NCBI GenBank assembly: GCA_023268255.1
Contig: JALNJX010000001.1
Coordinates: 62,001-126,000 of the forward strand
From: Candidatus Wolframiiraptor sinensis
GTDB taxonomy: Archaea > Thermoproteota > Nitrososphaeria_A > Caldarchaeales > Wolframiiraptoraceae
Length of the DNA stretch: 64,000 nt
Direction of reading: 5' to 3'
Positions 1-64,000 of the stretch are shown here, one piece after another (the first letter of the stretch is position 1; each line of letters begins with the position of its first letter). Made by a program: the position numbers and the translations under genes. The notes beneath the pieces were generated by a model, which worked only from the letters and a program-made list of their open reading frames with translations, had not been told where the DNA came from and searched no databases.

Positions 1-1
1 C

Positions 2-109
2 CCGGAGAAAATAAGGGTGATCAAGGTGGAAGAAATACGCGAATCCGTTGACAGAATAGTCAATGAGATAGCGAGGATCATCGGTGCAGCGGGTCATGCG
101 GATCATTAA
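2..109 (+). CDS. C-terminal end of an unidentified protein (partial)
   Basis: An open frame runs from the window edge to a TAA at 107-109 and encodes about 35 residues, ending VNEIARIIGAAGHADH. The sequence looks like an amphipathic helix, but it is too short to assign. It overlaps the start of the glycosyltransferase gene by 26 nt in another frame, the usual arrangement for co-transcribed archaeal genes, so it is probably the previous gene of the same operon. The start and most of the gene lie outside the window. No function can be given. Confidence 0.5.
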   Translation, partial: PEKIRVIKVEEIRESVDRIVNEIARIIGAAGHADH

Positions 110-1439
110 GCCGGCGGCATTCATAACACTCATACTCGCGATAATACTCCTGCTAGCGCTATATCCGAGGCAGGTGCTCCTGATAGTCGCATACGGCCTG
201 ACAATAATCTACATAGCTTGGGGGATCTATCACGTAGCCATACTAGCAGCCGGGGTGAAGAAGCCCCTCAACCCGGGGTCGACCCCGAGATCGTATCCGA
301 CAATCTCCCTCATAATCCCGGCCAGGGATGAGCCGATACTCTCGAGAACGATCGAAGTATGCGTGAATAACGTGGAATATCCCCTGGACCGTAAGGAGAT
401 AATAGTCGTGACCGAGGACCCGATCGGCGAGAGGATAGCGACGTGGTACGCTCAGGTTTACCCCGGAAGGGTTCTCCCGCTCATCAGGAGGGAGTATTTC
501 CCGACTAAGCCGAGCGCGTTAAACGACTCGCTAGCGCTCTGCAAGGGAGACGTGATAGGAATAGTCGATGTCGAGGATGTGCCGGATGCCGATACATTCC
601 TGAAGGTCGCGTCGGCGATCGAGAACCACGCCCTCGATTCCGTCCAAGCAATACTTAGGATAATCAACGAGTCGGATAACTGGATAACTAGAATCTTCTC
701 GATGGAATATGCCGGGTGGTTCAGGGTTATGCTGAACGGCAGGTCGAGGCTGGGCTTCTTCACGCCTCTCGGCGGCACGGGAAACTACATTAGAAGATCC
801 GCGATAAGCGAGGTCGGAAGATGGGATCCGCTCAACCTCGCCGAGGACGCGGAGATAACGGTGAGATTCTATCTATCCGGCAGGAAGGTGGTGGTCATAG
901 ATGCGAGGCACTGGGAGGAAGCTCCAACAACTTTCAGAGCATGGCTGAGGCAGAGGACGAGGTGGTTTAGAGGATGGACCCAGAGCCTGGAAAAATACGC
1001 GAGAATCCTGCTGAGGCCGTCTATAATCAGGAGACTCGGCCTGATAAAATCCATGTCCATAATATCGATGCTAATTGCGCCCATCATGGTCGTCCTAAAC
1101 TGGGTGGCATACTCGCTAACAATCCTCTGGCTCTTGGAATACCTCGGGATAGCATCCACGAGCCTCACAGCCAACCTGTTTCCATGGTGGGCGATACTCC
1201 CCCTAGCATTCAACGCAATCTACTATTATACGTGGATAAAGGGGGCGATGCTCGAGGGGATGGGAGCAGCAAAAGCGCTCATCAAATACCTGCCGCACAT
1301 GATATTCTACATGAACTTCATGATGCCCCTAGCCGCGATAAGAGCATTCTACCAAGAGATATTCAAGGAAGTCTTCTGGGAGAAGACGAAACACGTCGGA
1401 AGAGGAGTAAAATGGACAACAACCGAGAAACCAAGCTAA
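84..1439 (+). CDS. Membrane-anchored family 2 glycosyltransferase (processive type)
   Basis: The 451-residue protein has two hydrophobic segments at the N-terminus (about residues 10-55), a cytosolic GT-A domain and three or four membrane segments after residue 320. The GT-A domain opens with YPTISLIIPARDE, carries an acidic DVEDVPDAD stretch (the DxD-like metal and nucleotide-sugar site, about residues 160-168) and ends with QRTRW, the Q-x-x-R-W motif of processive GT2 enzymes such as cellulose and hyaluronan synthases. It probably moves a sugar from a nucleotide donor onto a polysaccharide or lipid acceptor at the cytoplasmic membrane; the sugar cannot be told. The GTG at 84 is favoured because GAGG lies 7 nt upstream. 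An ATG at 96 is the alternative. Confidence 0.85.
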   Translation: MQRVMRIIKPAAFITLILAIILLLALYPRQVLLIVAYGLTIIYIAWGIYHVAILAAGVKKPLNPGSTPRSYPTISLIIPARDEPILSRTIEVCVNNVEYPLDRKEIIVVTEDPIGERIATWYAQVYPGRVLPLIRREYFPTKPSALNDSLALCKGDVIGIVDVEDVPDADTFLKVASAIENHALDSVQAILRIINESDNWITRIFSMEYAGWFRVMLNGRSRLGFFTPLGGTGNYIRRSAISEVGRWDPLNLAEDAEITVRFYLSGRKVVVIDARHWEEAPTTFRAWLRQRTRWFRGWTQSLEKYARILLRPSIIRRLGLIKSMSIISMLIAPIMVVLNWVAYSLTILWLLEYLGIASTSLTANLFPWWAILPLAFNAIYYYTWIKGAMLEGMGAAKALIKYLPHMIFYMNFMMPLAAIRAFYQEIFKEVFWEKTKHVGRGVKWTTTEKPS

Positions 1440-1449
1440 ACCGATCCAC

Positions 1450-1461
1450 TAACTATATATT
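1450..1461 (+). promoter_or_regulatory. TATA box of the tRNA-Lys gene
   Basis: The sequence AACTATATATTC is centred about 30 nt upstream of the first tRNA base, the normal archaeal spacing from TATA box to transcription start a few bases before a tRNA. No other gene on this strand begins nearby. Confidence 0.6.
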
Positions 1462-1486
1462 CCCCCAGAAAAGCTGAGCAGCTAGT

Positions 1487-1578
1487 GGGCCCGTAGCTCA
1501 GCCAGGATAGAGCACCGGGCTTTTAACGGTTTTCTGGAAGAGACCCGGGGGTCGCGGGTTCAAAGCCCGCCGGGCCCG
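1487..1578 (+). tRNA. tRNA-Lys (anticodon TTT) with a 17-nt intron
   Basis: The acceptor stem GGGCCCG (1487-1493) pairs with CGGGCCC (1571-1577), with G1578 as discriminator. The D-stem GCTC/GAGC, the anticodon stem CCGGG (1515-1519)/CCCGG (1544-1548) and a T-arm with GGTTCAAA are all present. The anticodon is TTT at 1522-1524. The anticodon loop is interrupted after A1525 by about 17 nt (1526-1542), the canonical 37/38 position of archaeal introns cut by the splicing endonuclease at a bulge-helix-bulge. The exact borders can shift by a base. A full CCA is not encoded: GCA follows the acceptor stem. The mature tRNA would be 75 nt. Confidence 0.93.
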
Positions 1579-1721
1579 CAGACGTATTCTATACGTGAAA
1601 GGGTTACGTAGAAATATGGGGCTGCTCATTCTCTACATGACGATGATTTGAGTCCGGCTTCTGATCTGGTGATGAGGCTTGAAAGGGATGAGTCCGCGCT
1701 GATCATGATTCTACCTGAAAA

Positions 1722-2957
1722 TTAGAGTGATGCGATCGCCTCCCATATCAGCTTCTCGGGGCTCTTCCCGAGGAGGCTCGACTTCATTCTTATGAATCTC
1801 GCCAACTCTCCCCTTAACACGATCACATCCTCGGCGGGCCTCGCGTAGTTCAATAGCTTTCTCGAGACATCTTTTAGCGCCACTCCATCAAATCCGACAT
1901 CATCTATGACCTCTATTCCCTCCGACTCCAGCTCCCTTTTCACCTCATCGGGCGCCGCGCATCTGGAGATCAGGAGCATCTCCCTCGGCCTATAGAGCTT
2001 CATATAGATCTTCACGAGCTCCGGCTCTCTCAGCCGAATCCTTTCATTCGGGCCCATCTCAATCTCCTCCGGTCTCGTCCTCGCGCCGAGCTCCCTGCCG
2101 AGCCCCCTCCATAATCCCCTCAACCACATCCATCTCCACTCCTCCGCGGAGAGCGGCTTATCGTCCCCCTTCAGCTCCCTAATCCTCTTATGCCAATCCT
2201 CCAGCTCCTTGCACTCTATGATCACGTCGGGTCTCATTATTGGCGGATCATTTCTCTCATCCAGTATGTTCAGGACTTTTCCGCCGTAGATGAGTATATC
2301 CGGTCTCATGGCCTTGTAAAGCCTCCAAGCTCTCCTTAAATCACCAGTATCCTCCCATGTTATTGGTCTCGGAGCCTCCAGGAAGAAGCTTAGCGCGCCG
2401 CATTCAGTCTCAATCACCGCATTGGGCGGTATTGACGCGAGCCTTTGCCTCCCGCTTCTCTCCAGGCTCAAGCAGCCGTGCTCCGGGTATAGTAGGCAGC
2501 CGCCGTAATTCGCGAGCTCCCTTAGAATCACGAGAAATATCCAGGATTGATAAATGCTTCTCATATTCGTTTGAAGTGATGTTTGGATCGCGCGCTGAGC
2601 CCTCTCCTCGAAGGACCTCAAGGTCATTCTTCTCCTAACGAGATCCATGGCGTATATGAACAGCTTCTTTCGCAGATGCGCTTCTGGATCCTCTAGGAAG
2701 CTCCTTAGCTCCCGCGGAAACACTATCTCGAATAACCTGAGCTCCCTCCTAATATCCTCGGAGATCTCCCTCAACTTCATGCACCATTCATTGGCCTCGT
2801 CGAGCTCATTTCCAACGACGCTCCTAACAAACAGCTTCTTCAGCTCATCGAGCTTCTCGGCGACGATCTCCGCCTGATCCCTGCTTATCCTCGCCCTACC
2901 GCGCCCGAGAAGGCCGCTGACCTCCCTGTAAATGCTCCTCCAATCGCCCTGCTCCAT
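1722..2957 (-). CDS. Uncharacterised protein with a PD-(D/E)XK nuclease-like core
   Basis: The 411-residue protein is not recognised as a named family. The N-terminal half is helical and charged. Near residue 182 is IETECGALSFFLEAP, and at about 219-250 come RPDILIYGG and RPDVIIECKE. The spacing of an acidic residue, a proline-aspartate on a beta strand and E-C-K on the next strand is the signature of the restriction-endonuclease fold, so a nuclease or a DNA-end-binding derivative is a fair inference. The ATG at 2957 is preceded by an A/T-rich TATA-like stretch about 30 nt upstream, which suggests a leaderless transcript. It shares its strand with the radical SAM gene upstream (58 bp gap), but no functional link is evident. 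Confidence 0.7.
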   Translation of the reverse strand: MEQGDWRSIYREVSGLLGRGRARISRDQAEIVAEKLDELKKLFVRSVVGNELDEANEWCMKLREISEDIRRELRLFEIVFPRELRSFLEDPEAHLRKKLFIYAMDLVRRRMTLRSFEERAQRAIQTSLQTNMRSIYQSWIFLVILRELANYGGCLLYPEHGCLSLERSGRQRLASIPPNAVIETECGALSFFLEAPRPITWEDTGDLRRAWRLYKAMRPDILIYGGKVLNILDERNDPPIMRPDVIIECKELEDWHKRIRELKGDDKPLSAEEWRWMWLRGLWRGLGRELGARTRPEEIEMGPNERIRLREPELVKIYMKLYRPREMLLISRCAAPDEVKRELESEGIEVIDDVGFDGVALKDVSRKLLNYARPAEDVIVLRGELARFIRMKSSLLGKSPEKLIWEAIASL

Positions 2958-3015
2958 CCAGAGGAAAATAGTGGCTCATAATCGGATTTAATTTTATGGC
3001 CAAAGGAACGCCAGT

Positions 3016-4242
3016 CTAATAATGTACGATGCGGTCTCCGGGCCCTATGTGCCCGATACCCGTCTGGACTATGACCGTTTTCAAGCCCCTCTCCTCGAGA
3101 ACTTTCTTGACCTCGAGCATCATGCTAGCTGTGGGCCTCCTGATATCCCTCCTCCTAAAAGCCGGGAAGTAGTCGAGCACCGTCACCTGAAGATCTGGAT
3201 CTATTGAAGCGATCCTGTCGCCTATCTCCGCGACCTCCTCAAGCGTCATCCAGGCGGGATTATATGCGAACCCCGCTCCAATGTAAACCCTATCGGAGTA
3301 GCTGGAGACGAGGTACTCGAGGATGCTCCAGGAGCTCTCGAGGAGCCGCTTCGCCAGCTCCTCATCCCTTATCCCGGTTATCTTCATGTATGTCTCCGGC
3401 TTGCAGGCCTTCGGCTCGATTCCAATATTATTGCATCCGGCCTCGACAAGCTCATCAACGTAATCCCTCGTCAATATCGTCCCATTGCTGTCCAAGTGGA
3501 GCCGCGCTTCCGGCATCATTCTCCTGAGGCTTCTGAAGAGCTCTATGAGCCATCTCCGGTTAAGGGTGGGCTCGCCGCCGCTCACAGCGAGCCCCGATGT
3601 TCCATAGATGCGCCTGCACTCGGCCAATCTTTTAGCCGCCTCCCGCGGCGTCATCGGAACACTGGAGTTATCGTAGGTTACGTGATAGTTTTGGCACTGG
3701 GGGCATCTTAGATCGCATCCAGCTAGCCAGATGGCCGCCTCCACATAGCGTAATCCATCTACCTCCCACCATGGCGTGGCCTTTCCGCCGACCCTATGGG
3801 GCTGAGGGCCATGGACTATTCTAAGCGGCTCCAGCCCCTCGACATCGAGCTCTATTCTCATGCCATCCCTAATCGGGGTTATACATGATCTCTCGAGACC
3901 GCCATTTATGAGGACCGCGCATGCCCAACATCCCCCGAGGCCGCATGGAGCTGTTAAGCCCCTCGACCCCGGCTCCCCGAACATTATGCCGATGCTCTCC
4001 AGGGCCTCCTTAACGCTGACTCCTTCAGGGGCCATGTGCTCGACGCCATCGATGAATAATCTGACCGGTCTGCACTCCACCTCCTCAAACCTTAGAACCC
4101 TGGCCTCATAGGGGCATGCATGATAGCAGGCTAGGCAGCCGATGCACCTCCCCCTAGCATGGCACACGCTAACGCTCCTGCAGAAGCCGCAGCCAACGCA
4201 CTTACTACGATCGACTGAGACGATTTTCCTGAGAATCCTCAT
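3016..4242 (-). CDS. Ferredoxin / 2Fe-2S / radical SAM fusion (activating-enzyme-like)
   Basis: Three cofactor modules follow each other in about 408 residues. Near the N-terminus are eight cysteines in two clusters (CVGCGFC...C, then CIGCLACYHACP), as in 2[4Fe-4S] ferredoxins. At about residues 60-125 is a 2Fe-2S domain with CGLGGCWAC and a later RSC, resembling the Fer2_4 domains of amine oxidase complexes. From about residue 170 there is a radical SAM domain with CDLRCPQC (CxxxCxxC) and a glycine-rich SGGEPTLN motif that binds S-adenosylmethionine. The last module resembles pyruvate formate-lyase activase and AmmeMemoRadiSam-type enzymes. The substrate is unknown. ATG 4242 is preferred because GGTG lies 8 nt upstream; GTG 4254 is also possible. 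Confidence 0.85.
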   Translation of the reverse strand: MRILRKIVSVDRSKCVGCGFCRSVSVCHARGRCIGCLACYHACPYEARVLRFEEVECRPVRLFIDGVEHMAPEGVSVKEALESIGIMFGEPGSRGLTAPCGLGGCWACAVLINGGLERSCITPIRDGMRIELDVEGLEPLRIVHGPQPHRVGGKATPWWEVDGLRYVEAAIWLAGCDLRCPQCQNYHVTYDNSSVPMTPREAAKRLAECRRIYGTSGLAVSGGEPTLNRRWLIELFRSLRRMMPEARLHLDSNGTILTRDYVDELVEAGCNNIGIEPKACKPETYMKITGIRDEELAKRLLESSWSILEYLVSSYSDRVYIGAGFAYNPAWMTLEEVAEIGDRIASIDPDLQVTVLDYFPAFRRRDIRRPTASMMLEVKKVLEERGLKTVIVQTGIGHIGPGDRIVHY

Positions 4243-4395
4243 CGCGCGGCCCACCGTGGTGGAGAAGCTCTTCGCATGATTGTTGCCGGGATGGCTTAAT
4301 TGAGCTTTTCTCCCCTATAACCTGGACTCACACTTATTAGTAGGTGGCTGAGCATAGTTTATGTCTTGTCTCCTGAAGAGTCCTCTCGCGGGAAG

Positions 4396-4668
4396 ATGTC
4401 CAAGAAGAAGGATTCTCCTCCCTCAGAGGAGTTCTCGATATTGGAGCACTTCCTGGTTCCGAAGCACAGGGTGCTGTCCCCTGAGGAAGCCGAGCAGGTT
4501 CTGAAAAAATATGGCATTAAGCCCCATCAACTTCCAAGCATACTGGCCTCGGACCCGGTCGTTAAGGCGATCGGCGCCAAGCCCGGCGACATAATCGAGA
4601 TCATACGGGACTCGCCCACAGCGGGCAAAGCGGTCTACTACAGGCACGTCGTGCCCGCCGAGGAGTGA
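4396..4668 (+). CDS. rpoH: DNA-directed RNA polymerase subunit H
   Basis: This is the archaeal homologue of the C-terminal domain of eukaryotic Rpb5. The core [19 protein letters not shown], the [11 protein letters not shown] helix and [22 protein letters not shown] are typical, and the size (90 residues) is close to the usual 75-85. It forms part of the RNA polymerase jaw. In most archaea rpoH lies directly before rpoB. Here the gene pair is separated by 4.3 kb holding a recombinase gene and a GC island, so rpoB now needs its own promoter. The ATG at 4396 (MSKKKD) fits the family best. An in-frame TTG at 4366, about 26 nt after a weak TATA-like CTTATTAG, would add ten residues. Confidence 0.95.
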
Positions 4669-4796
4669 GCTTATGGGAAAAAGAGGGTGGTGTCGGGGGA
4701 GGGGCATCTGGATAGCCCTTCACCTGCGCCAACTCTTTCATTACTCCCATACTATCTGGAGTATCTAAAGCCAGATCACAGGCTTCATAAGGGCTT

Positions 4797-5708
4797 TTAT
4801 CCTGCCCCTCCACCAGCAATAGTCTCATTATTGTGGGTCTTCAGAATTCCTAGCAGCCTCCTCAGCACCTCCTTCTCATCCCTGGCCCTCGGCCTAAGGA
4901 TTCCCTTCTTCTTGATCAATATAGCAGCCGTCATCAAATTCAAGCACCTCCTAGCATACCCGCTATATCGCTTCCTGTATTTCTCCCCGTATCTTTCCTC
5001 GAACTTCCTAATGTTTTCCTTGGCCGGCTTATATAATCCGAGGTATCTTATCGCCTTATGCATTGACATGACCTCATAAGGCCACCTCAGGTAGATTAGT
5101 AGCCCTGCTAATGCCGACAGCGCATTGACATCCTCATTATCTAGTCCTAGCTTTTCGGCGACCTCCATGAATCCCGGGATCTTCTCCACAGCATTCTCGA
5201 CTATCTCGCCGCGAACCTCCATTAACCGCTCCTCACAATCCCTGATCTCATCCTCGACATCTATGCCTAGCTCCAGCATCCGTCGTAGCCTCATCAGTTG
5301 CCTGGCTGGCGTCCTCTCCTTCATCAATAATGGCTTGAACTCCACGTCGAGAGGCGTGATCCCCTTAAAAAGCCTCGGCTTATACTCATGGATCCTCGAC
5401 AAGATATAGGCATCACCGAAATCGGTCTTCTCCCTGCCGAACCTCTTCCTCAGCTCCTTAACATATTTCTCGCGTAGCCTCTTCCACTTCCAAGGCCACG
5501 CGAAGTAGAAGACCCTCGCGCCATCGTTTATCAGCGCCTTCAGCTGAGGCCACATATTCGGGAAAAGCGCGCAATCAATGTAAACCTCATCATATCTTCC
5601 GGCGAGCTCAGCGAGATCCTCGACCTCAAAGAACATGTCCTCGGCAGGGTCATAGCATGTATGGGGCTTCGAGTTCCAAGCCGTATCAACGAAAACCCTC
5701 CTCACCAT
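4797..5708 (-). CDS. IS110-like recombinase/transposase
   Basis: The roughly 303-residue protein has the two-part layout of IS110-family enzymes. An N-terminal RuvC-like part has FVDTAW, IDCALF and KTDFGDAYILSRI, giving candidate acidic residues D9, D46, D97 and D100 (numbered from GTG 5711). A C-terminal Transposase_20-like part begins at IPGF (about 179) and has HKAIRYLGLY and KRYSGYARRCLNLMTAA, whose serine (S250) aligns with the catalytic serine. IS110 enzymes move DNA through a structured bridge RNA encoded in the element. Here the DNA immediately upstream on the same strand is a GC-rich, hairpin-dense island. GGGGAGG lies about 7 nt before ATG 5708. The sequence is divergent and I see no terminal repeats (IS110 elements usually lack them), so the element borders are undefined. 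Confidence 0.75.
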   Translation of the reverse strand: MVRRVFVDTAWNSKPHTCYDPAEDMFFEVEDLAELAGRYDEVYIDCALFPNMWPQLKALINDGARVFYFAWPWKWKRLREKYVKELRKRFGREKTDFGDAYILSRIHEYKPRLFKGITPLDVEFKPLLMKERTPARQLMRLRRMLELGIDVEDEIRDCEERLMEVRGEIVENAVEKIPGFMEVAEKLGLDNEDVNALSALAGLLIYLRWPYEVMSMHKAIRYLGLYKPAKENIRKFEERYGEKYRKRYSGYARRCLNLMTAAILIKKKGILRPRARDEKEVLRRLLGILKTHNNETIAGGGAG

Positions 5709-5729
5709 CACTTCCTCCCCTCCTCAGCC

Positions 5730-6795
5730 CATGGCCCCCCGCCACGCGGGGACATGAGCGTCCCAAAAAATCGCGGGGCGGGATGGCCGGTAACTCCGCT
5801 CCCCGGGCATCAGGGGCGGGTCCGACCGAAGGGTGGACGCCATCGCACCACCCCCATTCTATGGGCGGGGGCGCCGGGGACCCTTCCCCGGATCCGTGCG
5901 ATGGCGTCACCCCCGGCCCCGCGAGCGGGTGGCAGGGGGCCGGGCCGTGGAGGGGCTGGCCGCCGCTATGGGTGAGCATGATCCCCGCTGATGCTCCCGG
6001 ACTCCGCGGCGCCTCCCGGGTTAGCTGCGCGCCGTCCGCCTTCCCCGTGCGCCTCCGGCCTATTGGGCCTCGGGCGCCACCCCTTGCCCCACCCCTCCTG
6101 GGGCGTGGTGCCTGGGAGGCCGCTCCCCCATCATCGGGCCAGGGCTCCCGGCTTCCGGGGAGCGGCCCGGATCCGGTTCCGCAATCGGCACCCCTCTTCG
6201 GCGCGGAGCCTTCGGCCCAGCACCGCCCCCGCTTGGCGAGCGCAGAGCGGCGCCCCCACATCGACCCCCCCACATCGGAGCCGAGCCACATCCGGAAGCC
6301 AGCGCCGGCGGGCGGGAGGCGCCCCTCGAGCCCGACGGGATAGCGCCCTGCAGCCGGTCGCCCCCGAGGCCCTCGCGGGCTGGAAGGCGCCCCGGAGCCA
6401 GCCGGCCCAGGCCCCCTCCTCCCACCCTTCCCGGGCGGAAAGGCCTGAGCCGGCCTCCAGGATGGCCGGAGAGCAGCCAGCCGGCATCAGCGCAATCATC
6501 CCCCCTCCCCCCACCCCGCCCGGGAGCTCCAGGAACATTCCCCGGGCGCGGCCGCGTCGAGGGCCGAGCATCATCAAGAACTCCCCGAGCAGGGGAGGGA
6601 GGATCGTGATCGTCGATCGCGCTCGCTCACCCACCCCTTCTCCTCTCCCGCTCCCGGGCTCCCGGGGATGGGCTTTGAGGAGCCCTGGAGCGCCGGCACG
6701 TCTACCCCTCGACCCCTCCACCCCCCGGCATGGAGGGCTTGATGGGGCTATGGGCCGCCGGCCGCCCGCCCGGGCTCCCAGCAGCTGGGAGCCGA
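5730..6795 (-). ncRNA. Candidate large structured RNA in a GC-rich island
   Basis: Two 60-base lines that I counted (5881-5940 and 6421-6480) are 80% and 73% GC, well above the flanking AT-rich DNA. Frames are open on both strands but encode only Pro/Arg/Gly/Ala-rich low-complexity peptides, as expected of non-coding GC-rich DNA. Perfect inverted repeats are dense: 5737-5742/5746-5751; 5836-5848/5896-5908 (13 bp, enclosing 5874-5879/5886-5891); 5912-5920/5936-5944 (9 bp); 5974-5979/5991-5996; 6073-6080/6105-6112 with one G-T pair; 6118-6128/6157-6167 (11 bp); 6517-6524/6541-6548; and 6773-6780/6786-6793. A TATA box on the minus strand lies at 6814-6820. I found no motif of SRP RNA, RNase P RNA, 5S, 16S or 23S rRNA. 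Strand and ends are inferred. Confidence 0.4.
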
Positions 6796-6835
6796 GTCTC
6801 ACGCGTGAGACTGTATTTAAGCTTATCGCGTGAGG
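6795..6835 (-). promoter_or_regulatory. Putative promoter with an adjoining perfect palindrome and repeated octamer
   Basis: Read on the minus strand, AAGCTTAAATAC (6824-6813) looks like a BRE plus TATA box of a strong archaeal promoter. Transcription would begin near 6790, at the edge of the hairpin-rich island. Immediately downstream is the 18-nt perfect palindrome AGTCTCACGCGTGAGACT (6795-6812). The octamer CGCGTGAG occurs at 6802-6809 and again at 6828-6835, so one copy lies on each side of the TATA box. This could be an operator for a dimeric repressor. The promoter call is moderate; the operator is a guess. Confidence 0.45.
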
Positions 6836-6985
6836 CCCCCAGGGGAGGCTCCTGCATCACCCCGCCCAACCCCCCAGGCCCCTCCCGTCGCCGGGAGGCG
6901 GCTCCGCCGGGGAAGCGGATTTCCCAGGGGCTCTCCTCAGGCGGGGCTCATGCCCCTGGAAAGGAACCTCTACGGGTCCCATGAG
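6836..6985. other. GC-rich hairpin-bearing flank of the island
   Basis: This is the last stretch of high GC before the composition drops sharply near 6985. It carries short inverted repeats such as CCTCCC/GGGAGG around 6880-6900, and an 8-bp pair of CCAGGGGC with GCCCCTGG around 6924-6960. It lies upstream of the putative minus-strand promoter, so it would be outside that transcript unless a second promoter exists near 7000. No protein is supported. Confidence 0.35.
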
Positions 6986-7343
6986 CACTTAAGCAATTTA
7001 TCTTGATTTCCGCGGACATATTCGTGGAATTATCGCATGATAACAGCATTATGTCTTCAAGATTATTTGAGATCTGTTTTCGCTGGAAGCATTTGACATA
7101 ATACCTAAATGCTTCAATTATTGAAGTGTCTGCTTGATCTCTCATTTTACTACCTCGGTGGATACCAGCACCGGTTCCTACATATACATTGCAAGGTTAG
7201 TAGATTTGCAAGTTAATGCTGTAATTTCGCGCATATGATCAAAATCAGGTTAACGAGACTATGGACATATGTGAGTAAAGGTGTAAGTATATTTACTCAT
7301 CAGAATGGTTATAAGAGCATGTTTGTGGCGAGGAAAATGGATA
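6986..7343. other. AT-rich intergenic DNA, no gene seen
   Basis: The composition switches abruptly from the GC island to AT-rich DNA. A 65-codon minus-strand frame (7145-6948) crosses the composition boundary and has no recognisable domain; I regard it as chance or decayed sequence. No RNA gene, terminal repeat or clear promoter was seen. Confidence 0.4.
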
Positions 7344-7937
7344 TCAGCACATAAGTAAAGATAATAGGAGAGGTACAATCAGATATAATATCAAGCAGGA
7401 AAGTGGTATGATAATCTTGGTTTCGGCATCACCAGAACTAGATAGCAACTTAGCAAGCCGCTCAAATTCCTCTCTAAACATAATGAAAAATTCCTCAAAA
7501 ATCCTTTCAAAGGCTTCGGTTCCGAGCCTCTCGCGTACTTCTAAGAGAATGCATAATCCCATAATGATTTTCCCGAATTCTGTGAGCCTGTATTGAGTTC
7601 TACCCCTATTTTCTCGCTTCTCAACAAGTTTCTCATTTATGCACTTATTTAAGGATCTGTAGATCTGGGGGCGATCGCCCCTCCTGAAACTTTCCACATC
7701 ACTTCTTCCACTCCTCTTCAGAGTTCTTAGTGGGCGATAAAGTCTCTCAAGCTCCTTCGCTCTAACCCATTCAACACCTAGCGAATGTTGATCATACATT
7801 ATCTTTAACAGCTGAAACTTTGACTTTGATTTTTGCTTCCAGAGCGAAAATACGGCGTTAGTTAAACCCCGAATTCCCTCACCCAATATCTTAATCAGCT
7901 TGAGGTTTTCCTTCCGAAATTCTTCAGAATTGTACAC
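7344..7937 (-). CDS. Membrane-tethered winged-helix protein, possible regulator
   Basis: The 197-residue protein has a winged helix-turn-helix-like middle (about residues 60-130), where RPQIYRSLNKCINEKLV followed by RGRTQYRLTEFGKIIMGL gives recognition helix, wing and final helix. A long amphipathic helix follows, and the C-terminus is a single hydrophobic segment (about 174-195). The topology suggests a DNA-binding domain held at the membrane by a C-terminal anchor. The start is GTG 7937, with TATA-like AT-rich DNA 10-35 nt upstream. The gene sits alone in low-GC DNA between the GC island and rpoB, and its Lys/Ile-rich codon use differs from the housekeeping genes, consistent with a transferred segment. 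The target is unknown. Confidence 0.6.
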   Translation of the reverse strand: MYNSEEFRKENLKLIKILGEGIRGLTNAVFSLWKQKSKSKFQLLKIMYDQHSLGVEWVRAKELERLYRPLRTLKRSGRSDVESFRRGDRPQIYRSLNKCINEKLVEKRENRGRTQYRLTEFGKIIMGLCILLEVRERLGTEAFERIFEEFFIMFREEFERLAKLLSSSGDAETKIIIPLSCLILYLIVPLLLSLLMC

Positions 7938-8829
7938 GTCAAATATATTAAGCCAAAACTATAATACCTTTTCGCTTACTAAGCTATGCTCTGGTCACGT
8001 TCTTTCTAGAATGTTGTGATGAAATAAGAATAATGTGCCGCGAATATACTTCTAACTCTACCTACTTTGAGGCAGAGTCAATCTTGCTTTTACTAACACA
8101 TGTTGCCCACATCTCACATACCCATGGCTCTATTTATTATCTCATCACGCATCTTCCAATTGTTAATCGTTATGAAGTTGCATGATTCCTTCAAATTTCT
8201 AAGGATATTTTGGAAAGAATTTTAAGTAACCCGGTTGATAAGTGTTATCAAATTCTTTACTAAAGTTTTAGCTCATCTAGAACTCTTTAGCGATCTCTTA
8301 ATTCCAGCCAACTTACCCACCTTTATCTATGAATAGATGAAGAGTTTACCCATCAATTCATTCCTTCCATAAGGATTCTCAAATAAATCGAGTTCATTCA
8401 TCGTATCCTGTTTCCAACGATTAATGTCGCCAGCGCCATCGCCAGCCGTGCGTAAGTAGTATTTCTCAGGCTCAACGGAATCAGTAGCATCTCTGATATA
8501 GTTAATATTTGTTCATTTTCTTCGCTGCAAGGAAAACGTTCTAGGCTTTCTTTCAATCTACGGAAGCCTATCTCCTCCAACATAAGAATATGAAAACTGT
8601 AAAATCTTGCTGAAGATGTTTATGAGAAGGAGACGCTGTCAATATCATATAGTCTAAAGAATCCAGAGTATTCATTACGTCATAAACACTCAAGCATTTC
8701 GAGATTAAGTATTTTGATGAAGGGTAAGAGGGTCTCCTCAAAAGGAGGTTTGGTTTTATAGCTTTATTTACCTTTTTTTGGGAAACTTTAGCGGTTATGG
8801 TGGTTATTAGGAGGGGGTCATAAATAAAT
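7938..8829. other. AT-rich gene-poor segment upstream of rpoB
   Basis: About 0.9 kb with no convincing gene. A 61-codon minus-strand frame (8583-8398) has no recognisable features. A run of seven T at 8773-8779 could act as an archaeal U-tract terminator shielding rpoB from upstream plus-strand transcription. No repeats, tRNA or attachment site could be seen by eye. It looks like degraded mobile-element DNA, which is an inference from composition and position only. Confidence 0.4.
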
Positions 8830-8958
8830 GTGAGGCTGATTAAAATTATAGCAAAGCTTAAAGCCAGGGGCTGGAGAAAGGGGGTTAGGGAAGTGGTAAT
8901 CTCGAGTATAATATTTATGGAGAAAAGCTTGGAGCCTGGAGGGATGTTGGATGCTTAA
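8830..8958 (+). CDS. Possible 42-residue ORF overlapping the rpoB start
   Basis: A GTG at 8830 opens a 42-codon frame that ends 8 nt inside rpoB (TAA 8956-8958). The peptide is basic at its start (RLIKIIAKLKARGWRKGVRE) and otherwise unremarkable. GGAGGGGG lies about 14 nt upstream, further than usual. The rpoB TATA box lies inside this frame, so it would need its own promoter. It may be chance; it is listed only because of the overlap. Confidence 0.15.
   Translation: MRLIKIIAKLKARGWRKGVREVVISSIIFMEKSLEPGGMLDA
8907..8917 (+). promoter_or_regulatory. TATA box for rpoB
   Basis: TATAATATTTA lies about 35-45 nt before the rpoB ATG, leaving a leader of roughly 10-15 nt that contains GGAGGG as the ribosome-binding site. 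This promoter matters because the usual upstream partner, rpoH, is 4.3 kb away. Confidence 0.55.
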
Positions 8959-11900
8959 GCAAGTTGAGTTTACCCAGGAGGACTTATGGAGCGTAATTCG
9001 CGCATACCTAGAGGATGAGGGGCTGGTACAGCATCATCTAAAATCCTATAATTGGTTCATTAAGGAGGGCTTGAACGAGCTGATAAAATCTCTCGGAGAT
9101 CTGGAGATTCAGACGAAATATGGCACGCTGGTGCTTAAGATGAGGAATCCCGAGGTCGGAAAGCCGATCTTCGAAGAGGTCGATGGGACGGTTAGGGAGA
9201 ATGTAACTCCCATGGAGTGCAGGCTTCGAAATCTCACCTACGCCGCGCCGCTGTACGTTGAGATGATGCTTTACTTGGATGGCAAGCCTGTTACCCCGAA
9301 GCCGGAGAAGGTTAAGGTGGGCATAATCCCGATAATGGTGAAGTCCGACATCTGCCCGCTCTCCAAGATGAGCGATGAGGAGCTGATGGAGATAGGCGAG
9401 GATCCGAAGGATCCCGGAGGATACTTCATAATAAATGGATCAGAACGAGTCATAGTCGCGATAGAGGATCTAACACCAAACAGGATCCTAGTTACCGAGA
9501 GGGAGACAGATAGCGGGCAATTGAGCGCGATCGTCATCTCGGTTGCTCACGGCAGGCAGGCGAGGACCGAGGTGACATATAAGCCGGGCGGCCCGGTCAA
9601 GGTCTTCTTCTCCAGGATCTATAAGGGTATACCGGCGATAATACTGCTCAGAGCGCTTGGGATGACGAATGACCGGGAGATTCTCAGTATGATATCCAGG
9701 TTGGAGGAGGTTCGAGATCTCCTCCAGCCCTCATTCGAGGAGGCAGCAGGCATAGACACGGAACAGGAGGCCCTCAGATATATTGGTAATAGGATAGCCT
9801 TCGGCTACGCGGAGGAATATAGGATTCAGCGCGCAGAGCAGCTCATAGATAGCGTTCTCCTACCGCATATTGGCACGAATAAGGCAGCGAGGTACCAGAA
9901 GGCGATTTTCCTTTGCGAGATGATAGGTAGGCTCTTGGAAACCAGCATCGGGATCCGGAAGCTCACGGATCGAGACCATTACGCTAATAAGAGGCTTAAG
10001 CTCGCTGGCCCACTCCTAATGGAGCTCTACAGGATGGCTTTCATGAAGCTCCTGAGGGACATAAGATACCAGATCGAGCGGGCGGCGGCCTCCAGATACC
10101 CGATAAAGATCTCCACATTCGTGAGGCCCGGCATAATAACGGACTTCGTGAAGCATGCTCTGGCAACGGGAAACTGGCCCGGGGGAAGAGTAGGGGTAAC
10201 ACAGCTGCTAAACAGGACGAATCACCTCGCGACCATAAGCCATTTGCGCAGAGTCCAGTCTCCCCTCAGCAGGAGCCAGCCGCACTTTGAGGCGAGAGAT
10301 CTTCATGGAACTCATTGGGGGAGGATATGTCCGGCCGAGACTCCTGAGGGAAGCAACTGCGGCCTCGTCAAGAACCTCGCCCTCATGGCCGAGATAACGC
10401 ATCCCATGAGGAAGCGCGAGCTCCTCGAGAAGCTATACTCGCTCGGCGTCATACCGCTCTCCGAGGCTATAACGAGAAAAAGAACATACCCAACGAAGGT
10501 CTTCGTGGACGGCCTCCTAATAGGCTATCATGCTGATGGCGCGAAGCTCGTGAAATCGGTGAGGGAGTTGAGGCGGAGGGGCGAGATAAGTCATCTTGTG
10601 AACGTCACGCTATACGAATACCCACACTTAACGGAGGTTTGGATAAATACTGATGAGGGCCGCGTGAGAAGGCCACTCATAATCGTCGAGAATGGTAGGC
10701 CTTTACTGACCGCAGAGCACATTAAGGGATTGAAGGAGGGCACGCTGAGATTCAGAGATCTGGTCTCGATGGGGATCATAGAGTTCTTGGACGCGGAGGA
10801 GGAAGAGAATGCGATGGTCGCGCTCCGGCCTGAGGAACTGTCTGAGGAGCACACCCACCTCGAGATATGCCCATACACGATACTGGGCGCTGTCGTCTCG
10901 ATAATCCCCTATGCCGAGCACAATCAGTCTCCGAGAAACATCTATGAGGGCGCCATGGGCAAGCAGGCGCTCGGAGTATACGCGATAAACAATCATCTCA
11001 GAGTGGACTCCAGGTCCCACATCCTCGTCTATCCCCAAAAGCCCATAGTCATAACGAAAGCGATGGAGCTTCTGGACGTGTACACTAGGCCCATAGGTCA
11101 GAACATGGTCGTTGCGATCCTGACAGGGCAGGGATACAACATGGAGGACGCGGTCGTCCTCAACAAGTCGGCAGTCGAGAGGGGGCTAGCTCTCTCTCTA
11201 AGCTACAGGGTTTACGAGGTGGAGGCGAGAACCTACATAGGAGGGGAGAAAGACGTTATTAGGATACCGGAGCCGACTGTGAGGGGCTATAGGGGAGAGC
11301 ACGCTTACAGGGTTTTGGACGCAGATGGCCTAGCGTACGTCGAGGCAGATGTGACGGGCGGCATGGTGATAGTCGGAGTCCAGAGCCCACCCAGATTCCT
11401 AGAAGAATATCAGCGCGCGCCAGCCAGGGAGCTCGTCTGGAGAGATGCCTCCGAAACCGTTAGACCATCCGAAGCCGGCGTCGTCGACACAATATTCATA
11501 ACGAAGAACGAGGAGGGCAATAAGCTGATCAAGGCTAAGGTCAGGTCTTTCTGCGTCGCGGAGATAGGCGACAAGTTCGCGTCAAGGCATGGGCAGAAGG
11601 GAGTTGTCGGGATGGTCCTGCCCCAGGAAGATATGCCTTACACTGCGAGCGGCATAGTGCCCGACTTGATAATCAACCCGCACGCCTTCCCGAGCAGGAT
11701 GACTATAGGCCAGCTTCTCGAGAGCATTGCTGGAAAGGTCGGAGCATTAAAGGGAGAATTCATCGATGGAACACCATTCATGGGCAAGCCGATAGATGAG
11801 CTCAGGAGAGAGCTAGAGGCGCTCGGATTCAAGAGCTCCGGCAAGGAGGTGATGTATGACGGCTTAACCGGGAAGAGGTATGAGGCCGAGATATTCATAG

Positions 11901-12304
11901 GAATTGTCTACTACCAGAAGCTCCATCACCTCGTTAGGGATAAGATTCACGCGAGGGCCAGGGGCCGGGTCCAGATGTTGACAAGACAGCCCACCGAGGG
12001 CCGGAGCAGGGGAGGAGGGCTCAAGTTCGGGGAGATGGAGAGAGACTGCCTGATAGCTCACGGCGCGAGCTTCCTCCTGCTCGACAGGCTACTCGAGCAG
12101 AGCGACAAGCATACGGCATACTTCTGCAAAATCTGTGGGCTCCCGGCCTACCACGACCTGAAGCAAGAGCGCTTCATATGCCCGGTTCACGGGAAGGATG
12201 CTGACATCTCGGTCGTAACCCTGCCATACGCGTTCTACCTCCTCTTGGAGGAGATGATGAGCATGTGCATCCATCCCAAGCTCCTATTCGGGGAGGAGGT
12301 GTGA
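8951..12304 (+). CDS. rpoB: DNA-directed RNA polymerase subunit B (unsplit)
   Basis: The 1117-residue protein is a full-length B subunit; many euryarchaea split it into B' and B'', this lineage does not. Recognisable blocks are the ETPEGSNCGLVKNLAL fork region (about residue 460), GQNMVVAILTGQGYNMEDA (about 715), GDKFASRHGQKGVVG (about 872, the hybrid-binding and catalytic region) and a C-terminal zinc ribbon with CKICGLPAYHD and CPVHG (about 1058-1080). It forms one side of the active-site cleft. ATG 8951 is preceded by GGAGGG. The gene heads the rpoB-rpoA-rpl30e-nusA run, whose members are directly abutting or closely spaced. Confidence 0.97.
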   Translation: MLKQVEFTQEDLWSVIRAYLEDEGLVQHHLKSYNWFIKEGLNELIKSLGDLEIQTKYGTLVLKMRNPEVGKPIFEEVDGTVRENVTPMECRLRNLTYAAPLYVEMMLYLDGKPVTPKPEKVKVGIIPIMVKSDICPLSKMSDEELMEIGEDPKDPGGYFIINGSERVIVAIEDLTPNRILVTERETDSGQLSAIVISVAHGRQARTEVTYKPGGPVKVFFSRIYKGIPAIILLRALGMTNDREILSMISRLEEVRDLLQPSFEEAAGIDTEQEALRYIGNRIAFGYAEEYRIQRAEQLIDSVLLPHIGTNKAARYQKAIFLCEMIGRLLETSIGIRKLTDRDHYANKRLKLAGPLLMELYRMAFMKLLRDIRYQIERAAASRYPIKISTFVRPGIITDFVKHALATGNWPGGRVGVTQLLNRTNHLATISHLRRVQSPLSRSQPHFEARDLHGTHWGRICPAETPEGSNCGLVKNLALMAEITHPMRKRELLEKLYSLGVIPLSEAITRKRTYPTKVFVDGLLIGYHADGAKLVKSVRELRRRGEISHLVNVTLYEYPHLTEVWINTDEGRVRRPLIIVENGRPLLTAEHIKGLKEGTLRFRDLVSMGIIEFLDAEEEENAMVALRPEELSEEHTHLEICPYTILGAVVSIIPYAEHNQSPRNIYEGAMGKQALGVYAINNHLRVDSRSHILVYPQKPIVITKAMELLDVYTRPIGQNMVVAILTGQGYNMEDAVVLNKSAVERGLALSLSYRVYEVEARTYIGGEKDVIRIPEPTVRGYRGEHAYRVLDADGLAYVEADVTGGMVIVGVQSPPRFLEEYQRAPARELVWRDASETVRPSEAGVVDTIFITKNEEGNKLIKAKVRSFCVAEIGDKFASRHGQKGVVGMVLPQEDMPYTASGIVPDLIINPHAFPSRMTIGQLLESIAGKVGALKGEFIDGTPFMGKPIDELRRELEALGFKSSGKEVMYDGLTGKRYEAEIFIGIVYYQKLHHLVRDKIHARARGRVQMLTRQPTEGRSRGGGLKFGEMERDCLIAHGASFLLLDRLLEQSDKHTAYFCKICGLPAYHDLKQERFICPVHGKDADISVVTLPYAFYLLLEEMMSMCIHPKLLFGEEV

Positions 12305-12309
12305 GCTGG

Positions 12310-15300
12310 ATGGCGGCATCGCTCGAGACGCTTATCGGCGTTAAGTTCGGCATCCTGAGCCCCGAGATGATAAGGAAGATGTCGGTCGCCGAGATCTCGA
12401 ACCCCGACACCTATGACGAGGATGGCATGCCCATTCCGACGGGAGTCATGGATCCGAGGCTGGGAACGCTTGAGCCAGGCCAGCGATGTAAGACCTGCGG
12501 AAACACGTACCTCGGATGCCCCGGCCACTTCGGCCACATAGAGCTGCCGGTCCCGGTAATCCACGTAGGCTTCGTGAAGCACATACATCTTCTCCTTAGA
12601 GCTACCTGCCGATCGTGTGGAAGGCTTCGAATACCAGAGAGCGAGATGGAGAAGCTCAGGGAGGAGCTCGAGGAGCTGAGGAAGCTTGGAAAAGTCCCAG
12701 AGGAATTCTACTATAGGGTGGCACAGAGGGCAATATCAAATCAGACATGCCCATACTGCGATGAGAAGCAGTATCGGATAGAGCTCGAGAAGCCCGTAAC
12801 ATTCATAGAGGTCATGAACTCTGAGAGGAGGAGATTAACGCCTCAAATGGTTAGGGCGAGGCTCGAGAGGATCCGAGATGATGATCTAAGGCTTCTGGGC
12901 TTCGACCCAGAGGTGGCTAGGCCCGAGTGGATGGTTCTAACAGTGCTCCCGGTTCCACCGGTCTACGTGAGGCCGTCAATAACCCTCGAGTCGGGATTCA
13001 GGTCCGAGGACGACCTAACCCACAAGCTCGTCGACATACTCAGGGTGGTTCAGAGGCTCAGGGAGAACATTAACGCCGGCTCGCCATCTCCAGTAATAGC
13101 TGAGCTAGCGGACCTCCTCCAATATCACGTGACGACCTACATCAATAACGAGGCTCCGGGGATAGCTCCGGCGACGCATAGGAGTGGGAGGCCCCTCAAG
13201 ACCCTGGTTCAGAGGCTGAAGGGCAAGGAAGGGAGGTTCAGGCTGAATCTGAGCGGTAAGAGGGTGGACTTCTCCGCGAGAACGGTCATATCGCCGGATC
13301 CGAATATCAGCATAAATGAGGTCGGGGTTCCGCTGGAGGTCGCGATGCAGCTCACGGTGCCGGAGAAGGTCACGGAGTGGAATATCGAGAGGCTCAGGCA
13401 GCTCGTGAGAAATGGGCCGAATAAGTATCCCGGAGCGAAATACGTGATAAGGCCGGATGGGAGGAGGATCAGGCTCTCCTACGTCCAGGATCTGGAGGAG
13501 GTGGCGAATGCTCTCGCGCCCGGCTTCATAGTTGAGAGGCACTTGATGGACGGGGATATAGTTCTCTTCAACAGGCAGCCGAGCCTCCACAGGATATCCA
13601 TCATGGCTCACGTCGTCAAGGTCCTGCCATATAAGACGTTCAGGCTGAACCTCTGCGTCTGCACGCCCTACAACGCCGACTTCGATGGGGATGAGATGAA
13701 TCTCCATGTGCCGCAGAGCGAGGAGGCCCAGACTGAGGCCAGAATACTCCTCTTGGTGCAGAACAACGTGCTGTCCCCGCGCTATGGTGCGCCGATAATC
13801 GGGGCGATAAGGGACTTTCTCACGGCAGCATACCTCCTCACCCGCGACGACACCTACCTGACTAAGAAGGAGATGTCCTACCTGCTGGCGGCGATAGGGT
13901 ATGATGGCGAGCTCCCGGAGCCGGAGATAAAGGAGCCTGAGCCGAGGTGGAGCGGCAAGCAGCTCTTCAGCCTGCTCCTTCCAAGAGGCTTCAATCACAG
14001 GTTCAAGGCGGCATTCTCGCCGGAGATAGAGGTCGTGATAGAGAACGGGAAGCTGGTAAGGGGTGTAATAGACAAGAGCGCGATAGGCGTTGAGAAGGCA
14101 AACAGCATCCTCCACAGGCTGATGGTCGAGTACGGCCCGGACGCGACGAAGGAGTTCATGGATAAGCTCGTCAAGCTCCTCAATACATACCTCAACATAA
14201 GGGGATTCAGCTTCGGCGTGGATGATCTCGAGATACCGAAGGAGGCCCGCGACGAGCTCGAGAAGATATTCGAGAAGATGAATAAGCTTTTTGAGAAGCT
14301 TAAAGCCGACTACGAGAAGGGCAGGATAGAGGTTAGGCCTGGAGAGACGCCTGAGCAGGCATTCGAGTCGAACATACTGCAGCTGGTCTCCGAGACCAGA
14401 GAGGAAGCCGGGAAGATAGCGAGAAAATACATCTCGAAGGATAGCTCGGCGGTGATAATGGCGAGGACGGGCGCCAGGGGATCGCCGCTGAATATAGATC
14501 AGATGGTCGCGGTCGTCGGCCAGCAGGCCGTCAGAAGGGAGAGGATCAAGAGAGGATTCACGGATAGGGTCCTAACATTCTTCAAACCGGGAGATGTCTC
14601 GCCGAAGGCCAGGGGATTCGTCTACGCCTCATTCACTAAGGGCCTCGACCCGATAGAGTTCTTCTTCCACATGGCAGGCGGAAGAGATGGTCTCGTGGAT
14701 ACAGCAGTGAGAACGCAGCAGAGCGGATACATGCAGAGGAGGCTCATAAATGCCTTGGAGGCGCTCTACATCGAGTATGATGGAAGCGTTAGGAGCATGG
14801 ACGATGGGAGGATAGTCCAGTTCCTGTACGGCGAGGATGGAATAGACCCGATGAAAAGCTATCATGGAGAAGCGGTGAACGTGGATATCCTAATCAATAG
14901 GCTCGGAATCTCCGCGGCGAGCACACCTGCCTCCGAATCGGATTTAATGAGGCTCGCAAAGCAGTATGAGGGAAAGATGCCTCCAAAAGTGATAGAGACG
15001 CTCGTGAGGGAGGCTTCTGGGCGCGGCCTATCCGCAGGTGACGCCGAGCTGCTCTTCAAGGAAGCATACAGAGAGTACTTGAGGAACAGGATAGAGCCCG
15101 GCGAGGCGATAGGGATAGTCACGGCGCAGTCAATAGGCGAGCCGAGCACTCAGCTCACCCTGAGGACATTCCACTTCGCCGGAGTGCATGAGGCATCAAT
15201 CCTGAGGGGGCTGCCGAGGCTGATAGAGATAGTGGATGCTAGGAGAACGCCATCAACGCCGATGATGAGGATACCGCTGGTCAAAGAGATAGCCCAGGAT

Positions 15301-16134
15301 ATTAGGGAGGCTCAGCGGATAGCCAAGCAGATCAAGTGCACTTATCTCGAGGACATAACCTCGAACGTCGGCCTTGATCTCCGGAGGAACGCGGTTATAA
15401 TAGTCCTCGATGAGGCCGCAATGAGGGATGAAGGCGTATCCGTGAAGGATATAGATCAAGCCCTGAAGTCGCTCAAGCTAAACTTCGAGAGATCCGAGAA
15501 GACCATAACGGTCTACGCCGATGAGAAGGAGAAAGACTTGGAGAAGCTGAAGACGCGGCTGATGTCCATCAAGGTCAAAGGCATAGAGAGGATCATGAAG
15601 GCGATAGTAAGGTATGAAGATGGAGAGTACGTCATCTTGACTGAGGGATCAAACCTCAAGAAGGTGATGCAGATTCCAGGAGTCGATTATAGGCGGGTTT
15701 GGACGAACAATATAAGGGAGATAGCCTCTGTGCTGGGAATAGAGGCTGCTAGGACAGCTATAGTCAGGGAGCTGAAGCACGTGCTCGATGAGCAGGGCCT
15801 CGACGTGGATATACGCCACCTCATGATAGTGGCGGACATGATGACGATAAGCGGATCGGTCAAGCAAATTGGGAGGCACGGCGTCGTCAGGCTTAAGGAG
15901 AGCCCGCTGGCCAGGGCGGCATTCGAGATAAGCGTCCAGACGCTGATAGACGCGGCGGTGAGGGGTGAGATAGACAAGCTCAGGGGGAACGTCGAGAGGA
16001 TAATAGTCGGGAAGGAGGTCAAGGTTGGAACGGGAATAGTATCCCTGCTGATGAGCTATCCTGGCATCGCCGACGGATCGGGGTCGAGGAAGGCCGGTGA
16101 AGCTAAAATTGGGGGAGGCGGGGAGGGAGGCTAA
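12310..16134 (+). CDS. rpoA: DNA-directed RNA polymerase subunit A, single unsplit chain
   Basis: About 1274 residues unite what are A' (rpoA1) and A'' (rpoA2) in most archaea. The N-terminal zinc-binding clamp has CKTCGNTYLGCPGHFGH (about residue 60). The catalytic metal loop NADFDGDEMNLHVPQ is at about 455. The usual split region (about 860-910) runs on without a stop into EPGEAIGIVTAQSIGEPSTQ (about 928), the trigger-loop/bridge-helix-proximal part of A''. The start ATG 12310 lies 5 nt after the rpoB stop and 8 nt after GAGGTG; an in-frame GTG at 12301 is less likely. The C-terminal tail is Gly/Lys-rich. Confidence 0.96.
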   Translation: MAASLETLIGVKFGILSPEMIRKMSVAEISNPDTYDEDGMPIPTGVMDPRLGTLEPGQRCKTCGNTYLGCPGHFGHIELPVPVIHVGFVKHIHLLLRATCRSCGRLRIPESEMEKLREELEELRKLGKVPEEFYYRVAQRAISNQTCPYCDEKQYRIELEKPVTFIEVMNSERRRLTPQMVRARLERIRDDDLRLLGFDPEVARPEWMVLTVLPVPPVYVRPSITLESGFRSEDDLTHKLVDILRVVQRLRENINAGSPSPVIAELADLLQYHVTTYINNEAPGIAPATHRSGRPLKTLVQRLKGKEGRFRLNLSGKRVDFSARTVISPDPNISINEVGVPLEVAMQLTVPEKVTEWNIERLRQLVRNGPNKYPGAKYVIRPDGRRIRLSYVQDLEEVANALAPGFIVERHLMDGDIVLFNRQPSLHRISIMAHVVKVLPYKTFRLNLCVCTPYNADFDGDEMNLHVPQSEEAQTEARILLLVQNNVLSPRYGAPIIGAIRDFLTAAYLLTRDDTYLTKKEMSYLLAAIGYDGELPEPEIKEPEPRWSGKQLFSLLLPRGFNHRFKAAFSPEIEVVIENGKLVRGVIDKSAIGVEKANSILHRLMVEYGPDATKEFMDKLVKLLNTYLNIRGFSFGVDDLEIPKEARDELEKIFEKMNKLFEKLKADYEKGRIEVRPGETPEQAFESNILQLVSETREEAGKIARKYISKDSSAVIMARTGARGSPLNIDQMVAVVGQQAVRRERIKRGFTDRVLTFFKPGDVSPKARGFVYASFTKGLDPIEFFFHMAGGRDGLVDTAVRTQQSGYMQRRLINALEALYIEYDGSVRSMDDGRIVQFLYGEDGIDPMKSYHGEAVNVDILINRLGISAASTPASESDLMRLAKQYEGKMPPKVIETLVREASGRGLSAGDAELLFKEAYREYLRNRIEPGEAIGIVTAQSIGEPSTQLTLRTFHFAGVHEASILRGLPRLIEIVDARRTPSTPMMRIPLVKEIAQDIREAQRIAKQIKCTYLEDITSNVGLDLRRNAVIIVLDEAAMRDEGVSVKDIDQALKSLKLNFERSEKTITVYADEKEKDLEKLKTRLMSIKVKGIERIMKAIVRYEDGEYVILTEGSNLKKVMQIPGVDYRRVWTNNIREIASVLGIEAARTAIVRELKHVLDEQGLDVDIRHLMIVADMMTISGSVKQIGRHGVVRLKESPLARAAFEISVQTLIDAAVRGEIDKLRGNVERIIVGKEVKVGTGIVSLLMSYPGIADGSGSRKAGEAKIGGGGEGG

Positions 16135-16491
16135 ATGTCCAAGCAGGAGATACCGGCCACGGAGGTCAAGGATCTAAGAAGGCATCTAGAAGTAATTTTG
16201 AGAACCGGGAAGATGATCTTCGGGTTCAGGCAATCCCTGCTCTCGGTGCTACATAGAAAGTCAAAGCTGATAATTTTGGCGGGAAACTGCCCGCCGAACC
16301 TCGAACGAGAGATAGTTGTGGCATGCAAGATGACGGGGACGCCATACTTGAAGGTGAAGCTGCCTGGAAATGAGCTAGGGTATCTCGCTGGAAAGCCCTT
16401 CCCCGCGGCAGTCATCTCTGTAACGGATCTCGGAAGCTCAGCGATACTTGAGGAGCTCGCATTAAAAGCCGGGGAGGAGGTAATAACATAG
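16135..16491 (+). CDS. rpl30e: Ribosomal protein eL30
   Basis: The 118-residue protein has the L7Ae/L30e fold, with KMIFGFRQSLLSVLHRKSKLIILAGNCPP and a conserved hydrophobic end. It is a component of the large ribosomal subunit. The ATG follows the rpoA stop with no gap, and GGAGGGAGG lies just upstream inside the rpoA end, so translation is probably coupled. Placement between rpoA and nusA is the standard archaeal order. Confidence 0.93.
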   Translation: MSKQEIPATEVKDLRRHLEVILRTGKMIFGFRQSLLSVLHRKSKLIILAGNCPPNLEREIVVACKMTGTPYLKVKLPGNELGYLAGKPFPAAVISVTDLGSSAILEELALKAGEEVIT

Positions 16492-16524
16492 CTTCCCGGA
16501 GGGGATAAGAGGGGGGCTCGCGCG

Positions 16525-16959
16525 TTGAGCGAGGGGATAAAGCTGACGGAGAAGGAGATGCGCTACATCTCCCTCCTCGAGGCGGCCACGGGCGCGAACA
16601 TAATCGACTGCGTGGAGCATGGTGATATAGTGGTCTTCGTGATCGGAGAGGGAGAGCTTCAAAGAATCTTCTCCAGCAAAGAGTTCAGGATACAGGACTT
16701 CGCGAGGCTCATCAGGAGGAGGGTGAAGATGGTCGAGTACTCAAGCGATCCGGCGAAGTTCATCGAGAACGCCCTCCAGCCGGCGAAGCTCCTAGAGCCC
16801 GTTAGAATGGCGGAGAGGCCTGATGGAAGGAGGATAGCCGTCGCCTCCGTGGACCCCAAATATAAGGCCATGGCCATCGGAAAGGCCGGCAGAATGATCG
16901 AGCTCGTCCGCCTCCTAGCAAAGAGGCACCACAACGTGGATCACGTCATAATACGCTGA
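16525..16959 (+). CDS. nusA: NusA-like transcription factor with KH domains
   Basis: The 144-residue archaeal NusA is made only of two KH RNA-binding domains and lacks the N-terminal and acidic domains of bacterial NusA. The second KH has the GxxG-like loop in AIGKAGRMIELVRLLAKRHHN. In archaea it is proposed to act in transcription elongation or rRNA maturation. The only start consistent with the family is TTG 16525, 33 nt after rpl30e. The next gene in most archaea is rpsL (S12); here rpsL is displaced by 8 kb. Confidence 0.9.
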   Translation: MSEGIKLTEKEMRYISLLEAATGANIIDCVEHGDIVVFVIGEGELQRIFSSKEFRIQDFARLIRRRVKMVEYSSDPAKFIENALQPAKLLEPVRMAERPDGRRIAVASVDPKYKAMAIGKAGRMIELVRLLAKRHHNVDHVIIR

Positions 16960-17021
16960 GCAGCCTCTCCTCCAAGGAATATTCATTAGCTGGTTTTTCA
17001 GGCTGAAAGCCGGAGGGAGGT

Positions 17022-19484
17022 GTGCCTAGGTTGGCTAAGGATAAGTCCCAGGCCTTAATACTCTGGTTTGAGGAGCTCGGCAAGGAGGATGTCCCGCTAG
17101 TGGGCGGAAAATGCGCAAACCTCGGCGAGATGATAAATGCCGGGATACCTGTGCCGCCCGGATTCGCGATAACGGCCTACGCCTATAAGAGGTTCATAGA
17201 AGAGGCCGGGATAGCTCAGAAGATCTACGACATACTGGATGAGACGATAACGGATCCGAGGAACCCAGCCCAGTATGAGGAGGCCTCGAAGAAGATCAGG
17301 AAGCTCATAGAATCCACGCCCATACCGAAGGAGATCCGAGACGCCATAGTAGAGGCTTATCGAGAGCTATCGAAGAAGATCGGCGTGAAGGACGTTTACG
17401 TGGCCGTGAGGTCCTCGGCGACCGCGGAGGATCTCCCCGGAGCATCATTCGCGGGCCAGCAGGAGACATATCTGAATGTCAGAGGCGAGGATGACCTCCT
17501 CGAATCGGTCAGAAAATGCTGGTCAAGCCTCTTCACCCCGAGAGCCATCTTCTATCGAACGGAGAAGGGCTTCAGGCATGAGAAGGTGCTTATCAGCGTC
17601 GCCGTCCAGAAGATGGTTAACAGCAGATCTGCCGGCGTCATGTTCACGATACATCCCGTGACCGGAGATAGGAACATCATAGTCATCGAGTCGGTCTGGG
17701 GTCTCGGTGAAGCGATAGTCTCGGGAGCAGTTACGCCTGACCACTTCGAGGTCGATAAGAATACTCTGAGGATCCTTGCGAAGAACATCGTGAAAAAGGA
17801 GGTTGAGTACGTCAGGGACCCGAAGACCGGCAAAACGATCCACGCGAAGGTTCCTCCGGAGAGGCAGGATGCCCCCAGCCTGACAGATGAGGAGGTCGTG
17901 GAGCTCGCGAGGATAGCGAAGCTGATCGAGCAGCACTACGGTACGCCTCAGGACATAGAGTTCGCGGTCGATCGAGACCTAGCATTCCCGCAGAGCATAT
18001 TCATTGTTCAGTCAAGGCCTGAGACGGTCTGGAGCATGAAGGAGGCTGAGGCGACCGCGTCATCCTCGGGCTCATCCGCGATCTCGGTCGCCGAGGCCAA
18101 GATAGTCGTCAAGGGGCTGCCCGCAAGCCCCGGCGTCCACATAGGGAAAGCCAAGATAGTATTCTCGCCCGATGAGGCCGCTAAGAAGATCCAGAAGGGA
18201 GATATTCTGGTAACGAAGATGACCAACCCGGACTGGGTTCCATACATGAGGCTAGCCGGCGCGATCGTGACCGATGAGGGCGGGATGACGTGCCACGCCG
18301 CAATAGTCTCGAGGGAGCTCGGAATACCCTGCATAGTCGGAGCAAAGGATGCCACGAAGATCTTGATGGATAATGGGACCTACACTGTTGATGCGAGGTC
18401 AGGCGTCATCTATGAGGGCGAGGTCGCGGAGCTGGTTAAGCCGGCCGAGGTGAAGGCAGCCGAGGTGGCCGTGGCCGCCCGAGCGCCTGTAATCACCGGA
18501 ACGAAGATCTATGTTAACATAAGCATCCCGGAGATCGCTGATAAGGTCGCGAGGGAGACTCAGGCGGATGGCGTCGGCCTCCTGAGAGCGGAGCACATGA
18601 TGGTGAGCATCGGGAAGCACCCGAGGCTCCTCATCGAGGAGGGCGGAGAGCAGAAGATGATCGATGCATTCGCTGAGGGGATAAGAAAAGTGGCCCAAGC
18701 ATTCTACCCGAGGCCAGTCGTTTACAGGTTCCTGGACTTCAAGCCCGACGAGTTCCTAGCGTTGCCCGGCGGGGAGAAGTATGAGAAGGAAGCTGGGCAC
18801 GTCGGCCCCAACCCGCTGATAGGCTACAGGGGCGCCTTCAGGTATATCAAGGAGCCGGATATCTTCAGGCTCGAGTGCAGGGCGATCAAGAAGGTCAGGG
18901 AGGAGTATGGGCTGAAGAATGTCTGGGTCATGGTGCCATTCGTCAGGAGGATTGAGGAGTTCGTCCAGGCGAAGAGGATCATGGAGGAGGAGGGCCTGGT
19001 GAGGGGCCCGGACTTCAAGATCTGGATAATGGTCGAAGTCCCGAGCACGGTCCTGCTCATCGACAAGTTCATCGAGGCCGGAATAGACGGCGTCAGCTTC
19101 GGCACGAACGATCTGACGATGCTCATCCTCGGAATAGATAGGGACGACGCGTCTGTGCAGGAGATATATGATGAGAGGAATCTCGCGGTGAAGAGGGCGC
19201 TAAGCCACGTGATCAGAGTGTGCAGGAAACACGGCGTGACAACGAGCGTCTGCGGCCAGGCGCCATCCAATTATCCGGACATAGTTGAGTTCCTCGTGAG
19301 AGAGGGCGTCACCAGTATATCCGTCAACCCCGACAAGGTCATCGAGACAAGGGAGATGGTGGCCTCGATCGAAAGAAAGATAATGCTCGAGAGGATGATG
19401 GAGCTCGAGGAGAGGCTCAATAACCTTGAGCGGAGAGCGCGAGACCGCGGGAAGATCTTCGACTGGTCCCCCGAACTCGACTAA
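17022..19484 (+). CDS. ppsA: Phosphoenolpyruvate synthase
   Basis: The 820-residue enzyme converts pyruvate, ATP and water to PEP, AMP and phosphate in gluconeogenesis (or the reverse in some thermophiles). The N-terminal PPDK_N ATP-grasp domain starts KEDVPLVGGKCANLGEM and has YVAVRSSATAEDLPGASFAGQ. The phosphohistidine domain carries the catalytic His in GGMTCHAAIVSRELGIPC (about residue 425). The C-terminal TIM barrel contains SFGTNDLTMLILGIDRD and CGQAPSNYP near 690-750. Length matches the family. The start is GTG 17022 after GGAGGGAGG. It interrupts the ancestral nusA-rpsL adjacency. Confidence 0.96.
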   Translation: MPRLAKDKSQALILWFEELGKEDVPLVGGKCANLGEMINAGIPVPPGFAITAYAYKRFIEEAGIAQKIYDILDETITDPRNPAQYEEASKKIRKLIESTPIPKEIRDAIVEAYRELSKKIGVKDVYVAVRSSATAEDLPGASFAGQQETYLNVRGEDDLLESVRKCWSSLFTPRAIFYRTEKGFRHEKVLISVAVQKMVNSRSAGVMFTIHPVTGDRNIIVIESVWGLGEAIVSGAVTPDHFEVDKNTLRILAKNIVKKEVEYVRDPKTGKTIHAKVPPERQDAPSLTDEEVVELARIAKLIEQHYGTPQDIEFAVDRDLAFPQSIFIVQSRPETVWSMKEAEATASSSGSSAISVAEAKIVVKGLPASPGVHIGKAKIVFSPDEAAKKIQKGDILVTKMTNPDWVPYMRLAGAIVTDEGGMTCHAAIVSRELGIPCIVGAKDATKILMDNGTYTVDARSGVIYEGEVAELVKPAEVKAAEVAVAARAPVITGTKIYVNISIPEIADKVARETQADGVGLLRAEHMMVSIGKHPRLLIEEGGEQKMIDAFAEGIRKVAQAFYPRPVVYRFLDFKPDEFLALPGGEKYEKEAGHVGPNPLIGYRGAFRYIKEPDIFRLECRAIKKVREEYGLKNVWVMVPFVRRIEEFVQAKRIMEEEGLVRGPDFKIWIMVEVPSTVLLIDKFIEAGIDGVSFGTNDLTMLILGIDRDDASVQEIYDERNLAVKRALSHVIRVCRKHGVTTSVCGQAPSNYPDIVEFLVREGVTSISVNPDKVIETREMVASIERKIMLERMMELEERLNNLERRARDRGKIFDWSPELD

Positions 19485-19938
19485 ATCACCCACATATTTT
19501 TCTAAGATAGCCCAACTCATATCAAAACTTTACCTGAGAGCTAGGAAGATAGTCGAGGTCGGGGTTGGCAGATCGCCCTACGCTCTACTGCAGCTGAGAT
19601 TTCTCTTGATGGAAGCGGAGATTGTGGCGACGGACATAGATCCGGAAGTCGTAAAAGAGCTCAATCAAATGGGCATAAAAGCGTTCATCGATGACGTATT
19701 CAAGCCCAATGAGGAGGTCTATGAGGGCGCTGACCTGATATACTTCATTCGCCCGCCCTCTGAGCTTATACCTAAGCTGGCCGAGCTGGGAAGAAAAGTC
19801 GGCGCAGACGTCCTAATAATACCATTATCCGAGGATGAATACCTCTCAGATCTCTCTGGGTGGGAGAGATTAGAGGAGGATGGGATAATCGCCTATCTCT
19901 TGAGAGGATCTAGCCCGCGAATCAGAAGCGGGCTTTAA
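19426..19938 (+). CDS. UPF0146 family protein (Rossmann-like, uncertain start)
   Basis: The block RKIVEVGVGRSPYALLQLR followed by VATDIDPEV resembles the nucleotide- or SAM-binding start of a methyltransferase fold, and DLIYFIRPPSELIPKLAELG is typical of UPF0146, a small archaeal family of unknown function usually about 130 residues long. Homology would begin near residue 25, but the only standard start in frame is TTG 19426, which overlaps the ppsA end by 59 nt. An ATA at about 19508 would fit the family length but is not a usual start. The first 25 residues are therefore doubtful. Confidence 0.7.
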   Translation: MSGERETAGRSSTGPPNSTKSPTYFSKIAQLISKLYLRARKIVEVGVGRSPYALLQLRFLLMEAEIVATDIDPEVVKELNQMGIKAFIDDVFKPNEEVYEGADLIYFIRPPSELIPKLAELGRKVGADVLIIPLSEDEYLSDLSGWERLEEDGIIAYLLRGSSPRIRSGL

Positions 19939-20004
19939 TGGTCTACGCGCAATGCTCGACAAAGTTATAAATTATGGCCCTAAAACGCTTGGGATGAGTT
20001 AAAA

Positions 20005-20850
20005 ATGCAGCCTTCTAAAAGGCTGTGGAGGCTGCTTGAGATCGAGCGGCCCGAGGATCCTTATTATAATTTGGCTGTTGAGGAGGCTGTCGCTAGGGCG
20101 GTTGGCGAGGGCATAGTCCCGACAACACTGAGATTCTGGAGAAATGATAATGCCATAGTCATAGGCGCCTTCCAGTGCGTGAGCTTGGAGATAAGGCTGG
20201 AGGAGTGCATCAAATATGGGATTAAGGTGGTTAGGAGATTTACTGGAGGTGGAGCGGTGTATCACGATATACGCAACCTCAACTATGCGGTCTCGTTCAG
20301 GAGACCGAGCCCGATACCCGGAGACGACGTCCTGAGCGGATACCGCGCGGTGGGTGAGGCGGTGATAGCGGGCCTAGAGAAGCTCGGTGCAAGAGCGGAA
20401 TTCATCCCGGTAAACGATATACAGGTAGGAGGCAGGAAGATCTCAGGTATGGCCGGAACCTTGACCAAGGACTTGCTGTTCATTCACGGGTGCTTGCTAG
20501 TGGGCTCAAACATCGAGATACTCTCAAGGGTCCTGAATGTTCCGAGGGAGAAGCTCGAGGCAAAGGGCGCGGGGAGCGTCAGGGCGAGGGTCACTACGCT
20601 GAGAGACGAGCTCAACCGCGAGATCACGATGGATGAGGTCAAGAAAGCCCTCCTAAAGGGATTCGAGGAGGTATTCGGCGCGGAGTTTGCTCTCGGAGAG
20701 CTGACGAGCTGGGAGAAGAATAAAGCAGAGGAGCTCTACAGGAACAAATACCTGACGATCGAATGGAATCTGGGGCCCTGTAGAGGTTGCCCCGATAGGG
20801 GTAAGGATGAGGCCATTCTCAGGAGGGTTGGGCTTGCCGGCGGAGATTAG
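20005..20850 (+). CDS. lplA: Lipoate-protein ligase A, catalytic domain
   Basis: The 281-residue protein of the BPL/LplA/LipB fold attaches lipoate to lipoyl domains after forming lipoyl-AMP. It shows RRFTGGGAVYHD (about residue 73, the conserved RRxxGGGxVYHD adenylation motif) and GRKISGMAGT with the catalytic lysine (about 145). The end has a CRGCPDRGKDE segment. The accessory C-terminal domain of bacterial LplA is missing and is encoded by the next gene, as in Thermoplasma acidophilum, where both proteins are required. A TATA-like TTATAAATT lies about 30 nt before the ATG. Partner lipoyl proteins are not in this window. Confidence 0.9.
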   Translation: MQPSKRLWRLLEIERPEDPYYNLAVEEAVARAVGEGIVPTTLRFWRNDNAIVIGAFQCVSLEIRLEECIKYGIKVVRRFTGGGAVYHDIRNLNYAVSFRRPSPIPGDDVLSGYRAVGEAVIAGLEKLGARAEFIPVNDIQVGGRKISGMAGTLTKDLLFIHGCLLVGSNIEILSRVLNVPREKLEAKGAGSVRARVTTLRDELNREITMDEVKKALLKGFEEVFGAEFALGELTSWEKNKAEELYRNKYLTIEWNLGPCRGCPDRGKDEAILRRVGLAGGD

Positions 20851-21145
20851 GAGAAGCATAGTCTACAGGTCTGAGCGGGGTAAGACGATAAGGCTATGCA
20901 TGACGATACGCGGCAATGAGATAACACATGTAACCTTCACGGGAGACTTTTTCGGAGAGCCGGCGGAGGAGCTCAGCAAGCTCGGAGAAATACTCATCGG
21001 CTTAAACGCAGGCGATGTAAACGAACTATTCAGGAGGATAGATGAATTCTTCAATGAAAGAATTGAATGGATCGCGGGCGCATCTCCTAATGACTTCAAG
21101 CAAGCGCTAGTGAAGCTCCTCGAAAGCTTCTCCGATAATGATTAG
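20834..21145 (+). CDS. lplB: Lipoate-protein ligase accessory subunit (LplB-like)
   Basis: The roughly 103-residue protein matches the C-terminal domain of lipoate ligases: EIRRSIVYRSERGKTIRL, then THVTFTGDFFGEPAEELSKL. It is thought to close over the active site and to be needed for lipoyl-AMP formation by the separate catalytic subunit. The start TTG 20834 is chosen because AGGAGG lies 7 nt upstream. It overlaps lplA by 17 nt in another frame, pointing to coupled translation and equal amounts of both subunits. An ATG at 20807 lies before the binding site and inside lplA. Confidence 0.85.
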   Translation: MPAEIRRSIVYRSERGKTIRLCMTIRGNEITHVTFTGDFFGEPAEELSKLGEILIGLNAGDVNELFRRIDEFFNERIEWIAGASPNDFKQALVKLLESFSDND

Positions 21146-21187
21146 GCTTCACGCCGGCTAAACGGTCTCGAGAAGGCTCTTGAAAAC

Positions 21188-21196
21188 TTTTATATA
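21188..21196 (+). promoter_or_regulatory. TATA box for the DUF996 gene
   Basis: TTTATATAC is centred about 26 nt before GTG 21218, predicting a leaderless transcript that begins at the start codon. Confidence 0.6.
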
Positions 21197-21217
21197 CGAG
21201 GCGACCAGGATTAGCGC

Positions 21218-21781
21218 GTGGCCCTTCTGGATCAAGCCAGGCTTTTAGGGGGAATCGGCTCTATCCTTATGCTCTTGACGCTCGTCCCATATGCCGGCCC
21301 TATTCTAAGCATCATCGGCTTCATCCTGGTCCTCATAGCCGTTAAGTACATCTCCGATCACGCTGGAGACCGCTCAATCTTCAACAATTACTTAATCGCC
21401 GTGATACTTGGCATAATCGCCGCGATCGTTGGAGCAGCGGTAGGAATCGTGGGCGTGCTGGGAAGCATGGGCCTCATGGGCATGAGAGGCCCTGTGGCCG
21501 CGTTCACTGGAATGATCCTAACGCTCATAGTCGCGCTCGTCGCGGTCTGGATCATCTGGATCATAGCGGCGATATTCATTCGAAAGAGCTTCAACGCGAT
21601 AGCATCGGCCCTGAACATCAGAATGTTCTCCACAGCGGCCCTCCTATACTTTATCGGCGCAATACTGATAATAGCGCTCGGAGTCGGCTACATAATAATA
21701 CTAGTCGCCATAATTCTCCAGATAATAGCATTCTTCCAGATACCGGTTGAGAAAGCTCCGCCAACTCCACCCCCAACTTGA
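21218..21781 (+). CDS. DUF996 family multi-pass membrane protein
   Basis: The 187-residue protein with about five hydrophobic segments starts ALLDQARLLGGIGSILMLL and has IAVKYISDHAGDRSIFNNY, the conserved cytosolic loop of the archaeal DUF996 family. The C-terminus is a short proline-rich tail. The function of the family is unknown. GTG 21218 lies about 26 nt from a clear TATA box and is probably leaderless, so it is a single-gene unit. A run of seven T after the stop may end transcription. Confidence 0.8.
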   Translation: MALLDQARLLGGIGSILMLLTLVPYAGPILSIIGFILVLIAVKYISDHAGDRSIFNNYLIAVILGIIAAIVGAAVGIVGVLGSMGLMGMRGPVAAFTGMILTLIVALVAVWIIWIIAAIFIRKSFNAIASALNIRMFSTAALLYFIGAILIIALGVGYIIILVAIILQIIAFFQIPVEKAPPTPPPT

Positions 21782-21800
21782 AATTGAGATAAAATCTACC

Positions 21801-21807
21801 TTTTTTT
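21801..21807 (+). terminator. Poly-T terminator after the DUF996 gene
   Basis: Seven consecutive T residues lie about 20 nt past the stop codon, typical of archaeal intrinsic termination, which relies on U tracts rather than hairpins. Confidence 0.45.
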
Positions 21808-21893
21808 ATCATGGTCAAGCTCAGGATAGCTACTCCTAAAAATCGCGCAAAATTTAATCGGTACAAGATTCTGGATTTTTATGTGATCCACTT

Positions 21894-23421
21894 ATGGAGG
21901 AATGTGTTGTAGGAATTGATATAGGGACCTCTGCTTGCAAGGTTCTAGCGATATCGCGCGACCTAGAAATCCTGAGCGAAAAAAGGGGAAGTATCCGATA
22001 TATGTGCCTAAGCCGGGTTGGACCGAGCAAAATCCCGAGGACTGGTGGGCGGCCGTTAGAGATCTATTGACCGGCATGTCTAAAGAGCTGCGTAAAAAGG
22101 GCTATGAGATCGCTGGAATAGGGCTTACCGGCCAAATGCACGGTCTCGTTTTACTCGATGAGGATGGCAACGTTTTAAGACCATGCATAATGTGGAATGA
22201 TCAGAGGAATTATAAGCAGTGCCCTTACGCAATTGAGAAGCTAGGTGGGCTCGAAAACGTTGTAAGGCTGATAAACAACGGGATAATGCCTGGATTTACT
22301 ATCGGGAAGATACTATGGGTTATGGAGAACGAGCCGGAGATATTCGCCAAGTCGAAGAAGTTTCTCAACCCCAAGGATTACATAAGATTCAAGCTAACAG
22401 GCGATTATATCACCGACGTGAGTGACGCATCGGGGACGCACATGTTCGACGTCAAGAACCGCAAGTGGTGCGACGAGATACTAGAGGCGCTGAACATCCC
22501 CAAGCATACACTACCCGACAAGGTGATGGAGTCTAGCGAGATAACGGGCTACGTTAGCGATCAGGTTTCAAGAGATGTTGGGCTGAGTGGTGAGGTGGCG
22601 GTGGTGGGCGGTGGCGGCGACGCGGTCCTACAGCTTGCTGCATCGGGATCAATAGATCCAAGCAAGCTTTGCATACTGATAGGCACATCTGGGGTTGTCG
22701 GGCTAACAGTCGATAAATATTTTGAAAACAGCGGAGGGATACTGCAGTTCTATTGCAATGTGATACGGGGAAGATGGATGGTCTTCGGATGCACGCTCGC
22801 GGCGGGAGGATCGCTCGAATGGTTCAGGCAGGTATTCGCCGACTCGGAGGAGGCAGTGGCAAAATGGTGCAATAAATCTGTTTTCGACATACTGTCTGAG
22901 GAGGCTGAAAAGGCTCCAATAGGCTCCGGGGGCGTATTCTTCCTAATCATATCTAACGGGAGAGAGCACCGCATACTGATCCAAATGCTAGAGGAGTTTT
23001 CATAGGACTTAACCTGATGACGAGAAAGCCCGAGGTCGTCAGAAGTGTGCTTGAGGGTGTGGCTTACAGCTTAAGAAGCGTTGGAGAGTTGTTGAAGGAA
23101 AAGTCGGGCGGAGAAATAAAGGAGGTATACCTCTCCGGTGGCGGGGCCGCGAGCAATGTCTGGAGGCAGATATTCGCGGACATTTTCGGGGTAAAAGTGA
23201 GAACGTTGAAGCACAGTGAAAAGGGTGGCTCCTTGGGGGCAGCAATGCTAGCAGGCGTCGGAATTAAATTCTGGAAGAAACTCGAGGATGCTGTAGAAAG
23301 CTTGGAAGTGGTTTATGAGAACGAGCATAATCCAGAAAGCCATGAAAAATATGAAAGGCTCTTCAGAATATACGAAAAGCTCTACCCAATACTGAAGCCC
23401 GCCTTCGACCTGACCTCATGA
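21894..23421 (+). pseudogene. FGGY carbohydrate kinase, xylulokinase-like, with two frameshifts
   Basis: Read through two frame changes, the gene encodes a normal-length kinase of about 509 residues that phosphorylates a sugar with ATP. ATG 21894 opens CVVGIDIGTSACKVLAI (the first ATP-binding block). At the A6G4 run 21979-21988 the frame must shift by -1 to continue into KYPIYVPKPGWTEQNPEDWW. GLTGQMHGLVLLDEDG and the NDQR motif follow. Between 22957 and 23005, best at GGG 22958-22960, a second -1 shift leads to GERAPHTDPNARGVFIGLNL, after which LSGGGAASNVWRQIFAD completes the C-terminal ATPase part. Both events look like loss of one base from a homopolymer. It could be a decaying gene, a recoded gene or an assembly error. 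Confidence 0.8.
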
Positions 23422-23671
23422 AGAAATCCAGCGGTAATGAGCGGCGGCAATCTCTAAAAATTATTGGAGGTTATGAGCTATCGGACGTACCCGCGCGGGG
23501 GATCATGCTATCATGGCTGATGCCGTGTGTGGAGCATTGTTCAAGGATTAAAACATGCTGGAGCAAATCATCTTCCGGAGAACTAAGGGGATGAATCTTG
23601 GCGCCTTTCGTAGGCAGCCGAATCCTTTTAGGGCAAAATAAAGTAGCTTTATTGGAAGAGGTTGATACTCG

Positions 23672-24886
23672 ATGGGCGTTGGGCCGGTGAGGTCTAAGGC
23701 GTGGATTATACCGGCCTTGATGCTTGCTGCCCTGATATCTTTCACATTCTCCTATTCGCTCTCTCAGCCTAAAGTAATAACTCAGACGATAACTGTAACC
23801 GGGAGTATCGAGGTTCCCTCCGTAACCCCGGATAAAGCATACGAGGAAAATGCTCGAGCACTGCTGCAGCACGTGAAGGAGTGGGTGGAGTCGCATCGAG
23901 GATTGCGCTTTAAGGAGGATGTGGGACTCGTGGTTCTCACGAGGGAGTGGGTTATGGAGCACTGGGGGGTGGGCGGGCTAAACGCCACGCAAGTCATGAT
24001 CGAGGAGATCATCCTGAAGTCCCTATTCATGGTGCCGGAGAACTTCAACTTGACGGATTTCAAGGTTCGGGTAAGCGGCCACATGATCGCCGGCGCGGCC
24101 GACCACACGATATACGTCGTGAAGGAATTTTTTGATCCATCAGATAGGGTTGCATCCGGCGCGATTCTCGCGCACGAGCTGATGCACATCCTCCAAGGGG
24201 AATATTTCAGCCCGCCGGCACCCGGCCTCACGGATGAGAGAAACGCTTTAGCAGCCTTTGTCGAGGGCGAGGCGGGACTAGTCGGCTCCCAGTATCTGAT
24301 AGAGCATGGGGGCAGGCCGCGGGACACCCTTCCTGAATCAATTCTCGACCCTCTTGAAGCTCTCTGGCTCTTCCCATACATCTACGGCGAGCCATTCGTG
24401 AGGTACTTTTATGAGTGGGGCGGCTGGAGCATGATCGACTTCCTCTATCTCGATCCACCGAGATCCACAGCCCAGATTCTTCATCCGGAGAAGTACTTGG
24501 AGGGGTGGAGTCCGATCCCAGTTGATCCGCCGCCGCATCCGGGCGATGGCTGGAGGCTCCTATACCAGGATACTATGGGCGAGTTCTTCATCCGTCAGGT
24601 TCTCAGAGCGCATCTCGATGGCTTATTCGCGAACAAGTCGGCTGAGGGCTGGCGGGGCGACATGCTCCAGCTCTATGAGAGAGATGGCGGCTACATGCTC
24701 AGGTGGAAGATTCTCTGGGAGAACGATGATGAGGCGGTGGAGTTCGCGGGCGCCTTCATGGAGCTGCTTGAGAGGGCTGGCGCCGGAAAGGTCGGCGAAA
24801 GTACATGGATCGCTGGGCATAGGCTCGTCGAGATTCGTATGGAGGATCGAGCAGTTCTGATAACCGTGATTTACGCTTCTCGGTAG
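23672..24886 (+). CDS. Exported or membrane-anchored zinc metallopeptidase-like protein
   Basis: The 404-residue protein has an N-terminal hydrophobic segment (about 10-28), either an uncleaved anchor or a signal sequence, so the rest is probably extracellular. HELMHILQGEYF (about residue 170) is an HExxH zinc site, and FVEGEAGLVGSQYLIEHGG about 25 residues later supplies the glutamate expected of gluzincins. The rest matches no family I can name. ATG 23672 follows GAGGTTGAT. The gene stands alone between the broken kinase and rpsL. Substrate unknown. Confidence 0.7.
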   Translation: MGVGPVRSKAWIIPALMLAALISFTFSYSLSQPKVITQTITVTGSIEVPSVTPDKAYEENARALLQHVKEWVESHRGLRFKEDVGLVVLTREWVMEHWGVGGLNATQVMIEEIILKSLFMVPENFNLTDFKVRVSGHMIAGAADHTIYVVKEFFDPSDRVASGAILAHELMHILQGEYFSPPAPGLTDERNALAAFVEGEAGLVGSQYLIEHGGRPRDTLPESILDPLEALWLFPYIYGEPFVRYFYEWGGWSMIDFLYLDPPRSTAQILHPEKYLEGWSPIPVDPPPHPGDGWRLLYQDTMGEFFIRQVLRAHLDGLFANKSAEGWRGDMLQLYERDGGYMLRWKILWENDDEAVEFAGAFMELLERAGAGKVGESTWIAGHRLVEIRMEDRAVLITVIYASR

Positions 24887-24902
24887 CATGTCGCCCTGAA
24901 GG

Positions 24903-24909
24903 TTTAAAA
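24903..24909 (+). promoter_or_regulatory. TATA box for rpsL
   Basis: TTTAAAA is centred about 29 nt upstream of ATG 24935, giving a leaderless or nearly leaderless transcript. It shows that rpsL is transcribed separately from the rpo genes here. Confidence 0.55.
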
Positions 24910-24934
24910 GCTGGAGACCACGCGTTGGACTGGG

Positions 24935-25363
24935 ATGGGTAACGGCGAGCTTGCTGCGAGAAAGCTCAGGCTGAATAGGAAGAAGTTCAGGTGGAGTCAA
25001 CGGCAGTACAGGGTTAGGATGCTGAGGCTGAAGGAGAGGGTTGACCCGCTCGAGGGCGCGCCGATGGCAAGGGGAATAGTGATCCAGAAGGTTGGGATAG
25101 AGTCTAGGCAGCCGAACTCGGCGGTCAGGAAGTGCGTGAGAGTTCAGCTGATAAAGAATGGCAAGGTCGTGACGGCCTTCTGCCCAGGTGATGGAGCCCT
25201 TAACGTGATAGATGAACATGATGAGGTGATAATCTGCGGAATAGGTGGAACCCTAGGCCGATCGATGGGCGATCTACCGGGCGTGAGATACAAGGTCGAG
25301 CTCGTAAACGGCGTCCCGCTGAAACTCCTAGTGCAGGGCAAGGTTCGGAAGCCGAAGAGGTAG
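24935..25363 (+). CDS. rpsL: Ribosomal protein uS12
   Basis: The 142-residue decoding-centre protein of the small subunit has the archaeal N-terminus [17 protein letters not shown] and the conserved core [17 protein letters not shown] and [18 protein letters not shown]. In most archaea rpsL follows nusA and precedes rps7 and the elongation factor genes. Here both neighbours are lost: nusA is 8 kb upstream and no rps7 follows. ATG 24935 is positioned for leaderless translation. Confidence 0.95.
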
Positions 25364-25460
25364 ATGCGCTATAGAGCAGGAAGCTCCGCGCCTCCTAAAA
25401 CCCCATTACGGAATGCCCTCGTTAGTGGAGACCCGGCGGGAAGAGGCTTAATGGATCACG

Positions 25461-25829
25461 TTAAAATGCTTTTTCTCGCGCTATCTTCTCGAGCATCTCC
25501 ATTATTACTCTTCTGGCGGCATTCTCATCCCTCATCAGGAGATCATAGAACTCGTCAGGCGTCAGATCCTCAGAGCCGCTGAGGACGATAAGCCTGCCGC
25601 ATATTATCTTGAAGGTCACCATGGCTCCATTCTCGCCGAAAAAGGCGGCTAATGCTTTGTAAAAGTCCTTGGGCCTTTTAAGGAATGCCGCGAGCGGATC
25701 CTCGCCCAATGACCTTCTAAGATGATAGCTCAGGGCCGTGAAGCAGCTTCTTCCCAGAATCGACTCGAAAATCGCCCTGATGATTCCCCGAACATCACTC
25801 GCTTCCCATGACGCCCCGCCATCCCGCAT
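25461..25829 (-). CDS. Small conserved-looking protein of unknown function
   Basis: The roughly 122-residue protein has CFTALSYHLRRSLGEDPLAAF, then FYKALAAFFGENGAMVTFKI, and an acidic helical end. The pattern recalls small archaeal helical proteins similar to DUF3227, but I cannot confirm the family. The frame extends upstream to 25979, but the AT-rich region there contains a TATA-like TTGAAAATTGTATATT just before ATG 25829, so a leaderless start at 25829 is preferred. It is divergent from trpE and convergent with rpsL. Confidence 0.6.
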   Translation of the reverse strand: MRDGGASWEASDVRGIIRAIFESILGRSCFTALSYHLRRSLGEDPLAAFLKRPKDFYKALAAFFGENGAMVTFKIICGRLIVLSGSEDLTPDEFYDLLMRDENAARRVIMEMLEKIAREKAF

Positions 25830-25981
25830 GCACAAAAATATACAATTTTCAAATTTAATATATTTTATAGCCTTAGCCTTATATCCATTCTCAGGATATC
25901 GGTTAAATATTATACAGGTCCGACATAAGCGAACATTTTGAGGTGGTTTGGCGCTTAAGGTAAACTTTTTGTTCATCAAAG

Positions 25982-25990
25982 TTTATATTT
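25982..25990 (+). promoter_or_regulatory. TATA box for the trp operon
   Basis: TTTATATTT is about 30 nt upstream of the trpE GTG. No leader peptide, attenuator hairpin or TGTACA-type TrpY site is visible between it and the gene. Confidence 0.55.
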
Positions 25991-26018
25991 GTGCGTTATG
26001 GCATATCTTGCATGAACG

Positions 26019-27425
26019 GTGGCTGTCTTTGGCTCGGAATCCCATGCTGAGAGGCGGTTTAAGCTCATAAGGCTCGATCTGGAGCTTAGCCCCCTCCAAG
26101 TTTTCGGGGCCATAAAAGGAGCCTGGCGGGATGCCTTCTTCTTGGAGTCACTAACCGGCCCCAGAAAGCTCGCAGAATACAGCTTCATAGGCTTTGATCC
26201 AAGGCTGACAATCGAGTGCTATGACGGGTTCTCGAGAGTCTATGAAGGCGGGTCCATAGTCCATGAGGAGGATGGTGATCCCCTGGATCTTCTGAGCAGC
26301 CTGGCTCGGCCGATAGCGGGCGCATCATTATCGCCCAGGCTCATTGGCGGCCTAGTCGGCTATGTCTCCTATGAGGCCTCCTACCTCTGGGAGGATATTC
26401 AGGTACGTGAGAAGCCGGGCAACGGCTTTCCATTCATGAAGTTCGGCTTATTTGATGATGCGCTGATCTACGATCACAGGAGGAGGATCTACTACTACTC
26501 GTGCGTGGGTAATGATCGGCTGAGTGAGGTCAAGAGGGTTTTGAGGGATGTCGGGCCCCAGCTGGCCGACCGCGGCCCCAAGTACACCTGCCCGAGAAGC
26601 AACATGAGCATGCGCGAGTTCATGGACATCGTTGAGACCGGAAAAGAGTATATCGGCCGCGGCGACATCTTCCAAGTAGTCCTCTCGAGGAGGCTCGAGT
26701 TCGAGTTAGCGGGAGATCTACTTCCATTCTATCTCAGGCTTAGGGATCTTAATCCATCGCCCTACATGTACTATCTCAGGCTTGGTGATGATGAGCTTGT
26801 TGGAGCGAGCCCCGAGATGCTGATTAGGGTTGAGGGCGGAAGGATGGCGACATTCCCAATAGCTGGGACCAGGCCGAGGATGGGCGACGCGTTGCTCGAG
26901 GAGGAGTCGGATCGCGAGCTCCTCTCCGATGAGAAGGAGAGAGCCGAGCATGTGATGCTCGTAGATCTCGCAAGGAATGATCTCGCGAAGGTCGCCGAGC
27001 CGGGATCTGTCGAGGTGAAGGACTTTATGATTTTGGTAAAGTATAGCCACGTGAAGCACATAGTCTCGAGGGTTGAGGCTAGGCTGAGAAGCGGCGCGAC
27101 GATGTATGACGCGTTTAAGGCGGTCTTCCCAGCGGGCACGGTCTCAGGGGCGCCGAAGCCCAGGGCCATGGAGATAATTGAAGAGCTTGAGCCAGTTCGG
27201 AGAGGCCCTTACGCTGGAGCTCTCGGATACTTCTCTATGAACGGTTGCTGCGACTTCGCAATCACGATAAGAACGCTGATCAGGAGGTCGCGCACCGCCT
27301 ACATACAGGCCGGCGCAGGGATAGTCTGGGACTCGATCCCTGAGCGCGAGTGGAATGAGACTCAGCACAAGATGATGGCTCTCGTGAAAGCTCTCGAGGA
27401 GGCTGGTGAGATATGCGAGTTCTAA
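26019..27425 (+). CDS. trpE: Anthranilate synthase component I
   Basis: The 468-residue enzyme turns chorismate plus ammonia into anthranilate, the first step of tryptophan synthesis. FLESLTGPRKLAEYSF contains the LLES-like element of the Trp feedback site. GASPEMLIRVEGG, ERAEHVMLVDLARNDL and GTVSGAPKPRAMEIIEEL are the chorismate-binding motifs. The start is GTG 26019. It is first of seven genes in the order E-G-D-C-F-B-A, and its end overlaps trpG by 13 nt. Para-aminobenzoate synthase is less likely given the complete trp operon. Confidence 0.96.
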   Translation: MAVFGSESHAERRFKLIRLDLELSPLQVFGAIKGAWRDAFFLESLTGPRKLAEYSFIGFDPRLTIECYDGFSRVYEGGSIVHEEDGDPLDLLSSLARPIAGASLSPRLIGGLVGYVSYEASYLWEDIQVREKPGNGFPFMKFGLFDDALIYDHRRRIYYYSCVGNDRLSEVKRVLRDVGPQLADRGPKYTCPRSNMSMREFMDIVETGKEYIGRGDIFQVVLSRRLEFELAGDLLPFYLRLRDLNPSPYMYYLRLGDDELVGASPEMLIRVEGGRMATFPIAGTRPRMGDALLEEESDRELLSDEKERAEHVMLVDLARNDLAKVAEPGSVEVKDFMILVKYSHVKHIVSRVEARLRSGATMYDAFKAVFPAGTVSGAPKPRAMEIIEELEPVRRGPYAGALGYFSMNGCCDFAITIRTLIRRSRTAYIQAGAGIVWDSIPEREWNETQHKMMALVKALEEAGEICEF

Positions 27426-27997
27426 TACTCGACAACTTCGACTCATTTGTCTACATTCTCGCGGACTACGTGGGCAAGCTGGGAGCCAAGGCCATAGTGG
27501 CGCGAAGCAACAGAATCTCCCTAGATGAGGTGGAGGAGATCGATCCCCACAAAATCATAATCTCGCCCGGCCCAGGCCACCCATCGGAGAAGCAGTACAC
27601 CGGGGTCTGCGAGGATGTTATCAGGAGGTTCTCGAGGGATACGCCGATACTGGGGGTCTGCCTAGGTCATCAGCTGATAGTTCACGCCTTCGGAGGCCGG
27701 GTCATAAGAGCTAAGAGGATAGTTCACGGAAAGCCGAGCAGGATAAGCCATGATGGAAGAGGCGTGTTCAGGGGGCTTGAGAACCCGCTCATAGCCGGAA
27801 GATATCACTCGCTCGTCGCCGAGGAGGAGAGCCTGCCGAGGTGCCTCGAGATATCCGCGAGATCGATTGAGGAGAACGAGATCATGGGCGTTAGGCATCG
27901 AGGCTTGCCGATCGCGGGCCTCCAATTCCACCCCGAATCCATCCTCACCGCCAGCGGCATCAAGATTCTCAGAAACTTCTTGGAGGGTGAGGTATGA
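27413..27997 (+). CDS. trpG: Anthranilate synthase glutamine amidotransferase component
   Basis: The 194-residue class I amidotransferase supplies ammonia to TrpE. It shows LDNFDSFVY, ISPGPGHPSE, the nucleophile in GVCLGHQLIVHAFGG and the catalytic His-Glu in FHPESILT. It overlaps trpE at the start and trpD by 4 nt (ATGA) at the end. Confidence 0.96.
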   Translation: MRVLILDNFDSFVYILADYVGKLGAKAIVARSNRISLDEVEEIDPHKIIISPGPGHPSEKQYTGVCEDVIRRFSRDTPILGVCLGHQLIVHAFGGRVIRAKRIVHGKPSRISHDGRGVFRGLENPLIAGRYHSLVAEEESLPRCLEISARSIEENEIMGVRHRGLPIAGLQFHPESILTASGIKILRNFLEGEV

Positions 27998-29061
27998 GCA
28001 TAATGGATGCGATAAAATTGCTCGTAGAGCATGGCAGGATCGAGCCGGATCTCGCGGCGAGGTGCATGGAGGAGCTGATGAGGGGCGAGGCGACGCAGGC
28101 TCAGGCCGCTGCCTTCCTCACGGCTCTACGCATACGCGGCGAAGACCCGGCCGTGATAGCCGCCATGTCCAGCGTCATGAGGAGATTCGCGACGCCGATA
28201 CGCGTGGATCCCGGGAAGAATAGGCTCATAGATACGTGCGGGACGGGCGGCGACGCGATCAAGACGATTAACGTTAGCACGGCGTCGGGGCTCGTGGCCG
28301 CGGCGTCGGGAGGCCGGGTTGCCAAGCACGGCAATAGGTCGTTCACGGGGTACTGTGGCAGCGCCGACTTCCTCGAGGAGCTGGGTGTGAAGATAGACTT
28401 GGACCCGGACACGGTCTCGAGGTGCATCGAATCACTCGGCTTCGGCTTCATCTACGCCCCAAGATATCATCAATCCATGAAGAACGTTATGCCCGTGAGA
28501 AGGGAGATCGGGATAAGAACGATCTTCAATATACTCGGCCCCCTGACGAATCCAGCTCCGGTGAATGCTCAGGTTCTAGGAGTCTTCTCCCGCGAGTTCA
28601 TGGGCCGCGTCGCGGAGGCTCTCGGGCTTCTCGGGAGGGAGGAGGCGGCGATAATCCATGGGATCGGCGGGCTGGACGAGGTATCAATATTCTCGGAGAC
28701 CGAGGTTATCTGGATAAGGAATGGTGAGGCAGAGCCGATGATCATTAGGCCTGAGAGCTTTGGCCTCGAGAAAGCGAGGGTCGAGGAGGTGATCGTGAGT
28801 AGCAGGGAGGAGTGCGTCAAGAAGACGCTGGGCGCCCTCGCGGGAGCTCTCGGAAGATCTCATCCATTAACGAGGCTTCTCCTCGCGAACTCGTCATTGT
28901 CCCTAATGGTCGCGGGCTTAGCCGATGACCTAAAGGAGGGCGCGGAGCTGGCCTGGCGCGTGATAGAGTCGGGGAAACCGATCGAGCTATTGAGCAGGCT
29001 CGTGAAGATGACCGGCGGCGATGAGAGCAGATTCGAGTCATGGATGAGGGTGATAGAATGA
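27994..29061 (+). CDS. trpD: Anthranilate phosphoribosyltransferase
   Basis: The 355-residue enzyme transfers the phosphoribosyl group of PRPP to anthranilate. DTCGTGGDAIKTINVSTASG is the PRPP/magnesium loop, and VAKHGNRSFTGYCGSADFLE and YHQSMKNVMPVRREIGIRT are family signatures. Length is normal. It starts at an ATGA overlap with trpG and ends at an ATGA overlap with trpC. Confidence 0.96.
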   Translation: MSIMDAIKLLVEHGRIEPDLAARCMEELMRGEATQAQAAAFLTALRIRGEDPAVIAAMSSVMRRFATPIRVDPGKNRLIDTCGTGGDAIKTINVSTASGLVAAASGGRVAKHGNRSFTGYCGSADFLEELGVKIDLDPDTVSRCIESLGFGFIYAPRYHQSMKNVMPVRREIGIRTIFNILGPLTNPAPVNAQVLGVFSREFMGRVAEALGLLGREEAAIIHGIGGLDEVSIFSETEVIWIRNGEAEPMIIRPESFGLEKARVEEVIVSSREECVKKTLGALAGALGRSHPLTRLLLANSSLSLMVAGLADDLKEGAELAWRVIESGKPIELLSRLVKMTGGDESRFESWMRVIE

Positions 29062-29843
29062 ACTTCCTAGAGAAAGCATGCCTCCAGGCGAGAAGAAGGA
29101 TTTCCGAGGGATACTACAACTTAGATTTCTATGAGGCCCCGGCTAGCAGGCCGAGCATGCTAGAGGCCCTGAACAAGCCGGGGGTCTCGCTGATATGCGA
29201 GCTAAAGCTCCGATCACCCGCGATGGGGGTCATAAGGGATGCGCGGAACCCGTTAAACCTCATTGAGGAGATGGAGGCCGCTGGGGCTGACGCGATCTCG
29301 ATCATAACCGATCCGGACAACTTCTCTGGGTCAATACATTACCTCGCGGAGGCCTCGAAGATCACGAGGCTTCCAACGCTGATGAAGGATTTCATAGTGT
29401 CCGATGTGCAGATAGAGGCGGCTCGCAGGGCCGGCGCATCCGCGATCCTCCTAATCTACCCAGCATTCTCGAGGGGCTACGCACTGCTCGGGCTGAGAGA
29501 AGCGATAGACCTCGCCCACAGCATGGGGCTCGAAGTCATCCTCGAATCCTACGACATGGAGGATCTCAGGGCCTCGCTCAGCTATGACGCGGATCTCCTG
29601 GGCGTGAACTCCAGGAACCTAGATACGCTCGAGCTCAGCCTTGACCGCGCATATGAGTTGATCGCATCGCTCAGTGACCCCGATGAGCGGGTAATCTTGG
29701 AGAGCGGGATCAGCTCCGCATCCCAGATAAGGCGATTCGCAGAGTTGGGGGTGAATAAATTCCTGGTCGGCACATCGATAATGGCCTCGAATAGCATAGC
29801 GTTGAAGATAAGGGAGCTCAAGGGGGCGTTGCGTAATGGTTAG
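29058..29843 (+). CDS. trpC: Indole-3-glycerol-phosphate synthase
   Basis: The roughly 261-residue TIM barrel closes the indole ring from carboxyphenylamino-deoxyribulose phosphate. CELKLRSPAMG holds the catalytic lysine, LMKDFIVSDVQIEAARRAGA the second, and LLGVNSRNLDTLELSL and LESGIS the later phosphate-binding strands. ATG 29058 overlaps the trpD stop as ATGA, so it is preferred over the in-frame ATG at 29040. It overlaps trpF by 8 nt. Confidence 0.95.
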   Translation: MNFLEKACLQARRRISEGYYNLDFYEAPASRPSMLEALNKPGVSLICELKLRSPAMGVIRDARNPLNLIEEMEAAGADAISIITDPDNFSGSIHYLAEASKITRLPTLMKDFIVSDVQIEAARRAGASAILLIYPAFSRGYALLGLREAIDLAHSMGLEVILESYDMEDLRASLSYDADLLGVNSRNLDTLELSLDRAYELIASLSDPDERVILESGISSASQIRRFAELGVNKFLVGTSIMASNSIALKIRELKGALRNG

Positions 29844-30450
29844 AGTGAAGATATGCGGGATAACGCGGGAGGAAGATCTCGCTGCTGCAGCAGCCCACGG
29901 CGCTGATGCAATAGGGCTTGTAGTCGGCTTCCCGAGATCCCCGAGAAACCTCTCAATCGAGAGGGCGAGAGCGCTCAGGAGGATGGCGCCGCCATTCCTC
30001 GACGTCGTCCTAGTGGTTGATGGGGCGGATCGCGATATGCTCATCAGGGCGGTCCGCGAGATAAGGCCGGACGCGGTCCAAGTATACGGCGAAGTGAACC
30101 CGAATATGCTGAGGGACCTCGGCGCCGGGTGGATAATCAAGCCTGTCCGCGTGGAGCCTGGCATCGAGTTAGATTACGACGGCTTTGACGCAATCCTCTT
30201 GGACAGTAGCATGGGCAGGGGGCTAATGCCGGACTGGAGGCTTTGCAGGGAGATGAGGGAAAGATCCAGGCTCCCAGTGATTCTGGCTGGAGGCCTCAAC
30301 CCCCAAAACGTTCTCGATGCGATCAGAATTGTCAAGCCTTACGGCGTTGATGTCTCGAGCGGCGTCGAGCTCTCACCCGGTATAAAGGACGCGCACATGA
30401 TAAGAGAGTTCATTAGGAGGGTTAGGGAGGCGGAGCTGGATGAAGTATAA
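29836..30450 (+). CDS. trpF: Phosphoribosylanthranilate isomerase
   Basis: The 204-residue TIM barrel performs the Amadori rearrangement before Trp[21 protein letters not shown] at the start contains the catalytic cysteine, and [16 protein letters not shown] at the end is the conserved phosphate-binding part. It overlaps both trpC and trpB by a few bases. Confidence 0.95.
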
Positions 30451-31630
30451 TCTTCCGACTAGTGATGGGAGGTTCGGTAGGTTTGGCGGCCGATATGTGC
30501 CGGAGACGCTGATGGAGGCTCTGAGCGAGCTCGAGGAAAGCTACATCAAGCTAAAGAACGACCCGGATTTCAGGCGAGAGCTCGACTACATGCTGCGCGA
30601 ATACGCCGGCAGGCCGACACCGCTCTACTACGCCGAGAACCTGACTAAAATTATCGGCGGCGCGAAGATTTACCTGAAGCGCGAGGACCTGCTGCACGGA
30701 GGAGCCCATAAGATAAACAACACGCTCGGCCAGGGGCTGCTGGCAAAGCGGATGGGGAAGAAGAGGGTGATAGCTGAGACGGGAGCCGGTCAGCATGGCG
30801 TCGCGACGGCGATGGCCTGCGCGGTCCTAGGGCTGAAATGCGAGATCTACATGGGCGAGATAGACATGGAGAGGCAGAGGATGAACGTGCAGCGCATGAG
30901 GCTCCTCGGAGCCGAGGTCCACCCGGTATCATCGGGATCTAAGACACTGAAGGACGCGATAAATGAGGCGATAAGAGATTGGGTGACGAACGTGGAGACG
31001 ACATACTATCTCCTGGGATCGTGCGTGGGCCCGCACCCATATCCAATGATAGTCAGGGACTTCCAGTCAGTGATAGGCGCCGAGGCGAGAAGCCAGATCC
31101 TCGAGAAGGAGGGAAGGCTCCCGGATTACGTCGTGGCATGCGTCGGAGGCGGAAGCAACGCGATAGGAATCTTCCACCCATTCATCGAGGATAAGGAGGT
31201 TAAGCTGATCGGCGTTGAGGCGGGCGGAGAGGGCACCGAGCTCGGAAAGCACTCGGCATCACTCGTGAGGGGTCTCGAGGGAGTCCTGCACGGCGCGCTA
31301 ACATATGTGCTCCAAGATGAGGATGGGCAGATAGCTGGGACGCACAGCATAGCGGCCGGCCTAGATTACCCTGCGGTCGGGCCGGAGCACGCCTACCTGA
31401 AGGAGACGGGGAGAGCAGAGTATACCACTGTGACGGATGATGAAGCTCTCCAAGCATTCTTAACACTCTCGAGGACTGAGGGGATCCTGCCGGCCCTCGA
31501 ATCAGCTCACGCCCTGGCATACGCCATCAAACTCGCCGAGAACCTCAGCAGAGATGAGATAATAATCGTGAACCTCTCGGGCAGGGGGGACAAGGATCTC
31601 GAGACCGTTCTGAGGAGGCTTGGAAGATGA
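30440..31630 (+). CDS. trpB: Tryptophan synthase beta chain (TrpB1 type)
   Basis: The 396-residue PLP enzyme condenses indole with serine. Its start [19 protein letters not shown] and [13 protein letters not shown] with the Schiff-base lysine are the classic TrpB1 type that pairs with TrpA, unlike the longer TrpB2. [15 protein letters not shown] is the phosphate loop and [12 protein letters not shown] lies near the end. It is followed by trpA with a 4-nt overlap, consistent with an alpha2beta2 complex. Confidence 0.97.
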
Positions 31631-32433
31631 ATGGGCTCGAGGAGAGGTTTAGGCGGGCGAGGAGGAGGGGCTGCTCCCTCTTCATACCATACATCACGGG
31701 CGGCTACCCGGACATGAAGTCCTGCAGAAGGATAATCGAGGCGATGATTCAAGCCGGAGCAGAGGTGATAGAGCTCGGGATACCATTCTCGGACCCGATA
31801 GCGGATGGGGTCACGATCCAGGAATCCACGTTCAGGGCGCTTCAAGCTGGAGCAACCCCGAAGGGGGTTTTGGAGCTTGCAGGCGAGATCTCGGCCTCAC
31901 ACGACATCTCCATAGCCATCCTGACATATCTCAACCCTGTTTATCGCATGGGGTTGAGGAGGTTCATGGAGGAGGCTTCGAGACGCGGCGTGGATGGAAT
32001 CATAATACCGGATCTGCCGCTTGAGGAGGCCGGCCCAGTAAAGAGGATCGCCATGGAATATGGCGTCTCGCTGATACTTCTCGCAGCGCCCACGACGAGC
32101 GACGAGAGGCTCGCGAGAATACTCGATGAGACCATGGGATTCGCCTACCTCGTATCGCTCACGGGAACCACGGGCGAGAGGGATGCTCTTCCGCCAACCG
32201 CGATCCAGCTGCTTCAGAGAAGCAAGAGGCTGAACCCCGTGAAGCCCGTGGCCGTAGGCTTCGGGGTCTCGAGGCCGAGTCAAGCGGTCGAGCTCGCAAG
32301 GCTCGGAGCAGATGGAGTGATAGCCGGAAGCAGGATAATCTCGGAGATAAGGAGGAGCATGGAGAATCCGGAGAAGGCTGTCGGGAGGCTCGTGAGGGAG
32401 TTCGTGAAAGCCCTCAGCAGCCCTGGCCAATAA
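31627..32433 (+). CDS. trpA: Tryptophan synthase alpha chain
   Basis: The 268-residue TIM barrel cleaves indole-glycerol phosphate to indole, which is channelled to Trp[20 protein letters not shown] holds the catalytic Glu, [15 protein letters not shown] the catalytic Asp, and [13 protein letters not shown] the phosphate-binding region. It is the last gene of the trp operon; a 100-nt gap with its own TATA box separates it from pyrF. Confidence 0.96.
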
Positions 32434-32493
32434 CCGGGCACACCTCCAGAAAGCCAGATCATGCGCCGGCTCATGGAGAGATGGGCTGGAGCA

Positions 32494-32503
32494 ATCTTTA
32501 TAG
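32494..32503 (+). promoter_or_regulatory. TATA box for the pyr operon
   Basis: ATCTTTATAG is about 30-35 nt upstream of the pyrF GTG, placing the start of transcription close to the start codon. It suggests that the pyrimidine genes are controlled separately from trp. Confidence 0.55.
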
Positions 32504-32533
32504 CGAGATCGGAGTCTTTAGGGTAAGGGCTTC

Positions 32534-33253
32534 GTGGCCCAAGCTCCGCATAATAGAGCTCCGGAAAAGCTTTGGAAGATTTCCGAGGATAGGCGGAGTA
32601 GGCTCATAATCGCCCTCGATCTCCACGGCAGCCCGGATGACAAGCGATTACTCCTCGGAAGATGCTTAAGCCTACTCGATGAGCTCCGCGATCTCATAGT
32701 CGGCGTGAAGATCGGGCTACCCCTAAGCGTCTCGATAGGCTTCGACGGCGTATCAGAGATCATAGAGCGATTCGGTGGGGAGCTCTACATGATCGCGGAC
32801 TTCAAGCTCTCAGATATACCCGAGATAATCCAGGTAGCGCTCGAGGGCTTCGGGAGGATGGGGTTCGACGCGGCGATAGCCCACCTATTCCAGGGAGGGA
32901 TCGGAGAAGTTAAGCGCGCGATAGACCTCTTCGGCGTCGTCGCCATGAGCCATCCACAGGCCCAGCTCCTTCAGCAAAGCTTCCATAGGCTATTGCATGA
33001 AGCGGAGGCGGCGGAGGTCGAAGGCGTAGTCATCGGCGCTACGAGGGGGGACCTAATTGCTGAGGCCAGGAGAGTTCTTCCTAGAAAGACTATCCTCTCG
33101 CCGGGGGTAATTGTTCAGGGAGCGAGCCCGGCTCATGCTCTCCGGATGGGAGGGGACTTCGAGATAGTCGGCAGGGCGATAACGATGGCCGAGAACCCCA
33201 TTGAGGCCGCTAGAATGATAGTGGAGGCTGAAAGAGATGTCCTACGCGCGTGA
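32534..33253 (+). CDS. pyrF: Orotidine-5'-phosphate decarboxylase
   Basis: The 239-residue enzyme converts OMP to UMP. IIALDLHGSPDDKRLL begins the barrel, ADFKLSDIPE is the catalytic D-x-K-x-x-D motif and LSPGVIVQG the phosphate-gripper region. The archaeal short form is typical. It starts at GTG 32534 and overlaps pyrE by 17 nt. Confidence 0.95.
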   Translation: MAQAPHNRAPEKLWKISEDRRSRLIIALDLHGSPDDKRLLLGRCLSLLDELRDLIVGVKIGLPLSVSIGFDGVSEIIERFGGELYMIADFKLSDIPEIIQVALEGFGRMGFDAAIAHLFQGGIGEVKRAIDLFGVVAMSHPQAQLLQQSFHRLLHEAEAAEVEGVVIGATRGDLIAEARRVLPRKTILSPGVIVQGASPAHALRMGGDFEIVGRAITMAENPIEAARMIVEAERDVLRA

Positions 33254-33800
33254 GGTCGCGGAGATCCTCGGCAGAGTGGGCTGCGTGAAGATTGGAAAAT
33301 TCATCCTCAGCTCGGGCCGCGAGAGCACGATCTACATAGACCTCAGAGCAGTTCCCTCTCACCCGAGGGAGTTCAGGGCTCTGGCTGAGCTATGCGCTCG
33401 GAGAATTAGTGAGTTGGACTTCGAGATTCTGGCCGGCATCGAGTCGAGCGGGATACCCCTAGCAACAGCCCTAACCCTGATCATGGATAAGCCCATGGTA
33501 TATGTTAGGAAGGAAGCGAAATCTCATGGAATGCGGAGGCTGATCGAGGGAGACTTCTCGCCTGGACTGAAGGCGCTCATAGTAGATGACGTCGCGACGA
33601 CGGGATCATCGCTCGAAAGAGCAGCCTCTGCTCTGAGATCTGAGGGCCTTGTAGTCGAGAGCGCATTCGTCATCGTTGATCGCGAGGAGGGAGCGCGGGA
33701 GAGGCTGGAGCACCTCGGCATAAAACTGCTCTCCATGACAACCTTGAGCCAACTAACCTCAATGATGAGCGGCCTAAGGGAGGCTGGTGCCGGATGCTGA
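33237..33800 (+). CDS. pyrE: Orotate phosphoribosyltransferase
   Basis: The 187-residue enzyme transfers ribose phosphate from PRPP to orotate. ALIVDDVATTGSS is the PRPP loop, and YVRKEAKSHGMRRLIEG is the mobile catalytic loop. IESSGIPLATAL is the pyrophosphate-binding turn. It overlaps pyrF and pyrB. Confidence 0.95.
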   Translation: MSYAREVAEILGRVGCVKIGKFILSSGRESTIYIDLRAVPSHPREFRALAELCARRISELDFEILAGIESSGIPLATALTLIMDKPMVYVRKEAKSHGMRRLIEGDFSPGLKALIVDDVATTGSSLERAASALRSEGLVVESAFVIVDREEGARERLEHLGIKLLSMTTLSQLTSMMSGLREAGAGC

Positions 33801-34711
33801 GGGGAAGAGACATAATATCGGTGAATGAGCTGAGCAGGCAGGACTTCGAGCGGATATTCGATGCGGCTGATGAGATTCTCGAGGCGCCCGGGAAGTGGTC
33901 CTCCGTCCTCAGGGGCAAGATAATGGCGACGGCGTTCTTCGAGCCGAGCACGAGAACAAGGCTGAGCTTCCACACCGCCATGCTAAGGCTTGGAGGAGAG
34001 GTGGTGGACCTTGGCGAAGTTGAGAAGAGCTCGATGGCTAAGGGCGAGAACCTCTCGGACACGATAAGAATGCTCGACTCATACTCTGACGTGATCGTGA
34101 TGAGGCATAGGCTGGAGGGGGCGGCGAAGCTCGCGGCGGAGATCGCGGAGAAGCCGGTGATAAATGCCGGCGATGGGAGCAGAAATCACCCAACCCAGGC
34201 CATGATAGACCTCTACGCGATAAGAAGATTCCATGGGAGAATAGATGGATTGACGATAGGAGTTCTAGGAGACCTGAAGTACGGGAGGGCGACGAACTCA
34301 TTCATAGCCGCCCTGGCGAAGTTCCGGGTGGAGAGGATCTACCTGATCTCGCCACCTCAGCTGAGGGTTAGGGATGATACTCGCGAGCTGTTATCCGAGG
34401 CGGGCATAGAATTCAAGGAGGTCGAGAGGCTCGAGGACGTGATAGGGGAGCTCGACGTGCTATACGCGAGCAGGATCCAGAAGGAAAGATTCCCGGATCC
34501 AAGCGAATACGAACTGGTCAGGGGAAGCTATGTGATAACGGCCGAGACGCTCAAGGGAGCCAGGAGTAGCCTGACGATACTCCACCCGCTTCCGAGAGTG
34601 GATGAGATAAGCTTCGAGGTGGACTCGACGCCGCACGCCAAGTACTTCGAGCAGGCGGCTCTCGGCGTTCCGGTGAGGATGGCCCTGCTCAAGCTCATTC
34701 TGGTGGGGTGA
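33794..34711 (+). CDS. pyrB: Aspartate carbamoyltransferase catalytic chain
   Basis: The 305-residue enzyme makes carbamoyl aspartate. FFEPSTRTRLSFHTAMLRLGG is the carbamoyl phosphate site, HPTQAMIDLYAI lies at the domain interface and HPLPRVDEI is the aspartate-binding end. The next gene encodes the regulatory chain, so an allosteric dodecamer like the enterobacterial or Sulfolobus enzyme is expected. Confidence 0.97.
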   Translation: MLRGRDIISVNELSRQDFERIFDAADEILEAPGKWSSVLRGKIMATAFFEPSTRTRLSFHTAMLRLGGEVVDLGEVEKSSMAKGENLSDTIRMLDSYSDVIVMRHRLEGAAKLAAEIAEKPVINAGDGSRNHPTQAMIDLYAIRRFHGRIDGLTIGVLGDLKYGRATNSFIAALAKFRVERIYLISPPQLRVRDDTRELLSEAGIEFKEVERLEDVIGELDVLYASRIQKERFPDPSEYELVRGSYVITAETLKGARSSLTILHPLPRVDEISFEVDSTPHAKYFEQAALGVPVRMALLKLILVG

Positions 34712-34717
34712 GGTGGC

Positions 34718-35197
34718 GTGGCGGAGAAGCCCCTGCTCGTGGCGAAGATAAGGAATGGGACTATCATAGATCATATTCCAGCGGGTAGAGCTCTCAGCAT
34801 CCTGAAGCTAATGGGGATAACCGGGAAGGAAGGATTCACGGTCGCGCTTGTGATGAATGTGGAGAGCAGAAAGCTCGGGAGAAAGGACATAATCAAGGTC
34901 GAGGGTCTCGAGCTGAAGCCCGAGGACACGGATAAGATCGCACTCCTAGCGCCCATGGCCACGATAAACGTCGTCAAGGAATATGCTGTGGTCGAGAAGA
35001 GGAAGGCTGTCCCGCCGAGGATCGTCGAGGGATTCTTAAAGTGCAAGAACCCGAGCTGCATCACTAATCAGAGGAATGAGCCCGTGAGGCCGAGGTTCAG
35101 GACCGCGAGCTACGACCCACTCAAACTCGTCTGCGACTACTGCGGCCTCGCCCTAACATTCGAGGATATCGCGCGGCAACTGGAGTCAAGAGCATGA
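34718..35197 (+). CDS. pyrI: Aspartate carbamoyltransferase regulatory chain
   Basis: The 159-residue chain has a nucleotide-binding N-terminal domain (NGTIIDHIPAGRALSILKLMG) and a C-terminal zinc domain with CKNPSCI and CDYCG, the four cysteines that dock onto the catalytic trimers. It allows feedback control by CTP/UTP and activation by ATP in this family. It starts at GTG 34718, 6 nt after pyrB, and overlaps pyrK by 4 nt. Confidence 0.95.
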   Translation: MAEKPLLVAKIRNGTIIDHIPAGRALSILKLMGITGKEGFTVALVMNVESRKLGRKDIIKVEGLELKPEDTDKIALLAPMATINVVKEYAVVEKRKAVPPRIVEGFLKCKNPSCITNQRNEPVRPRFRTASYDPLKLVCDYCGLALTFEDIARQLESRA

Positions 35198-35949
35198 ACT
35201 ACAGAATTGGTAAGATCGAGGGCATAAGAACGCTGACCAAGAGCATAAAGGAGTACGAGATAGTCTTGGATGAGCCCATCAATCCGGAGCCAGGTCAATT
35301 CGCGATGCTCTGGATACCCGGCGTCGGCGAGATACCATTGAGCTTCGCAGACGCGGAAACTAAGCGCATCAAGTTCATAGTTGCGAGGGTTGGAAAGGTC
35401 ACAGGCCACATGCACGATAAGCTCAGGGCTGGGGATAAAGTCTTCATTCGAGGCCCGTTAGGAAGAGGGTTCACTCGGATTCGAGGTGGCCGCGCGCTGC
35501 TAGTCGCCGGAGGCTATGGCCTCGCGCCATTATACTTCCTGTCGAGAAAGCTAAGATCAATGGAATGCGGCGTGAAAGCCCTCTTGGGCTTTAAATCCGA
35601 TGATGAGATCTTCTACGTGAAGGAGTTCGAGGAGCTCGTGGAGACGGAGATCTCGGTCGAACACGGCTCATCGGGACACCGAGGAACGGTTCTCGATCTC
35701 TTCAAGGATGTGATCCGGGTTGAGCGATTCAATATGGTCTACGCGTGCGGGAGGGAGGAGCTGAACCTAGCCCTGATCAGGAAGTGCCTGAGAATGGGCG
35801 TGCCAGTCGAGGCGTCTTTCGAGAGGATCATGAGATGCGGCGCCGGAATATGTGGATCATGCTCAATAGAGCCCCTGGGGATCAGGGTCTGCAGAGATGG
35901 CCCGGTCATAGATGGAAGCATGATCGCGCCGATGCTGGAGGCTCCATGA
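35194..35949 (+). CDS. pyrK: Dihydroorotate dehydrogenase electron-transfer subunit
   Basis: The 251-residue FAD and 2Fe-2S protein has a flavin-binding barrel (PGQFAMLWIPG, PLSFADA), an NAD-binding GGYGLAPLYF stretch and a C-terminal cluster with RCGAGICGSC and a later cysteine. It passes electrons from PyrD to NAD in the class 1B enzyme. A separate role in other reductases is possible, but the pyr context and the downstream class 1 pyrD support this one. Confidence 0.92.
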   Translation: MNYRIGKIEGIRTLTKSIKEYEIVLDEPINPEPGQFAMLWIPGVGEIPLSFADAETKRIKFIVARVGKVTGHMHDKLRAGDKVFIRGPLGRGFTRIRGGRALLVAGGYGLAPLYFLSRKLRSMECGVKALLGFKSDDEIFYVKEFEELVETEISVEHGSSGHRGTVLDLFKDVIRVERFNMVYACGREELNLALIRKCLRMGVPVEASFERIMRCGAGICGSCSIEPLGIRVCRDGPVIDGSMIAPMLEAP

Positions 35950-35952
35950 ACC

Positions 35953-37242
35953 TTGAGAGCGGACCTAGTAATTGAGGGAAGAGCTTACGTGGATGGCAGG
36001 CTGATCGAGGCGGCGATAGCGATAGATGACGGCGTGATAGCATCGGTCTCGAGCCCAGCTCTAGCGCCCAGCGCCGATGAAAGGCTCGTGCTCGGGCCGG
36101 GCCAGATCATGCTACCAGGGATGGTGGACATGCACGTTCACCTGAGAGACTTCAATCAAGCATACAAGGAGGATTGGTATACCGGCACGCTCGCGGCCCT
36201 GAGAGGAGGCGTAACGCTGGTTGCTGATATGCCGAATAACGATCCGCCGGTAAACTCTCTGGCGAGGCTGAGGGAGAAGCTCGAGATCGCTGGGAGCAGA
36301 GCGCTCGTGGACTTCGCCCTCTACTGCGGAGCGCCGATGGATCCCGGCGAGATATCCGAGATCAGGAAGATCGCATGCGGGTTCAAGATCTATCCCGAGG
36401 ACTACAGTAGGCTGCCCAGTCTCCTAGACCAGCTTGAAGAAAGCCTTGTCGTGATCCATCCAGAGGATCCAGAGACGATAATGCTTGAGAGGAGCAGGAT
36501 CATAAGTCCGAGGATCGAGGATCATGGGAGGATCAGGCCGAAGCTGGCTGAGATAAGGGCCGTGGATAGGGTTCTCGAGATTGCCGGGAGCAGGCGATTA
36601 AGATTGCACTTCACGCACTTGACGACCGGCGACTCGATACTGAGAGTGATCTCCTCGAAACTCCGCGGAGGAGGCATCTCATGCGATGCGACGCTTCATC
36701 ATGCTCTTCTATCATCGGATGCTGTGAAGGTGCTCGGCGGCATAGCTAAGGTGAATCCGCCACTCAGGAGCAGGGAGGACTCCGAGGCGGTGCTGAGCGC
36801 GATGAGATCCGGGCTAGTGGACGCGATAACATCGGATCACGCGCCGCATCTTCTCGAGGAGAAGCTACGCGACGACTATGATGAGGTTCCGCCCGGCTTC
36901 CCAGGCCTGGAAATCTACCTGCCGATAATTCTGACAGAGGTGCTGGAGGGCCGCGTGCCGCTTAGAGTCTTGGATCTTTACTCACGCAAGCCGGCTGAGA
37001 TCCTCGGCGCTCGGAAGGGCTCGCTGACTCCGGGAATGGATGGCGACGTGGTGGTAGTCGAGCTAGGAAGGAAGCGGGTGATAAGCCCATCAGACTTCGC
37101 GTCCAAGGCTAAGTATACGCCGTTCGAGGGCTGGAAGATTAAGGCCGAGGTGAGGATGGTGTTTCTGCGGGGAACTTTGGCGCTGAGAGATGGCGAGTCC
37201 TGCGTGAGAATGGGGTTTGGGAGGCATGTCGCCGGATCTTGA
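35953..37242 (+). CDS. pyrC: Dihydroorotase
   Basis: The 429-residue amidohydrolase cyclises carbamoyl aspartate. GMVDMHVHLRDFNQAYKEDW gives the first two metal-binding histidines, VADMPNNDPPVN the substrate loop, and DAITSDHAPH the catalytic aspartate. This is the long type I form, as in Bacillus and many archaea. It starts at TTG 35953, 3 nt after pyrK, and overlaps pyrD. Confidence 0.94.
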   Translation: MRADLVIEGRAYVDGRLIEAAIAIDDGVIASVSSPALAPSADERLVLGPGQIMLPGMVDMHVHLRDFNQAYKEDWYTGTLAALRGGVTLVADMPNNDPPVNSLARLREKLEIAGSRALVDFALYCGAPMDPGEISEIRKIACGFKIYPEDYSRLPSLLDQLEESLVVIHPEDPETIMLERSRIISPRIEDHGRIRPKLAEIRAVDRVLEIAGSRRLRLHFTHLTTGDSILRVISSKLRGGGISCDATLHHALLSSDAVKVLGGIAKVNPPLRSREDSEAVLSAMRSGLVDAITSDHAPHLLEEKLRDDYDEVPPGFPGLEIYLPIILTEVLEGRVPLRVLDLYSRKPAEILGARKGSLTPGMDGDVVVVELGRKRVISPSDFASKAKYTPFEGWKIKAEVRMVFLRGTLALRDGESCVRMGFGRHVAGS

Positions 37243-38143
37243 GGTCGAGCTTGCTGGCCTCCGGCTGAGAAACCCGACGATCCTGGCATCGGGGATACTC
37301 GGATCCTTCTACGGCCTGATGAAGCGGGTTGAGGATGCTGGCGCCGGCGCGATAACCACCAAGACCGTTACTCGAGAGCCGAGGGAGGGATACCCGAATC
37401 CCGTCTTCGTGGATCTCGGATTCGGCTACCTCAACGCTATGGGGCTTCCGAACCCCGGGATAAGAGAATTTAGCGTGGAGCTGAGGAGAGCAGCGCGCGA
37501 GATCAGAATACCGTTGATCGCTAGCATAGGCGGGAGAAATGAGGAAGAGTTCATGGATGTCGCGGGGCGGGCTCTGGACGCCGGATGTAGCGGCATAGAG
37601 CTCAACCTCTCATGCCCCCACGTCAGCGGATATGGCCTAGAAATAGGATCCGACCTCCAGCTAGCATGCAGCATAATCAAGGCCGTCAAGAGCATATCAT
37701 CCAAGCCCGTCTTCACGAAAATCTCGATCCATCAGGCCAGGCCCGATATCGTATCCCGTTATCTGGGTTCGGGCGCTGATGGCGTGACGGCGATAAACAC
37801 GATCCGCGCGGCGGCGATATGCGTAGAATCAATGACCCCAATATTATCAAATATCATCGGGGGGCTCTCAGGGCCGTGCATCAGGCCGATAGCAGTCGCC
37901 GCGATCTACGAGATTAGGAGGGAGCTTCCTGGCGTGCCGATAATAGGCGTCGGAGGAGTGGATGGCTGGAGAGCTGCCTTGGAGCTAATCCTAGCTGGAG
38001 CCAACGCCGTTGGAGTGGGCTCGGCTATAGCTAGGAAAGATCTCCAGATATTCGGGGAGATCATCGAGGGATTAAGGAGATTCCTCGCCGAGAGAGGCTT
38101 CAAATCAATCAAGGAGCTGGTGGGATATGCGCACAGATCATGA
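37226..38143 (+). CDS. pyrD: Dihydroorotate dehydrogenase catalytic subunit (class 1B)
   Basis: The roughly 305-residue FMN barrel oxidises dihydroorotate. GAGAITTKTVTREPREGYPN is an FMN/substrate region, and IELNLSCPHVSGYGLEIG carries the catalytic-base cysteine expected of class 1 enzymes. VGGVDGWRAALELILAGA is the FMN phosphate site. It is paired with the PyrK gene two genes upstream. ATG 37226 overlaps the pyrC end by 17 nt; TTG 37217 is an alternative start. Confidence 0.93.
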   Translation: MSPDLEVELAGLRLRNPTILASGILGSFYGLMKRVEDAGAGAITTKTVTREPREGYPNPVFVDLGFGYLNAMGLPNPGIREFSVELRRAAREIRIPLIASIGGRNEEEFMDVAGRALDAGCSGIELNLSCPHVSGYGLEIGSDLQLACSIIKAVKSISSKPVFTKISIHQARPDIVSRYLGSGADGVTAINTIRAAAICVESMTPILSNIIGGLSGPCIRPIAVAAIYEIRRELPGVPIIGVGGVDGWRAALELILAGANAVGVGSAIARKDLQIFGEIIEGLRRFLAERGFKSIKELVGYAHRS

Positions 38144-38179
38144 GAGGTTTCCATGCCGCGCGAAGGGGGCGATCGCGCG

Positions 38180-39850
38180 ATGAATGAGTCGAACACGAGG
38201 TTCATCTTCGTCACGGGCGGGGTTTTAAGCGGCCTCGGAAAAGGCGTCGTAGCCGCTTCGATAGGAAAGCTCCTCCAGTTCAGGGGCTACACCGTTGATG
38301 CCGTGAAAATAGACCCATACCTGAACGTTGATCCGGGGACACTCAACCCCGTGGAGCATGGCGAGGTCTTCGTATGCGAGGATGTCTGGGAGTTCGAGGC
38401 GGCGCCGGGCTACAGGTTCAGGATAGCCGAGATAGATCAGGATTTCGGGACGTATGAGCGCTTCCTCGAGATCAACATGCACCCCTCGAATAACATAACC
38501 TCTGGCCAGATCTACCTGAGCGTGATCCTGAAGGAGAGGGTTGGAGAATTCCTGGGCAAAACGATTCAAGTCATACCGCACATAACTGACGAGATAAAGC
38601 GGAGGATCCTGAGGGCATCGCAGAGGCTTGGGCCGGATATCCTGCTCGTCGAGATCGGCGGAACTGTCGGAGACATCGAGGTCATGCCATTCCTCGAGGC
38701 GCTGAGGCAGCTCATCCTCGAGCTCGGGAAGGAGAGGATAATCCTCGTCCACGTGACCCTCATACCATTCCTCGAAACAGTTGGGCAGCTCAAGACGAAG
38801 CCGACTCAGCATAGCGTGAAGCTCCTCCAGAGCATGGGCCTCCAGCCTGACATCATAATAGGCAGGAGCAAGGTCGAGCTCCCTGATGACGTAAAGGAGA
38901 AGATAAGCCTATTCTGCAACGTGCCGGGGCGCGCGGTGATCTCCGACCCGGATCTCGAGACGCCCTATGAGCTCCCCATGATATTCGAGCGGCAGGGGCT
39001 CGGAGACTTGATATGCGATCTCCTGAGGCTTCCGCGTAGGAGGCTGGATGATCGGAGGGTGAGCGAGTGGAGTGAGCTTGTTAGGAGGTTTAAGGAGCCC
39101 GCGGATTGCGTCAGGATAGCGATGCCCGGGAAATACTGCATGATCTCTGATAGCTATATTAGCATAATCGAGGCACTCAGAGCTTCGGCCGCATACCTCG
39201 GCCTAAGAGCGGAGCCCATCCTCATAGAGACCGAGGAGTTCGAGCGCGATCCCGGAAATCTGAAGATCCTGGACAACGTTGATGGAATACTCCTTACTCC
39301 TGGATTCGGCGCGAGGGGCGTCGAGGGGATGATAATGGCCGCGGAGCACGCGATAAGAAAGAGGATGCCGCTTCTCGGGATATGCTTCGGCGCCCAGTTG
39401 CTCTTCGTCGCGTTCTCGAGGCTCGTGCTGGGATTGAGAGGCGCGAACTCAACCGAGGTCGATCCGAATACACCGCACCCGGTCGTGGATCTTCTGAGCG
39501 AGCAGCGGGAGGTGAATCTCAAGGGAGGAACGATGAAGCTCGGCGGGAGGCCCGTGAGAATAATCAGGGGAACGAAGCTCCATGAGGCGTACAGATCCGA
39601 GAGGGTCATCGAGAGGTTCAGGCACAGGTATCACATAAGCCCGAGATACGCTGAGCTCGCGGCCGAAAAGGGGCTCGTCATCTCGGCATACGATGAGCTC
39701 GATGAAACGATATGCGGAATAGAGCTCGAGGGCTCTTGGATAGTCGGAGTCCAGTTTCACCCGGAGTTCAAGAGCAGGCCGAGAACGCCATCACCAATCT
39801 TCCTAGAATTCGTGAGGAAATCATATGAGAATCGGAAAAAGAGGGGGTAA
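38180..39850 (+). CDS. pyrG: CTP synthase
   Basis: The roughly 556-residue enzyme makes CTP from UTP, ATP and glutamine. The synthase domain starts [15 protein letters not shown] (P-loop-like) with [13 protein letters not shown]; the glutamine amidotransferase domain has [15 protein letters not shown] (nucleophile) and [12 protein letters not shown] (His-Glu). It completes the operon to the CTP level. ATG 38180 fits the family better than the in-frame ATG 38153. It meets the next gene tail to tail, 11 bp apart. Confidence 0.96.
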
Positions 39851-39861
39851 GTGGGCTCGGA

Positions 39862-41082
39862 TCATCTTTCCCCAGGGCGGTTCTCGGATTTGCCTGGCGG
39901 GATTATCGGCGGCCTCGCCTCCTCCTTGCCTTTCGGCGGAGCTATCGGCGCTTTCGCCTCTCCCATCTTCCTAGCCGCTTTCTCGATCAGGTTCTCGGCG
40001 CGCTTGATCAACCCTTTGGCCGAGGCGGCTGCGCCAGCCAGCTCGCTTAGGCTCCAGTTGCCCGAGGCAATCTTCTCCCTCAGCATCTCGAGGCCCACAA
40101 TTTCCTCATCTAGCTCCCTCGCTAGATCCGTTAGATTCAGCTCTCTCGCCTTATCCCTAAGCTCCTGTAGTCTGCCGAGATACTCCTCGATAGTCTCATT
40201 AAGCTTCTCGGCCTTCTCCCTCAGGATTGATCTGAGCTCCTCTCTAGCCCTCTCACGCGTGGCGTTTCCGGGCGGATATCCTGCGGACAGTCTTTCCATC
40301 AGCTGCTTCAAGACCTCTCTCGCCGTGGCTATCCTCTCCATCGCGTGCTCCACGGCCTCAATGGCGTTCTCGGATGCATTGACCTCCATGAGTCTCTCCC
40401 TAACCCTCTCGAGAACCGCGAGGACCTTGCTCGACGCGTTCAAAGCGTTCATCAAGCCGAATAGCGCCCCGGACCTCGCCGCCCTCTCCGTATAGTTCAT
40501 GGCCTCCTCGGAGATCCTCGCGGCCCACATGTGCCTCAGCATTTCCCTAATTATTTTCATGAGGTGGGCGACATCCCCGACCGTCAGGTTCTCGCCAGCC
40601 CTCTCCCTTATCCACTCCCTAATCCTCTCCCTCACCTGCTCCGCCTCGCCCGCGGTCAGGTTCATCTTTGCGAGGGTTAGGTTAAGCCTCTCCCTAACCC
40701 TCTCGAGAATCCTCATGGCGACGCGATCCTGGCTCAGAGTAGCATTGCGCGCCAAGCATCCCCTGATCTCCGCCAGAAGCGCCTCGGCCCTAGCAATGAA
40801 TTCTCTGAGCTCATCCTCGGAGAGCGCCGAGATGTTAATGGATACTAGGGCCTCTACATCGCTTCTCAGGGCATCAGAGGTGTTTGCGGCATTAGCCGCC
40901 CTCTCCAGCATCTTCTGCAATATGAAGGCGCGCAGCCTCAGCTTCTGAAGCTCCTTGCTTGAGGCCTGATCAGTGTAGCCGGCAGCCTGACCATATGCCG
41001 CCATGATCGGTGATACCGCTAGCAGGAGGAGAAGCACGACGGCGATCGCCTGAAAGCTAAGTCTCGCTCCCATGCCGCGCAT
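39862..41082 (-). CDS. Secreted helical, glycosylation-rich protein
   Basis: The 406-residue protein begins with a signal peptide or anchor (hydrophobic residues about 10-30, then AAYGQ). The rest is almost all charged, heptad-like helices with many N-x-S/T sequons (NTS, NAT, NLT, NAS, NYT), and it ends in a proline/lysine tail (PIAPPKGKEEARPP). It resembles no named family. The build suggests a surface stalk or coiled-coil scaffold, glycosylated outside the cell. It is convergent with pyrG and upstream of another membrane protein gene on the same strand. Confidence 0.65.
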   Translation of the reverse strand: MRGMGARLSFQAIAVVLLLLLAVSPIMAAYGQAAGYTDQASSKELQKLRLRAFILQKMLERAANAANTSDALRSDVEALVSINISALSEDELREFIARAEALLAEIRGCLARNATLSQDRVAMRILERVRERLNLTLAKMNLTAGEAEQVRERIREWIRERAGENLTVGDVAHLMKIIREMLRHMWAARISEEAMNYTERAARSGALFGLMNALNASSKVLAVLERVRERLMEVNASENAIEAVEHAMERIATAREVLKQLMERLSAGYPPGNATRERAREELRSILREKAEKLNETIEEYLGRLQELRDKARELNLTDLARELDEEIVGLEMLREKIASGNWSLSELAGAAASAKGLIKRAENLIEKAARKMGEAKAPIAPPKGKEEARPPIIPPGKSENRPGER

Positions 41083-41174
41083 TCACCGAACATTATGAGA
41101 TGATGGTGCTGATATTAGGGAATCTTAGGAATCCGGGTTTCAAATGGTTTCAGGGCTAGGAACCCGGCGAAACC

Positions 41175-42086
41175 TCAGCTCGGCCTCCTGACGAGTATGA
41201 GCCTATTCAGAGACCCCTCCTTCACGATCTCCAAATATCCGAGCTTCCCGAGCTTCCTGACATGCCTCCACAGCGTGGTCTTCGGCAATCCCAGGGCCGC
41301 CTGAAGATCTCCCTGGAGAATCGAGCCGCCCGCATTCTCGATGGCCTCCAAGATCATTCTATCGAGCTTGGTCAGGCTCCAGTCCTCGGCGAAGCCCTCC
41401 CTCCTCCTAGACCTTGAGTAAATTATGGCGGCCAAGACAGCGATGGCTGGCAGCGCGATGGCGCCGATGATTATCGCTTGATCAATGAGCTGGGCTCCAG
41501 GCCTCTCGGCTACCTCGAATGTCTGCGTGCCGGTTGCTTGAGTAGTAGTCCTGAGGAGCGTCTCCGCACCCGTGGTAGTGGTCGCTTCCTCGGTGGTCAA
41601 AGTGGCCGTGATGGTGGGTCTCGCGATCGCTCCAGTTTTCACAGCATACTCTATCACCTCAGGGCCGTAGAACTCTATCACTAGATCGCCCTCAGCATAC
41701 TCCATTCTCTCGATATTCCTCGGAACTGCTAGCAGGACTATCTGCGGCGGCACCCTCAACCTCGTCAAATTCTCATAGACTATGCTGAAGCTGAAGATGC
41801 TATCCCTCGCCGACACGTTGACGAGATATGTGATCTCCGCCTCACCCGCGATCGGCGAGAAAAAGTAGATGGATTGATTCTCGTAAATCGCGACCGCGTA
41901 TTCTCCTCTAACCTTGACCTCAATTGTCTCCGGAATCGGCTCGGCCGGAAGCCTTACCTCATTCAGCCCCTCAACCACATTTAATCTCAAATGAGCCTCG
42001 ACGACCCCGCTGGAATCTATCGTGATGAGCACGGTGGCGGGCTGAGAAGCCAGTAGCAGGATCGCGAGCATCATGAAGGTCTTCAA
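41175..42086 (-). CDS. Membrane-spanning regulator: extracellular domain plus C-terminal winged helix
   Basis: The 303-residue protein has an N-terminal signal segment, an extracellular beta-rich domain (about 20-160) ending in a Thr/Glu-rich linker (about 160-195), one membrane helix (about 205-225, IIIGAIALPAIAVLAAII) and an intracellular winged helix-turn-helix (about 240-300, LTKLDRMILEAIENAG and LQAALGLPKTTLWRHVRKL). Such archaeal one-component sensors are thought to link an outside signal to transcription. The target is unknown. Divergent from the M48 gene. Confidence 0.75.
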   Translation of the reverse strand: MKTFMMLAILLLASQPATVLITIDSSGVVEAHLRLNVVEGLNEVRLPAEPIPETIEVKVRGEYAVAIYENQSIYFFSPIAGEAEITYLVNVSARDSIFSFSIVYENLTRLRVPPQIVLLAVPRNIERMEYAEGDLVIEFYGPEVIEYAVKTGAIARPTITATLTTEEATTTTGAETLLRTTTQATGTQTFEVAERPGAQLIDQAIIIGAIALPAIAVLAAIIYSRSRRREGFAEDWSLTKLDRMILEAIENAGGSILQGDLQAALGLPKTTLWRHVRKLGKLGYLEIVKEGSLNRLILVRRPS

Positions 42087-42186
42087 AGCAACTTTCAGAA
42101 AGTTGCCGAGCGCCCGCAGGTATTAAGCTTAATGCTCCTCGAGTCGGGGAAATGCTCATTAAGCTTGTTCACGCAGATTGCATCGA

Positions 42187-43113
42187 ATGCAGGTTGCCTG
42201 CCCGAGCTGCGGCGCATTCACGGCGATAGAGAAGGCCTTTTGCATCAGATGCGGCGAGAGGATAGTCCCGCTAACCAGATATGATCTCGGGGCGGCCGAC
42301 TTCATCTATCCGCCTGACCGCGATGCGATGGAGAGTTTGAGGGGTTTCGAGGCCCTCTCCCCCATACTTGACGAGCTGGTGGTTAAGCGCTATATCCGGT
42401 CGGCCTTATCCAGGCTGGAGAAGAGCTCGAGGCACATTGACTTCTCATCTATGCTCGGCTCCATGGTGAGGGAGTGCGGGATAATGCTCGGCCTCCAGAG
42501 GCTTCCAAAGATTTACCTGCTGGAAGAAGACTTGCCGACGGCGTTCACTTTCGGTACGAGGAGCCGGCAATTCCTCGTATTGAGCTCCGGGCTTCTCGAG
42601 ATCCTCGATGATGATGAGGTTAAAGCGGTGATAGGCCATGAGTGCGGCCACATCAAATGCCATCACATAAAATATCACACGCTAGCCGAGATGCTCGTCA
42701 TGGGCGCTGAGCTCTCCCTCGAGCTCGTTGGAGGAATATTAAATATGGTCTCGCCGCTTCTCCGGCTAATGCTTCTATCATGGCACAGGGAGTCTGAGAT
42801 CTCGGCCGATAGGGCTGCGCTAATAGTCTCGGGAGATCCCGCGAAGCCGGTAAGCCTGCTCAAGAAGCTTGCGAGAATAGCCCCCATATCGGAGGATAGG
42901 GCCGTGGAACCGCTCAGCACTCACCCAACGCATGAGGAGCGGATTAATCGCCTGATAGAGTATTATCGGAGCCAGGAATACGCGGCTGTTAGGAGGAAGG
43001 TCGAGTGGAGGCTAGAGATCTCGAAAGCCCTCACACCATCCTGCAGATTCTGCGGCGGGGCTAAGCCCATCGTGAGCCTCTTCTGCCCCCGCTGCGGCAA
43101 AAGCCAGATTTGA
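42187..43113 (+). CDS. M48-type zinc peptidase flanked by two zinc ribbons
   Basis: The roughly 308-residue protein has an N-terminal ribbon (CPSCGAFTAIEKAFCIRCG), an M48 domain with AVIGHECGHIKCHH (HExxH) and WHRESEISADRAALI (third ligand), and a C-terminal ribbon (CRFCGGAKPIVSLFCPRCG). HtpX-like relatives normally have several membrane helices; here only one moderately hydrophobic stretch near the active site is visible, so the enzyme may be soluble or peripheral. ATG 42187 lies about 28 nt after ATTAAGCTT, fitting a leaderless start; TTG 42178 is the alternative. Confidence 0.8.
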   Translation: MQVACPSCGAFTAIEKAFCIRCGERIVPLTRYDLGAADFIYPPDRDAMESLRGFEALSPILDELVVKRYIRSALSRLEKSSRHIDFSSMLGSMVRECGIMLGLQRLPKIYLLEEDLPTAFTFGTRSRQFLVLSSGLLEILDDDEVKAVIGHECGHIKCHHIKYHTLAEMLVMGAELSLELVGGILNMVSPLLRLMLLSWHRESEISADRAALIVSGDPAKPVSLLKKLARIAPISEDRAVEPLSTHPTHEERINRLIEYYRSQEYAAVRRKVEWRLEISKALTPSCRFCGGAKPIVSLFCPRCGKSQI

Positions 43114-43165
43114 TTTAGAATGATAAAAATTGCAGCCTTGATCTGATAGTCTTTCGGAGAGATGG

Positions 43166-44872
43166 ATGAGGTACGTGGTGGTCGCTGAAAAGCCGAGCGT
43201 TGCGAGAAGGATAAGAGAGGCCTTGGGGAGGAGCGATGTAATCGTTACCTCAGTGAGAGGGCATATACTTGACTCCGAGTTTCCGGAGGGATTCGGTTGG
43301 GGAAGATGCGACCCGCTCAAGCTCTTCGACATCCGCGAGTTCAGGGATGAGGTGAGGGATGCCAAGGCGATCAGGGAGCTCAAGAGGATCTTCAGGCAGG
43401 CCGATGTGCTCGTAATAGCGACCGACAACGACTCCGAGGGCGAGTTGATAGGCGCTGAGATACTGAAGATCTGGAGAAGTGTTAGGGGCGATGCGCCATA
43501 TAAACGGATGAGATTCAATAGCACGGATCTAGGCGAGCTTCGAAGAGCATGGCGGAGTCTCGAGGATGATCTTAGATGGAGCTGGGTTATGAAAGCCCTA
43601 TTCAGGCAGAGGTTCGACCTAATCGCCGGAGCAGCCTTCACCAGGCTACTAACCTCATCTGCTAGGAGATATTATAGGAATGTGAGGCTGATAAGCTGGG
43701 GAAGCTGCCAGGCGCCGACGCTCTGGTTCATAGTCAAGCGCGAGCTCGAGCGGATGAGCTTCAAGCCCAAGCTCTTCTGGACGATTAGGGCGACGCTGGA
43801 GACTGGTCTTGGGGAGAGGCTCGAGGCCGAGAGCGACAGGTTCTGGGATCGCGCAGAGGCCCAGAGAGCATATGAAAAGGCATCATCGGCGGGATACGCG
43901 GTGGTTGATAAGTTCGATGAGAGGCTTGCCGAGATCTCGAGACCGACTCCGATACGGACGGATGACATGCTCAGAGACTTGTCGAGGATAACCGGCCAGC
44001 CGGCTGCCAAGATACTCCAAGTAGCCGAGAGCCTCTATGCCGAGGGATATATCTCATACCCGCGGACGGATACCAACAAGTATAGGCCTGAATTCGACTT
44101 TGATCAGCCTCTCCGCGCTGCGGCTCAAGGATTGGGCATAAAGCCTCCGCAGGCTCGGCCAAACCCGAGGCAGGGAAGGCTCGATGATGGCGCTCACACG
44201 CCAATCTACCCGATCGCGCCTTACGTCGGATCAGGTCTCGGCCTAGAGATCTGGAGATACATCGCGAGAAGATTTCTCGCCAACGCATTTTACGCCGACG
44301 CCGTGAAGAGGCTGAGATCCGCCGAGCTGAGCATCGCCGGCATAAAGCTAAGATCCTCCGGATCCGAGCTCATTGATCCGGGCTTCTTCGAGGTGTACAG
44401 GTATTTCAAGCCCGAGGACAGCCCAATGCCCGAGCTGGTGGCCGGCGAGAAGCTGAGAATAGTATCATTGAGGCTTCATGAGGGTAGGACAAAGCCTCCC
44501 GATAGGCTGACGGAGGCCGAGCTCCTAAAGCTGATGGAGGAGCACGGTATAGGGACGGATGCGACGAGAGCGGGCTTCCCGCAGCTCATCAGGGAAAGGG
44601 GATACGCGGTCAAGGAGAAGGGCGCATTTAAGCCAACACCGCTTGGGATGAAGCTGATAGAGGTTCTCGAGTCCATAGACCCGAAGCTCGTGACGCCGGA
44701 GACCAGGAAGAGGGTTGAGGAGCTGATGAACGGGATCGAGAGGGGCGAGATAACTTATGAGGAGGCCCTCGAGAAGGCGGCCATCGAGTATAAGGGATTA
44801 TTCAAGAAGCTCGTTGAGAGGATAGATGAGAAGGCCGCGGAGCTGGCTTCAGCGATAGCATCCCCCTCATGA
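43166..44872 (+). CDS. Type IA DNA topoisomerase (topoisomerase III-like), no C-terminal zinc fingers
   Basis: The 568-residue enzyme relaxes or decatenates DNA by single-strand passage. The TOPRIM domain has VVAEKPSVARRI (catalytic Glu) and ATDNDSEGELIG (DxDxE-like). The active tyrosine lies in GYISYPRTDTNKY (about residue 295), with HTPIYPI and LMEEHGIGTDATRA later. It ends shortly after the core fold, without the cysteine clusters often present at the C-terminus of archaeal relatives. The start is ATG 43166. Confidence 0.92.
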   Translation: MRYVVVAEKPSVARRIREALGRSDVIVTSVRGHILDSEFPEGFGWGRCDPLKLFDIREFRDEVRDAKAIRELKRIFRQADVLVIATDNDSEGELIGAEILKIWRSVRGDAPYKRMRFNSTDLGELRRAWRSLEDDLRWSWVMKALFRQRFDLIAGAAFTRLLTSSARRYYRNVRLISWGSCQAPTLWFIVKRELERMSFKPKLFWTIRATLETGLGERLEAESDRFWDRAEAQRAYEKASSAGYAVVDKFDERLAEISRPTPIRTDDMLRDLSRITGQPAAKILQVAESLYAEGYISYPRTDTNKYRPEFDFDQPLRAAAQGLGIKPPQARPNPRQGRLDDGAHTPIYPIAPYVGSGLGLEIWRYIARRFLANAFYADAVKRLRSAELSIAGIKLRSSGSELIDPGFFEVYRYFKPEDSPMPELVAGEKLRIVSLRLHEGRTKPPDRLTEAELLKLMEEHGIGTDATRAGFPQLIRERGYAVKEKGAFKPTPLGMKLIEVLESIDPKLVTPETRKRVEELMNGIERGEITYEEALEKAAIEYKGLFKKLVERIDEKAAELASAIASPS

Positions 44873-44924
44873 AAGGCGTGCGGGAAAGAGGATATATCCG
44901 CCTCGAGCATCCTGATTCGCCGGA

Positions 44925-46004
44925 ATGTCGGAGCTGGACGAGCTGAGGAGAATGATAGATGAGATTGATGCGGAGATACTCCGCCTCATCGCGAGGAGGG
45001 TTGAGCTGGCTCGGAGAATAGGAGGGCTAAAATGGGCTAGCGGGTTACCCGTGGCGGATCTCGAGCGCGAGGAGGAGGTGCTGAAGCGCGGTAGAGAGCT
45101 CGCTGACAGCCTTAAAATAGATAGGGAGCTGACGCTAATCGCGCTCAGAGCCCTTATCGGCATATGCAGGAGAGCGCAGAGCCCTGGAAGAGCATCGTAT
45201 CTCGGTCCCAGGGGGTCATTTAGTGAGGAAGCTGCTCTCAAGGCTCTATTGAGTAGGGGATTTGAGCCGTATCCTATGCCGACGATAAGGGATGTATTCA
45301 GGGCGGTGGAGTCCGGCGACGCGGAGTATGGCGTGGTACCGGTCGAGAACTCGATCGAGGGCGGCGTGAGGGAGACCCTAGACCTCCTGCTCGAGACGCC
45401 GCTGAGGGTCTGCGGCGAGGTTCAGGTGCGGATAAGCCTGAACCTGATAGCTAGGCCCGGCACAAAGCTCGAGGATGTGAAGCTGGTCCTAAGCCATCCC
45501 ACGGCGCTCGCTCAATGCAGGGAGTTCCTTGGCAGGGCTTTGAAGAATGTTAGGATCGAGGATTGCCCGAGCACTGCCGATGCTGTGAGAAGGGCTTTGG
45601 AGCTCGATGGGGCGGCGGCGATAGCCTCCAAGATGGCGGCCGCTATATACGGTGGCGAGATCCTGGCGAGCGACATACAGGATGTGAAGGATGATATGAC
45701 GAGGTTTTTCGTGATCGGGCGGAGGAAGCTAGCGGGCTCGGGCAGGCGGAAGACATCCATAATCTTCAGGCTCCAGCATAGGCCCGGGTCGCTCCATGAG
45801 GCTCTCTCGATCTTCGCATCGAAGAGGATAAACTTGACGAGGATAGAGTCGAGGCCCGTTAAGGAGAGGCCGTGGGAATATCTCTTCCACGCGGACTTCG
45901 AGGGTGATGGGGAGGAGGATGAGGTGTGCATCGAGGCGCTGAAGGAGCTGGGGGAGAAGGCTCTCTTCCTCAAGATCCTTGGATCATATGAGGAGCTCGG
46001 GTGA
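44925..46004 (+). CDS. pheA: Chorismate mutase-prephenate dehydratase fusion
   Basis: The 359-residue bifunctional enzyme leads from chorismate to phenylpyruvate. The N-terminal AroQ-type mutase helices (ELDELRRMIDEIDAEILRLI, about 1-90) are followed by a dehydratase domain (SYLGPRGSFSEEAALKAL; VENSIEGGV; DDMTRFFVIG with the catalytic Thr) and a C-terminal ACT domain with GSLHEALSIF and IESRP, the phenylalanine-binding motif. Feedback inhibition by Phe is therefore likely. It overlaps tyrA. Confidence 0.95.
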   Translation: MSELDELRRMIDEIDAEILRLIARRVELARRIGGLKWASGLPVADLEREEEVLKRGRELADSLKIDRELTLIALRALIGICRRAQSPGRASYLGPRGSFSEEAALKALLSRGFEPYPMPTIRDVFRAVESGDAEYGVVPVENSIEGGVRETLDLLLETPLRVCGEVQVRISLNLIARPGTKLEDVKLVLSHPTALAQCREFLGRALKNVRIEDCPSTADAVRRALELDGAAAIASKMAAAIYGGEILASDIQDVKDDMTRFFVIGRRKLAGSGRRKTSIIFRLQHRPGSLHEALSIFASKRINLTRIESRPVKERPWEYLFHADFEGDGEEDEVCIEALKELGEKALFLKILGSYEELG

Positions 46005-46818
46005 GATCTTGGAGAAGCTCGCAGATCTGAGGCTCGCGATAGTTGGAGCTGGCGGGATGGCGAGAGTCCTAGCTAGGATATTCAGGGGTAGGATCTCGGA
46101 GATCGCGATAATATCTAGGAGCCCCGAGAAGGCTAGAAGGCTTTCGAGGATGCTGGGGGTAAGCTACTCGACAATGGAGTCCATCGGAGAATATGATGCC
46201 GTTATCTTGACCACGCCATCCCAATATCTTGCCGAGGCTGTTGAGAGGATCGCACCGCACCTCAGGGAGGGCGCGCTGCTCATGGACATATCATCCGTCA
46301 AGCTCGGGGTAGTCGAGAAGGTTCTGAGCCTCATTCCGAGCGGCGTGGATTATCTGAGCATTCACCCGCTCTTCGGGCCGGCGGCCAGGAAGCTCGCGGG
46401 CAACCGTGTGATACTTATACCCGTGAGAGGCTCATCCCGCATCGAGACCATTAAGATGATATTCGAGGATGCCGGACTGAGGGTCGTATTCTCGACGCCG
46501 GAGAAGCACGATGAGATCATGGCATACGTGCAGGTCGCCCATCACCTCTCATATCTCGCTCTAGCCCTCACGCTTTACGGCGCCGGGCCCGATATCTTGG
46601 AAGACTATGCGACTAGGTCTCTTAGAAAAACCATGAGCATGCTAAAGATGCTCCATGGAAACCTGAGAGTGATAAGGGAGATAGCGGAGTCGAATCGCTA
46701 TGCCGGGAGGGCTGCCGAGGCGCTGAAAACATCGATAGACGAGCTCGCTCGAGGTGGAGACGATGTTTGGCGCAGGGTCGAGGAGGCGCTGAGAATCCTG
46801 CCAGCGAAGGCGACTTAA
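45988..46818 (+). CDS. tyrA: Prephenate dehydrogenase
   Basis: The roughly 276-residue NAD(P)-dependent enzyme opens with a Rossmann fold (LAIVGAGGMARVLARIF) and has VILTTPSQYL, MDISSVKLGVVEKV, YLSIHPLFGPAARKL with the catalytic histidine region, and HHLSYLALALTL. It makes 4-hydroxyphenylpyruvate for tyrosine. ATG 45988 overlaps pheA by 17 nt; TTG 45979 and TTG 46009 are also possible. It meets aroC tail to tail with a 4-bp overlap. Confidence 0.92.
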   Translation: MRSSGEILEKLADLRLAIVGAGGMARVLARIFRGRISEIAIISRSPEKARRLSRMLGVSYSTMESIGEYDAVILTTPSQYLAEAVERIAPHLREGALLMDISSVKLGVVEKVLSLIPSGVDYLSIHPLFGPAARKLAGNRVILIPVRGSSRIETIKMIFEDAGLRVVFSTPEKHDEIMAYVQVAHHLSYLALALTLYGAGPDILEDYATRSLRKTMSMLKMLHGNLRVIREIAESNRYAGRAAEALKTSIDELARGGDDVWRRVEEALRILPAKAT

Positions 46819-47924
46819 TTTCTCTGCCTCGTAAGGACGGGTGGAATTAATCCTGCTCGCATCGCGTGATCCGCCAATACTATCGCCATCATGGCCTCCA
46901 CCACCACGACGGCTCTGGGAACTATGCATGGATCATGCCTACCCCGAATCCTCAGCCTCGCCTCCTTGAGATCCCTGAGATCAACGGTCTTCTGCTCGAG
47001 CGCTATCGAGCTCGGCGGCTTGAAGGCGACCCTGATAACTATGGGCATCCCGGTCGAGATCCCGCCGATAACGCCGCCAGCATCATTCTTCTCCGAGATT
47101 ATTCTCCCATCCCTGATGATCAGCGGATCGTTGTGCTGTGAGCCGGTCATCCTAGCGGCCGCGAAGCCCGCCCCGAACTCAACCCCCCTGGCGCCGGGAA
47201 TAGCCATCATCGCCTTCGCTAAGTCGGCGTCAAGCGCGTCGAATACGGGCTCCCCGAGGCCTATCGGGACATTCACCGCGATGCACTCCACCACTCCGCC
47301 AACGCTATCTCCCCTCTCCCTAGCTTCCATTATCCTCTCCCTCATCCTCTCAGCGGCCTCCGGAGTCGGAGCCCTGACATCATTCCCGTACCTGTTTCTC
47401 TCAGCATCATCTAGAGTAAAGTCTTCAGCTCTCACGCCGCCGATCTCGAGCGAGTAGCCGATGATCTTGATCCCGAGCGCTTCTCGCAGAAGCTTCTTCG
47501 CGACCGCTCCCGCCATGACGAATCCCGCCGTTATTCTTCCGGAAAACCTCCCGCCGCCGCGATAATCGTTGAACCCCCCATACTTGACGTGGGCGTAGTA
47601 ATCGGCGTGGCCCGGTCTCGGCATATACCTGATCTCAGCGTAATCCTCGCTCCTCACATCCTTATTCCAGGCGAGCATGCATATCGGTGCGCCGGTCGTA
47701 TATCCCTCGAAGACGCCCGAGAGTATCTCGACCACATCCTCCTCCCTCCTCTCAGTCGAGATGATCGCGTTCGAGGGCCTACGGAGATCGAGCTCGCGCT
47801 GAATATCCTCTTCCCGGAGGCTTAGCCCGGCGGGGCAGCCATCCACCACGGCTCCGACGCATCTTCCATGGCTCTCGCCGAAGCTCAAGACCATGAATCT
47901 CTCGCCGATGATATTGCCCCTCAG
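46815..47924 (-). CDS. aroC: Chorismate synthase, apparent CTG start
   Basis: The roughly 369-residue enzyme eliminates phosphate from EPSP to give chorismate using reduced FMN. VLSFGESHGRCVGAVVDGCP is the N-terminal signature, and RPGHADYYAHVKYGGFNDYR and RMTGSQHNDPL are further conserved blocks. Family alignment requires a start near LRGNIIGERF. No ATG, GTG or TTG is in frame there, but CTG 47924-47922 overlaps the aroA stop as CTGA and lies 6 nt after a perfect GGAGGTGAT. It is the last gene of the shikimate operon. Confidence 0.92.
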   Translation of the reverse strand: MRGNIIGERFMVLSFGESHGRCVGAVVDGCPAGLSLREEDIQRELDLRRPSNAIISTERREEDVVEILSGVFEGYTTGAPICMLAWNKDVRSEDYAEIRYMPRPGHADYYAHVKYGGFNDYRGGGRFSGRITAGFVMAGAVAKKLLREALGIKIIGYSLEIGGVRAEDFTLDDAERNRYGNDVRAPTPEAAERMRERIMEARERGDSVGGVVECIAVNVPIGLGEPVFDALDADLAKAMMAIPGARGVEFGAGFAAARMTGSQHNDPLIIRDGRIISEKNDAGGVIGGISTGMPIVIRVAFKPPSSIALEQKTVDLRDLKEARLRIRGRHDPCIVPRAVVVVEAMMAIVLADHAMRAGLIPPVLTRQRN

Positions 47925-49213
47925 CCTTTCATCACCTCCGCATTCAGCCCTAGGCTCCTCGCGTGCTCGAGGAACTGCGGGTAAGATACCTCGGCGACCT
48001 CCGGGTCCATTATTGCGCATCCTTTTTCCGTGGAGGCAGCGAGCATCGCCAGCGCCATGAATATCCTGTGATCGCCGTGGGGGTCGAGAATGCATCCGCC
48101 CTCAATCCTGCTCCTACCGCGGATTCTCAGGCCATCTGGAAGCGGCTCCACATCGACGCCGAGCTTGGCGAGCTCGCGGGCCATAACAGTGATCCTATCG
48201 CTCTCCTTGAACCTTGCATGCGCCACGCCCTTCAAAACCACCTCCTCGGAGCACTTGGCGCCCATGCAGGCCATTACCGGGAGGAGATCCGGCGAGTCCC
48301 TCAAATCGAATTCTCCGCCGCATATTCCTCCGCCATCAACTCTGACCGCGTCCTCCGAGATCTCGACGCGGCATCCAAGCTCTCTCAGGAAGGCGATTAT
48401 CGCGGCATCAGCCTGAGGCAAATCCAGGCTCAGATTCCTCACGATTATGCTTCCGCCGGTCAAGCATGCTCCGGCCATGAGGAAGGCTGCTGAGCCGAAG
48501 TCTCCCGGAACCTTGAACTCGCATGGCCTGCCGCGCTGCCCCCCCTCGACCTCGAAAAGGCGATAATCCTCCCGCTCAACCCTAAACCCGAACCTCGCGA
48601 GAACCTCTAGGCTCGCGTCAATATATGGCCTCGACACGGGCTCGCCCTCAACCATTATCCTCGCGCCCCTCCTAGATCTCGTAGATGCGTAGATTAAGGC
48701 TGAGATGAACTGGGATGAGACCTCGCCCATTATCCTCGCCTCGCCTCCCTCCATCCCGCCGCCCCTAACTATAATCGGAGCCGTTCCATCGAGCTTGCTC
48801 GACCAGCACTCGACGCCGAGCATCCTAAGCGCCCTCAAAAGAGGCTCCATAGGCCTCCTTCTAATCGAGTCGTCTCCCGTCAGTATCGTGTAGCCCGCGG
48901 GAGCATGGGCCGAGATCGCCGTGAAAAGCCGGAGAGTCGTCCCGGAGTTCTCGACATCGATGACGTTATCCGGGGTCCTGAATGCTCCGCCCTTGACCGA
49001 GACCTGGCCTTCACGTTCCTCGATCTCCGCGCCTAGGAGAATGCAGGCCCTCTTAGTCGCGTTCGTGTCGCGGGACTCGAGGGGGTTGATTATCCTGCTC
49101 GCGCCATCTGAGAGGAGGGCGGCCGCGTAGGCCCTATGAGTATATGGCTTGCTCGGAGGGGCCTCGACCTCGCCTCTAAGCATCGATGGCCTCACAAGAA
49201 TAATTCTGCTCAT
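47921..49213 (-). CDS. aroA: 3-Phosphoshikimate 1-carboxyvinyltransferase (EPSP synthase)
   Basis: The 430-residue enzyme joins PEP to shikimate 3-phosphate. EAPPSKPYTHRAYAAALLSDG contains the substrate lysine and arginine, VENSGTTLRLFTAI is the NSGT motif, and HARFKESDRI and DPHGDHRIFMALAMLA are later signatures. It starts with an ATGA overlap with the shikimate kinase gene. Confidence 0.96.
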   Translation of the reverse strand: MSRIILVRPSMLRGEVEAPPSKPYTHRAYAAALLSDGASRIINPLESRDTNATKRACILLGAEIEEREGQVSVKGGAFRTPDNVIDVENSGTTLRLFTAISAHAPAGYTILTGDDSIRRRPMEPLLRALRMLGVECWSSKLDGTAPIIVRGGGMEGGEARIMGEVSSQFISALIYASTRSRRGARIMVEGEPVSRPYIDASLEVLARFGFRVEREDYRLFEVEGGQRGRPCEFKVPGDFGSAAFLMAGACLTGGSIIVRNLSLDLPQADAAIIAFLRELGCRVEISEDAVRVDGGGICGGEFDLRDSPDLLPVMACMGAKCSEEVVLKGVAHARFKESDRITVMARELAKLGVDVEPLPDGLRIRGRSRIEGGCILDPHGDHRIFMALAMLAASTEKGCAIMDPEVAEVSYPQFLEHARSLGLNAEVMKG

Positions 49214-50073
49214 TCGAGCGCCTCCCAGCCCGCCTCAGAATTATTAACCCCGCATACAAGAATATCCCCATAATCCCTCAAAGCATTTCGAACGCTCTCG
49301 GCTCTCCCTGGCCTAGTGATCGCGGCGATCGCGGGTCCGGTTCCGGATACCCCGGCAGCGAGGGCTCCAGCTCTAACAGCATCGAGGATCGGCGATGGAT
49401 CAAGATCTAGGGCGGAAGCTATTGCCAGCCCATTCACGATCATCGCGTCCCAGAATTTTTCCTGAAGCGCGAGCTTGGCCGCCTTGAGGCAGACATCCTT
49501 GACAGCGCGGAGTTTCTCAACATCCACGGACCCGGTGTAGATCTTCCTCTCCGGCACAGCGATTAACACCATCACATCCTCCGGGGCCATCTTTCTCAGT
49601 AGAACTTTCTTGGAGGCGTTATCCGTGATATTTATCCCGCCGAAAAAGCATGTGTAAGCATCATCATATGCGCCCGTGATCGTTACGCCGGCCCTGATCG
49701 AGGCCTCGACGGCGAGCCGCACAACTTCATCGCCATCGCAATCCAATCCAAGAAGCCTCGCGACCGCCAGGGCCACGGCATCCGACGCGGCGCTCGAGCT
49801 CTTAAGCCCCCGGCCTATCGGAATATTTGACCTAGTCCTTACCCGGAGGCCGATATCGCTTCTTCCAGCTTTCTGGAGAACTGTTCTCGCGGTCTCTATT
49901 ACCAGCCTTGGATCCTCCCCGCCCGGTATCTCCGCCTCAATTCTCCCGGGCTCATCACTGATCAGCGCCTCGGCCTCGGTCCATAGATCTACTCCGATAG
50001 CACCGCCGATCCATGTTGGGATGGCATTCAGGATGCTCACCGCGCCGTGAACTATGGCTCTAGCGCCCCTCAT
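49210..50073 (-). CDS. Shikimate kinase, archaeal GHMP type
   Basis: The 287-residue GHMP-family kinase is unrelated to bacterial AroK/AroL. PIGRGLKSSSAASDAVALAV is the ATP-binding Pro-x3-Gly-Leu-x-Ser-Ser-Ala loop, and AAGVSGTGPAIAAI the third GHMP motif. Its position between aroE and aroA identifies the substrate as shikimate rather than homoserine or mevalonate. ATG 50073 overlaps the aroE end by 14 nt. Confidence 0.93.
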   Translation of the reverse strand: MRGARAIVHGAVSILNAIPTWIGGAIGVDLWTEAEALISDEPGRIEAEIPGGEDPRLVIETARTVLQKAGRSDIGLRVRTRSNIPIGRGLKSSSAASDAVALAVARLLGLDCDGDEVVRLAVEASIRAGVTITGAYDDAYTCFFGGINITDNASKKVLLRKMAPEDVMVLIAVPERKIYTGSVDVEKLRAVKDVCLKAAKLALQEKFWDAMIVNGLAIASALDLDPSPILDAVRAGALAAGVSGTGPAIAAITRPGRAESVRNALRDYGDILVCGVNNSEAGWEALE

Positions 50074-50923
50074 CCTCCACGTATCCCTCCAGCGCCTCGA
50101 TAGCCGCCCTCCTCATCACCTCGATCGGCGGATCTACTCCGGTCCATAGCCTGAACGCCTCAGCCCCCTGATAAACTAGGACATCAACCCCGGATACGAT
50201 AATCGCTCCAGCTCTCTCCGCCTCTTCGAGAAGCCTAGTCTTAGGGGGATTATACACGAGGTCCAAGACTATCGTGCCCCTGCGCATCTCCTCCGATGTA
50301 AGCGGCGTGGCGCCCGTATCTGGATGCATGCCAATTGACGTCGCGTTTATTATGATGCCGCATTCAACTGCCTTACACCTACCCTCCTCGAGACTTATAG
50401 CATCCGCCGATACCCCGAGCGGGCGAGCCCAATCCGCCAAGGCCATGCCCCTCTCGAGAGTCCTATTCGCTATCAGGATTCTCCTGAAACCCAGGTCCAT
50501 GAGCGCGGCAACCGCGGCTCTAGCCGCACCTCCGGCGCCGATCACGAGAGCAGGCTTATTGATGGGGAGTTCCCGGCCCCCCAACGCCCGCCTAATACCA
50601 TAAACGTCCGTGTTGTAACCCCTTAGAAGGCCGCGATCATTAACGACGGTATTGACGGCGCCCGCCCTCTCAGCCGAATGATCAAGCTCATCGAGCAGTT
50701 TCATGACAGCAACCTTGTGGGGTATCGTAACATTGAAGCCCGCGGCGCCGAGAGCCCTAAGCCCCGAAACAGCTTCATCAAGCTTCTCCGGAGGGACATC
50801 GAACGCGACGTAGACGTAGTTTAGGCCCAGGGCTCTGAAAGCGGCATTATGCATCTGCGGCGAGACAGAGTGTCCGATCGGGTGGCCTATGAGGCAGCAG
50901 AGCCTAGTCAAGGCGTTGATCAA
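50060..50923 (-). CDS. aroE: Shikimate dehydrogenase
   Basis: The roughly 287-residue NADP enzyme reduces 3-dehydroshikimate. LIGHPIGHSVSPQMHNAAF is the shikimate-binding start, FNVTIPHKVAVMKLLD has the catalytic Lys, VIGAGGAARAAVAAL the NADP fold and IINATSIGMHPD the later signature. TTG 50923 is the start: it overlaps the aroD stop (TTGA) and follows GGTGAT by 6 nt. The open frame reaches further up, to 51004, but without family similarity. Confidence 0.94.
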   Translation of the reverse strand: MINALTRLCCLIGHPIGHSVSPQMHNAAFRALGLNYVYVAFDVPPEKLDEAVSGLRALGAAGFNVTIPHKVAVMKLLDELDHSAERAGAVNTVVNDRGLLRGYNTDVYGIRRALGGRELPINKPALVIGAGGAARAAVAALMDLGFRRILIANRTLERGMALADWARPLGVSADAISLEEGRCKAVECGIIINATSIGMHPDTGATPLTSEEMRRGTIVLDLVYNPPKTRLLEEAERAGAIIVSGVDVLVYQGAEAFRLWTGVDPPIEVMRRAAIEALEGYVEDEGR

Positions 50924-51615
50924 CGCGGCATCACCAGATCTAAGATCCGCTTGAAGTGCGTAATGTTCAGCTGGCCCGGAGCAACCTCCTCCCCGGGAAG
51001 GCACGCGTAGGCTATCGGCGATCCCAGCATCGGCGCGAGTATTCTCGTAACCGCGCCAGCCTCACCCATGGCAAACGCTATTAGCCTTTCGGCGGGCAGA
51101 TCTCCTCTCCGATAAAGCCCGAGTATCCTGAGATTATCATCTATGCTTCGCGACGTTGGCACGATCTTCACCAGATCGCCGTATCTCAGGGATTCGAGAG
51201 CTCTCGAGGTGAGCTCATCCTCGCTTGGAGTTCCGGAGAAATCGTGAGATGATATTATCAGCTTTGAGCGCCTCCTGAGCTCGGCGGAGACTTCCACGAT
51301 GCTCCCGGTTCTGAGCTCGAGATCCACGTATGCGGGCCTCGACTCGGATAACCTTCTCAGGATCTCGATCCTGCGCTGCTCGCCTCCTCCATATCTGCCC
51401 CCCTCCCAACTGGGCCTAAGAGTTATAACGATCCTGTCGGCGAAGCTCGAGATGAGATCCTCTAGGCGGCTCGCATTAAGCTCGCGCAGGAAGTCGAGCC
51501 TAAGCTCGACCAAATCTCCCCCTAGGCTAAGCGCCCGCTCAATCTTTTCCTCGAGCTCAGCCTCATCCCTACCCATTACGCTGACGCATATCAGCGGCTT
51601 CAATGACCCCGTCAC
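50920..51615 (-). CDS. aroD: 3-Dehydroquinate dehydratase type I
   Basis: The 231-residue barrel makes a Schiff base with dehydroquinate. GDLVELRLDFL is the N-terminal signature, ISSHDFSGTP contains the catalytic His, and DLVKIVPTSRS holds the Schiff-base lysine. It starts at GTG 51615, overlapping the upstream stop as GTGA. Confidence 0.94.
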   Translation of the reverse strand: MTGSLKPLICVSVMGRDEAELEEKIERALSLGGDLVELRLDFLRELNASRLEDLISSFADRIVITLRPSWEGGRYGGGEQRRIEILRRLSESRPAYVDLELRTGSIVEVSAELRRRSKLIISSHDFSGTPSEDELTSRALESLRYGDLVKIVPTSRSIDDNLRILGLYRRGDLPAERLIAFAMGEAGAVTRILAPMLGSPIAYACLPGEEVAPGQLNITHFKRILDLVMPR

Positions 51616-52646
51616 CTCTCGATTATGAACTCGTCCACGGCTCTCCCAAAGTGCCTTGCCCTAGCCCTGGGCACGTGCGCGAGGATCCTATCACCCGGCT
51701 TGATCTCGGTCACCGAGATCGGCGCCTCATCGGGAGAGAGAAGAGCTATGGTCTCCGCGTTCTGGACTATCACGGAGCCCTCGATATCATTAAGCCTGAT
51801 CCTCACGAGGCGTAATGGCCTCCTCTCTATCTTCACCCTGCCTATCGACGCGATCCTAACGCCCCTCTTCGAGACTACTAGGACCCTGTCGCCGGCCCTC
51901 AGCTCCGAGAGGTATCTCGTGGAGCCGTCGGGCGCGAGAGTGTATGAGTGGATAGCGCCTGCATTAACCCTGAAAGGCCTCGGCGCGGTGAGAGCAGACC
52001 CGAGGCTCTCATTATGGATGAGGGTGAGCAGGCTCGATGTGCTTCCAACAAGCATTCCCTCGCCGACGCTGAGAATCGACGTCGTGTCTATGCAGGCTCT
52101 CTCGCCAAGCCCGATGTCCCTCACCTCGACTACCTCAGCTTCATCGAGCTCGAGCCTGCTGGGAGCCGAGACCTGATCTATGACTAGGTCGACCTCATCC
52201 GGGCTGCTGACCGCGACGAGGAGGCCATCAACGCCCTTCTCCAAGATTCCTGAGAGCGTTTCGACCTCATGGGGCGATGCAGCGGCTATGATCCTCGTTC
52301 CATATGGCGCTAGGTCGGCTATCAGGTTCTCGAGCGCTATTATCTTCAAGTCCTCAGCCCTCACTATGATGCTTCTCACACCCATCCTCGCCGCGGCGAT
52401 CATCCTCTCATAGTCCTCCGGCCCCCTCAGCACCATCTCCGGAATCGTTTTCTCAGAGATGCTCGATGGATCCCTGACGATCCTCCAGTCCGCAGACTCA
52501 GACTCGTGATAAATCTCGATCTTGCCTCGAAGCTTCTCCGGGAGCTTCTCGGGATCGATGTAGAACGCTCTAATGCCCCTCGCGACCGCCCTCTCGAGTA
52601 TCCTCTCATCCGGCTTGATCGGCGCGATGATTATCTCCTTCCTCAT
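51612..52646 (-). CDS. aroB': 3-Dehydroquinate synthase II
   Basis: The 344-residue archaeal enzyme replaces bacterial AroB. It deaminates and cyclises 2-amino-3,7-dideoxy-D-threo-hept-6-ulosonate to dehydroquinate with NAD. ERACIDTTSILSVGEGMLVG, RPFRVNAGAIHSY and TRYLSELRAGDRVLVV are hallmark blocks of the family (MJ1249 type). It overlaps the aldolase gene by 4 nt (ATGA) and aroD by 4 nt. Confidence 0.95.
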   Translation of the reverse strand: MRKEIIIAPIKPDERILERAVARGIRAFYIDPEKLPEKLRGKIEIYHESESADWRIVRDPSSISEKTIPEMVLRGPEDYERMIAAARMGVRSIIVRAEDLKIIALENLIADLAPYGTRIIAAASPHEVETLSGILEKGVDGLLVAVSSPDEVDLVIDQVSAPSRLELDEAEVVEVRDIGLGERACIDTTSILSVGEGMLVGSTSSLLTLIHNESLGSALTAPRPFRVNAGAIHSYTLAPDGSTRYLSELRAGDRVLVVSKRGVRIASIGRVKIERRPLRLVRIRLNDIEGSVIVQNAETIALLSPDEAPISVTEIKPGDRILAHVPRARARHFGRAVDEFIIER

Positions 52647-53437
52647 CGATTCTCCCTCAATATCCTCATCGCTTCCTCGATGCTTCTGCCCTCGATCACG
52701 ACGGCTCTAAGAGCTCTCGCGATCGCATCGGGCTTCTCATGCTGGAAGACGTTTCTCCCAAATGTGACACCAGCCCCGCCGGCCTCCACAACTGCCTTCG
52801 CGAGCTCCAAGACCTTCCGATCATCATCCATCTTCGGCCCTCCCGCGGCGACAACCGGAACCGGACAGCTCTCTGTTATCACCCGTATATCATCTGGGTT
52901 GAAGGATGGCATCGGGACCTTTACTATGTCTGCGCCGAGCTCCGCGCCAACCCTCGCGACATGAGCAATAACCTGCGGGTCATTCGGGTCCTTGATGTTC
53001 TCGCCGCGCGGATACATCATCGCTATCAATGGAACTCCCCACGCATCGCACTCATCAGCTATCGCGCCGAGCTTCCTTAACATATCCTGCTCATCCTTGT
53101 TCCCGATGTTTATGTGGACGGAGACGGCGTCGGCTCCAAGCCTTATGGCCTCCTCGACCGAGGCAACCCAGACCTTCCAGTTCGGCGAAGTGGAGAGGCT
53201 GGTGCTGGCCGAGGCATGCATTATCAGCCCTGTTCTCGGAGGCTTATCCAAGCTCTTGATGATCCCCTTATGAACCAGTATGGCCGTCACGCCAGCGGAC
53301 TCCAGCCTCATTATCGTCTCCCGTATCCTGTCAATGCCCTTCATCGGCCCGGAGCTAACCCCATGATCCATCGGCACGCACAGCATTCTACCGGACTCCA
53401 TCATCCTGCTCAACCTAACCTGCTTACCCCAAACCAT
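52643..53437 (-). CDS. aroA': 2-Amino-3,7-dideoxy-D-threo-hept-6-ulosonate synthase (class I aldolase)
   Basis: The roughly 264-residue FbaB-like aldolase supplies the ADH precursor from aspartate semialdehyde and a deoxy-ketohexose phosphate (MJ0400 pathway). CVPMDHGVSSGPMKGI, VHINIGNKDEQDML, ADIVKVPMPSF with the Schiff-base lysine, and VVAAGGPKMDDD are visible. Fructose-bisphosphate aldolase relatives are similar, but the adjacent DHQ synthase II decides the role. ATG 53437 follows a perfect GGAGGTGAT by 5 nt. It is the first gene of the operon. Confidence 0.93.
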   Translation of the reverse strand: MVWGKQVRLSRMMESGRMLCVPMDHGVSSGPMKGIDRIRETIMRLESAGVTAILVHKGIIKSLDKPPRTGLIMHASASTSLSTSPNWKVWVASVEEAIRLGADAVSVHINIGNKDEQDMLRKLGAIADECDAWGVPLIAMMYPRGENIKDPNDPQVIAHVARVGAELGADIVKVPMPSFNPDDIRVITESCPVPVVAAGGPKMDDDRKVLELAKAVVEAGGAGVTFGRNVFQHEKPDAIARALRAVVIEGRSIEEAMRILRENR

Positions 53438-53606
53438 GCCCATCACCTCCCAAACCATACACTATGGACGCGTCAAGCCCAGGCCAATACTTCGGGAAAT
53501 CTAGAGAATGGACCCCCAACATGCAAAACACCCTCCAAAGAAGAGAAATCTTGCGCGGGGCCCTGGCTCATGCCAGGGCAAAATAGCAAAAGCCAAAATA
53601 CCAGTA

Positions 53607-53675
53607 GCTCCAGAGGCCGCCGAAGCCGCTTAAGCGAGCACGTCCACCGCCGTTCATCACGATCGCCTCTGGAGC
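53607..53675. repeat. Long-armed inverted repeat in the aro/surface-gene intergenic region
   Basis: GCTCCAGAGGC (53607-53617) is matched exactly by GCCTCTGGAGC (53665-53675), an 11-bp stem around a 47-nt loop that itself holds a short palindrome (CGCTTAAGCG). The 337-nt gap between the divergent aro operon and the surface-protein gene also has a smaller hairpin, GCCCTGGC-TCAT-GCCAGGGC, near 53562-53581. On the minus strand the large loop contains GTGATGA, like a box C, but no CTGA box D was found. It may be an unrecognised small RNA or a regulatory structure. Confidence 0.45.
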
Positions 53676-53700
53676 GCTTGGATAATCGTCTCGCGGACTG

Positions 53701-53708
53701 TATATAAG
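53701..53708 (+). promoter_or_regulatory. TATA box for the surface-protein gene
   Basis: TATATAAG is about 70 nt upstream of ATG 53775, giving a leader of roughly 45 nt. It lies 25 nt past the end of the large inverted repeat. Confidence 0.5.
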
Positions 53709-53774
53709 ATTTGCTCTAAATGCTCCCGGGCATGCTAAGCTTATTTTTCGGCTTCCACCTAATGTTGAAAGGCT

Positions 53775-56318
53775 ATGAGGCTCAGCGCGATCACGATCAC
53801 CTTATGTCTCCTGATAGTGGTCTCTTCTCTCTCAGCTCTCCAGCTCATGATAACTTCCTCAAGCGCTCAGCCAACATGGAGCTTCTCGATCACGCTTTTC
53901 CCGGCGGAGCTTTACATGGGCGAGTGGGGGAGGCTGAAGGCGAACATAACGAACACGGACTGCTCCGCGAGGCTGCCTAAACCCTATGAGGCGAAGTTCG
54001 ACGACATCCCGGAGCGAACTCTCAAATCAATCCTAGCGAGAGCGAGAGATGAATGAGAGCGGCTGGATAACGGATTACGATCTCAGGATAGAGGGTGCGC
54101 ACGGCTTCGGGGGCCAAGTTTACTTCGACGCGAAGCTGAAGATAATTGGAGCCTGCTCTGGGAAATCCATAAAGCTGTATTATGCTCAGCTCTGGTTTCC
54201 GTGGAAGAAGTATCCCGGGAGAGACTGGGCTTTCAGGGCAGACGCTAACGTGGAGCTCAAGGCGTTCAACCCTATAGACTACATCCTTAAGGGGTTTAGC
54301 CCCGGATCATCGATAGTGCTCGAGTTCGAGCTCTTCATCCCGCCCGACATATACCCGGAGGAGCGCTTTCTCAAGCCCTTCATGGACTTGAGGGTCCACT
54401 ACCCGGGATGGATAGATTACACTCTCGAGGCTTATCCAACTCGTGGGCCCTTCGAGATCCAGCCTTACAGGAGCTTCAACCTCACCGTGACGGATTATGA
54501 TGGTATGAACCCCCCATCGCCGGCGCGAGAGTCGTGATCAGGAGGCTCATCCACCGTTATGATGTCCGCGGGTACGTCACGCCGGAAAATGGAACGATAA
54601 GAATACACAGGCTTAAGGAGGATGATTACGAGGTGAGAGTATACTGGAATAACAGCATCTTCCTGCAGGAGTCGCCGCTCGTGCACATGGAGCATCACAC
54701 CGCCTACGATCTCGCGTCCGAGGGCATCAGGACTCTTCTCTTCAACGTCGAGGTTAGGGCGCTGGATCTGAAAGAGAGGGCTCTAAATGGCGCGAGAATC
54801 GCTTTGGACGGCGTCGAGGTCATCGCGGAGAACGGCTACGCGCTATACCAGCTCGTCCCAAACGGCAATCACTCCCTCCAAGCATACTGGATGGGAATCA
54901 AGCTGCTGGATGAGTGGGTGTGGATCGGATATCATCCGACAATCCCCCCTGAGATCAAGGAACCGAAGCTAGTGCTAAAAACTTCCTGTGGATGATCTGC
55001 TGGTTCAGGCGATTGATAGCGGCGGAATGCCGCTCGCTGCTAACTTCACGGTATCAGATCCCCAGGGAGTGCTGCCGGATCTACTATACTGTAGCTCAGG
55101 CCTCCTGAACATAACCCAGCTGGTTGTGGGCGATTATCGGGTGCGAGCATTAAACTGCTCTCAAGCCTTCAAGACGTGCGCGGAGGCATCGGGCATCTTC
55201 CAGCCCGGCCAGCTCATGAAGCTTCAGCTACCGCTTCACTCGATAACCCTCCACCTCTACTCTAGGGGCGGCGTGGAGCTCGGAAACGCCTTGGTGATAT
55301 TGGGCGGCGTCGAGGCGAGAGCTGACCAGTGGGGATACGCGATCTTCCCGGGGATCCCGGAGGGAGAGTACGAGGTCAGGATACTGTGGAATAACGTCGA
55401 GGTATATGATGGCCGAATAATGGTTTCGGAATCGGGCTCATGGGATATCATCGCGGACGTGTACGATGTCGGGCTGGAGCTCAGGACGACTGATGGAAGG
55501 CCCTTCTCAGCCTACTGGATCCTCGTGGACCCATCAGGTCATAGGCATGAGATGAGGCGCCCATCTAGCATAATCTCAGCCAGGCTTATCCCACGCGGCC
55601 CATGCAATCTCACGGTTATCGACGAGCGGAACCTGACGCTGATCTCCTCGGTCATGAGCGTTGAGGAGCTCGCGAGCATGCGAGAGCTCAAGCTACCAAT
55701 AGGAGACATGGTGATCAGGGTGCTCTGGAGCGATGATGCGCCCATTGCTAATGCTAGGATCGTGCTAGTGGGCCCGCAAGCCTGAGGAGCGAGGGACTCA
55801 CTGATGCTCAGGGCATGATATCCCTGGGCCTAGCCCCATTAGCTAATTACAGCCTGAGAGTCTATTATCCGAGAACATCGCTCGTCTTATTCGCTGGAAA
55901 TGTGACGTTCGTGGGCGACGTGGTCGAGGTCAGGGCTGGGCGGACGGGCATCATGGTCAAGGTCGTTGATGCGCTCGGGAACCCGCTTCCAGGCGCGGCG
56001 GTAAGGCTCCATGTCTCGGACATCATTTTGGGTGAGGAGAGATCCGGCTTGGATGGGGTTGTGGCCTTCTCGGGGATACCACATCTCGGCGCATATCAGC
56101 TCGAGGTCAAGCATGGGCCGCTGATCGTCAATAGGATAATCCGCCCAGGAGAGAACGCGATCATAGAGCTGGAGGCCATAAACCTACTCGGGCTGACCAT
56201 GTACATTCAAGATCTCATGGCGCTTCTGCCGGCCATAGCCGTGGTGATAGCGATCACGATAATTATAATTGTCTTGAGGAGAAGGTTCAGAGCCTCCGCG
56301 AGGGCGGAGATCCGCTAG
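53775..56318 (+). pseudogene. Large membrane-anchored surface protein broken by four frame changes
   Basis: Five successive open segments (53775-54056, 54049-54537, 54534-54995, 54988-55785, and about 55770-56318) alternate between two frames and together make one plausible protein of about 845 residues. It has a signal peptide, repeated beta-rich carboxypeptidase-regulatory/Ig-like modules (for example GARIALDGVEVIAENGYALY, NALVILGGVEARADQWGYAI and GAAVRLHVSDIILGEE) and a C-terminal membrane helix with an Arg-rich tail. Candidate indel sites are 54037-54056, C6 at 54510-54515, A5 at 54977-54981 and GGG at 55770-55772. No single segment is a full gene. It abuts the pilus locus tail to tail, overlapping its last gene by 32 bp. 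Confidence 0.75.
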
Positions 56319-57417
56319 CCTCAGCGGCTTCTATTATCTCTATCCCGAGACTTCTCGCGAACTCCATCTCGGTGGCGGTAGGCTTATCGCTCGTCACGAG
56401 CATCACCCTGCTAAGCTTAAGGTCGCTTCTCGCGACGCCGAGCCTAACCAAGACCTGAGTTAACGGCTCGCCGAAGGATGATGTTATCGCTATTATCTCA
56501 TCCCCCTTCTTGGCGGCGGCGTCGAACCTGTGGATGACGCCGGACTCGCCGACCAGGCTTGCCGGCCTCTCGACCTCATATCCACGTTGCCTCAAGATCT
56601 CTATCTCCCTATTGACAGCGCTGATCACTTTTTCATACTCGGCAAGCATTTCTTTCGACGACTCGATTCTCTTGAACGGCTTAATTTCCATGGTCTGCTC
56701 ATCGTAGAGGGAGCCGCATGACCCGCACTTGAACGCGATGTTCGGTTCCTCGAACTCCGTGCCGCAGTCCGGGCACCTATACCTCCTGTGGTAAACCTCT
56801 ATGTTCTCCGATCCCCCGCATCGGGGGCAAGCTAGCCCAAGCGCCGTTCTGAAGCTCGACTCCGCACCGATATATCCGCATGTATGCCTATAATATCTCG
56901 TCTCCTTAACCCTAAAGGAGCCGCAATTCCTGCATGACGTTAATGCTACTTGGATGCATGATCCGCAGATTGGGCAGGCGACCGCGGAGAACTCCCTCTC
57001 AGTCTCTAAGATGAGCCTCTTATCAATGAGCCTCCTGAGCACGCGCTGAGCATCCTTCTCCGAGACGCCCGCGAATTCCGGATAATAGCCCCCCTCCTTG
57101 CTTCCCGGCATCATAAGGGGCCTAAGAGCCCCCTTAATCATCAATGATTCTATGACTCTCGCCTCAAGCTTCGCTAGCTCCTCATCAGAAAGCTCTCCCA
57201 CGCCTTTTTCCGGAGGCGCCAGCCTCCCTTCCTCAGTGGCTTCCTCAAGCTCTGAGATCACCCTTATTGAATCCAGCTCCTCCTTCGAGATATTCCCGGC
57301 CTTCCTTCTCTTCTCCCTCTTCCTCAGAGCCAGTATGAAGGCCGCCGCGATACAAGCAGCTATTATCGCCAGGACCTCGAGCCTTTGCAGGATCTGGAGT
57401 ATATCGGCTGGGCTCAT
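56287..57417 (-). CDS. Zinc-ribbon protein with TackOD1-like C-terminal region
   Basis: The 376-residue protein has an N-terminal membrane helix (about 7-28), a winged-helix-like part (about 70-140), then a chain of CxxC pairs (CPICG, CRNCG, CPRCG, CPDCG, CGSCG) and a C-terminal domain where GVIHRFDAAAKKGDEIIAI resembles a degenerate restriction-endonuclease-like fold. The cysteine-rich arrangement recalls the TackOD1 output domain of TACK archaea; I am not certain of this match. It follows the TadC gene by 13 nt in the same operon, so a role in pilus regulation or assembly is inferred. Confidence 0.65.
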   Translation of the reverse strand: MSPADILQILQRLEVLAIIAACIAAAFILALRKREKRRKAGNISKEELDSIRVISELEEATEEGRLAPPEKGVGELSDEELAKLEARVIESLMIKGALRPLMMPGSKEGGYYPEFAGVSEKDAQRVLRRLIDKRLILETEREFSAVACPICGSCIQVALTSCRNCGSFRVKETRYYRHTCGYIGAESSFRTALGLACPRCGGSENIEVYHRRYRCPDCGTEFEEPNIAFKCGSCGSLYDEQTMEIKPFKRIESSKEMLAEYEKVISAVNREIEILRQRGYEVERPASLVGESGVIHRFDAAAKKGDEIIAITSSFGEPLTQVLVRLGVARSDLKLSRVMLVTSDKPTATEMEFARSLGIEIIEAAEASGSPPSRRL

Positions 57418-57430
57418 CCTCTTCTACAGC

Positions 57431-58828
57431 TCACCAATAGGGCTCTAGAGCTAAGTATATCAACGTAGCGGCGATCACGCCGACCCCAGCCCTCCAAGTG
57501 CTGGCCACAGTGTGATCGCAGAGCTTCGAGACCGCTAGCCCGAGGATCAGGGAGAGGATGATGCTTATCGGGAGTAGGAGCGCTCCAACCCCCTCGAGGG
57601 TGACCCCGCCGAAGAGGGGGGCCGGCTGAATGAGCATCCCACCTCCAGCCATCGAGGTGGCATATCTCGCTGAGAACTCCTTGAGGGGCCTGGTTATCGC
57701 GAAGCTCATTATCAGGATCAGGGAGCCGGCTGTGATGCTGATTACCTCGTAGAACCTGAGCCTGCTTCTGAGATCCCGGTAAGCGTGATAGAGCCTTTGA
57801 GCAGTCCTGGCCACAATCTCGAGGGCTTTCCCGCCTGCGCCGCTCTCCCTCACGACCTTGATCGTCGAGAGGACGAGGTGGAGCTGCCTGCTCCTTGGAT
57901 TCGCCTCGATCCCCAGCGAGACCCTCCTAACCTGCTCCACGACCCTACCATCCCTAACGAGCTGGAATGATCTCTCGACGGGGTAGCCGAGCTGGAGCTT
58001 CGTGGCCAGGCCCTGGGCCAATAGGTGCCCGCCCTCCATCTCCGAGATCGCCTTCCTAACCTCGTGGCTCGCCGGGATCGAGAGAGCTACCAGCCCAGCT
58101 CCTATGCCCAAGTATATCATCGGATTGGCGAGCGAGAACCCCCTCACCGGGATCGAGATGGCGATTGCAGCGGCTATCAGTGCGAGCTGTGCTGGAAGTA
58201 TTCGCATAACCCTAGGCGAGAGGATTACTATCGGGACCCCCTGAAGCGCCACTGATGCTGTGTATGTTGTGATCGAAGATAGTAGGGCTATGGGGAAGAT
58301 GAGCTCCAGGCTGCCTCCGAAGAATGCTGTGAACGAGATAAAGAGGGGGATAAGTATCATGATCATTAGGCTTGCCTCCGCCAGGTTCTCAGCGCTCTCA
58401 GCCTTCTTCCTAGCGCGCTCGGCGGCATATTCCTCCTCATCCCAGAGGAGGACCTGGACCCTCGTGGCTGGGTCGAAGCCCGTGAAAGCCTCCTCGCCGA
58501 TAGACCTGAGCACGCTCGTAACCCTCGCGCTCGGAGTCCTATAATCGAGCAGTGCCCCCGATAGATCGCCCCTCCTCTCAGCCTCCCTAATTATTCTCCC
58601 GGCTTCCTGGTGGAATGCTGGCATGAGCGCTTTCTCGGCCGCAGCGGCCTCGAGGGCCTTCCTTAAGCTCCATCCGGCCTCAAGCCTCGCATAAAGATAG
58701 CTCAGGAATATCGGTAGCTCCTCCTCGAGCCTAGCAGCCCTCTCCTTTCTCAGCGCTACCGGGAGCAGGGCCAGGAGAACTATCAGCGCTATTATCATCA
58801 GCGTGTTTATGTTGAGGAGGAAGCTCAC
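57431..58828 (-). CDS. Type IV pilus membrane platform protein (TadC/ArlJ family)
   Basis: The 465-residue protein has about eight hydrophobic segments and two T2SSF-like cytoplasmic modules (AARLEEELPIFLSYLYARLEAG near the start and GHLLAQGLATKLQLGYPVERS near residue 270), the duplicated layout of archaeal pilus platform proteins. It anchors the assembly ATPase at the membrane. The start is GTG 58828, 7 nt after the ATPase gene. Pilus rather than archaellum is favoured because no other arl genes are present here. Confidence 0.88.
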   Translation of the reverse strand: MSFLLNINTLMIIALIVLLALLPVALRKERAARLEEELPIFLSYLYARLEAGWSLRKALEAAAAEKALMPAFHQEAGRIIREAERRGDLSGALLDYRTPSARVTSVLRSIGEEAFTGFDPATRVQVLLWDEEEYAAERARKKAESAENLAEASLMIMILIPLFISFTAFFGGSLELIFPIALLSSITTYTASVALQGVPIVILSPRVMRILPAQLALIAAAIAISIPVRGFSLANPMIYLGIGAGLVALSIPASHEVRKAISEMEGGHLLAQGLATKLQLGYPVERSFQLVRDGRVVEQVRRVSLGIEANPRSRQLHLVLSTIKVVRESGAGGKALEIVARTAQRLYHAYRDLRSRLRFYEVISITAGSLILIMSFAITRPLKEFSARYATSMAGGGMLIQPAPLFGGVTLEGVGALLLPISIILSLILGLAVSKLCDHTVASTWRAGVGVIAATLIYLALEPYW

Positions 58829-58835
58829 GAGCTGA

Positions 58836-60173
58836 TCAAGCAGTGGCCACCACCTCCTCCCTCCTAGCCTGAGCTCTCAACTGCTCAGCCCTCCTCCTGA
58901 CCTCGAGAGCAGCCAGCTCGTAGGGCTCAAGGCCGCGGTAGGATATGGCGAGCTTCTGGCCGATCTTCTCAGGAAGCTTAAACTTCCCGCTCTCATAATC
59001 ATAGATGAGCTCCCACTTTCCCGAGATGTTCTCGTAGACCTCCTTTACCCGCCGCCTGCCATCCGGCATTCTGACTATGAAGACGGCATAATCTATCAAG
59101 GCAACCTGATCTTGTCTCAGGTTCATTGGATGGCTCGTGAGCCTCTTCACCATGTGATCTAGGTCGTCCGTGTGCAGCGTCGTAGCGGTCCCATGTCCGA
59201 CCGATGCCGCCGTTATCATATCCTGAACCTCCTCCGCCCTAGCCTCCCCCACCGCGATTATCGTGGGCCTATGCCTCAGCGCGGCCTTAAGGAGCTGGGT
59301 CAAGGGTATGGCGGTCTGCCTCGCGGCCGGGCTCGTTGGAAGCCTGGCGTAGAGGGGCAACCATCCCGGGTGATCCTTGAGATTTATCTCCGGATGCTCT
59401 TCGATTGTCACGATCTTGTAGTTTTTAGGAAGCTGGAGTAGGAGGGAGTTGAGGAGAGTGGTCTTGCCGCTTCCAGTCAGCCCAGCGATGATTACGTTGC
59501 ACTTGAGTTCCACGGCGAGCCAGAGCGCCGCCGCAACCTCGGACCTCAGGGTCCCAAGCTTAACCAGCCTCGCGAGGCTATAGGGGCTCCTCGGAAACTT
59601 CCTAACAGTTATGCTCGAGTGGAGGGAGACCTCCCCCCTCAAAACTCCCGCAACTCGATCGAAGCTCGGCGTGAGTATCTCGACGACGGGGCTCGCGGGC
59701 GTTATAGATCCACCAGATCTCTCGATCACAAGCTTGACCAGCTTATCGAGCTCTTCATCCGACTCCACGACGACGTTGCTCTCGATCCACTCATAGTGAG
59801 GCGCGAGTCTATGAATCAGCCTGACGGGGCCCGGCATCGTTATCGTGAAATCCTCTATCTGATCATCGTACATGAAGACTTGAAGCTTCGAGAATCCCCT
59901 AAGCTCCCTGAGAAGATAATATCGGAGGGCAACGACCTCGGAGGAGCTGAGCCTCCTCGAATACTTCTTGACAAGCTCTTCGGGATTGGTTCCCCTCTTC
60001 ACGTACTCGTCCATGGCCTGGTCGAGAGACTTTTTGACGCCATCCGTCAGGGCGGGCTCCTCAACCTCGTAGAGCAGGCCATTATCCCGCTGCCTGAGCC
60101 TAACAACAGCATCCCCAACATGATATTCCGCGAAGATTCTTGAGACACCTTTCTCGCCCCTCAACTCAGCCAT
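58836..60173 (-). CDS. Type IV pilus assembly ATPase (TadA/VirB11 family)
   Basis: The 445-residue secretion ATPase has a Walker A motif in IIAGLTGSGKTTLLNSLLLQ (about residue 240), ITIEEHPEINLKDHPGW as the Asp-box-like region, VGEARAEEVQDMITAASVGH as the Walker B/catalytic region and TTLHTDDLDHMVKRL as the His box. It powers pilin insertion. It lies between the pilin and platform genes in one operon on the minus strand. Confidence 0.94.
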   Translation of the reverse strand: MAELRGEKGVSRIFAEYHVGDAVVRLRQRDNGLLYEVEEPALTDGVKKSLDQAMDEYVKRGTNPEELVKKYSRRLSSSEVVALRYYLLRELRGFSKLQVFMYDDQIEDFTITMPGPVRLIHRLAPHYEWIESNVVVESDEELDKLVKLVIERSGGSITPASPVVEILTPSFDRVAGVLRGEVSLHSSITVRKFPRSPYSLARLVKLGTLRSEVAAALWLAVELKCNVIIAGLTGSGKTTLLNSLLLQLPKNYKIVTIEEHPEINLKDHPGWLPLYARLPTSPAARQTAIPLTQLLKAALRHRPTIIAVGEARAEEVQDMITAASVGHGTATTLHTDDLDHMVKRLTSHPMNLRQDQVALIDYAVFIVRMPDGRRRVKEVYENISGKWELIYDYESGKFKLPEKIGQKLAISYRGLEPYELAALEVRRRAEQLRAQARREEVVATA

Positions 60174-60269
60174 TCAAGACACCTCCTAGGGAAAAGTAAG
60201 ATAAGAAAGCGCGTATAATTGAGTAATGGGCATACAGCAGCTCCAATATACCCGCAAATTCCCCAGATA

Positions 60270-60683
60270 TCAACCAAGCCTTACCTCCATCCAAGCACCA
60301 GTATCAAATCTCAGTAGAATGGACTGCGCCGATCCGGAAACCCTTACAACCTCGTAGGTTCTCGGTTCTATCCTGCATTCAGGGTCCTTCTGCCCATTTT
60401 CGTTGAAGCAGCTGCATCCAGCTCCATCGGGGCATTTAAGGTGATTTCCTCCGACCCAGGCCTCGAGCACGATTATGTGATCCGAGTGAGGATTGTAGAG
60501 GTATATCTCGGCAGTGCCGGAGCTGCTAAACGCGGCTATTAACGTCGGCCTCAACCATGGTCTAACGCTGGGCGGCGATACTACCGGAAGATAATACACC
60601 ATGATGAACGCCACGGCGACAGATATGCTAAGAAGGATGAGTGCCGAGAGAAGTTCACTTAAGCCGCAGCGACCCCGCCTCAC
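60270..60683 (-). CDS. Archaeal type IV pilin-like protein
   Basis: The 137-residue protein begins RRGRCG followed by LSELLSALILLSISVAVAF, a short basic leader, a glycine cleavage point and a hydrophobic helix: a class III signal for archaeal prepilin peptidase. The rest is a small beta-rich head with CPDGAGCSCF and a later cysteine, possibly disulphide-linked. It is likely a major or minor pilin of the adjacent assembly machine. GTG 60683 is the start; TTAAATAAC upstream may be the TATA box of the operon. Confidence 0.78.
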   Translation of the reverse strand: MRRGRCGLSELLSALILLSISVAVAFIMVYYLPVVSPPSVRPWLRPTLIAAFSSSGTAEIYLYNPHSDHIIVLEAWVGGNHLKCPDGAGCSCFNENGQKDPECRIEPRTYEVVRVSGSAQSILLRFDTGAWMEVRLG

Positions 60684-60832
60684 ACCAACCCTGAGAATAT
60701 CTCTCTCTACTTATTGTTATTTAACTCATCGCTGAGCCATCCCAAGATGATCCATGCCCACATTCCGGCGCATGAGGAAGGTTCTTAGAAGGGTTACGAG
60801 CTTATAGGGGTGGCATTCCGGTGATCGGGAGC

Positions 60833-61270
60833 ATGGGCGCCTATAGCGTCGGAGTGCATGGGAGGGGCGATGTAAGCCTGGAGGAGATTCTGAGGAGAGT
60901 TAGGGAAAACCCGGAGCTGAGCGAGGCGGGAGCGATCGCCTGCTTCATAGGGATAGTCAGGGGCAGGAGCTCGAGAGGCGAGGCCGTCAGAAAGCTGGTC
61001 CTCGAGGCATATAGGGAGGAGGCCGAGAGAAGCCTTGAAAAGATCGCGAAAGAGCTGCTAGAAAGGCCCGGAATCGTGGACGTCAGAATACACCACATAG
61101 TAGGCGAGCTTGAGGTTGGGGAGGACATAGTATACATAATCGTGGCGGGAGATCACAGGGAAGAGGTCTTCAGGGCACTAAAAGATGCCGTCGAGAGAAT
61201 GAAAAAAGAGGCAGCGATCTGGAAGAAGGAGATAACGGATCGAGGGGAATACTGGGTTTCCGGGAAATAG
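60833..61270 (+). CDS. moaE: Molybdopterin synthase catalytic subunit
   Basis: The roughly 145-residue enzyme, with MoaD, adds two sulphurs to precursor Z to make molybdopterin. GAIACFIGIVRGRSSRGE and MKKEAAIWKKEITDRGEYWV, including the catalytic lysine, are typical. ATG 60833 is favoured, as GGTGAT lies 7 nt before it; a GTG at 60821 is inside that binding site. It faces moaD tail to tail, 2 bp apart. Confidence 0.93.
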   Translation: MGAYSVGVHGRGDVSLEEILRRVRENPELSEAGAIACFIGIVRGRSSRGEAVRKLVLEAYREEAERSLEKIAKELLERPGIVDVRIHHIVGELEVGEDIVYIIVAGDHREEVFRALKDAVERMKKEAAIWKKEITDRGEYWVSGK

Positions 61271-61272
61271 CT

Positions 61273-61557
61273 TTAGCCGCCTCCAACGGGTGGAAGAATT
61301 GCCACCACATCGCCATCCTTGAGCTCCTGGTCTAGCCTAGCCCTATCACCATTCACGATGACGATGTAGCTCGCCTCCTCGCCCTTCATGAACTGCATCA
61401 CCTTATCCCTCCAAGCATCGGCGGCATGCGCATGTCTATCCGGAATATGGTTGAGCAGCAGATCAGTGAGCTTAACCCCCCTTTCAACCTCATACTCCTC
61501 CTCGCTAACCCCGAAAAGCTCCCTGATCGAAGCGAAATACCTAACCTTAACCCTCAT
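61273..61557 (-). CDS. moaD: MoaD/ThiS-like sulphur carrier
   Basis: The 94-residue ubiquitin-fold protein starts VKVRYFASIRELFGVSEEEYEV and ends DVVAILPPVGGG with the C-terminal Gly-Gly needed for thiocarboxylation. Convergence with moaE indicates the molybdopterin synthase small subunit; a role in tRNA thiolation cannot be excluded in archaea, where such carriers are shared. Confidence 0.92.
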   Translation of the reverse strand: MRVKVRYFASIRELFGVSEEEYEVERGVKLTDLLLNHIPDRHAHAADAWRDKVMQFMKGEEASYIVIVNGDRARLDQELKDGDVVAILPPVGGG

Positions 61558-61590
61558 CCGTATTGAAACCTTCAGCTCGAAGTATTAAAT

Positions 61591-62241
61591 TTAACTAGCT
61601 GGCGCAAGATCCCCAAGCGTTCTACCGAGCTCCCTCCAATCCTCGATTAGCTTATCCCTAAGCCCGGGATTCCTGAGGGCTGAGGCGGGATGATACATGG
61701 GAACTATGCGAAGGCTCAGCATCAGGCTCGAGACATCATAGGCCCTGCCATGAATCTTCTCCATGGGCTCGCACCTCAAGCCGAACTTTCCAAGCAGATA
61801 GCATGCCGCAATATTCCCTAAAGCGATTATGAGCTTAGGCCGAATGACTTCGATCTGTTGATCTAAGTAGGGGGTGCATGCCTTAACATGCTCCTCAGTC
61901 GCCCTATTCCCGGGCAGAAAGCACTTAATAACATTCGTTATGTAAATGCGGTCCCTGCTCAAGCCGGCCTCGGAGAGAAGCTGGTCCAAGAACTTGCCGG
62001 CGGCGCCGACGAAGGGTCTTCCCTGAAGATCCTCCTGCCTCCCAGGGCCCAGTCCAACAATCATCACTTCCGCGTCAGCAGGCCCCTCACCGAACACGAT
62101 CCTATTCCTAGTCCTCCATAGATCACACTTCCTGCATCCTTCAACCTTCTTCCTCAAGTCCTCGAGAATAGCCTCTCTAGACAAGCAACACGCCGTATCT
62201 TGACAGGCTGAAGGAGTAAAATATTTTTCCAGCTTCTCCAT
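61591..62241 (-). CDS. Uracil-DNA glycosylase, family 4
   Basis: The 216-residue protein removes uracil from DNA. CRKCDL and, later, KCFLPGNRATEEHVKAC supply four cysteines for the [4Fe-4S] cluster. The first active-site motif reads GLGPGRQED rather than the usual GE[AG]PGxxED, that is, Leu replaces the first Glu. HPAS is intact in YHPASALRNP. The N-terminal 20 residues (to a TTG at 62184) are longer than usual, so the start is uncertain. It is divergent from deoC. Confidence 0.9.
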   Translation of the reverse strand: MEKLEKYFTPSACQDTACCLSREAILEDLRKKVEGCRKCDLWRTRNRIVFGEGPADAEVMIVGLGPGRQEDLQGRPFVGAAGKFLDQLLSEAGLSRDRIYITNVIKCFLPGNRATEEHVKACTPYLDQQIEVIRPKLIIALGNIAACYLLGKFGLRCEPMEKIHGRAYDVSSLMLSLRIVPMYHPASALRNPGLRDKLIEDWRELGRTLGDLAPAS

Positions 62242-62248
62242 TTAGTGC

Positions 62249-62944
62249 GTGCCCATGAACAAAAGCACATGGTCTGTTAAGCGGGTTGCAAGAGCGATAG
62301 ATCACACGATGCTACATGCTTATGCGAGGGAAGATGATATTCGGAGACTATGCATGGAGGCTGTCGAATACGGGTTTGCGGCCGTATGCATTAACCCCAT
62401 CTATGTTCCGCTAGCTTACGAGCTCCTAAGAAACACGGATGTCAAGGTATGCGCGGCGATAGGCTTTCCGCTTGGCTCGACGTTTAAGGAGGTTAAGGTG
62501 GAGGAGGCGAGGCGGGCTATAGAAAGAGGCGCGGCCGAGCTGGACATGGTGATAAACTTGCCGATGCTGAAGTCGGGGAAATACGATTACGTGGAGGAAG
62601 AGATAAGGGAGGTTAAACGATCTACAGGCGATGGAATCCTGAAGGTGATTATAGAATGTTGCTACCTAACTGACGAAGAGAAGGTAATAGCAGCTAAGAT
62701 CGCGGAGAGAGCCGGGGCAGATTACGTTAAAACCTCAACGGGATTCGGCCCATCTGGAGCGAAGATAGAAGATGTAAAGCTTCTAAGAAGCGTCTTATCA
62801 CCCCATGTCAAGATAAAGGCGGCCGGAGGGATAAGGACCGGAGAGCAGGTCATCGGCTTCCTAGAGGCTGGAGCGGATAGACTTGGAACGAGTTCCGGCG
62901 TGCGGATAATCAAGGAACTGAAGAAAATGTTGCCGGAAGAGTAG
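62249..62944 (+). CDS. deoC: Deoxyribose-phosphate aldolase
   Basis: The 231-residue class I aldolase cleaves 2-deoxyribose 5-phosphate to acetaldehyde and glyceraldehyde 3-phosphate. AIDHTMLHAYAREDD is the N-terminal signature, ELDMVINLPMLKSG contains the catalytic Asp, ADYVKTSTGFGPSGA the Schiff-base lysine and KAAGGIRTGEQ the second lysine. GTG 62249 or ATG 62255 is the start, about 26 nt after AAAATATTTTT, so it is probably leaderless. Only 7 bp separate it from the annotated start of the divergent glycosylase gene. Confidence 0.95.
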   Translation: MPMNKSTWSVKRVARAIDHTMLHAYAREDDIRRLCMEAVEYGFAAVCINPIYVPLAYELLRNTDVKVCAAIGFPLGSTFKEVKVEEARRAIERGAAELDMVINLPMLKSGKYDYVEEEIREVKRSTGDGILKVIIECCYLTDEEKVIAAKIAERAGADYVKTSTGFGPSGAKIEDVKLLRSVLSPHVKIKAAGGIRTGEQVIGFLEAGADRLGTSSGVRIIKELKKMLPEE

Positions 62945-62993
62945 GAGAGCGAGATGTATTTAAGCGAGGCGAAGTCCGGTATTTTGATCGAGC

Positions 62994-63374
62994 ATGCCCT
63001 ACCTAGTTACACTAGAATTTGAGAGCGGTGTAAAGGTGATCTGTGAGCTTATGGAGCACCCTGAGCTGGAAAAGCTTCTCGCGCATTCTCCATTCAGCTC
63101 GGAAGTGGAACGATGGGGCGACGAGGTATACTTCGAGCTACCGGTAAGGCTTGAATTTGACGGCGAGAGAATGCTCATGGAGGTAGGGGAGGTTGCATAT
63201 TGGCCCGAAGGAAACTCCATCTGCATATTCTTTGGGCCAACCCCGGTAAGCAGGGATGAGAAGCCCGTCGCCTACAGCAAGGTAAAGCCTCTGGGCAGAG
63301 TCATCAAGGGAATGGAACATCTCAGAAAAGTGAAGAACGGTGAGTATGTTGAGGTCAGGATAGAGAAAAAGTAA
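62994..63374 (+). CDS. Cyclophilin-like domain protein of unknown function
   Basis: The 126-residue beta-rich protein has PEGNSICIFFGPTPVSRDEKP and WGDEVYFELPV, matching the small archaeal and bacterial family with a TM1367-like cyclophilin fold (no known isomerase activity). GTATTTAAG about 30-35 nt upstream of ATG 62994 is a good TATA box. It is a single gene. Confidence 0.75.
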   Translation: MPYLVTLEFESGVKVICELMEHPELEKLLAHSPFSSEVERWGDEVYFELPVRLEFDGERMLMEVGEVAYWPEGNSICIFFGPTPVSRDEKPVAYSKVKPLGRVIKGMEHLRKVKNGEYVEVRIEKK

Positions 63375-63457
63375 ATGATCATTCACACGTGCTTGGAACA
63401 CTTTATAGCATCAAATCATGTTGTGAAATCTCCGCAAAGATAACCGTTGAAATAACA

Positions 63458-63467
63458 TTTTTAAATA
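63458..63467 (+). promoter_or_regulatory. TATA box for the terminal dehydrogenase gene
   Basis: TTTTTAAATA lies about 40 nt before the inferred CTG start, leaving a leader of roughly 12 nt that contains GGTGA as the ribosome-binding site. Confidence 0.5.
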
Positions 63468-63501
63468 GGTGCTCAATTGAGGGGAGCAGGGTGAATCGGG
63501 A

Positions 63502-64000
63502 CTGAAAAAGGTTAGAGTTTGTATTGCTGGAGCGGGAAGAACTGGTCAAGTGCATGGAACCAATTTGGCCTTCAGAATTCCTATGGCAGAGGTCGTGGCC
63601 GTAGTCGATTCGAATGTGGAGGCCGCGAGAAATCTCGCAAGCCTTCTAGGCGGCGCAGGCTACTATGAAAGTCTCACCGAGGCTATAAGGAAGGTGGATT
63701 TTGATGCCGTTTTCATAACTACTCCGACCTTCACGCATCATCCCCTAACAGTTGAGGCCGCTGAGGCGGGGAAACATGTTTTCTGCGAAAAGCCCATGGC
63801 CCTAACATTAAGAGAGGCCGATGACATGATCTCGGTCGCCAGAAGAAATAACGTGAAGCTTCAAATAGGCTTCATGAGAAGATTTGACCCGGAATTCAGG
63901 AAAGCCAAATCATTAATAGATGAGGGGGCGATAGGCAAGCCCGTTTTGGTAAAGTCTGTCGGAAGAGGCCCTGGGCTGCCGCCGAGGTGGGCACTCGATC
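63502..64000 (+). CDS. Gfo/Idh/MocA family oxidoreductase (partial), apparent CTG start
   Basis: The frame runs off the window edge after about 166 residues. It encodes KKVRVCIAGAGRTGQVHG (NAD(P)-binding fold), VFITTPTFTHHPLTVEAAEA and HVFCEKPMALTLREADDM, the EKP motif with the conserved lysine of sugar and inositol dehydrogenases. In this frame a TGA stands at 63478, and the only start-like codon between it and the conserved protein is CTG 63502, 8 nt after GGTGA. The substrate is not predictable. Confidence 0.88.
   Translation, partial: MKKVRVCIAGAGRTGQVHGTNLAFRIPMAEVVAVVDSNVEAARNLASLLGGAGYYESLTEAIRKVDFDAVFITTPTFTHHPLTVEAAEAGKHVFCEKPMALTLREADDMISVARRNNVKLQIGFMRRFDPEFRKAKSLIDEGAIGKPVLVKSVGRGPGLPPRWALD

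What the first reader, a model, noticed from the sequence alone, without database searches (positions are those of the whole stretch)
5730..6985. Hairpin-packed GC island with no credible protein: candidate large structured RNA
About 1.25 kb has composition sharply different from its surroundings (80% and 73% GC in two lines counted) and many perfect inverted repeats, including a 13-bp stem (5836-5848/5896-5908) that encloses further hairpins and an 11-bp stem (6118-6128/6157-6167). At least one stem (6073-6080/6105-6112) is kept by a G-T pair. Peptides in all frames are low complexity. In moderate-GC thermophiles, GC islands usually mark structured RNA. I found no SRP, RNase P or rRNA motif. 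High GC alone produces some chance pairing, so the number and perfection of long stems is the key evidence.
Basis: partly seen in the sequence, partly recalled or inferred. Interest (0 to 1): 0.8.

Follow-up and report, generated by a model that had tools for sequence, protein, structure and literature searches.

The report
Large structured archaeal mobile-element RNA
A hot-spring archaeon carries a roughly 1,200-letter, GC-rich stretch that does not encode a protein but appears to fold as a large RNA whose shape has been preserved by matched mutations in related mobile-DNA copies; no known RNA family matches it.

Summary
Window 5741-6975 is 74% GC in a ~55% GC window, has no coding periodicity and matches no Rfam or Pfam family. 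Shuffling shows that stem number alone proves little; the 13-bp stem does stand out. The decisive evidence is comparative. A covariance model of the 5' core (window plus one BLAST relative, G029) found, in 398 Thermoproteota genomes, a full-length relative in another class (G326, E=1.5e-13) whose ~1.5-kb island matches the window at both ends. A 3'-domain model then independently found a partial relative in a same-genus genome (G001, E=2e-8). The 13-bp stem is the base of a three-way junction in which 78 of 78 pair cells form across three genomes, 7 of 13 stem pairs by compensatory change (0/500 shuffles). Consensus folds beat column shuffles (z -8.3 and -11.5) and favour the minus strand. G326's copy lies in a plasmid-like element with Ced/T4SS-type transfer and replication genes. 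The window copy lies in a 4.18-kb insertion that splits rpoH from rpoB in a Ca. Wolframiiraptor MAG. I conclude: a new family of large structured RNA of archaeal mobile elements. Function, transcription and partners are untested.

The parts
5741..6975 (-). Predicted large structured RNA, ~1,235 nt, 5' end near 6975, 3' end near 5741 (ends inferred from the limits of conservation)
   Evidence: whole-length similarity to G326 island: local score 364 vs shuffles 53+-7.5, max 80; alignment A6; no Rfam match even at E<=1
6640..6975 (-). Conserved 5' domain
   Evidence: conserved in G326 and G029; consensus fold z -8.3 on this strand, -5.1 on the opposite strand; local alignment to G029 112 vs shuffles 28+-3.4, max 39
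6683..6794 (-). 5' core (..GGCCCATAGCCCC..AAGCC..GAGGGGTAGA..GCCGGC..) used for models R1 and R2
   Evidence: R1 found G326 at E=1.5e-13 in 398 genomes; R2 hits window, G326, G029
5915..6639 (-). Variable middle region; weakly conserved with G326
   Evidence: local alignment 118 vs shuffles 50+-7.8, max 78; consensus fold z -2.4
5741..5914 (-). Conserved 3' domain
   Evidence: 86% mean column identity with G326; consensus fold z -11.5, opposite strand -7.3; R3 found G001 at E=2.2e-8
5836..5908 (-). Three-way junction: stem 5896-5908/5836-5848 (13 bp), hairpin 5886-5891/5874-5879, hairpin 5867-5873/5849-5855
   Evidence: A13: 78/78 cells paired in three genomes, 7 pairs with changes on both sides, 0/500 shuffles
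5765..5770 (-). Invariant U6 run, predicted as an internal bulge of the last hairpin
   Evidence: CCGCCCCGCGATTTTTTGGGACG identical in window and G326; could also be a terminator, untested
4797..5711 (-). Multicopy mobile-element ORF (304 aa), candidate IS110-like transposase, ~30 nt downstream of the RNA on the same strand
   Evidence: 20 matches in the own genome; only weak IS110 similarity; shared sequence of other copies starts near 4675 and ends near 5708, without the RNA
7344..7937 (-). Predicted winged-helix ORF with C-terminal hydrophobic stretch, upstream of the RNA; relation to it unknown
   Evidence: weak wHTH matches below cut-off; weak period-3 signal
4681..8857 (.). 4.18-kb insertion between rpoH (4366-4668) and rpoB (8951-12304) that holds the RNA
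   Evidence: empty site in three close relatives L040, L034, L035

Best explanation
The island is the gene of a ~1.2-kb structured RNA read from the minus strand (6975 to 5741), a new RNA family carried by mobile elements of Thermoproteota. Shown: homologous islands, conserved 5' and 3' domains around a variable middle, compensatory base changes, strand preference, patchy distribution, and residence in an insertion (window) and in a plasmid-like element with Ced/T4SS-type genes (G326). Inferred: it is transcribed as a free-standing RNA from a promoter just upstream, folds into a stable particle (possibly with proteins), and serves its mobile element in replication, maintenance or transfer rather than the host. 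How it does so is a guess: most likely as a scaffold or RNP, in the style of other large RNAs of mobile elements.
For: Independent finds by covariance models: R1 (window + G029) found G326; R3 (window + G326) found G001. Three-way junction covariation, 0/500 shuffles, and slid structures drop from 100% to 45-59% paired. On the minus strand the junction has 4 G-U and 0 A-C cells, the 5' core 11 and 2. Consensus folds vs column shuffles z -8.3, -2.4, -11.5 for the 5', middle and 3' parts; opposite strand -5.1, -2.0, -7.3. No coding signal. Mobile setting: empty site in relatives; G326 contig has CedD-, CedE/CedA-like, PriL-like and helicase genes; iteron arrays just upstream of the RNA in G326 and G029; R1 and R3 find it in only a handful of 398 genomes.
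Against: No transcript data. Only two full-length members and two partial ones; covariation rests on two or three sequences. Single-sequence folding is only mildly unusual. The plus strand also folds better than its null, as expected for any hairpin-rich DNA, so a DNA-level role is not excluded. The window copy has no iterons or plasmid genes beside it. MAG contigs carrying mobile elements can be mis-binned.
Confidence: 0.72

Rival explanations
1. A DNA element rather than an RNA: an origin of replication or transfer region of a plasmid-like element, whose hairpins form in single-stranded DNA and whose iterons bind an initiator.
For: Iteron arrays of 11-12 bp period, direct then inverted, abut the island in G326 and G029; G326's element has primase- and helicase-like genes; near-terminal hairpins GGGGCATGAGCCCC (5') and GGGACGCTCATGTCCC (3') resemble inverted ends.
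Against: Strand asymmetry: consensus folds and G-U versus A-C counts favour the minus strand. 1.2 kb with a three-way junction is large for an origin. The window copy has no iterons.
Confidence: 0.13
2. A guide-type RNA (bridge-RNA-like) of the adjacent IS110-like transposase, made from the non-coding end of its element.
For: In the window the RNA ends ~30 nt upstream of the candidate IS110-like ORF on the same strand; in G038 a weak 3'-domain match (24 bits) lies ~90 bp upstream of another member of that protein family; IS110 recombinases use RNA from their non-coding ends (PMC11208160).
Against: Other copies of this transposase in the same genome lack the RNA, shared sequence stopping near the start codon. 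In G326 and G001 no such gene follows the RNA. The RNA is ~7 times longer than the 177-nt IS621 bridge RNA (PMC11208160). IS110 membership of the ORF is itself weak.
Confidence: 0.07
3. A very long 5' leader that regulates whichever gene lies downstream.
For: In the window, G326 and G001 a same-strand ORF starts within a few dozen nt of the conserved 3' end.
Against: The downstream genes are unrelated (transposase-like ORF, 110-aa protein, ~105-aa 'SDAFAEL' protein), which is unusual for cis regulators; 1.2 kb is long for a leader.
Confidence: 0.05
4. No function: a chance GC-rich or decayed foreign stretch.
For: Stem counts of 8-11 bp are close to shuffles; single-sequence z is modest.
Against: Homology across classes with compensatory changes in paired positions is not expected from unconstrained decay.
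Confidence: 0.03

Closest known systems
GOLLD RNA
   Same: Large (over 800 nt in many members), multi-domain, one region strongly conserved and another variable, carried by mobile elements, no protein product (PMC12286853)
   Different: GOLLD is from bacterial phages and prophages, often near tRNA islands; no sequence or covariance-model match here; here both ends are conserved and the middle varies; the host is an archaeon
ROOL RNA
   Same: Large structured RNA of mobile elements with unknown function (PMC12286853)
   Different: No Rfam match; ROOL is bacterial and shorter (659 nt in the solved example)
OLE RNA
   Same: Large RNA with elaborate secondary structure, in extremophiles
   Different: OLE is bacterial with OLE-associated proteins such as OapB and OapC (cited in PMC12286853); no Rfam match; such proteins were not specifically searched for here
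IS110 bridge RNA and TnpB omega RNA
   Same: Structured RNA next to a transposase-type ORF of a mobile element
   Different: Much longer, not linked to a transposase in G326 or G001, absent from sister transposase copies

Membership tests
Any Rfam 15 family (incl. GOLLD, ROOL, OLE, group I/II introns, SRP, RNase P) | Covariance-model match at or above gathering score, or E<=1 | tested here: not met
   Gathering scan of the whole window: only a tRNA at 1487-1578. E<=1 or E<=0.5 scans of 4700-8900 and of G029, G326 and G001 loci: only chance-level hits outside the island
Large structured ('ornate') non-coding RNA, as a kind | Conserved secondary structure supported by covariation | tested here: met
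   A13 78/78 cells paired, 7 compensatory pairs, 0/500 shuffles; consensus folds z -8.3 and -11.5
Large structured ('ornate') non-coding RNA, as a kind | No coding potential | tested here: met
   No Pfam match in the four longest ORFs, period-3 power 1.06, frame-breaking indels between homologs
Large structured ('ornate') non-coding RNA, as a kind | Expressed as a discrete, stable, abundant RNA | not testable with these tools
   No RNA-seq available
IS110 bridge RNA | Lies within the non-coding end of an IS110 element and travels with it | tested here: not met
   Sister copies of the transposase lack it
IS110 family transposase (ORF 4797-5711) | Match to DEDD_Tnp_IS110 / IS110 models | tested here: inconclusive
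   NCBIfam IS110 E 0.3 for the window ORF, best 0.039 in the family; Pfam DEDD_Tnp E 0.2 in one relative; no PDB profile hit; low-confidence model with RNase H-like neighbours, none significant
TnpB omega RNA | Overlaps or follows a tnpB 3' end | tested here: not met
   No TnpB zinc-ribbon reading in the translations beside the RNA; no tnpB-locus match to the island apart from a 29-bp hit and no R2/R3 hits in tnpB loci tested

The most novel reading that the evidence does not exclude
The first archaeal family of giant ornate RNA, carried by Ced/T4SS-type conjugative or integrative elements of Thermoproteota, which takes a direct part in DNA replication, maintenance or transfer of elements that have no recognised relaxase (archaeal conjugative plasmids have none known, PMC9905601).
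Probability: 0.25. Interest if true: 0.88.

Novelty: new variant of a known kind. Interest (0 to 1): 0.74.

Why it matters
Large structured RNAs of unknown function (GOLLD, ROOL, OLE) are a current puzzle, described from bacteria and their phages; an archaeal counterpart of separate origin would widen the phenomenon and give a thermostable, GC-rich subject suited to structure work. Its seat next to iterons and transfer or replication genes in a relative makes its role in archaeal mobile elements testable.

Tried and rejected
(1) Protein reading: the four longest ORFs have no family match and period-3 power is absent. (2) Known RNA: Rfam at gathering score and at relaxed E-values. (3) TnpB/omega-RNA idea, prompted by an L096 pattern match in what looks like a tnpB 3' end: the frame differs and other tnpB tails do not match. 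(4) Short hits judged coincidence because they lie in coding genes: sucD-like (L024/L026/L029), hisD-like (L091), purL-like (L134). (5) First pattern search had a wrong spacer and found nothing; repeated correctly. (6) Viral contigs, plasmid and phage collections: nothing. (7) RNA as part of the multicopy IS: sister copies lack it. (8) Transposase fold: single-sequence model too poor (pLDDT 54), RNase H-like neighbours not significant.

Full report
Setting. The window belongs to a 1.23-Mb, 10-contig MAG; its RpoB is 96% identical to that of Ca. Wolframiiraptor allenii and 95% to W. gerlachensis, so it is a member of Caldarchaeales (Aigarchaeota). In the close relatives L040, L034 and L035 rpoH is followed at once by rpoB; in the window the two are split by 4.18 kb (4681-8857) that aligns to nothing there. 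The insertion has three parts of different make-up: a multicopy transposase-like gene (4797-5711, minus strand, ~50% GC), the GC island (5741-6975, 74% GC), and an AT-rich part (7000-8857, ~38% GC) with one predicted winged-helix ORF.

Observation. The GC content and the named stems are as reported. Against dinucleotide shuffles only the 13-bp stem is exceptional; single-sequence folding gives z -2.6 (minus) and -0.8 (plus) for 800 nt, and sliding windows vary. There is no coding signal or protein match.

Finding relatives. BLAST of the island over the order gave one credible relative, G029 (75% over 85 bp), extended by local alignment to ~300 bp, score 112 against shuffles 28+-3.4, maximum 39. 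A covariance model of the shared 5' core (R1) was run on 398 Thermoproteota genomes and gave one new strong hit, G326, E=1.5e-13. G326 belongs to another class (class of the window genome: 44 genomes held; class of G326: 81 genomes held). Its ~1.5-kb GC-rich island aligns with the window at the 5' end and also at the 3' end, more than 1 kb away, which the model had not seen. A second model from that 3' domain (R3) found G001, same genus as the window, at E=2.2e-8; there ~230 bp upstream of the match also resemble G326 (score 124 against 34+-3.9). A weak hit in G038 (24 bits) is unproven. The two steps were independent tests: each model predicted a genome not used to build it.

Structure. Window, G326 and G001 keep all 26 pairs (78/78 cells); 7 of 13 pairs of the long stem change on both sides; no shuffle of 500 reaches this and sliding the partners destroys pairing. 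Consensus folds against column-shuffled alignments: 5' domain z -8.3, middle -2.4, 3' domain -11.5 on the minus strand; -5.1, -2.0 and -7.3 on the opposite strand. G-U versus A-C cells on the minus strand are 4 to 0 (junction) and 11 to 2 (5' core). The structure is therefore most likely that of a minus-strand RNA. One reported stem (6073-6080/6105-6112) is kept by a G-T pair on the plus strand; it lies in the variable middle and was not tested. A run of six U (5765-5770) inside 23 identical bases is predicted as a bulge of the last hairpin; whether it ends transcription is unknown.

Genomic setting of relatives. The G326 contig encodes a CedD/HerA-type ATPase, CedE/CedA-like membrane proteins, a PriL-like primase subunit and an XPD/DinG-like helicase, as expected of a plasmid or integrative element with a Ced/T4SS-like transfer system. 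Directly upstream of the RNA, G326 and G029 have arrays of 11-12-bp repeats, direct then inverted, of unrelated sequence but the same layout; these could be operator sites for the RNA promoter or part of a replication origin. In G001 the partial RNA precedes a ~105-aa protein whose homolog also occurs in the G326 element and beside TnpB and IS110-like genes elsewhere. The genes next to the RNA differ from locus to locus, and no other copy was found in the own genome.

Mechanism. Shown: conserved structure, no coding, mobile setting. Inferred: transcription as a free RNA, a role for the mobile element, and a scaffold-like mode of action. A DNA-level role (origin or transfer site) is the main rival; a bridge-RNA-like guide and a long leader are less likely because of the length and the changing neighbours.

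Comparison with the known. It resembles GOLLD, ROOL and OLE as a kind (large, elaborate, non-coding; GOLLD and ROOL on mobile elements; PMC12286853) but matches none of them by covariance model, so it is not filed as a member of any. Literature searches returned no paper that, by title and abstract, describes such an RNA in archaea; the library is partial and I read few papers, so this is not proof of novelty.

Limits. Two full-length and two partial members; rough E-values; MAG binning of mobile contigs may be wrong; no expression data.

Noticed in passing
window 4681-8857: The RNA polymerase gene pair rpoH-rpoB, adjacent in close relatives, is split by a 4.18-kb insertion.
   Followed up: yes
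L135:10361-10583 and L023:1746-1904: Iteron arrays of 11-12 bp period, direct then inverted, just upstream of the RNA in G326 and G029; sequences differ but layout is alike; absent in the window.
   Followed up: partly
window 4797-5711 (-) and ~20 places in the own genome: Multicopy transposase-like family of Caldarchaeales with no significant Pfam, NCBIfam or PDB match; weak IS110 / RNase H-like hints; possible new IS family.
   Followed up: partly
L144:9998-10315, L135:520-849, L040:3870-4190, L102:2630-2950, L124:2683-2997, L008:1250-1488, L073:2604-2723: A ~105-aa protein family ('SDAFAEL'), without family match where tested, that recurs with the RNA, TnpB and IS110-like genes.
   Followed up: partly
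L145:2795-3790 (G038): About 1 kb of GC-rich, hairpin-rich, apparently non-coding DNA upstream of an IS110-like ORF, with a weak 3'-domain match.
   Followed up: partly
window 1487-1579: tRNA gene with an unclear four-base anticodon call, probably intron-containing.
   Followed up: no
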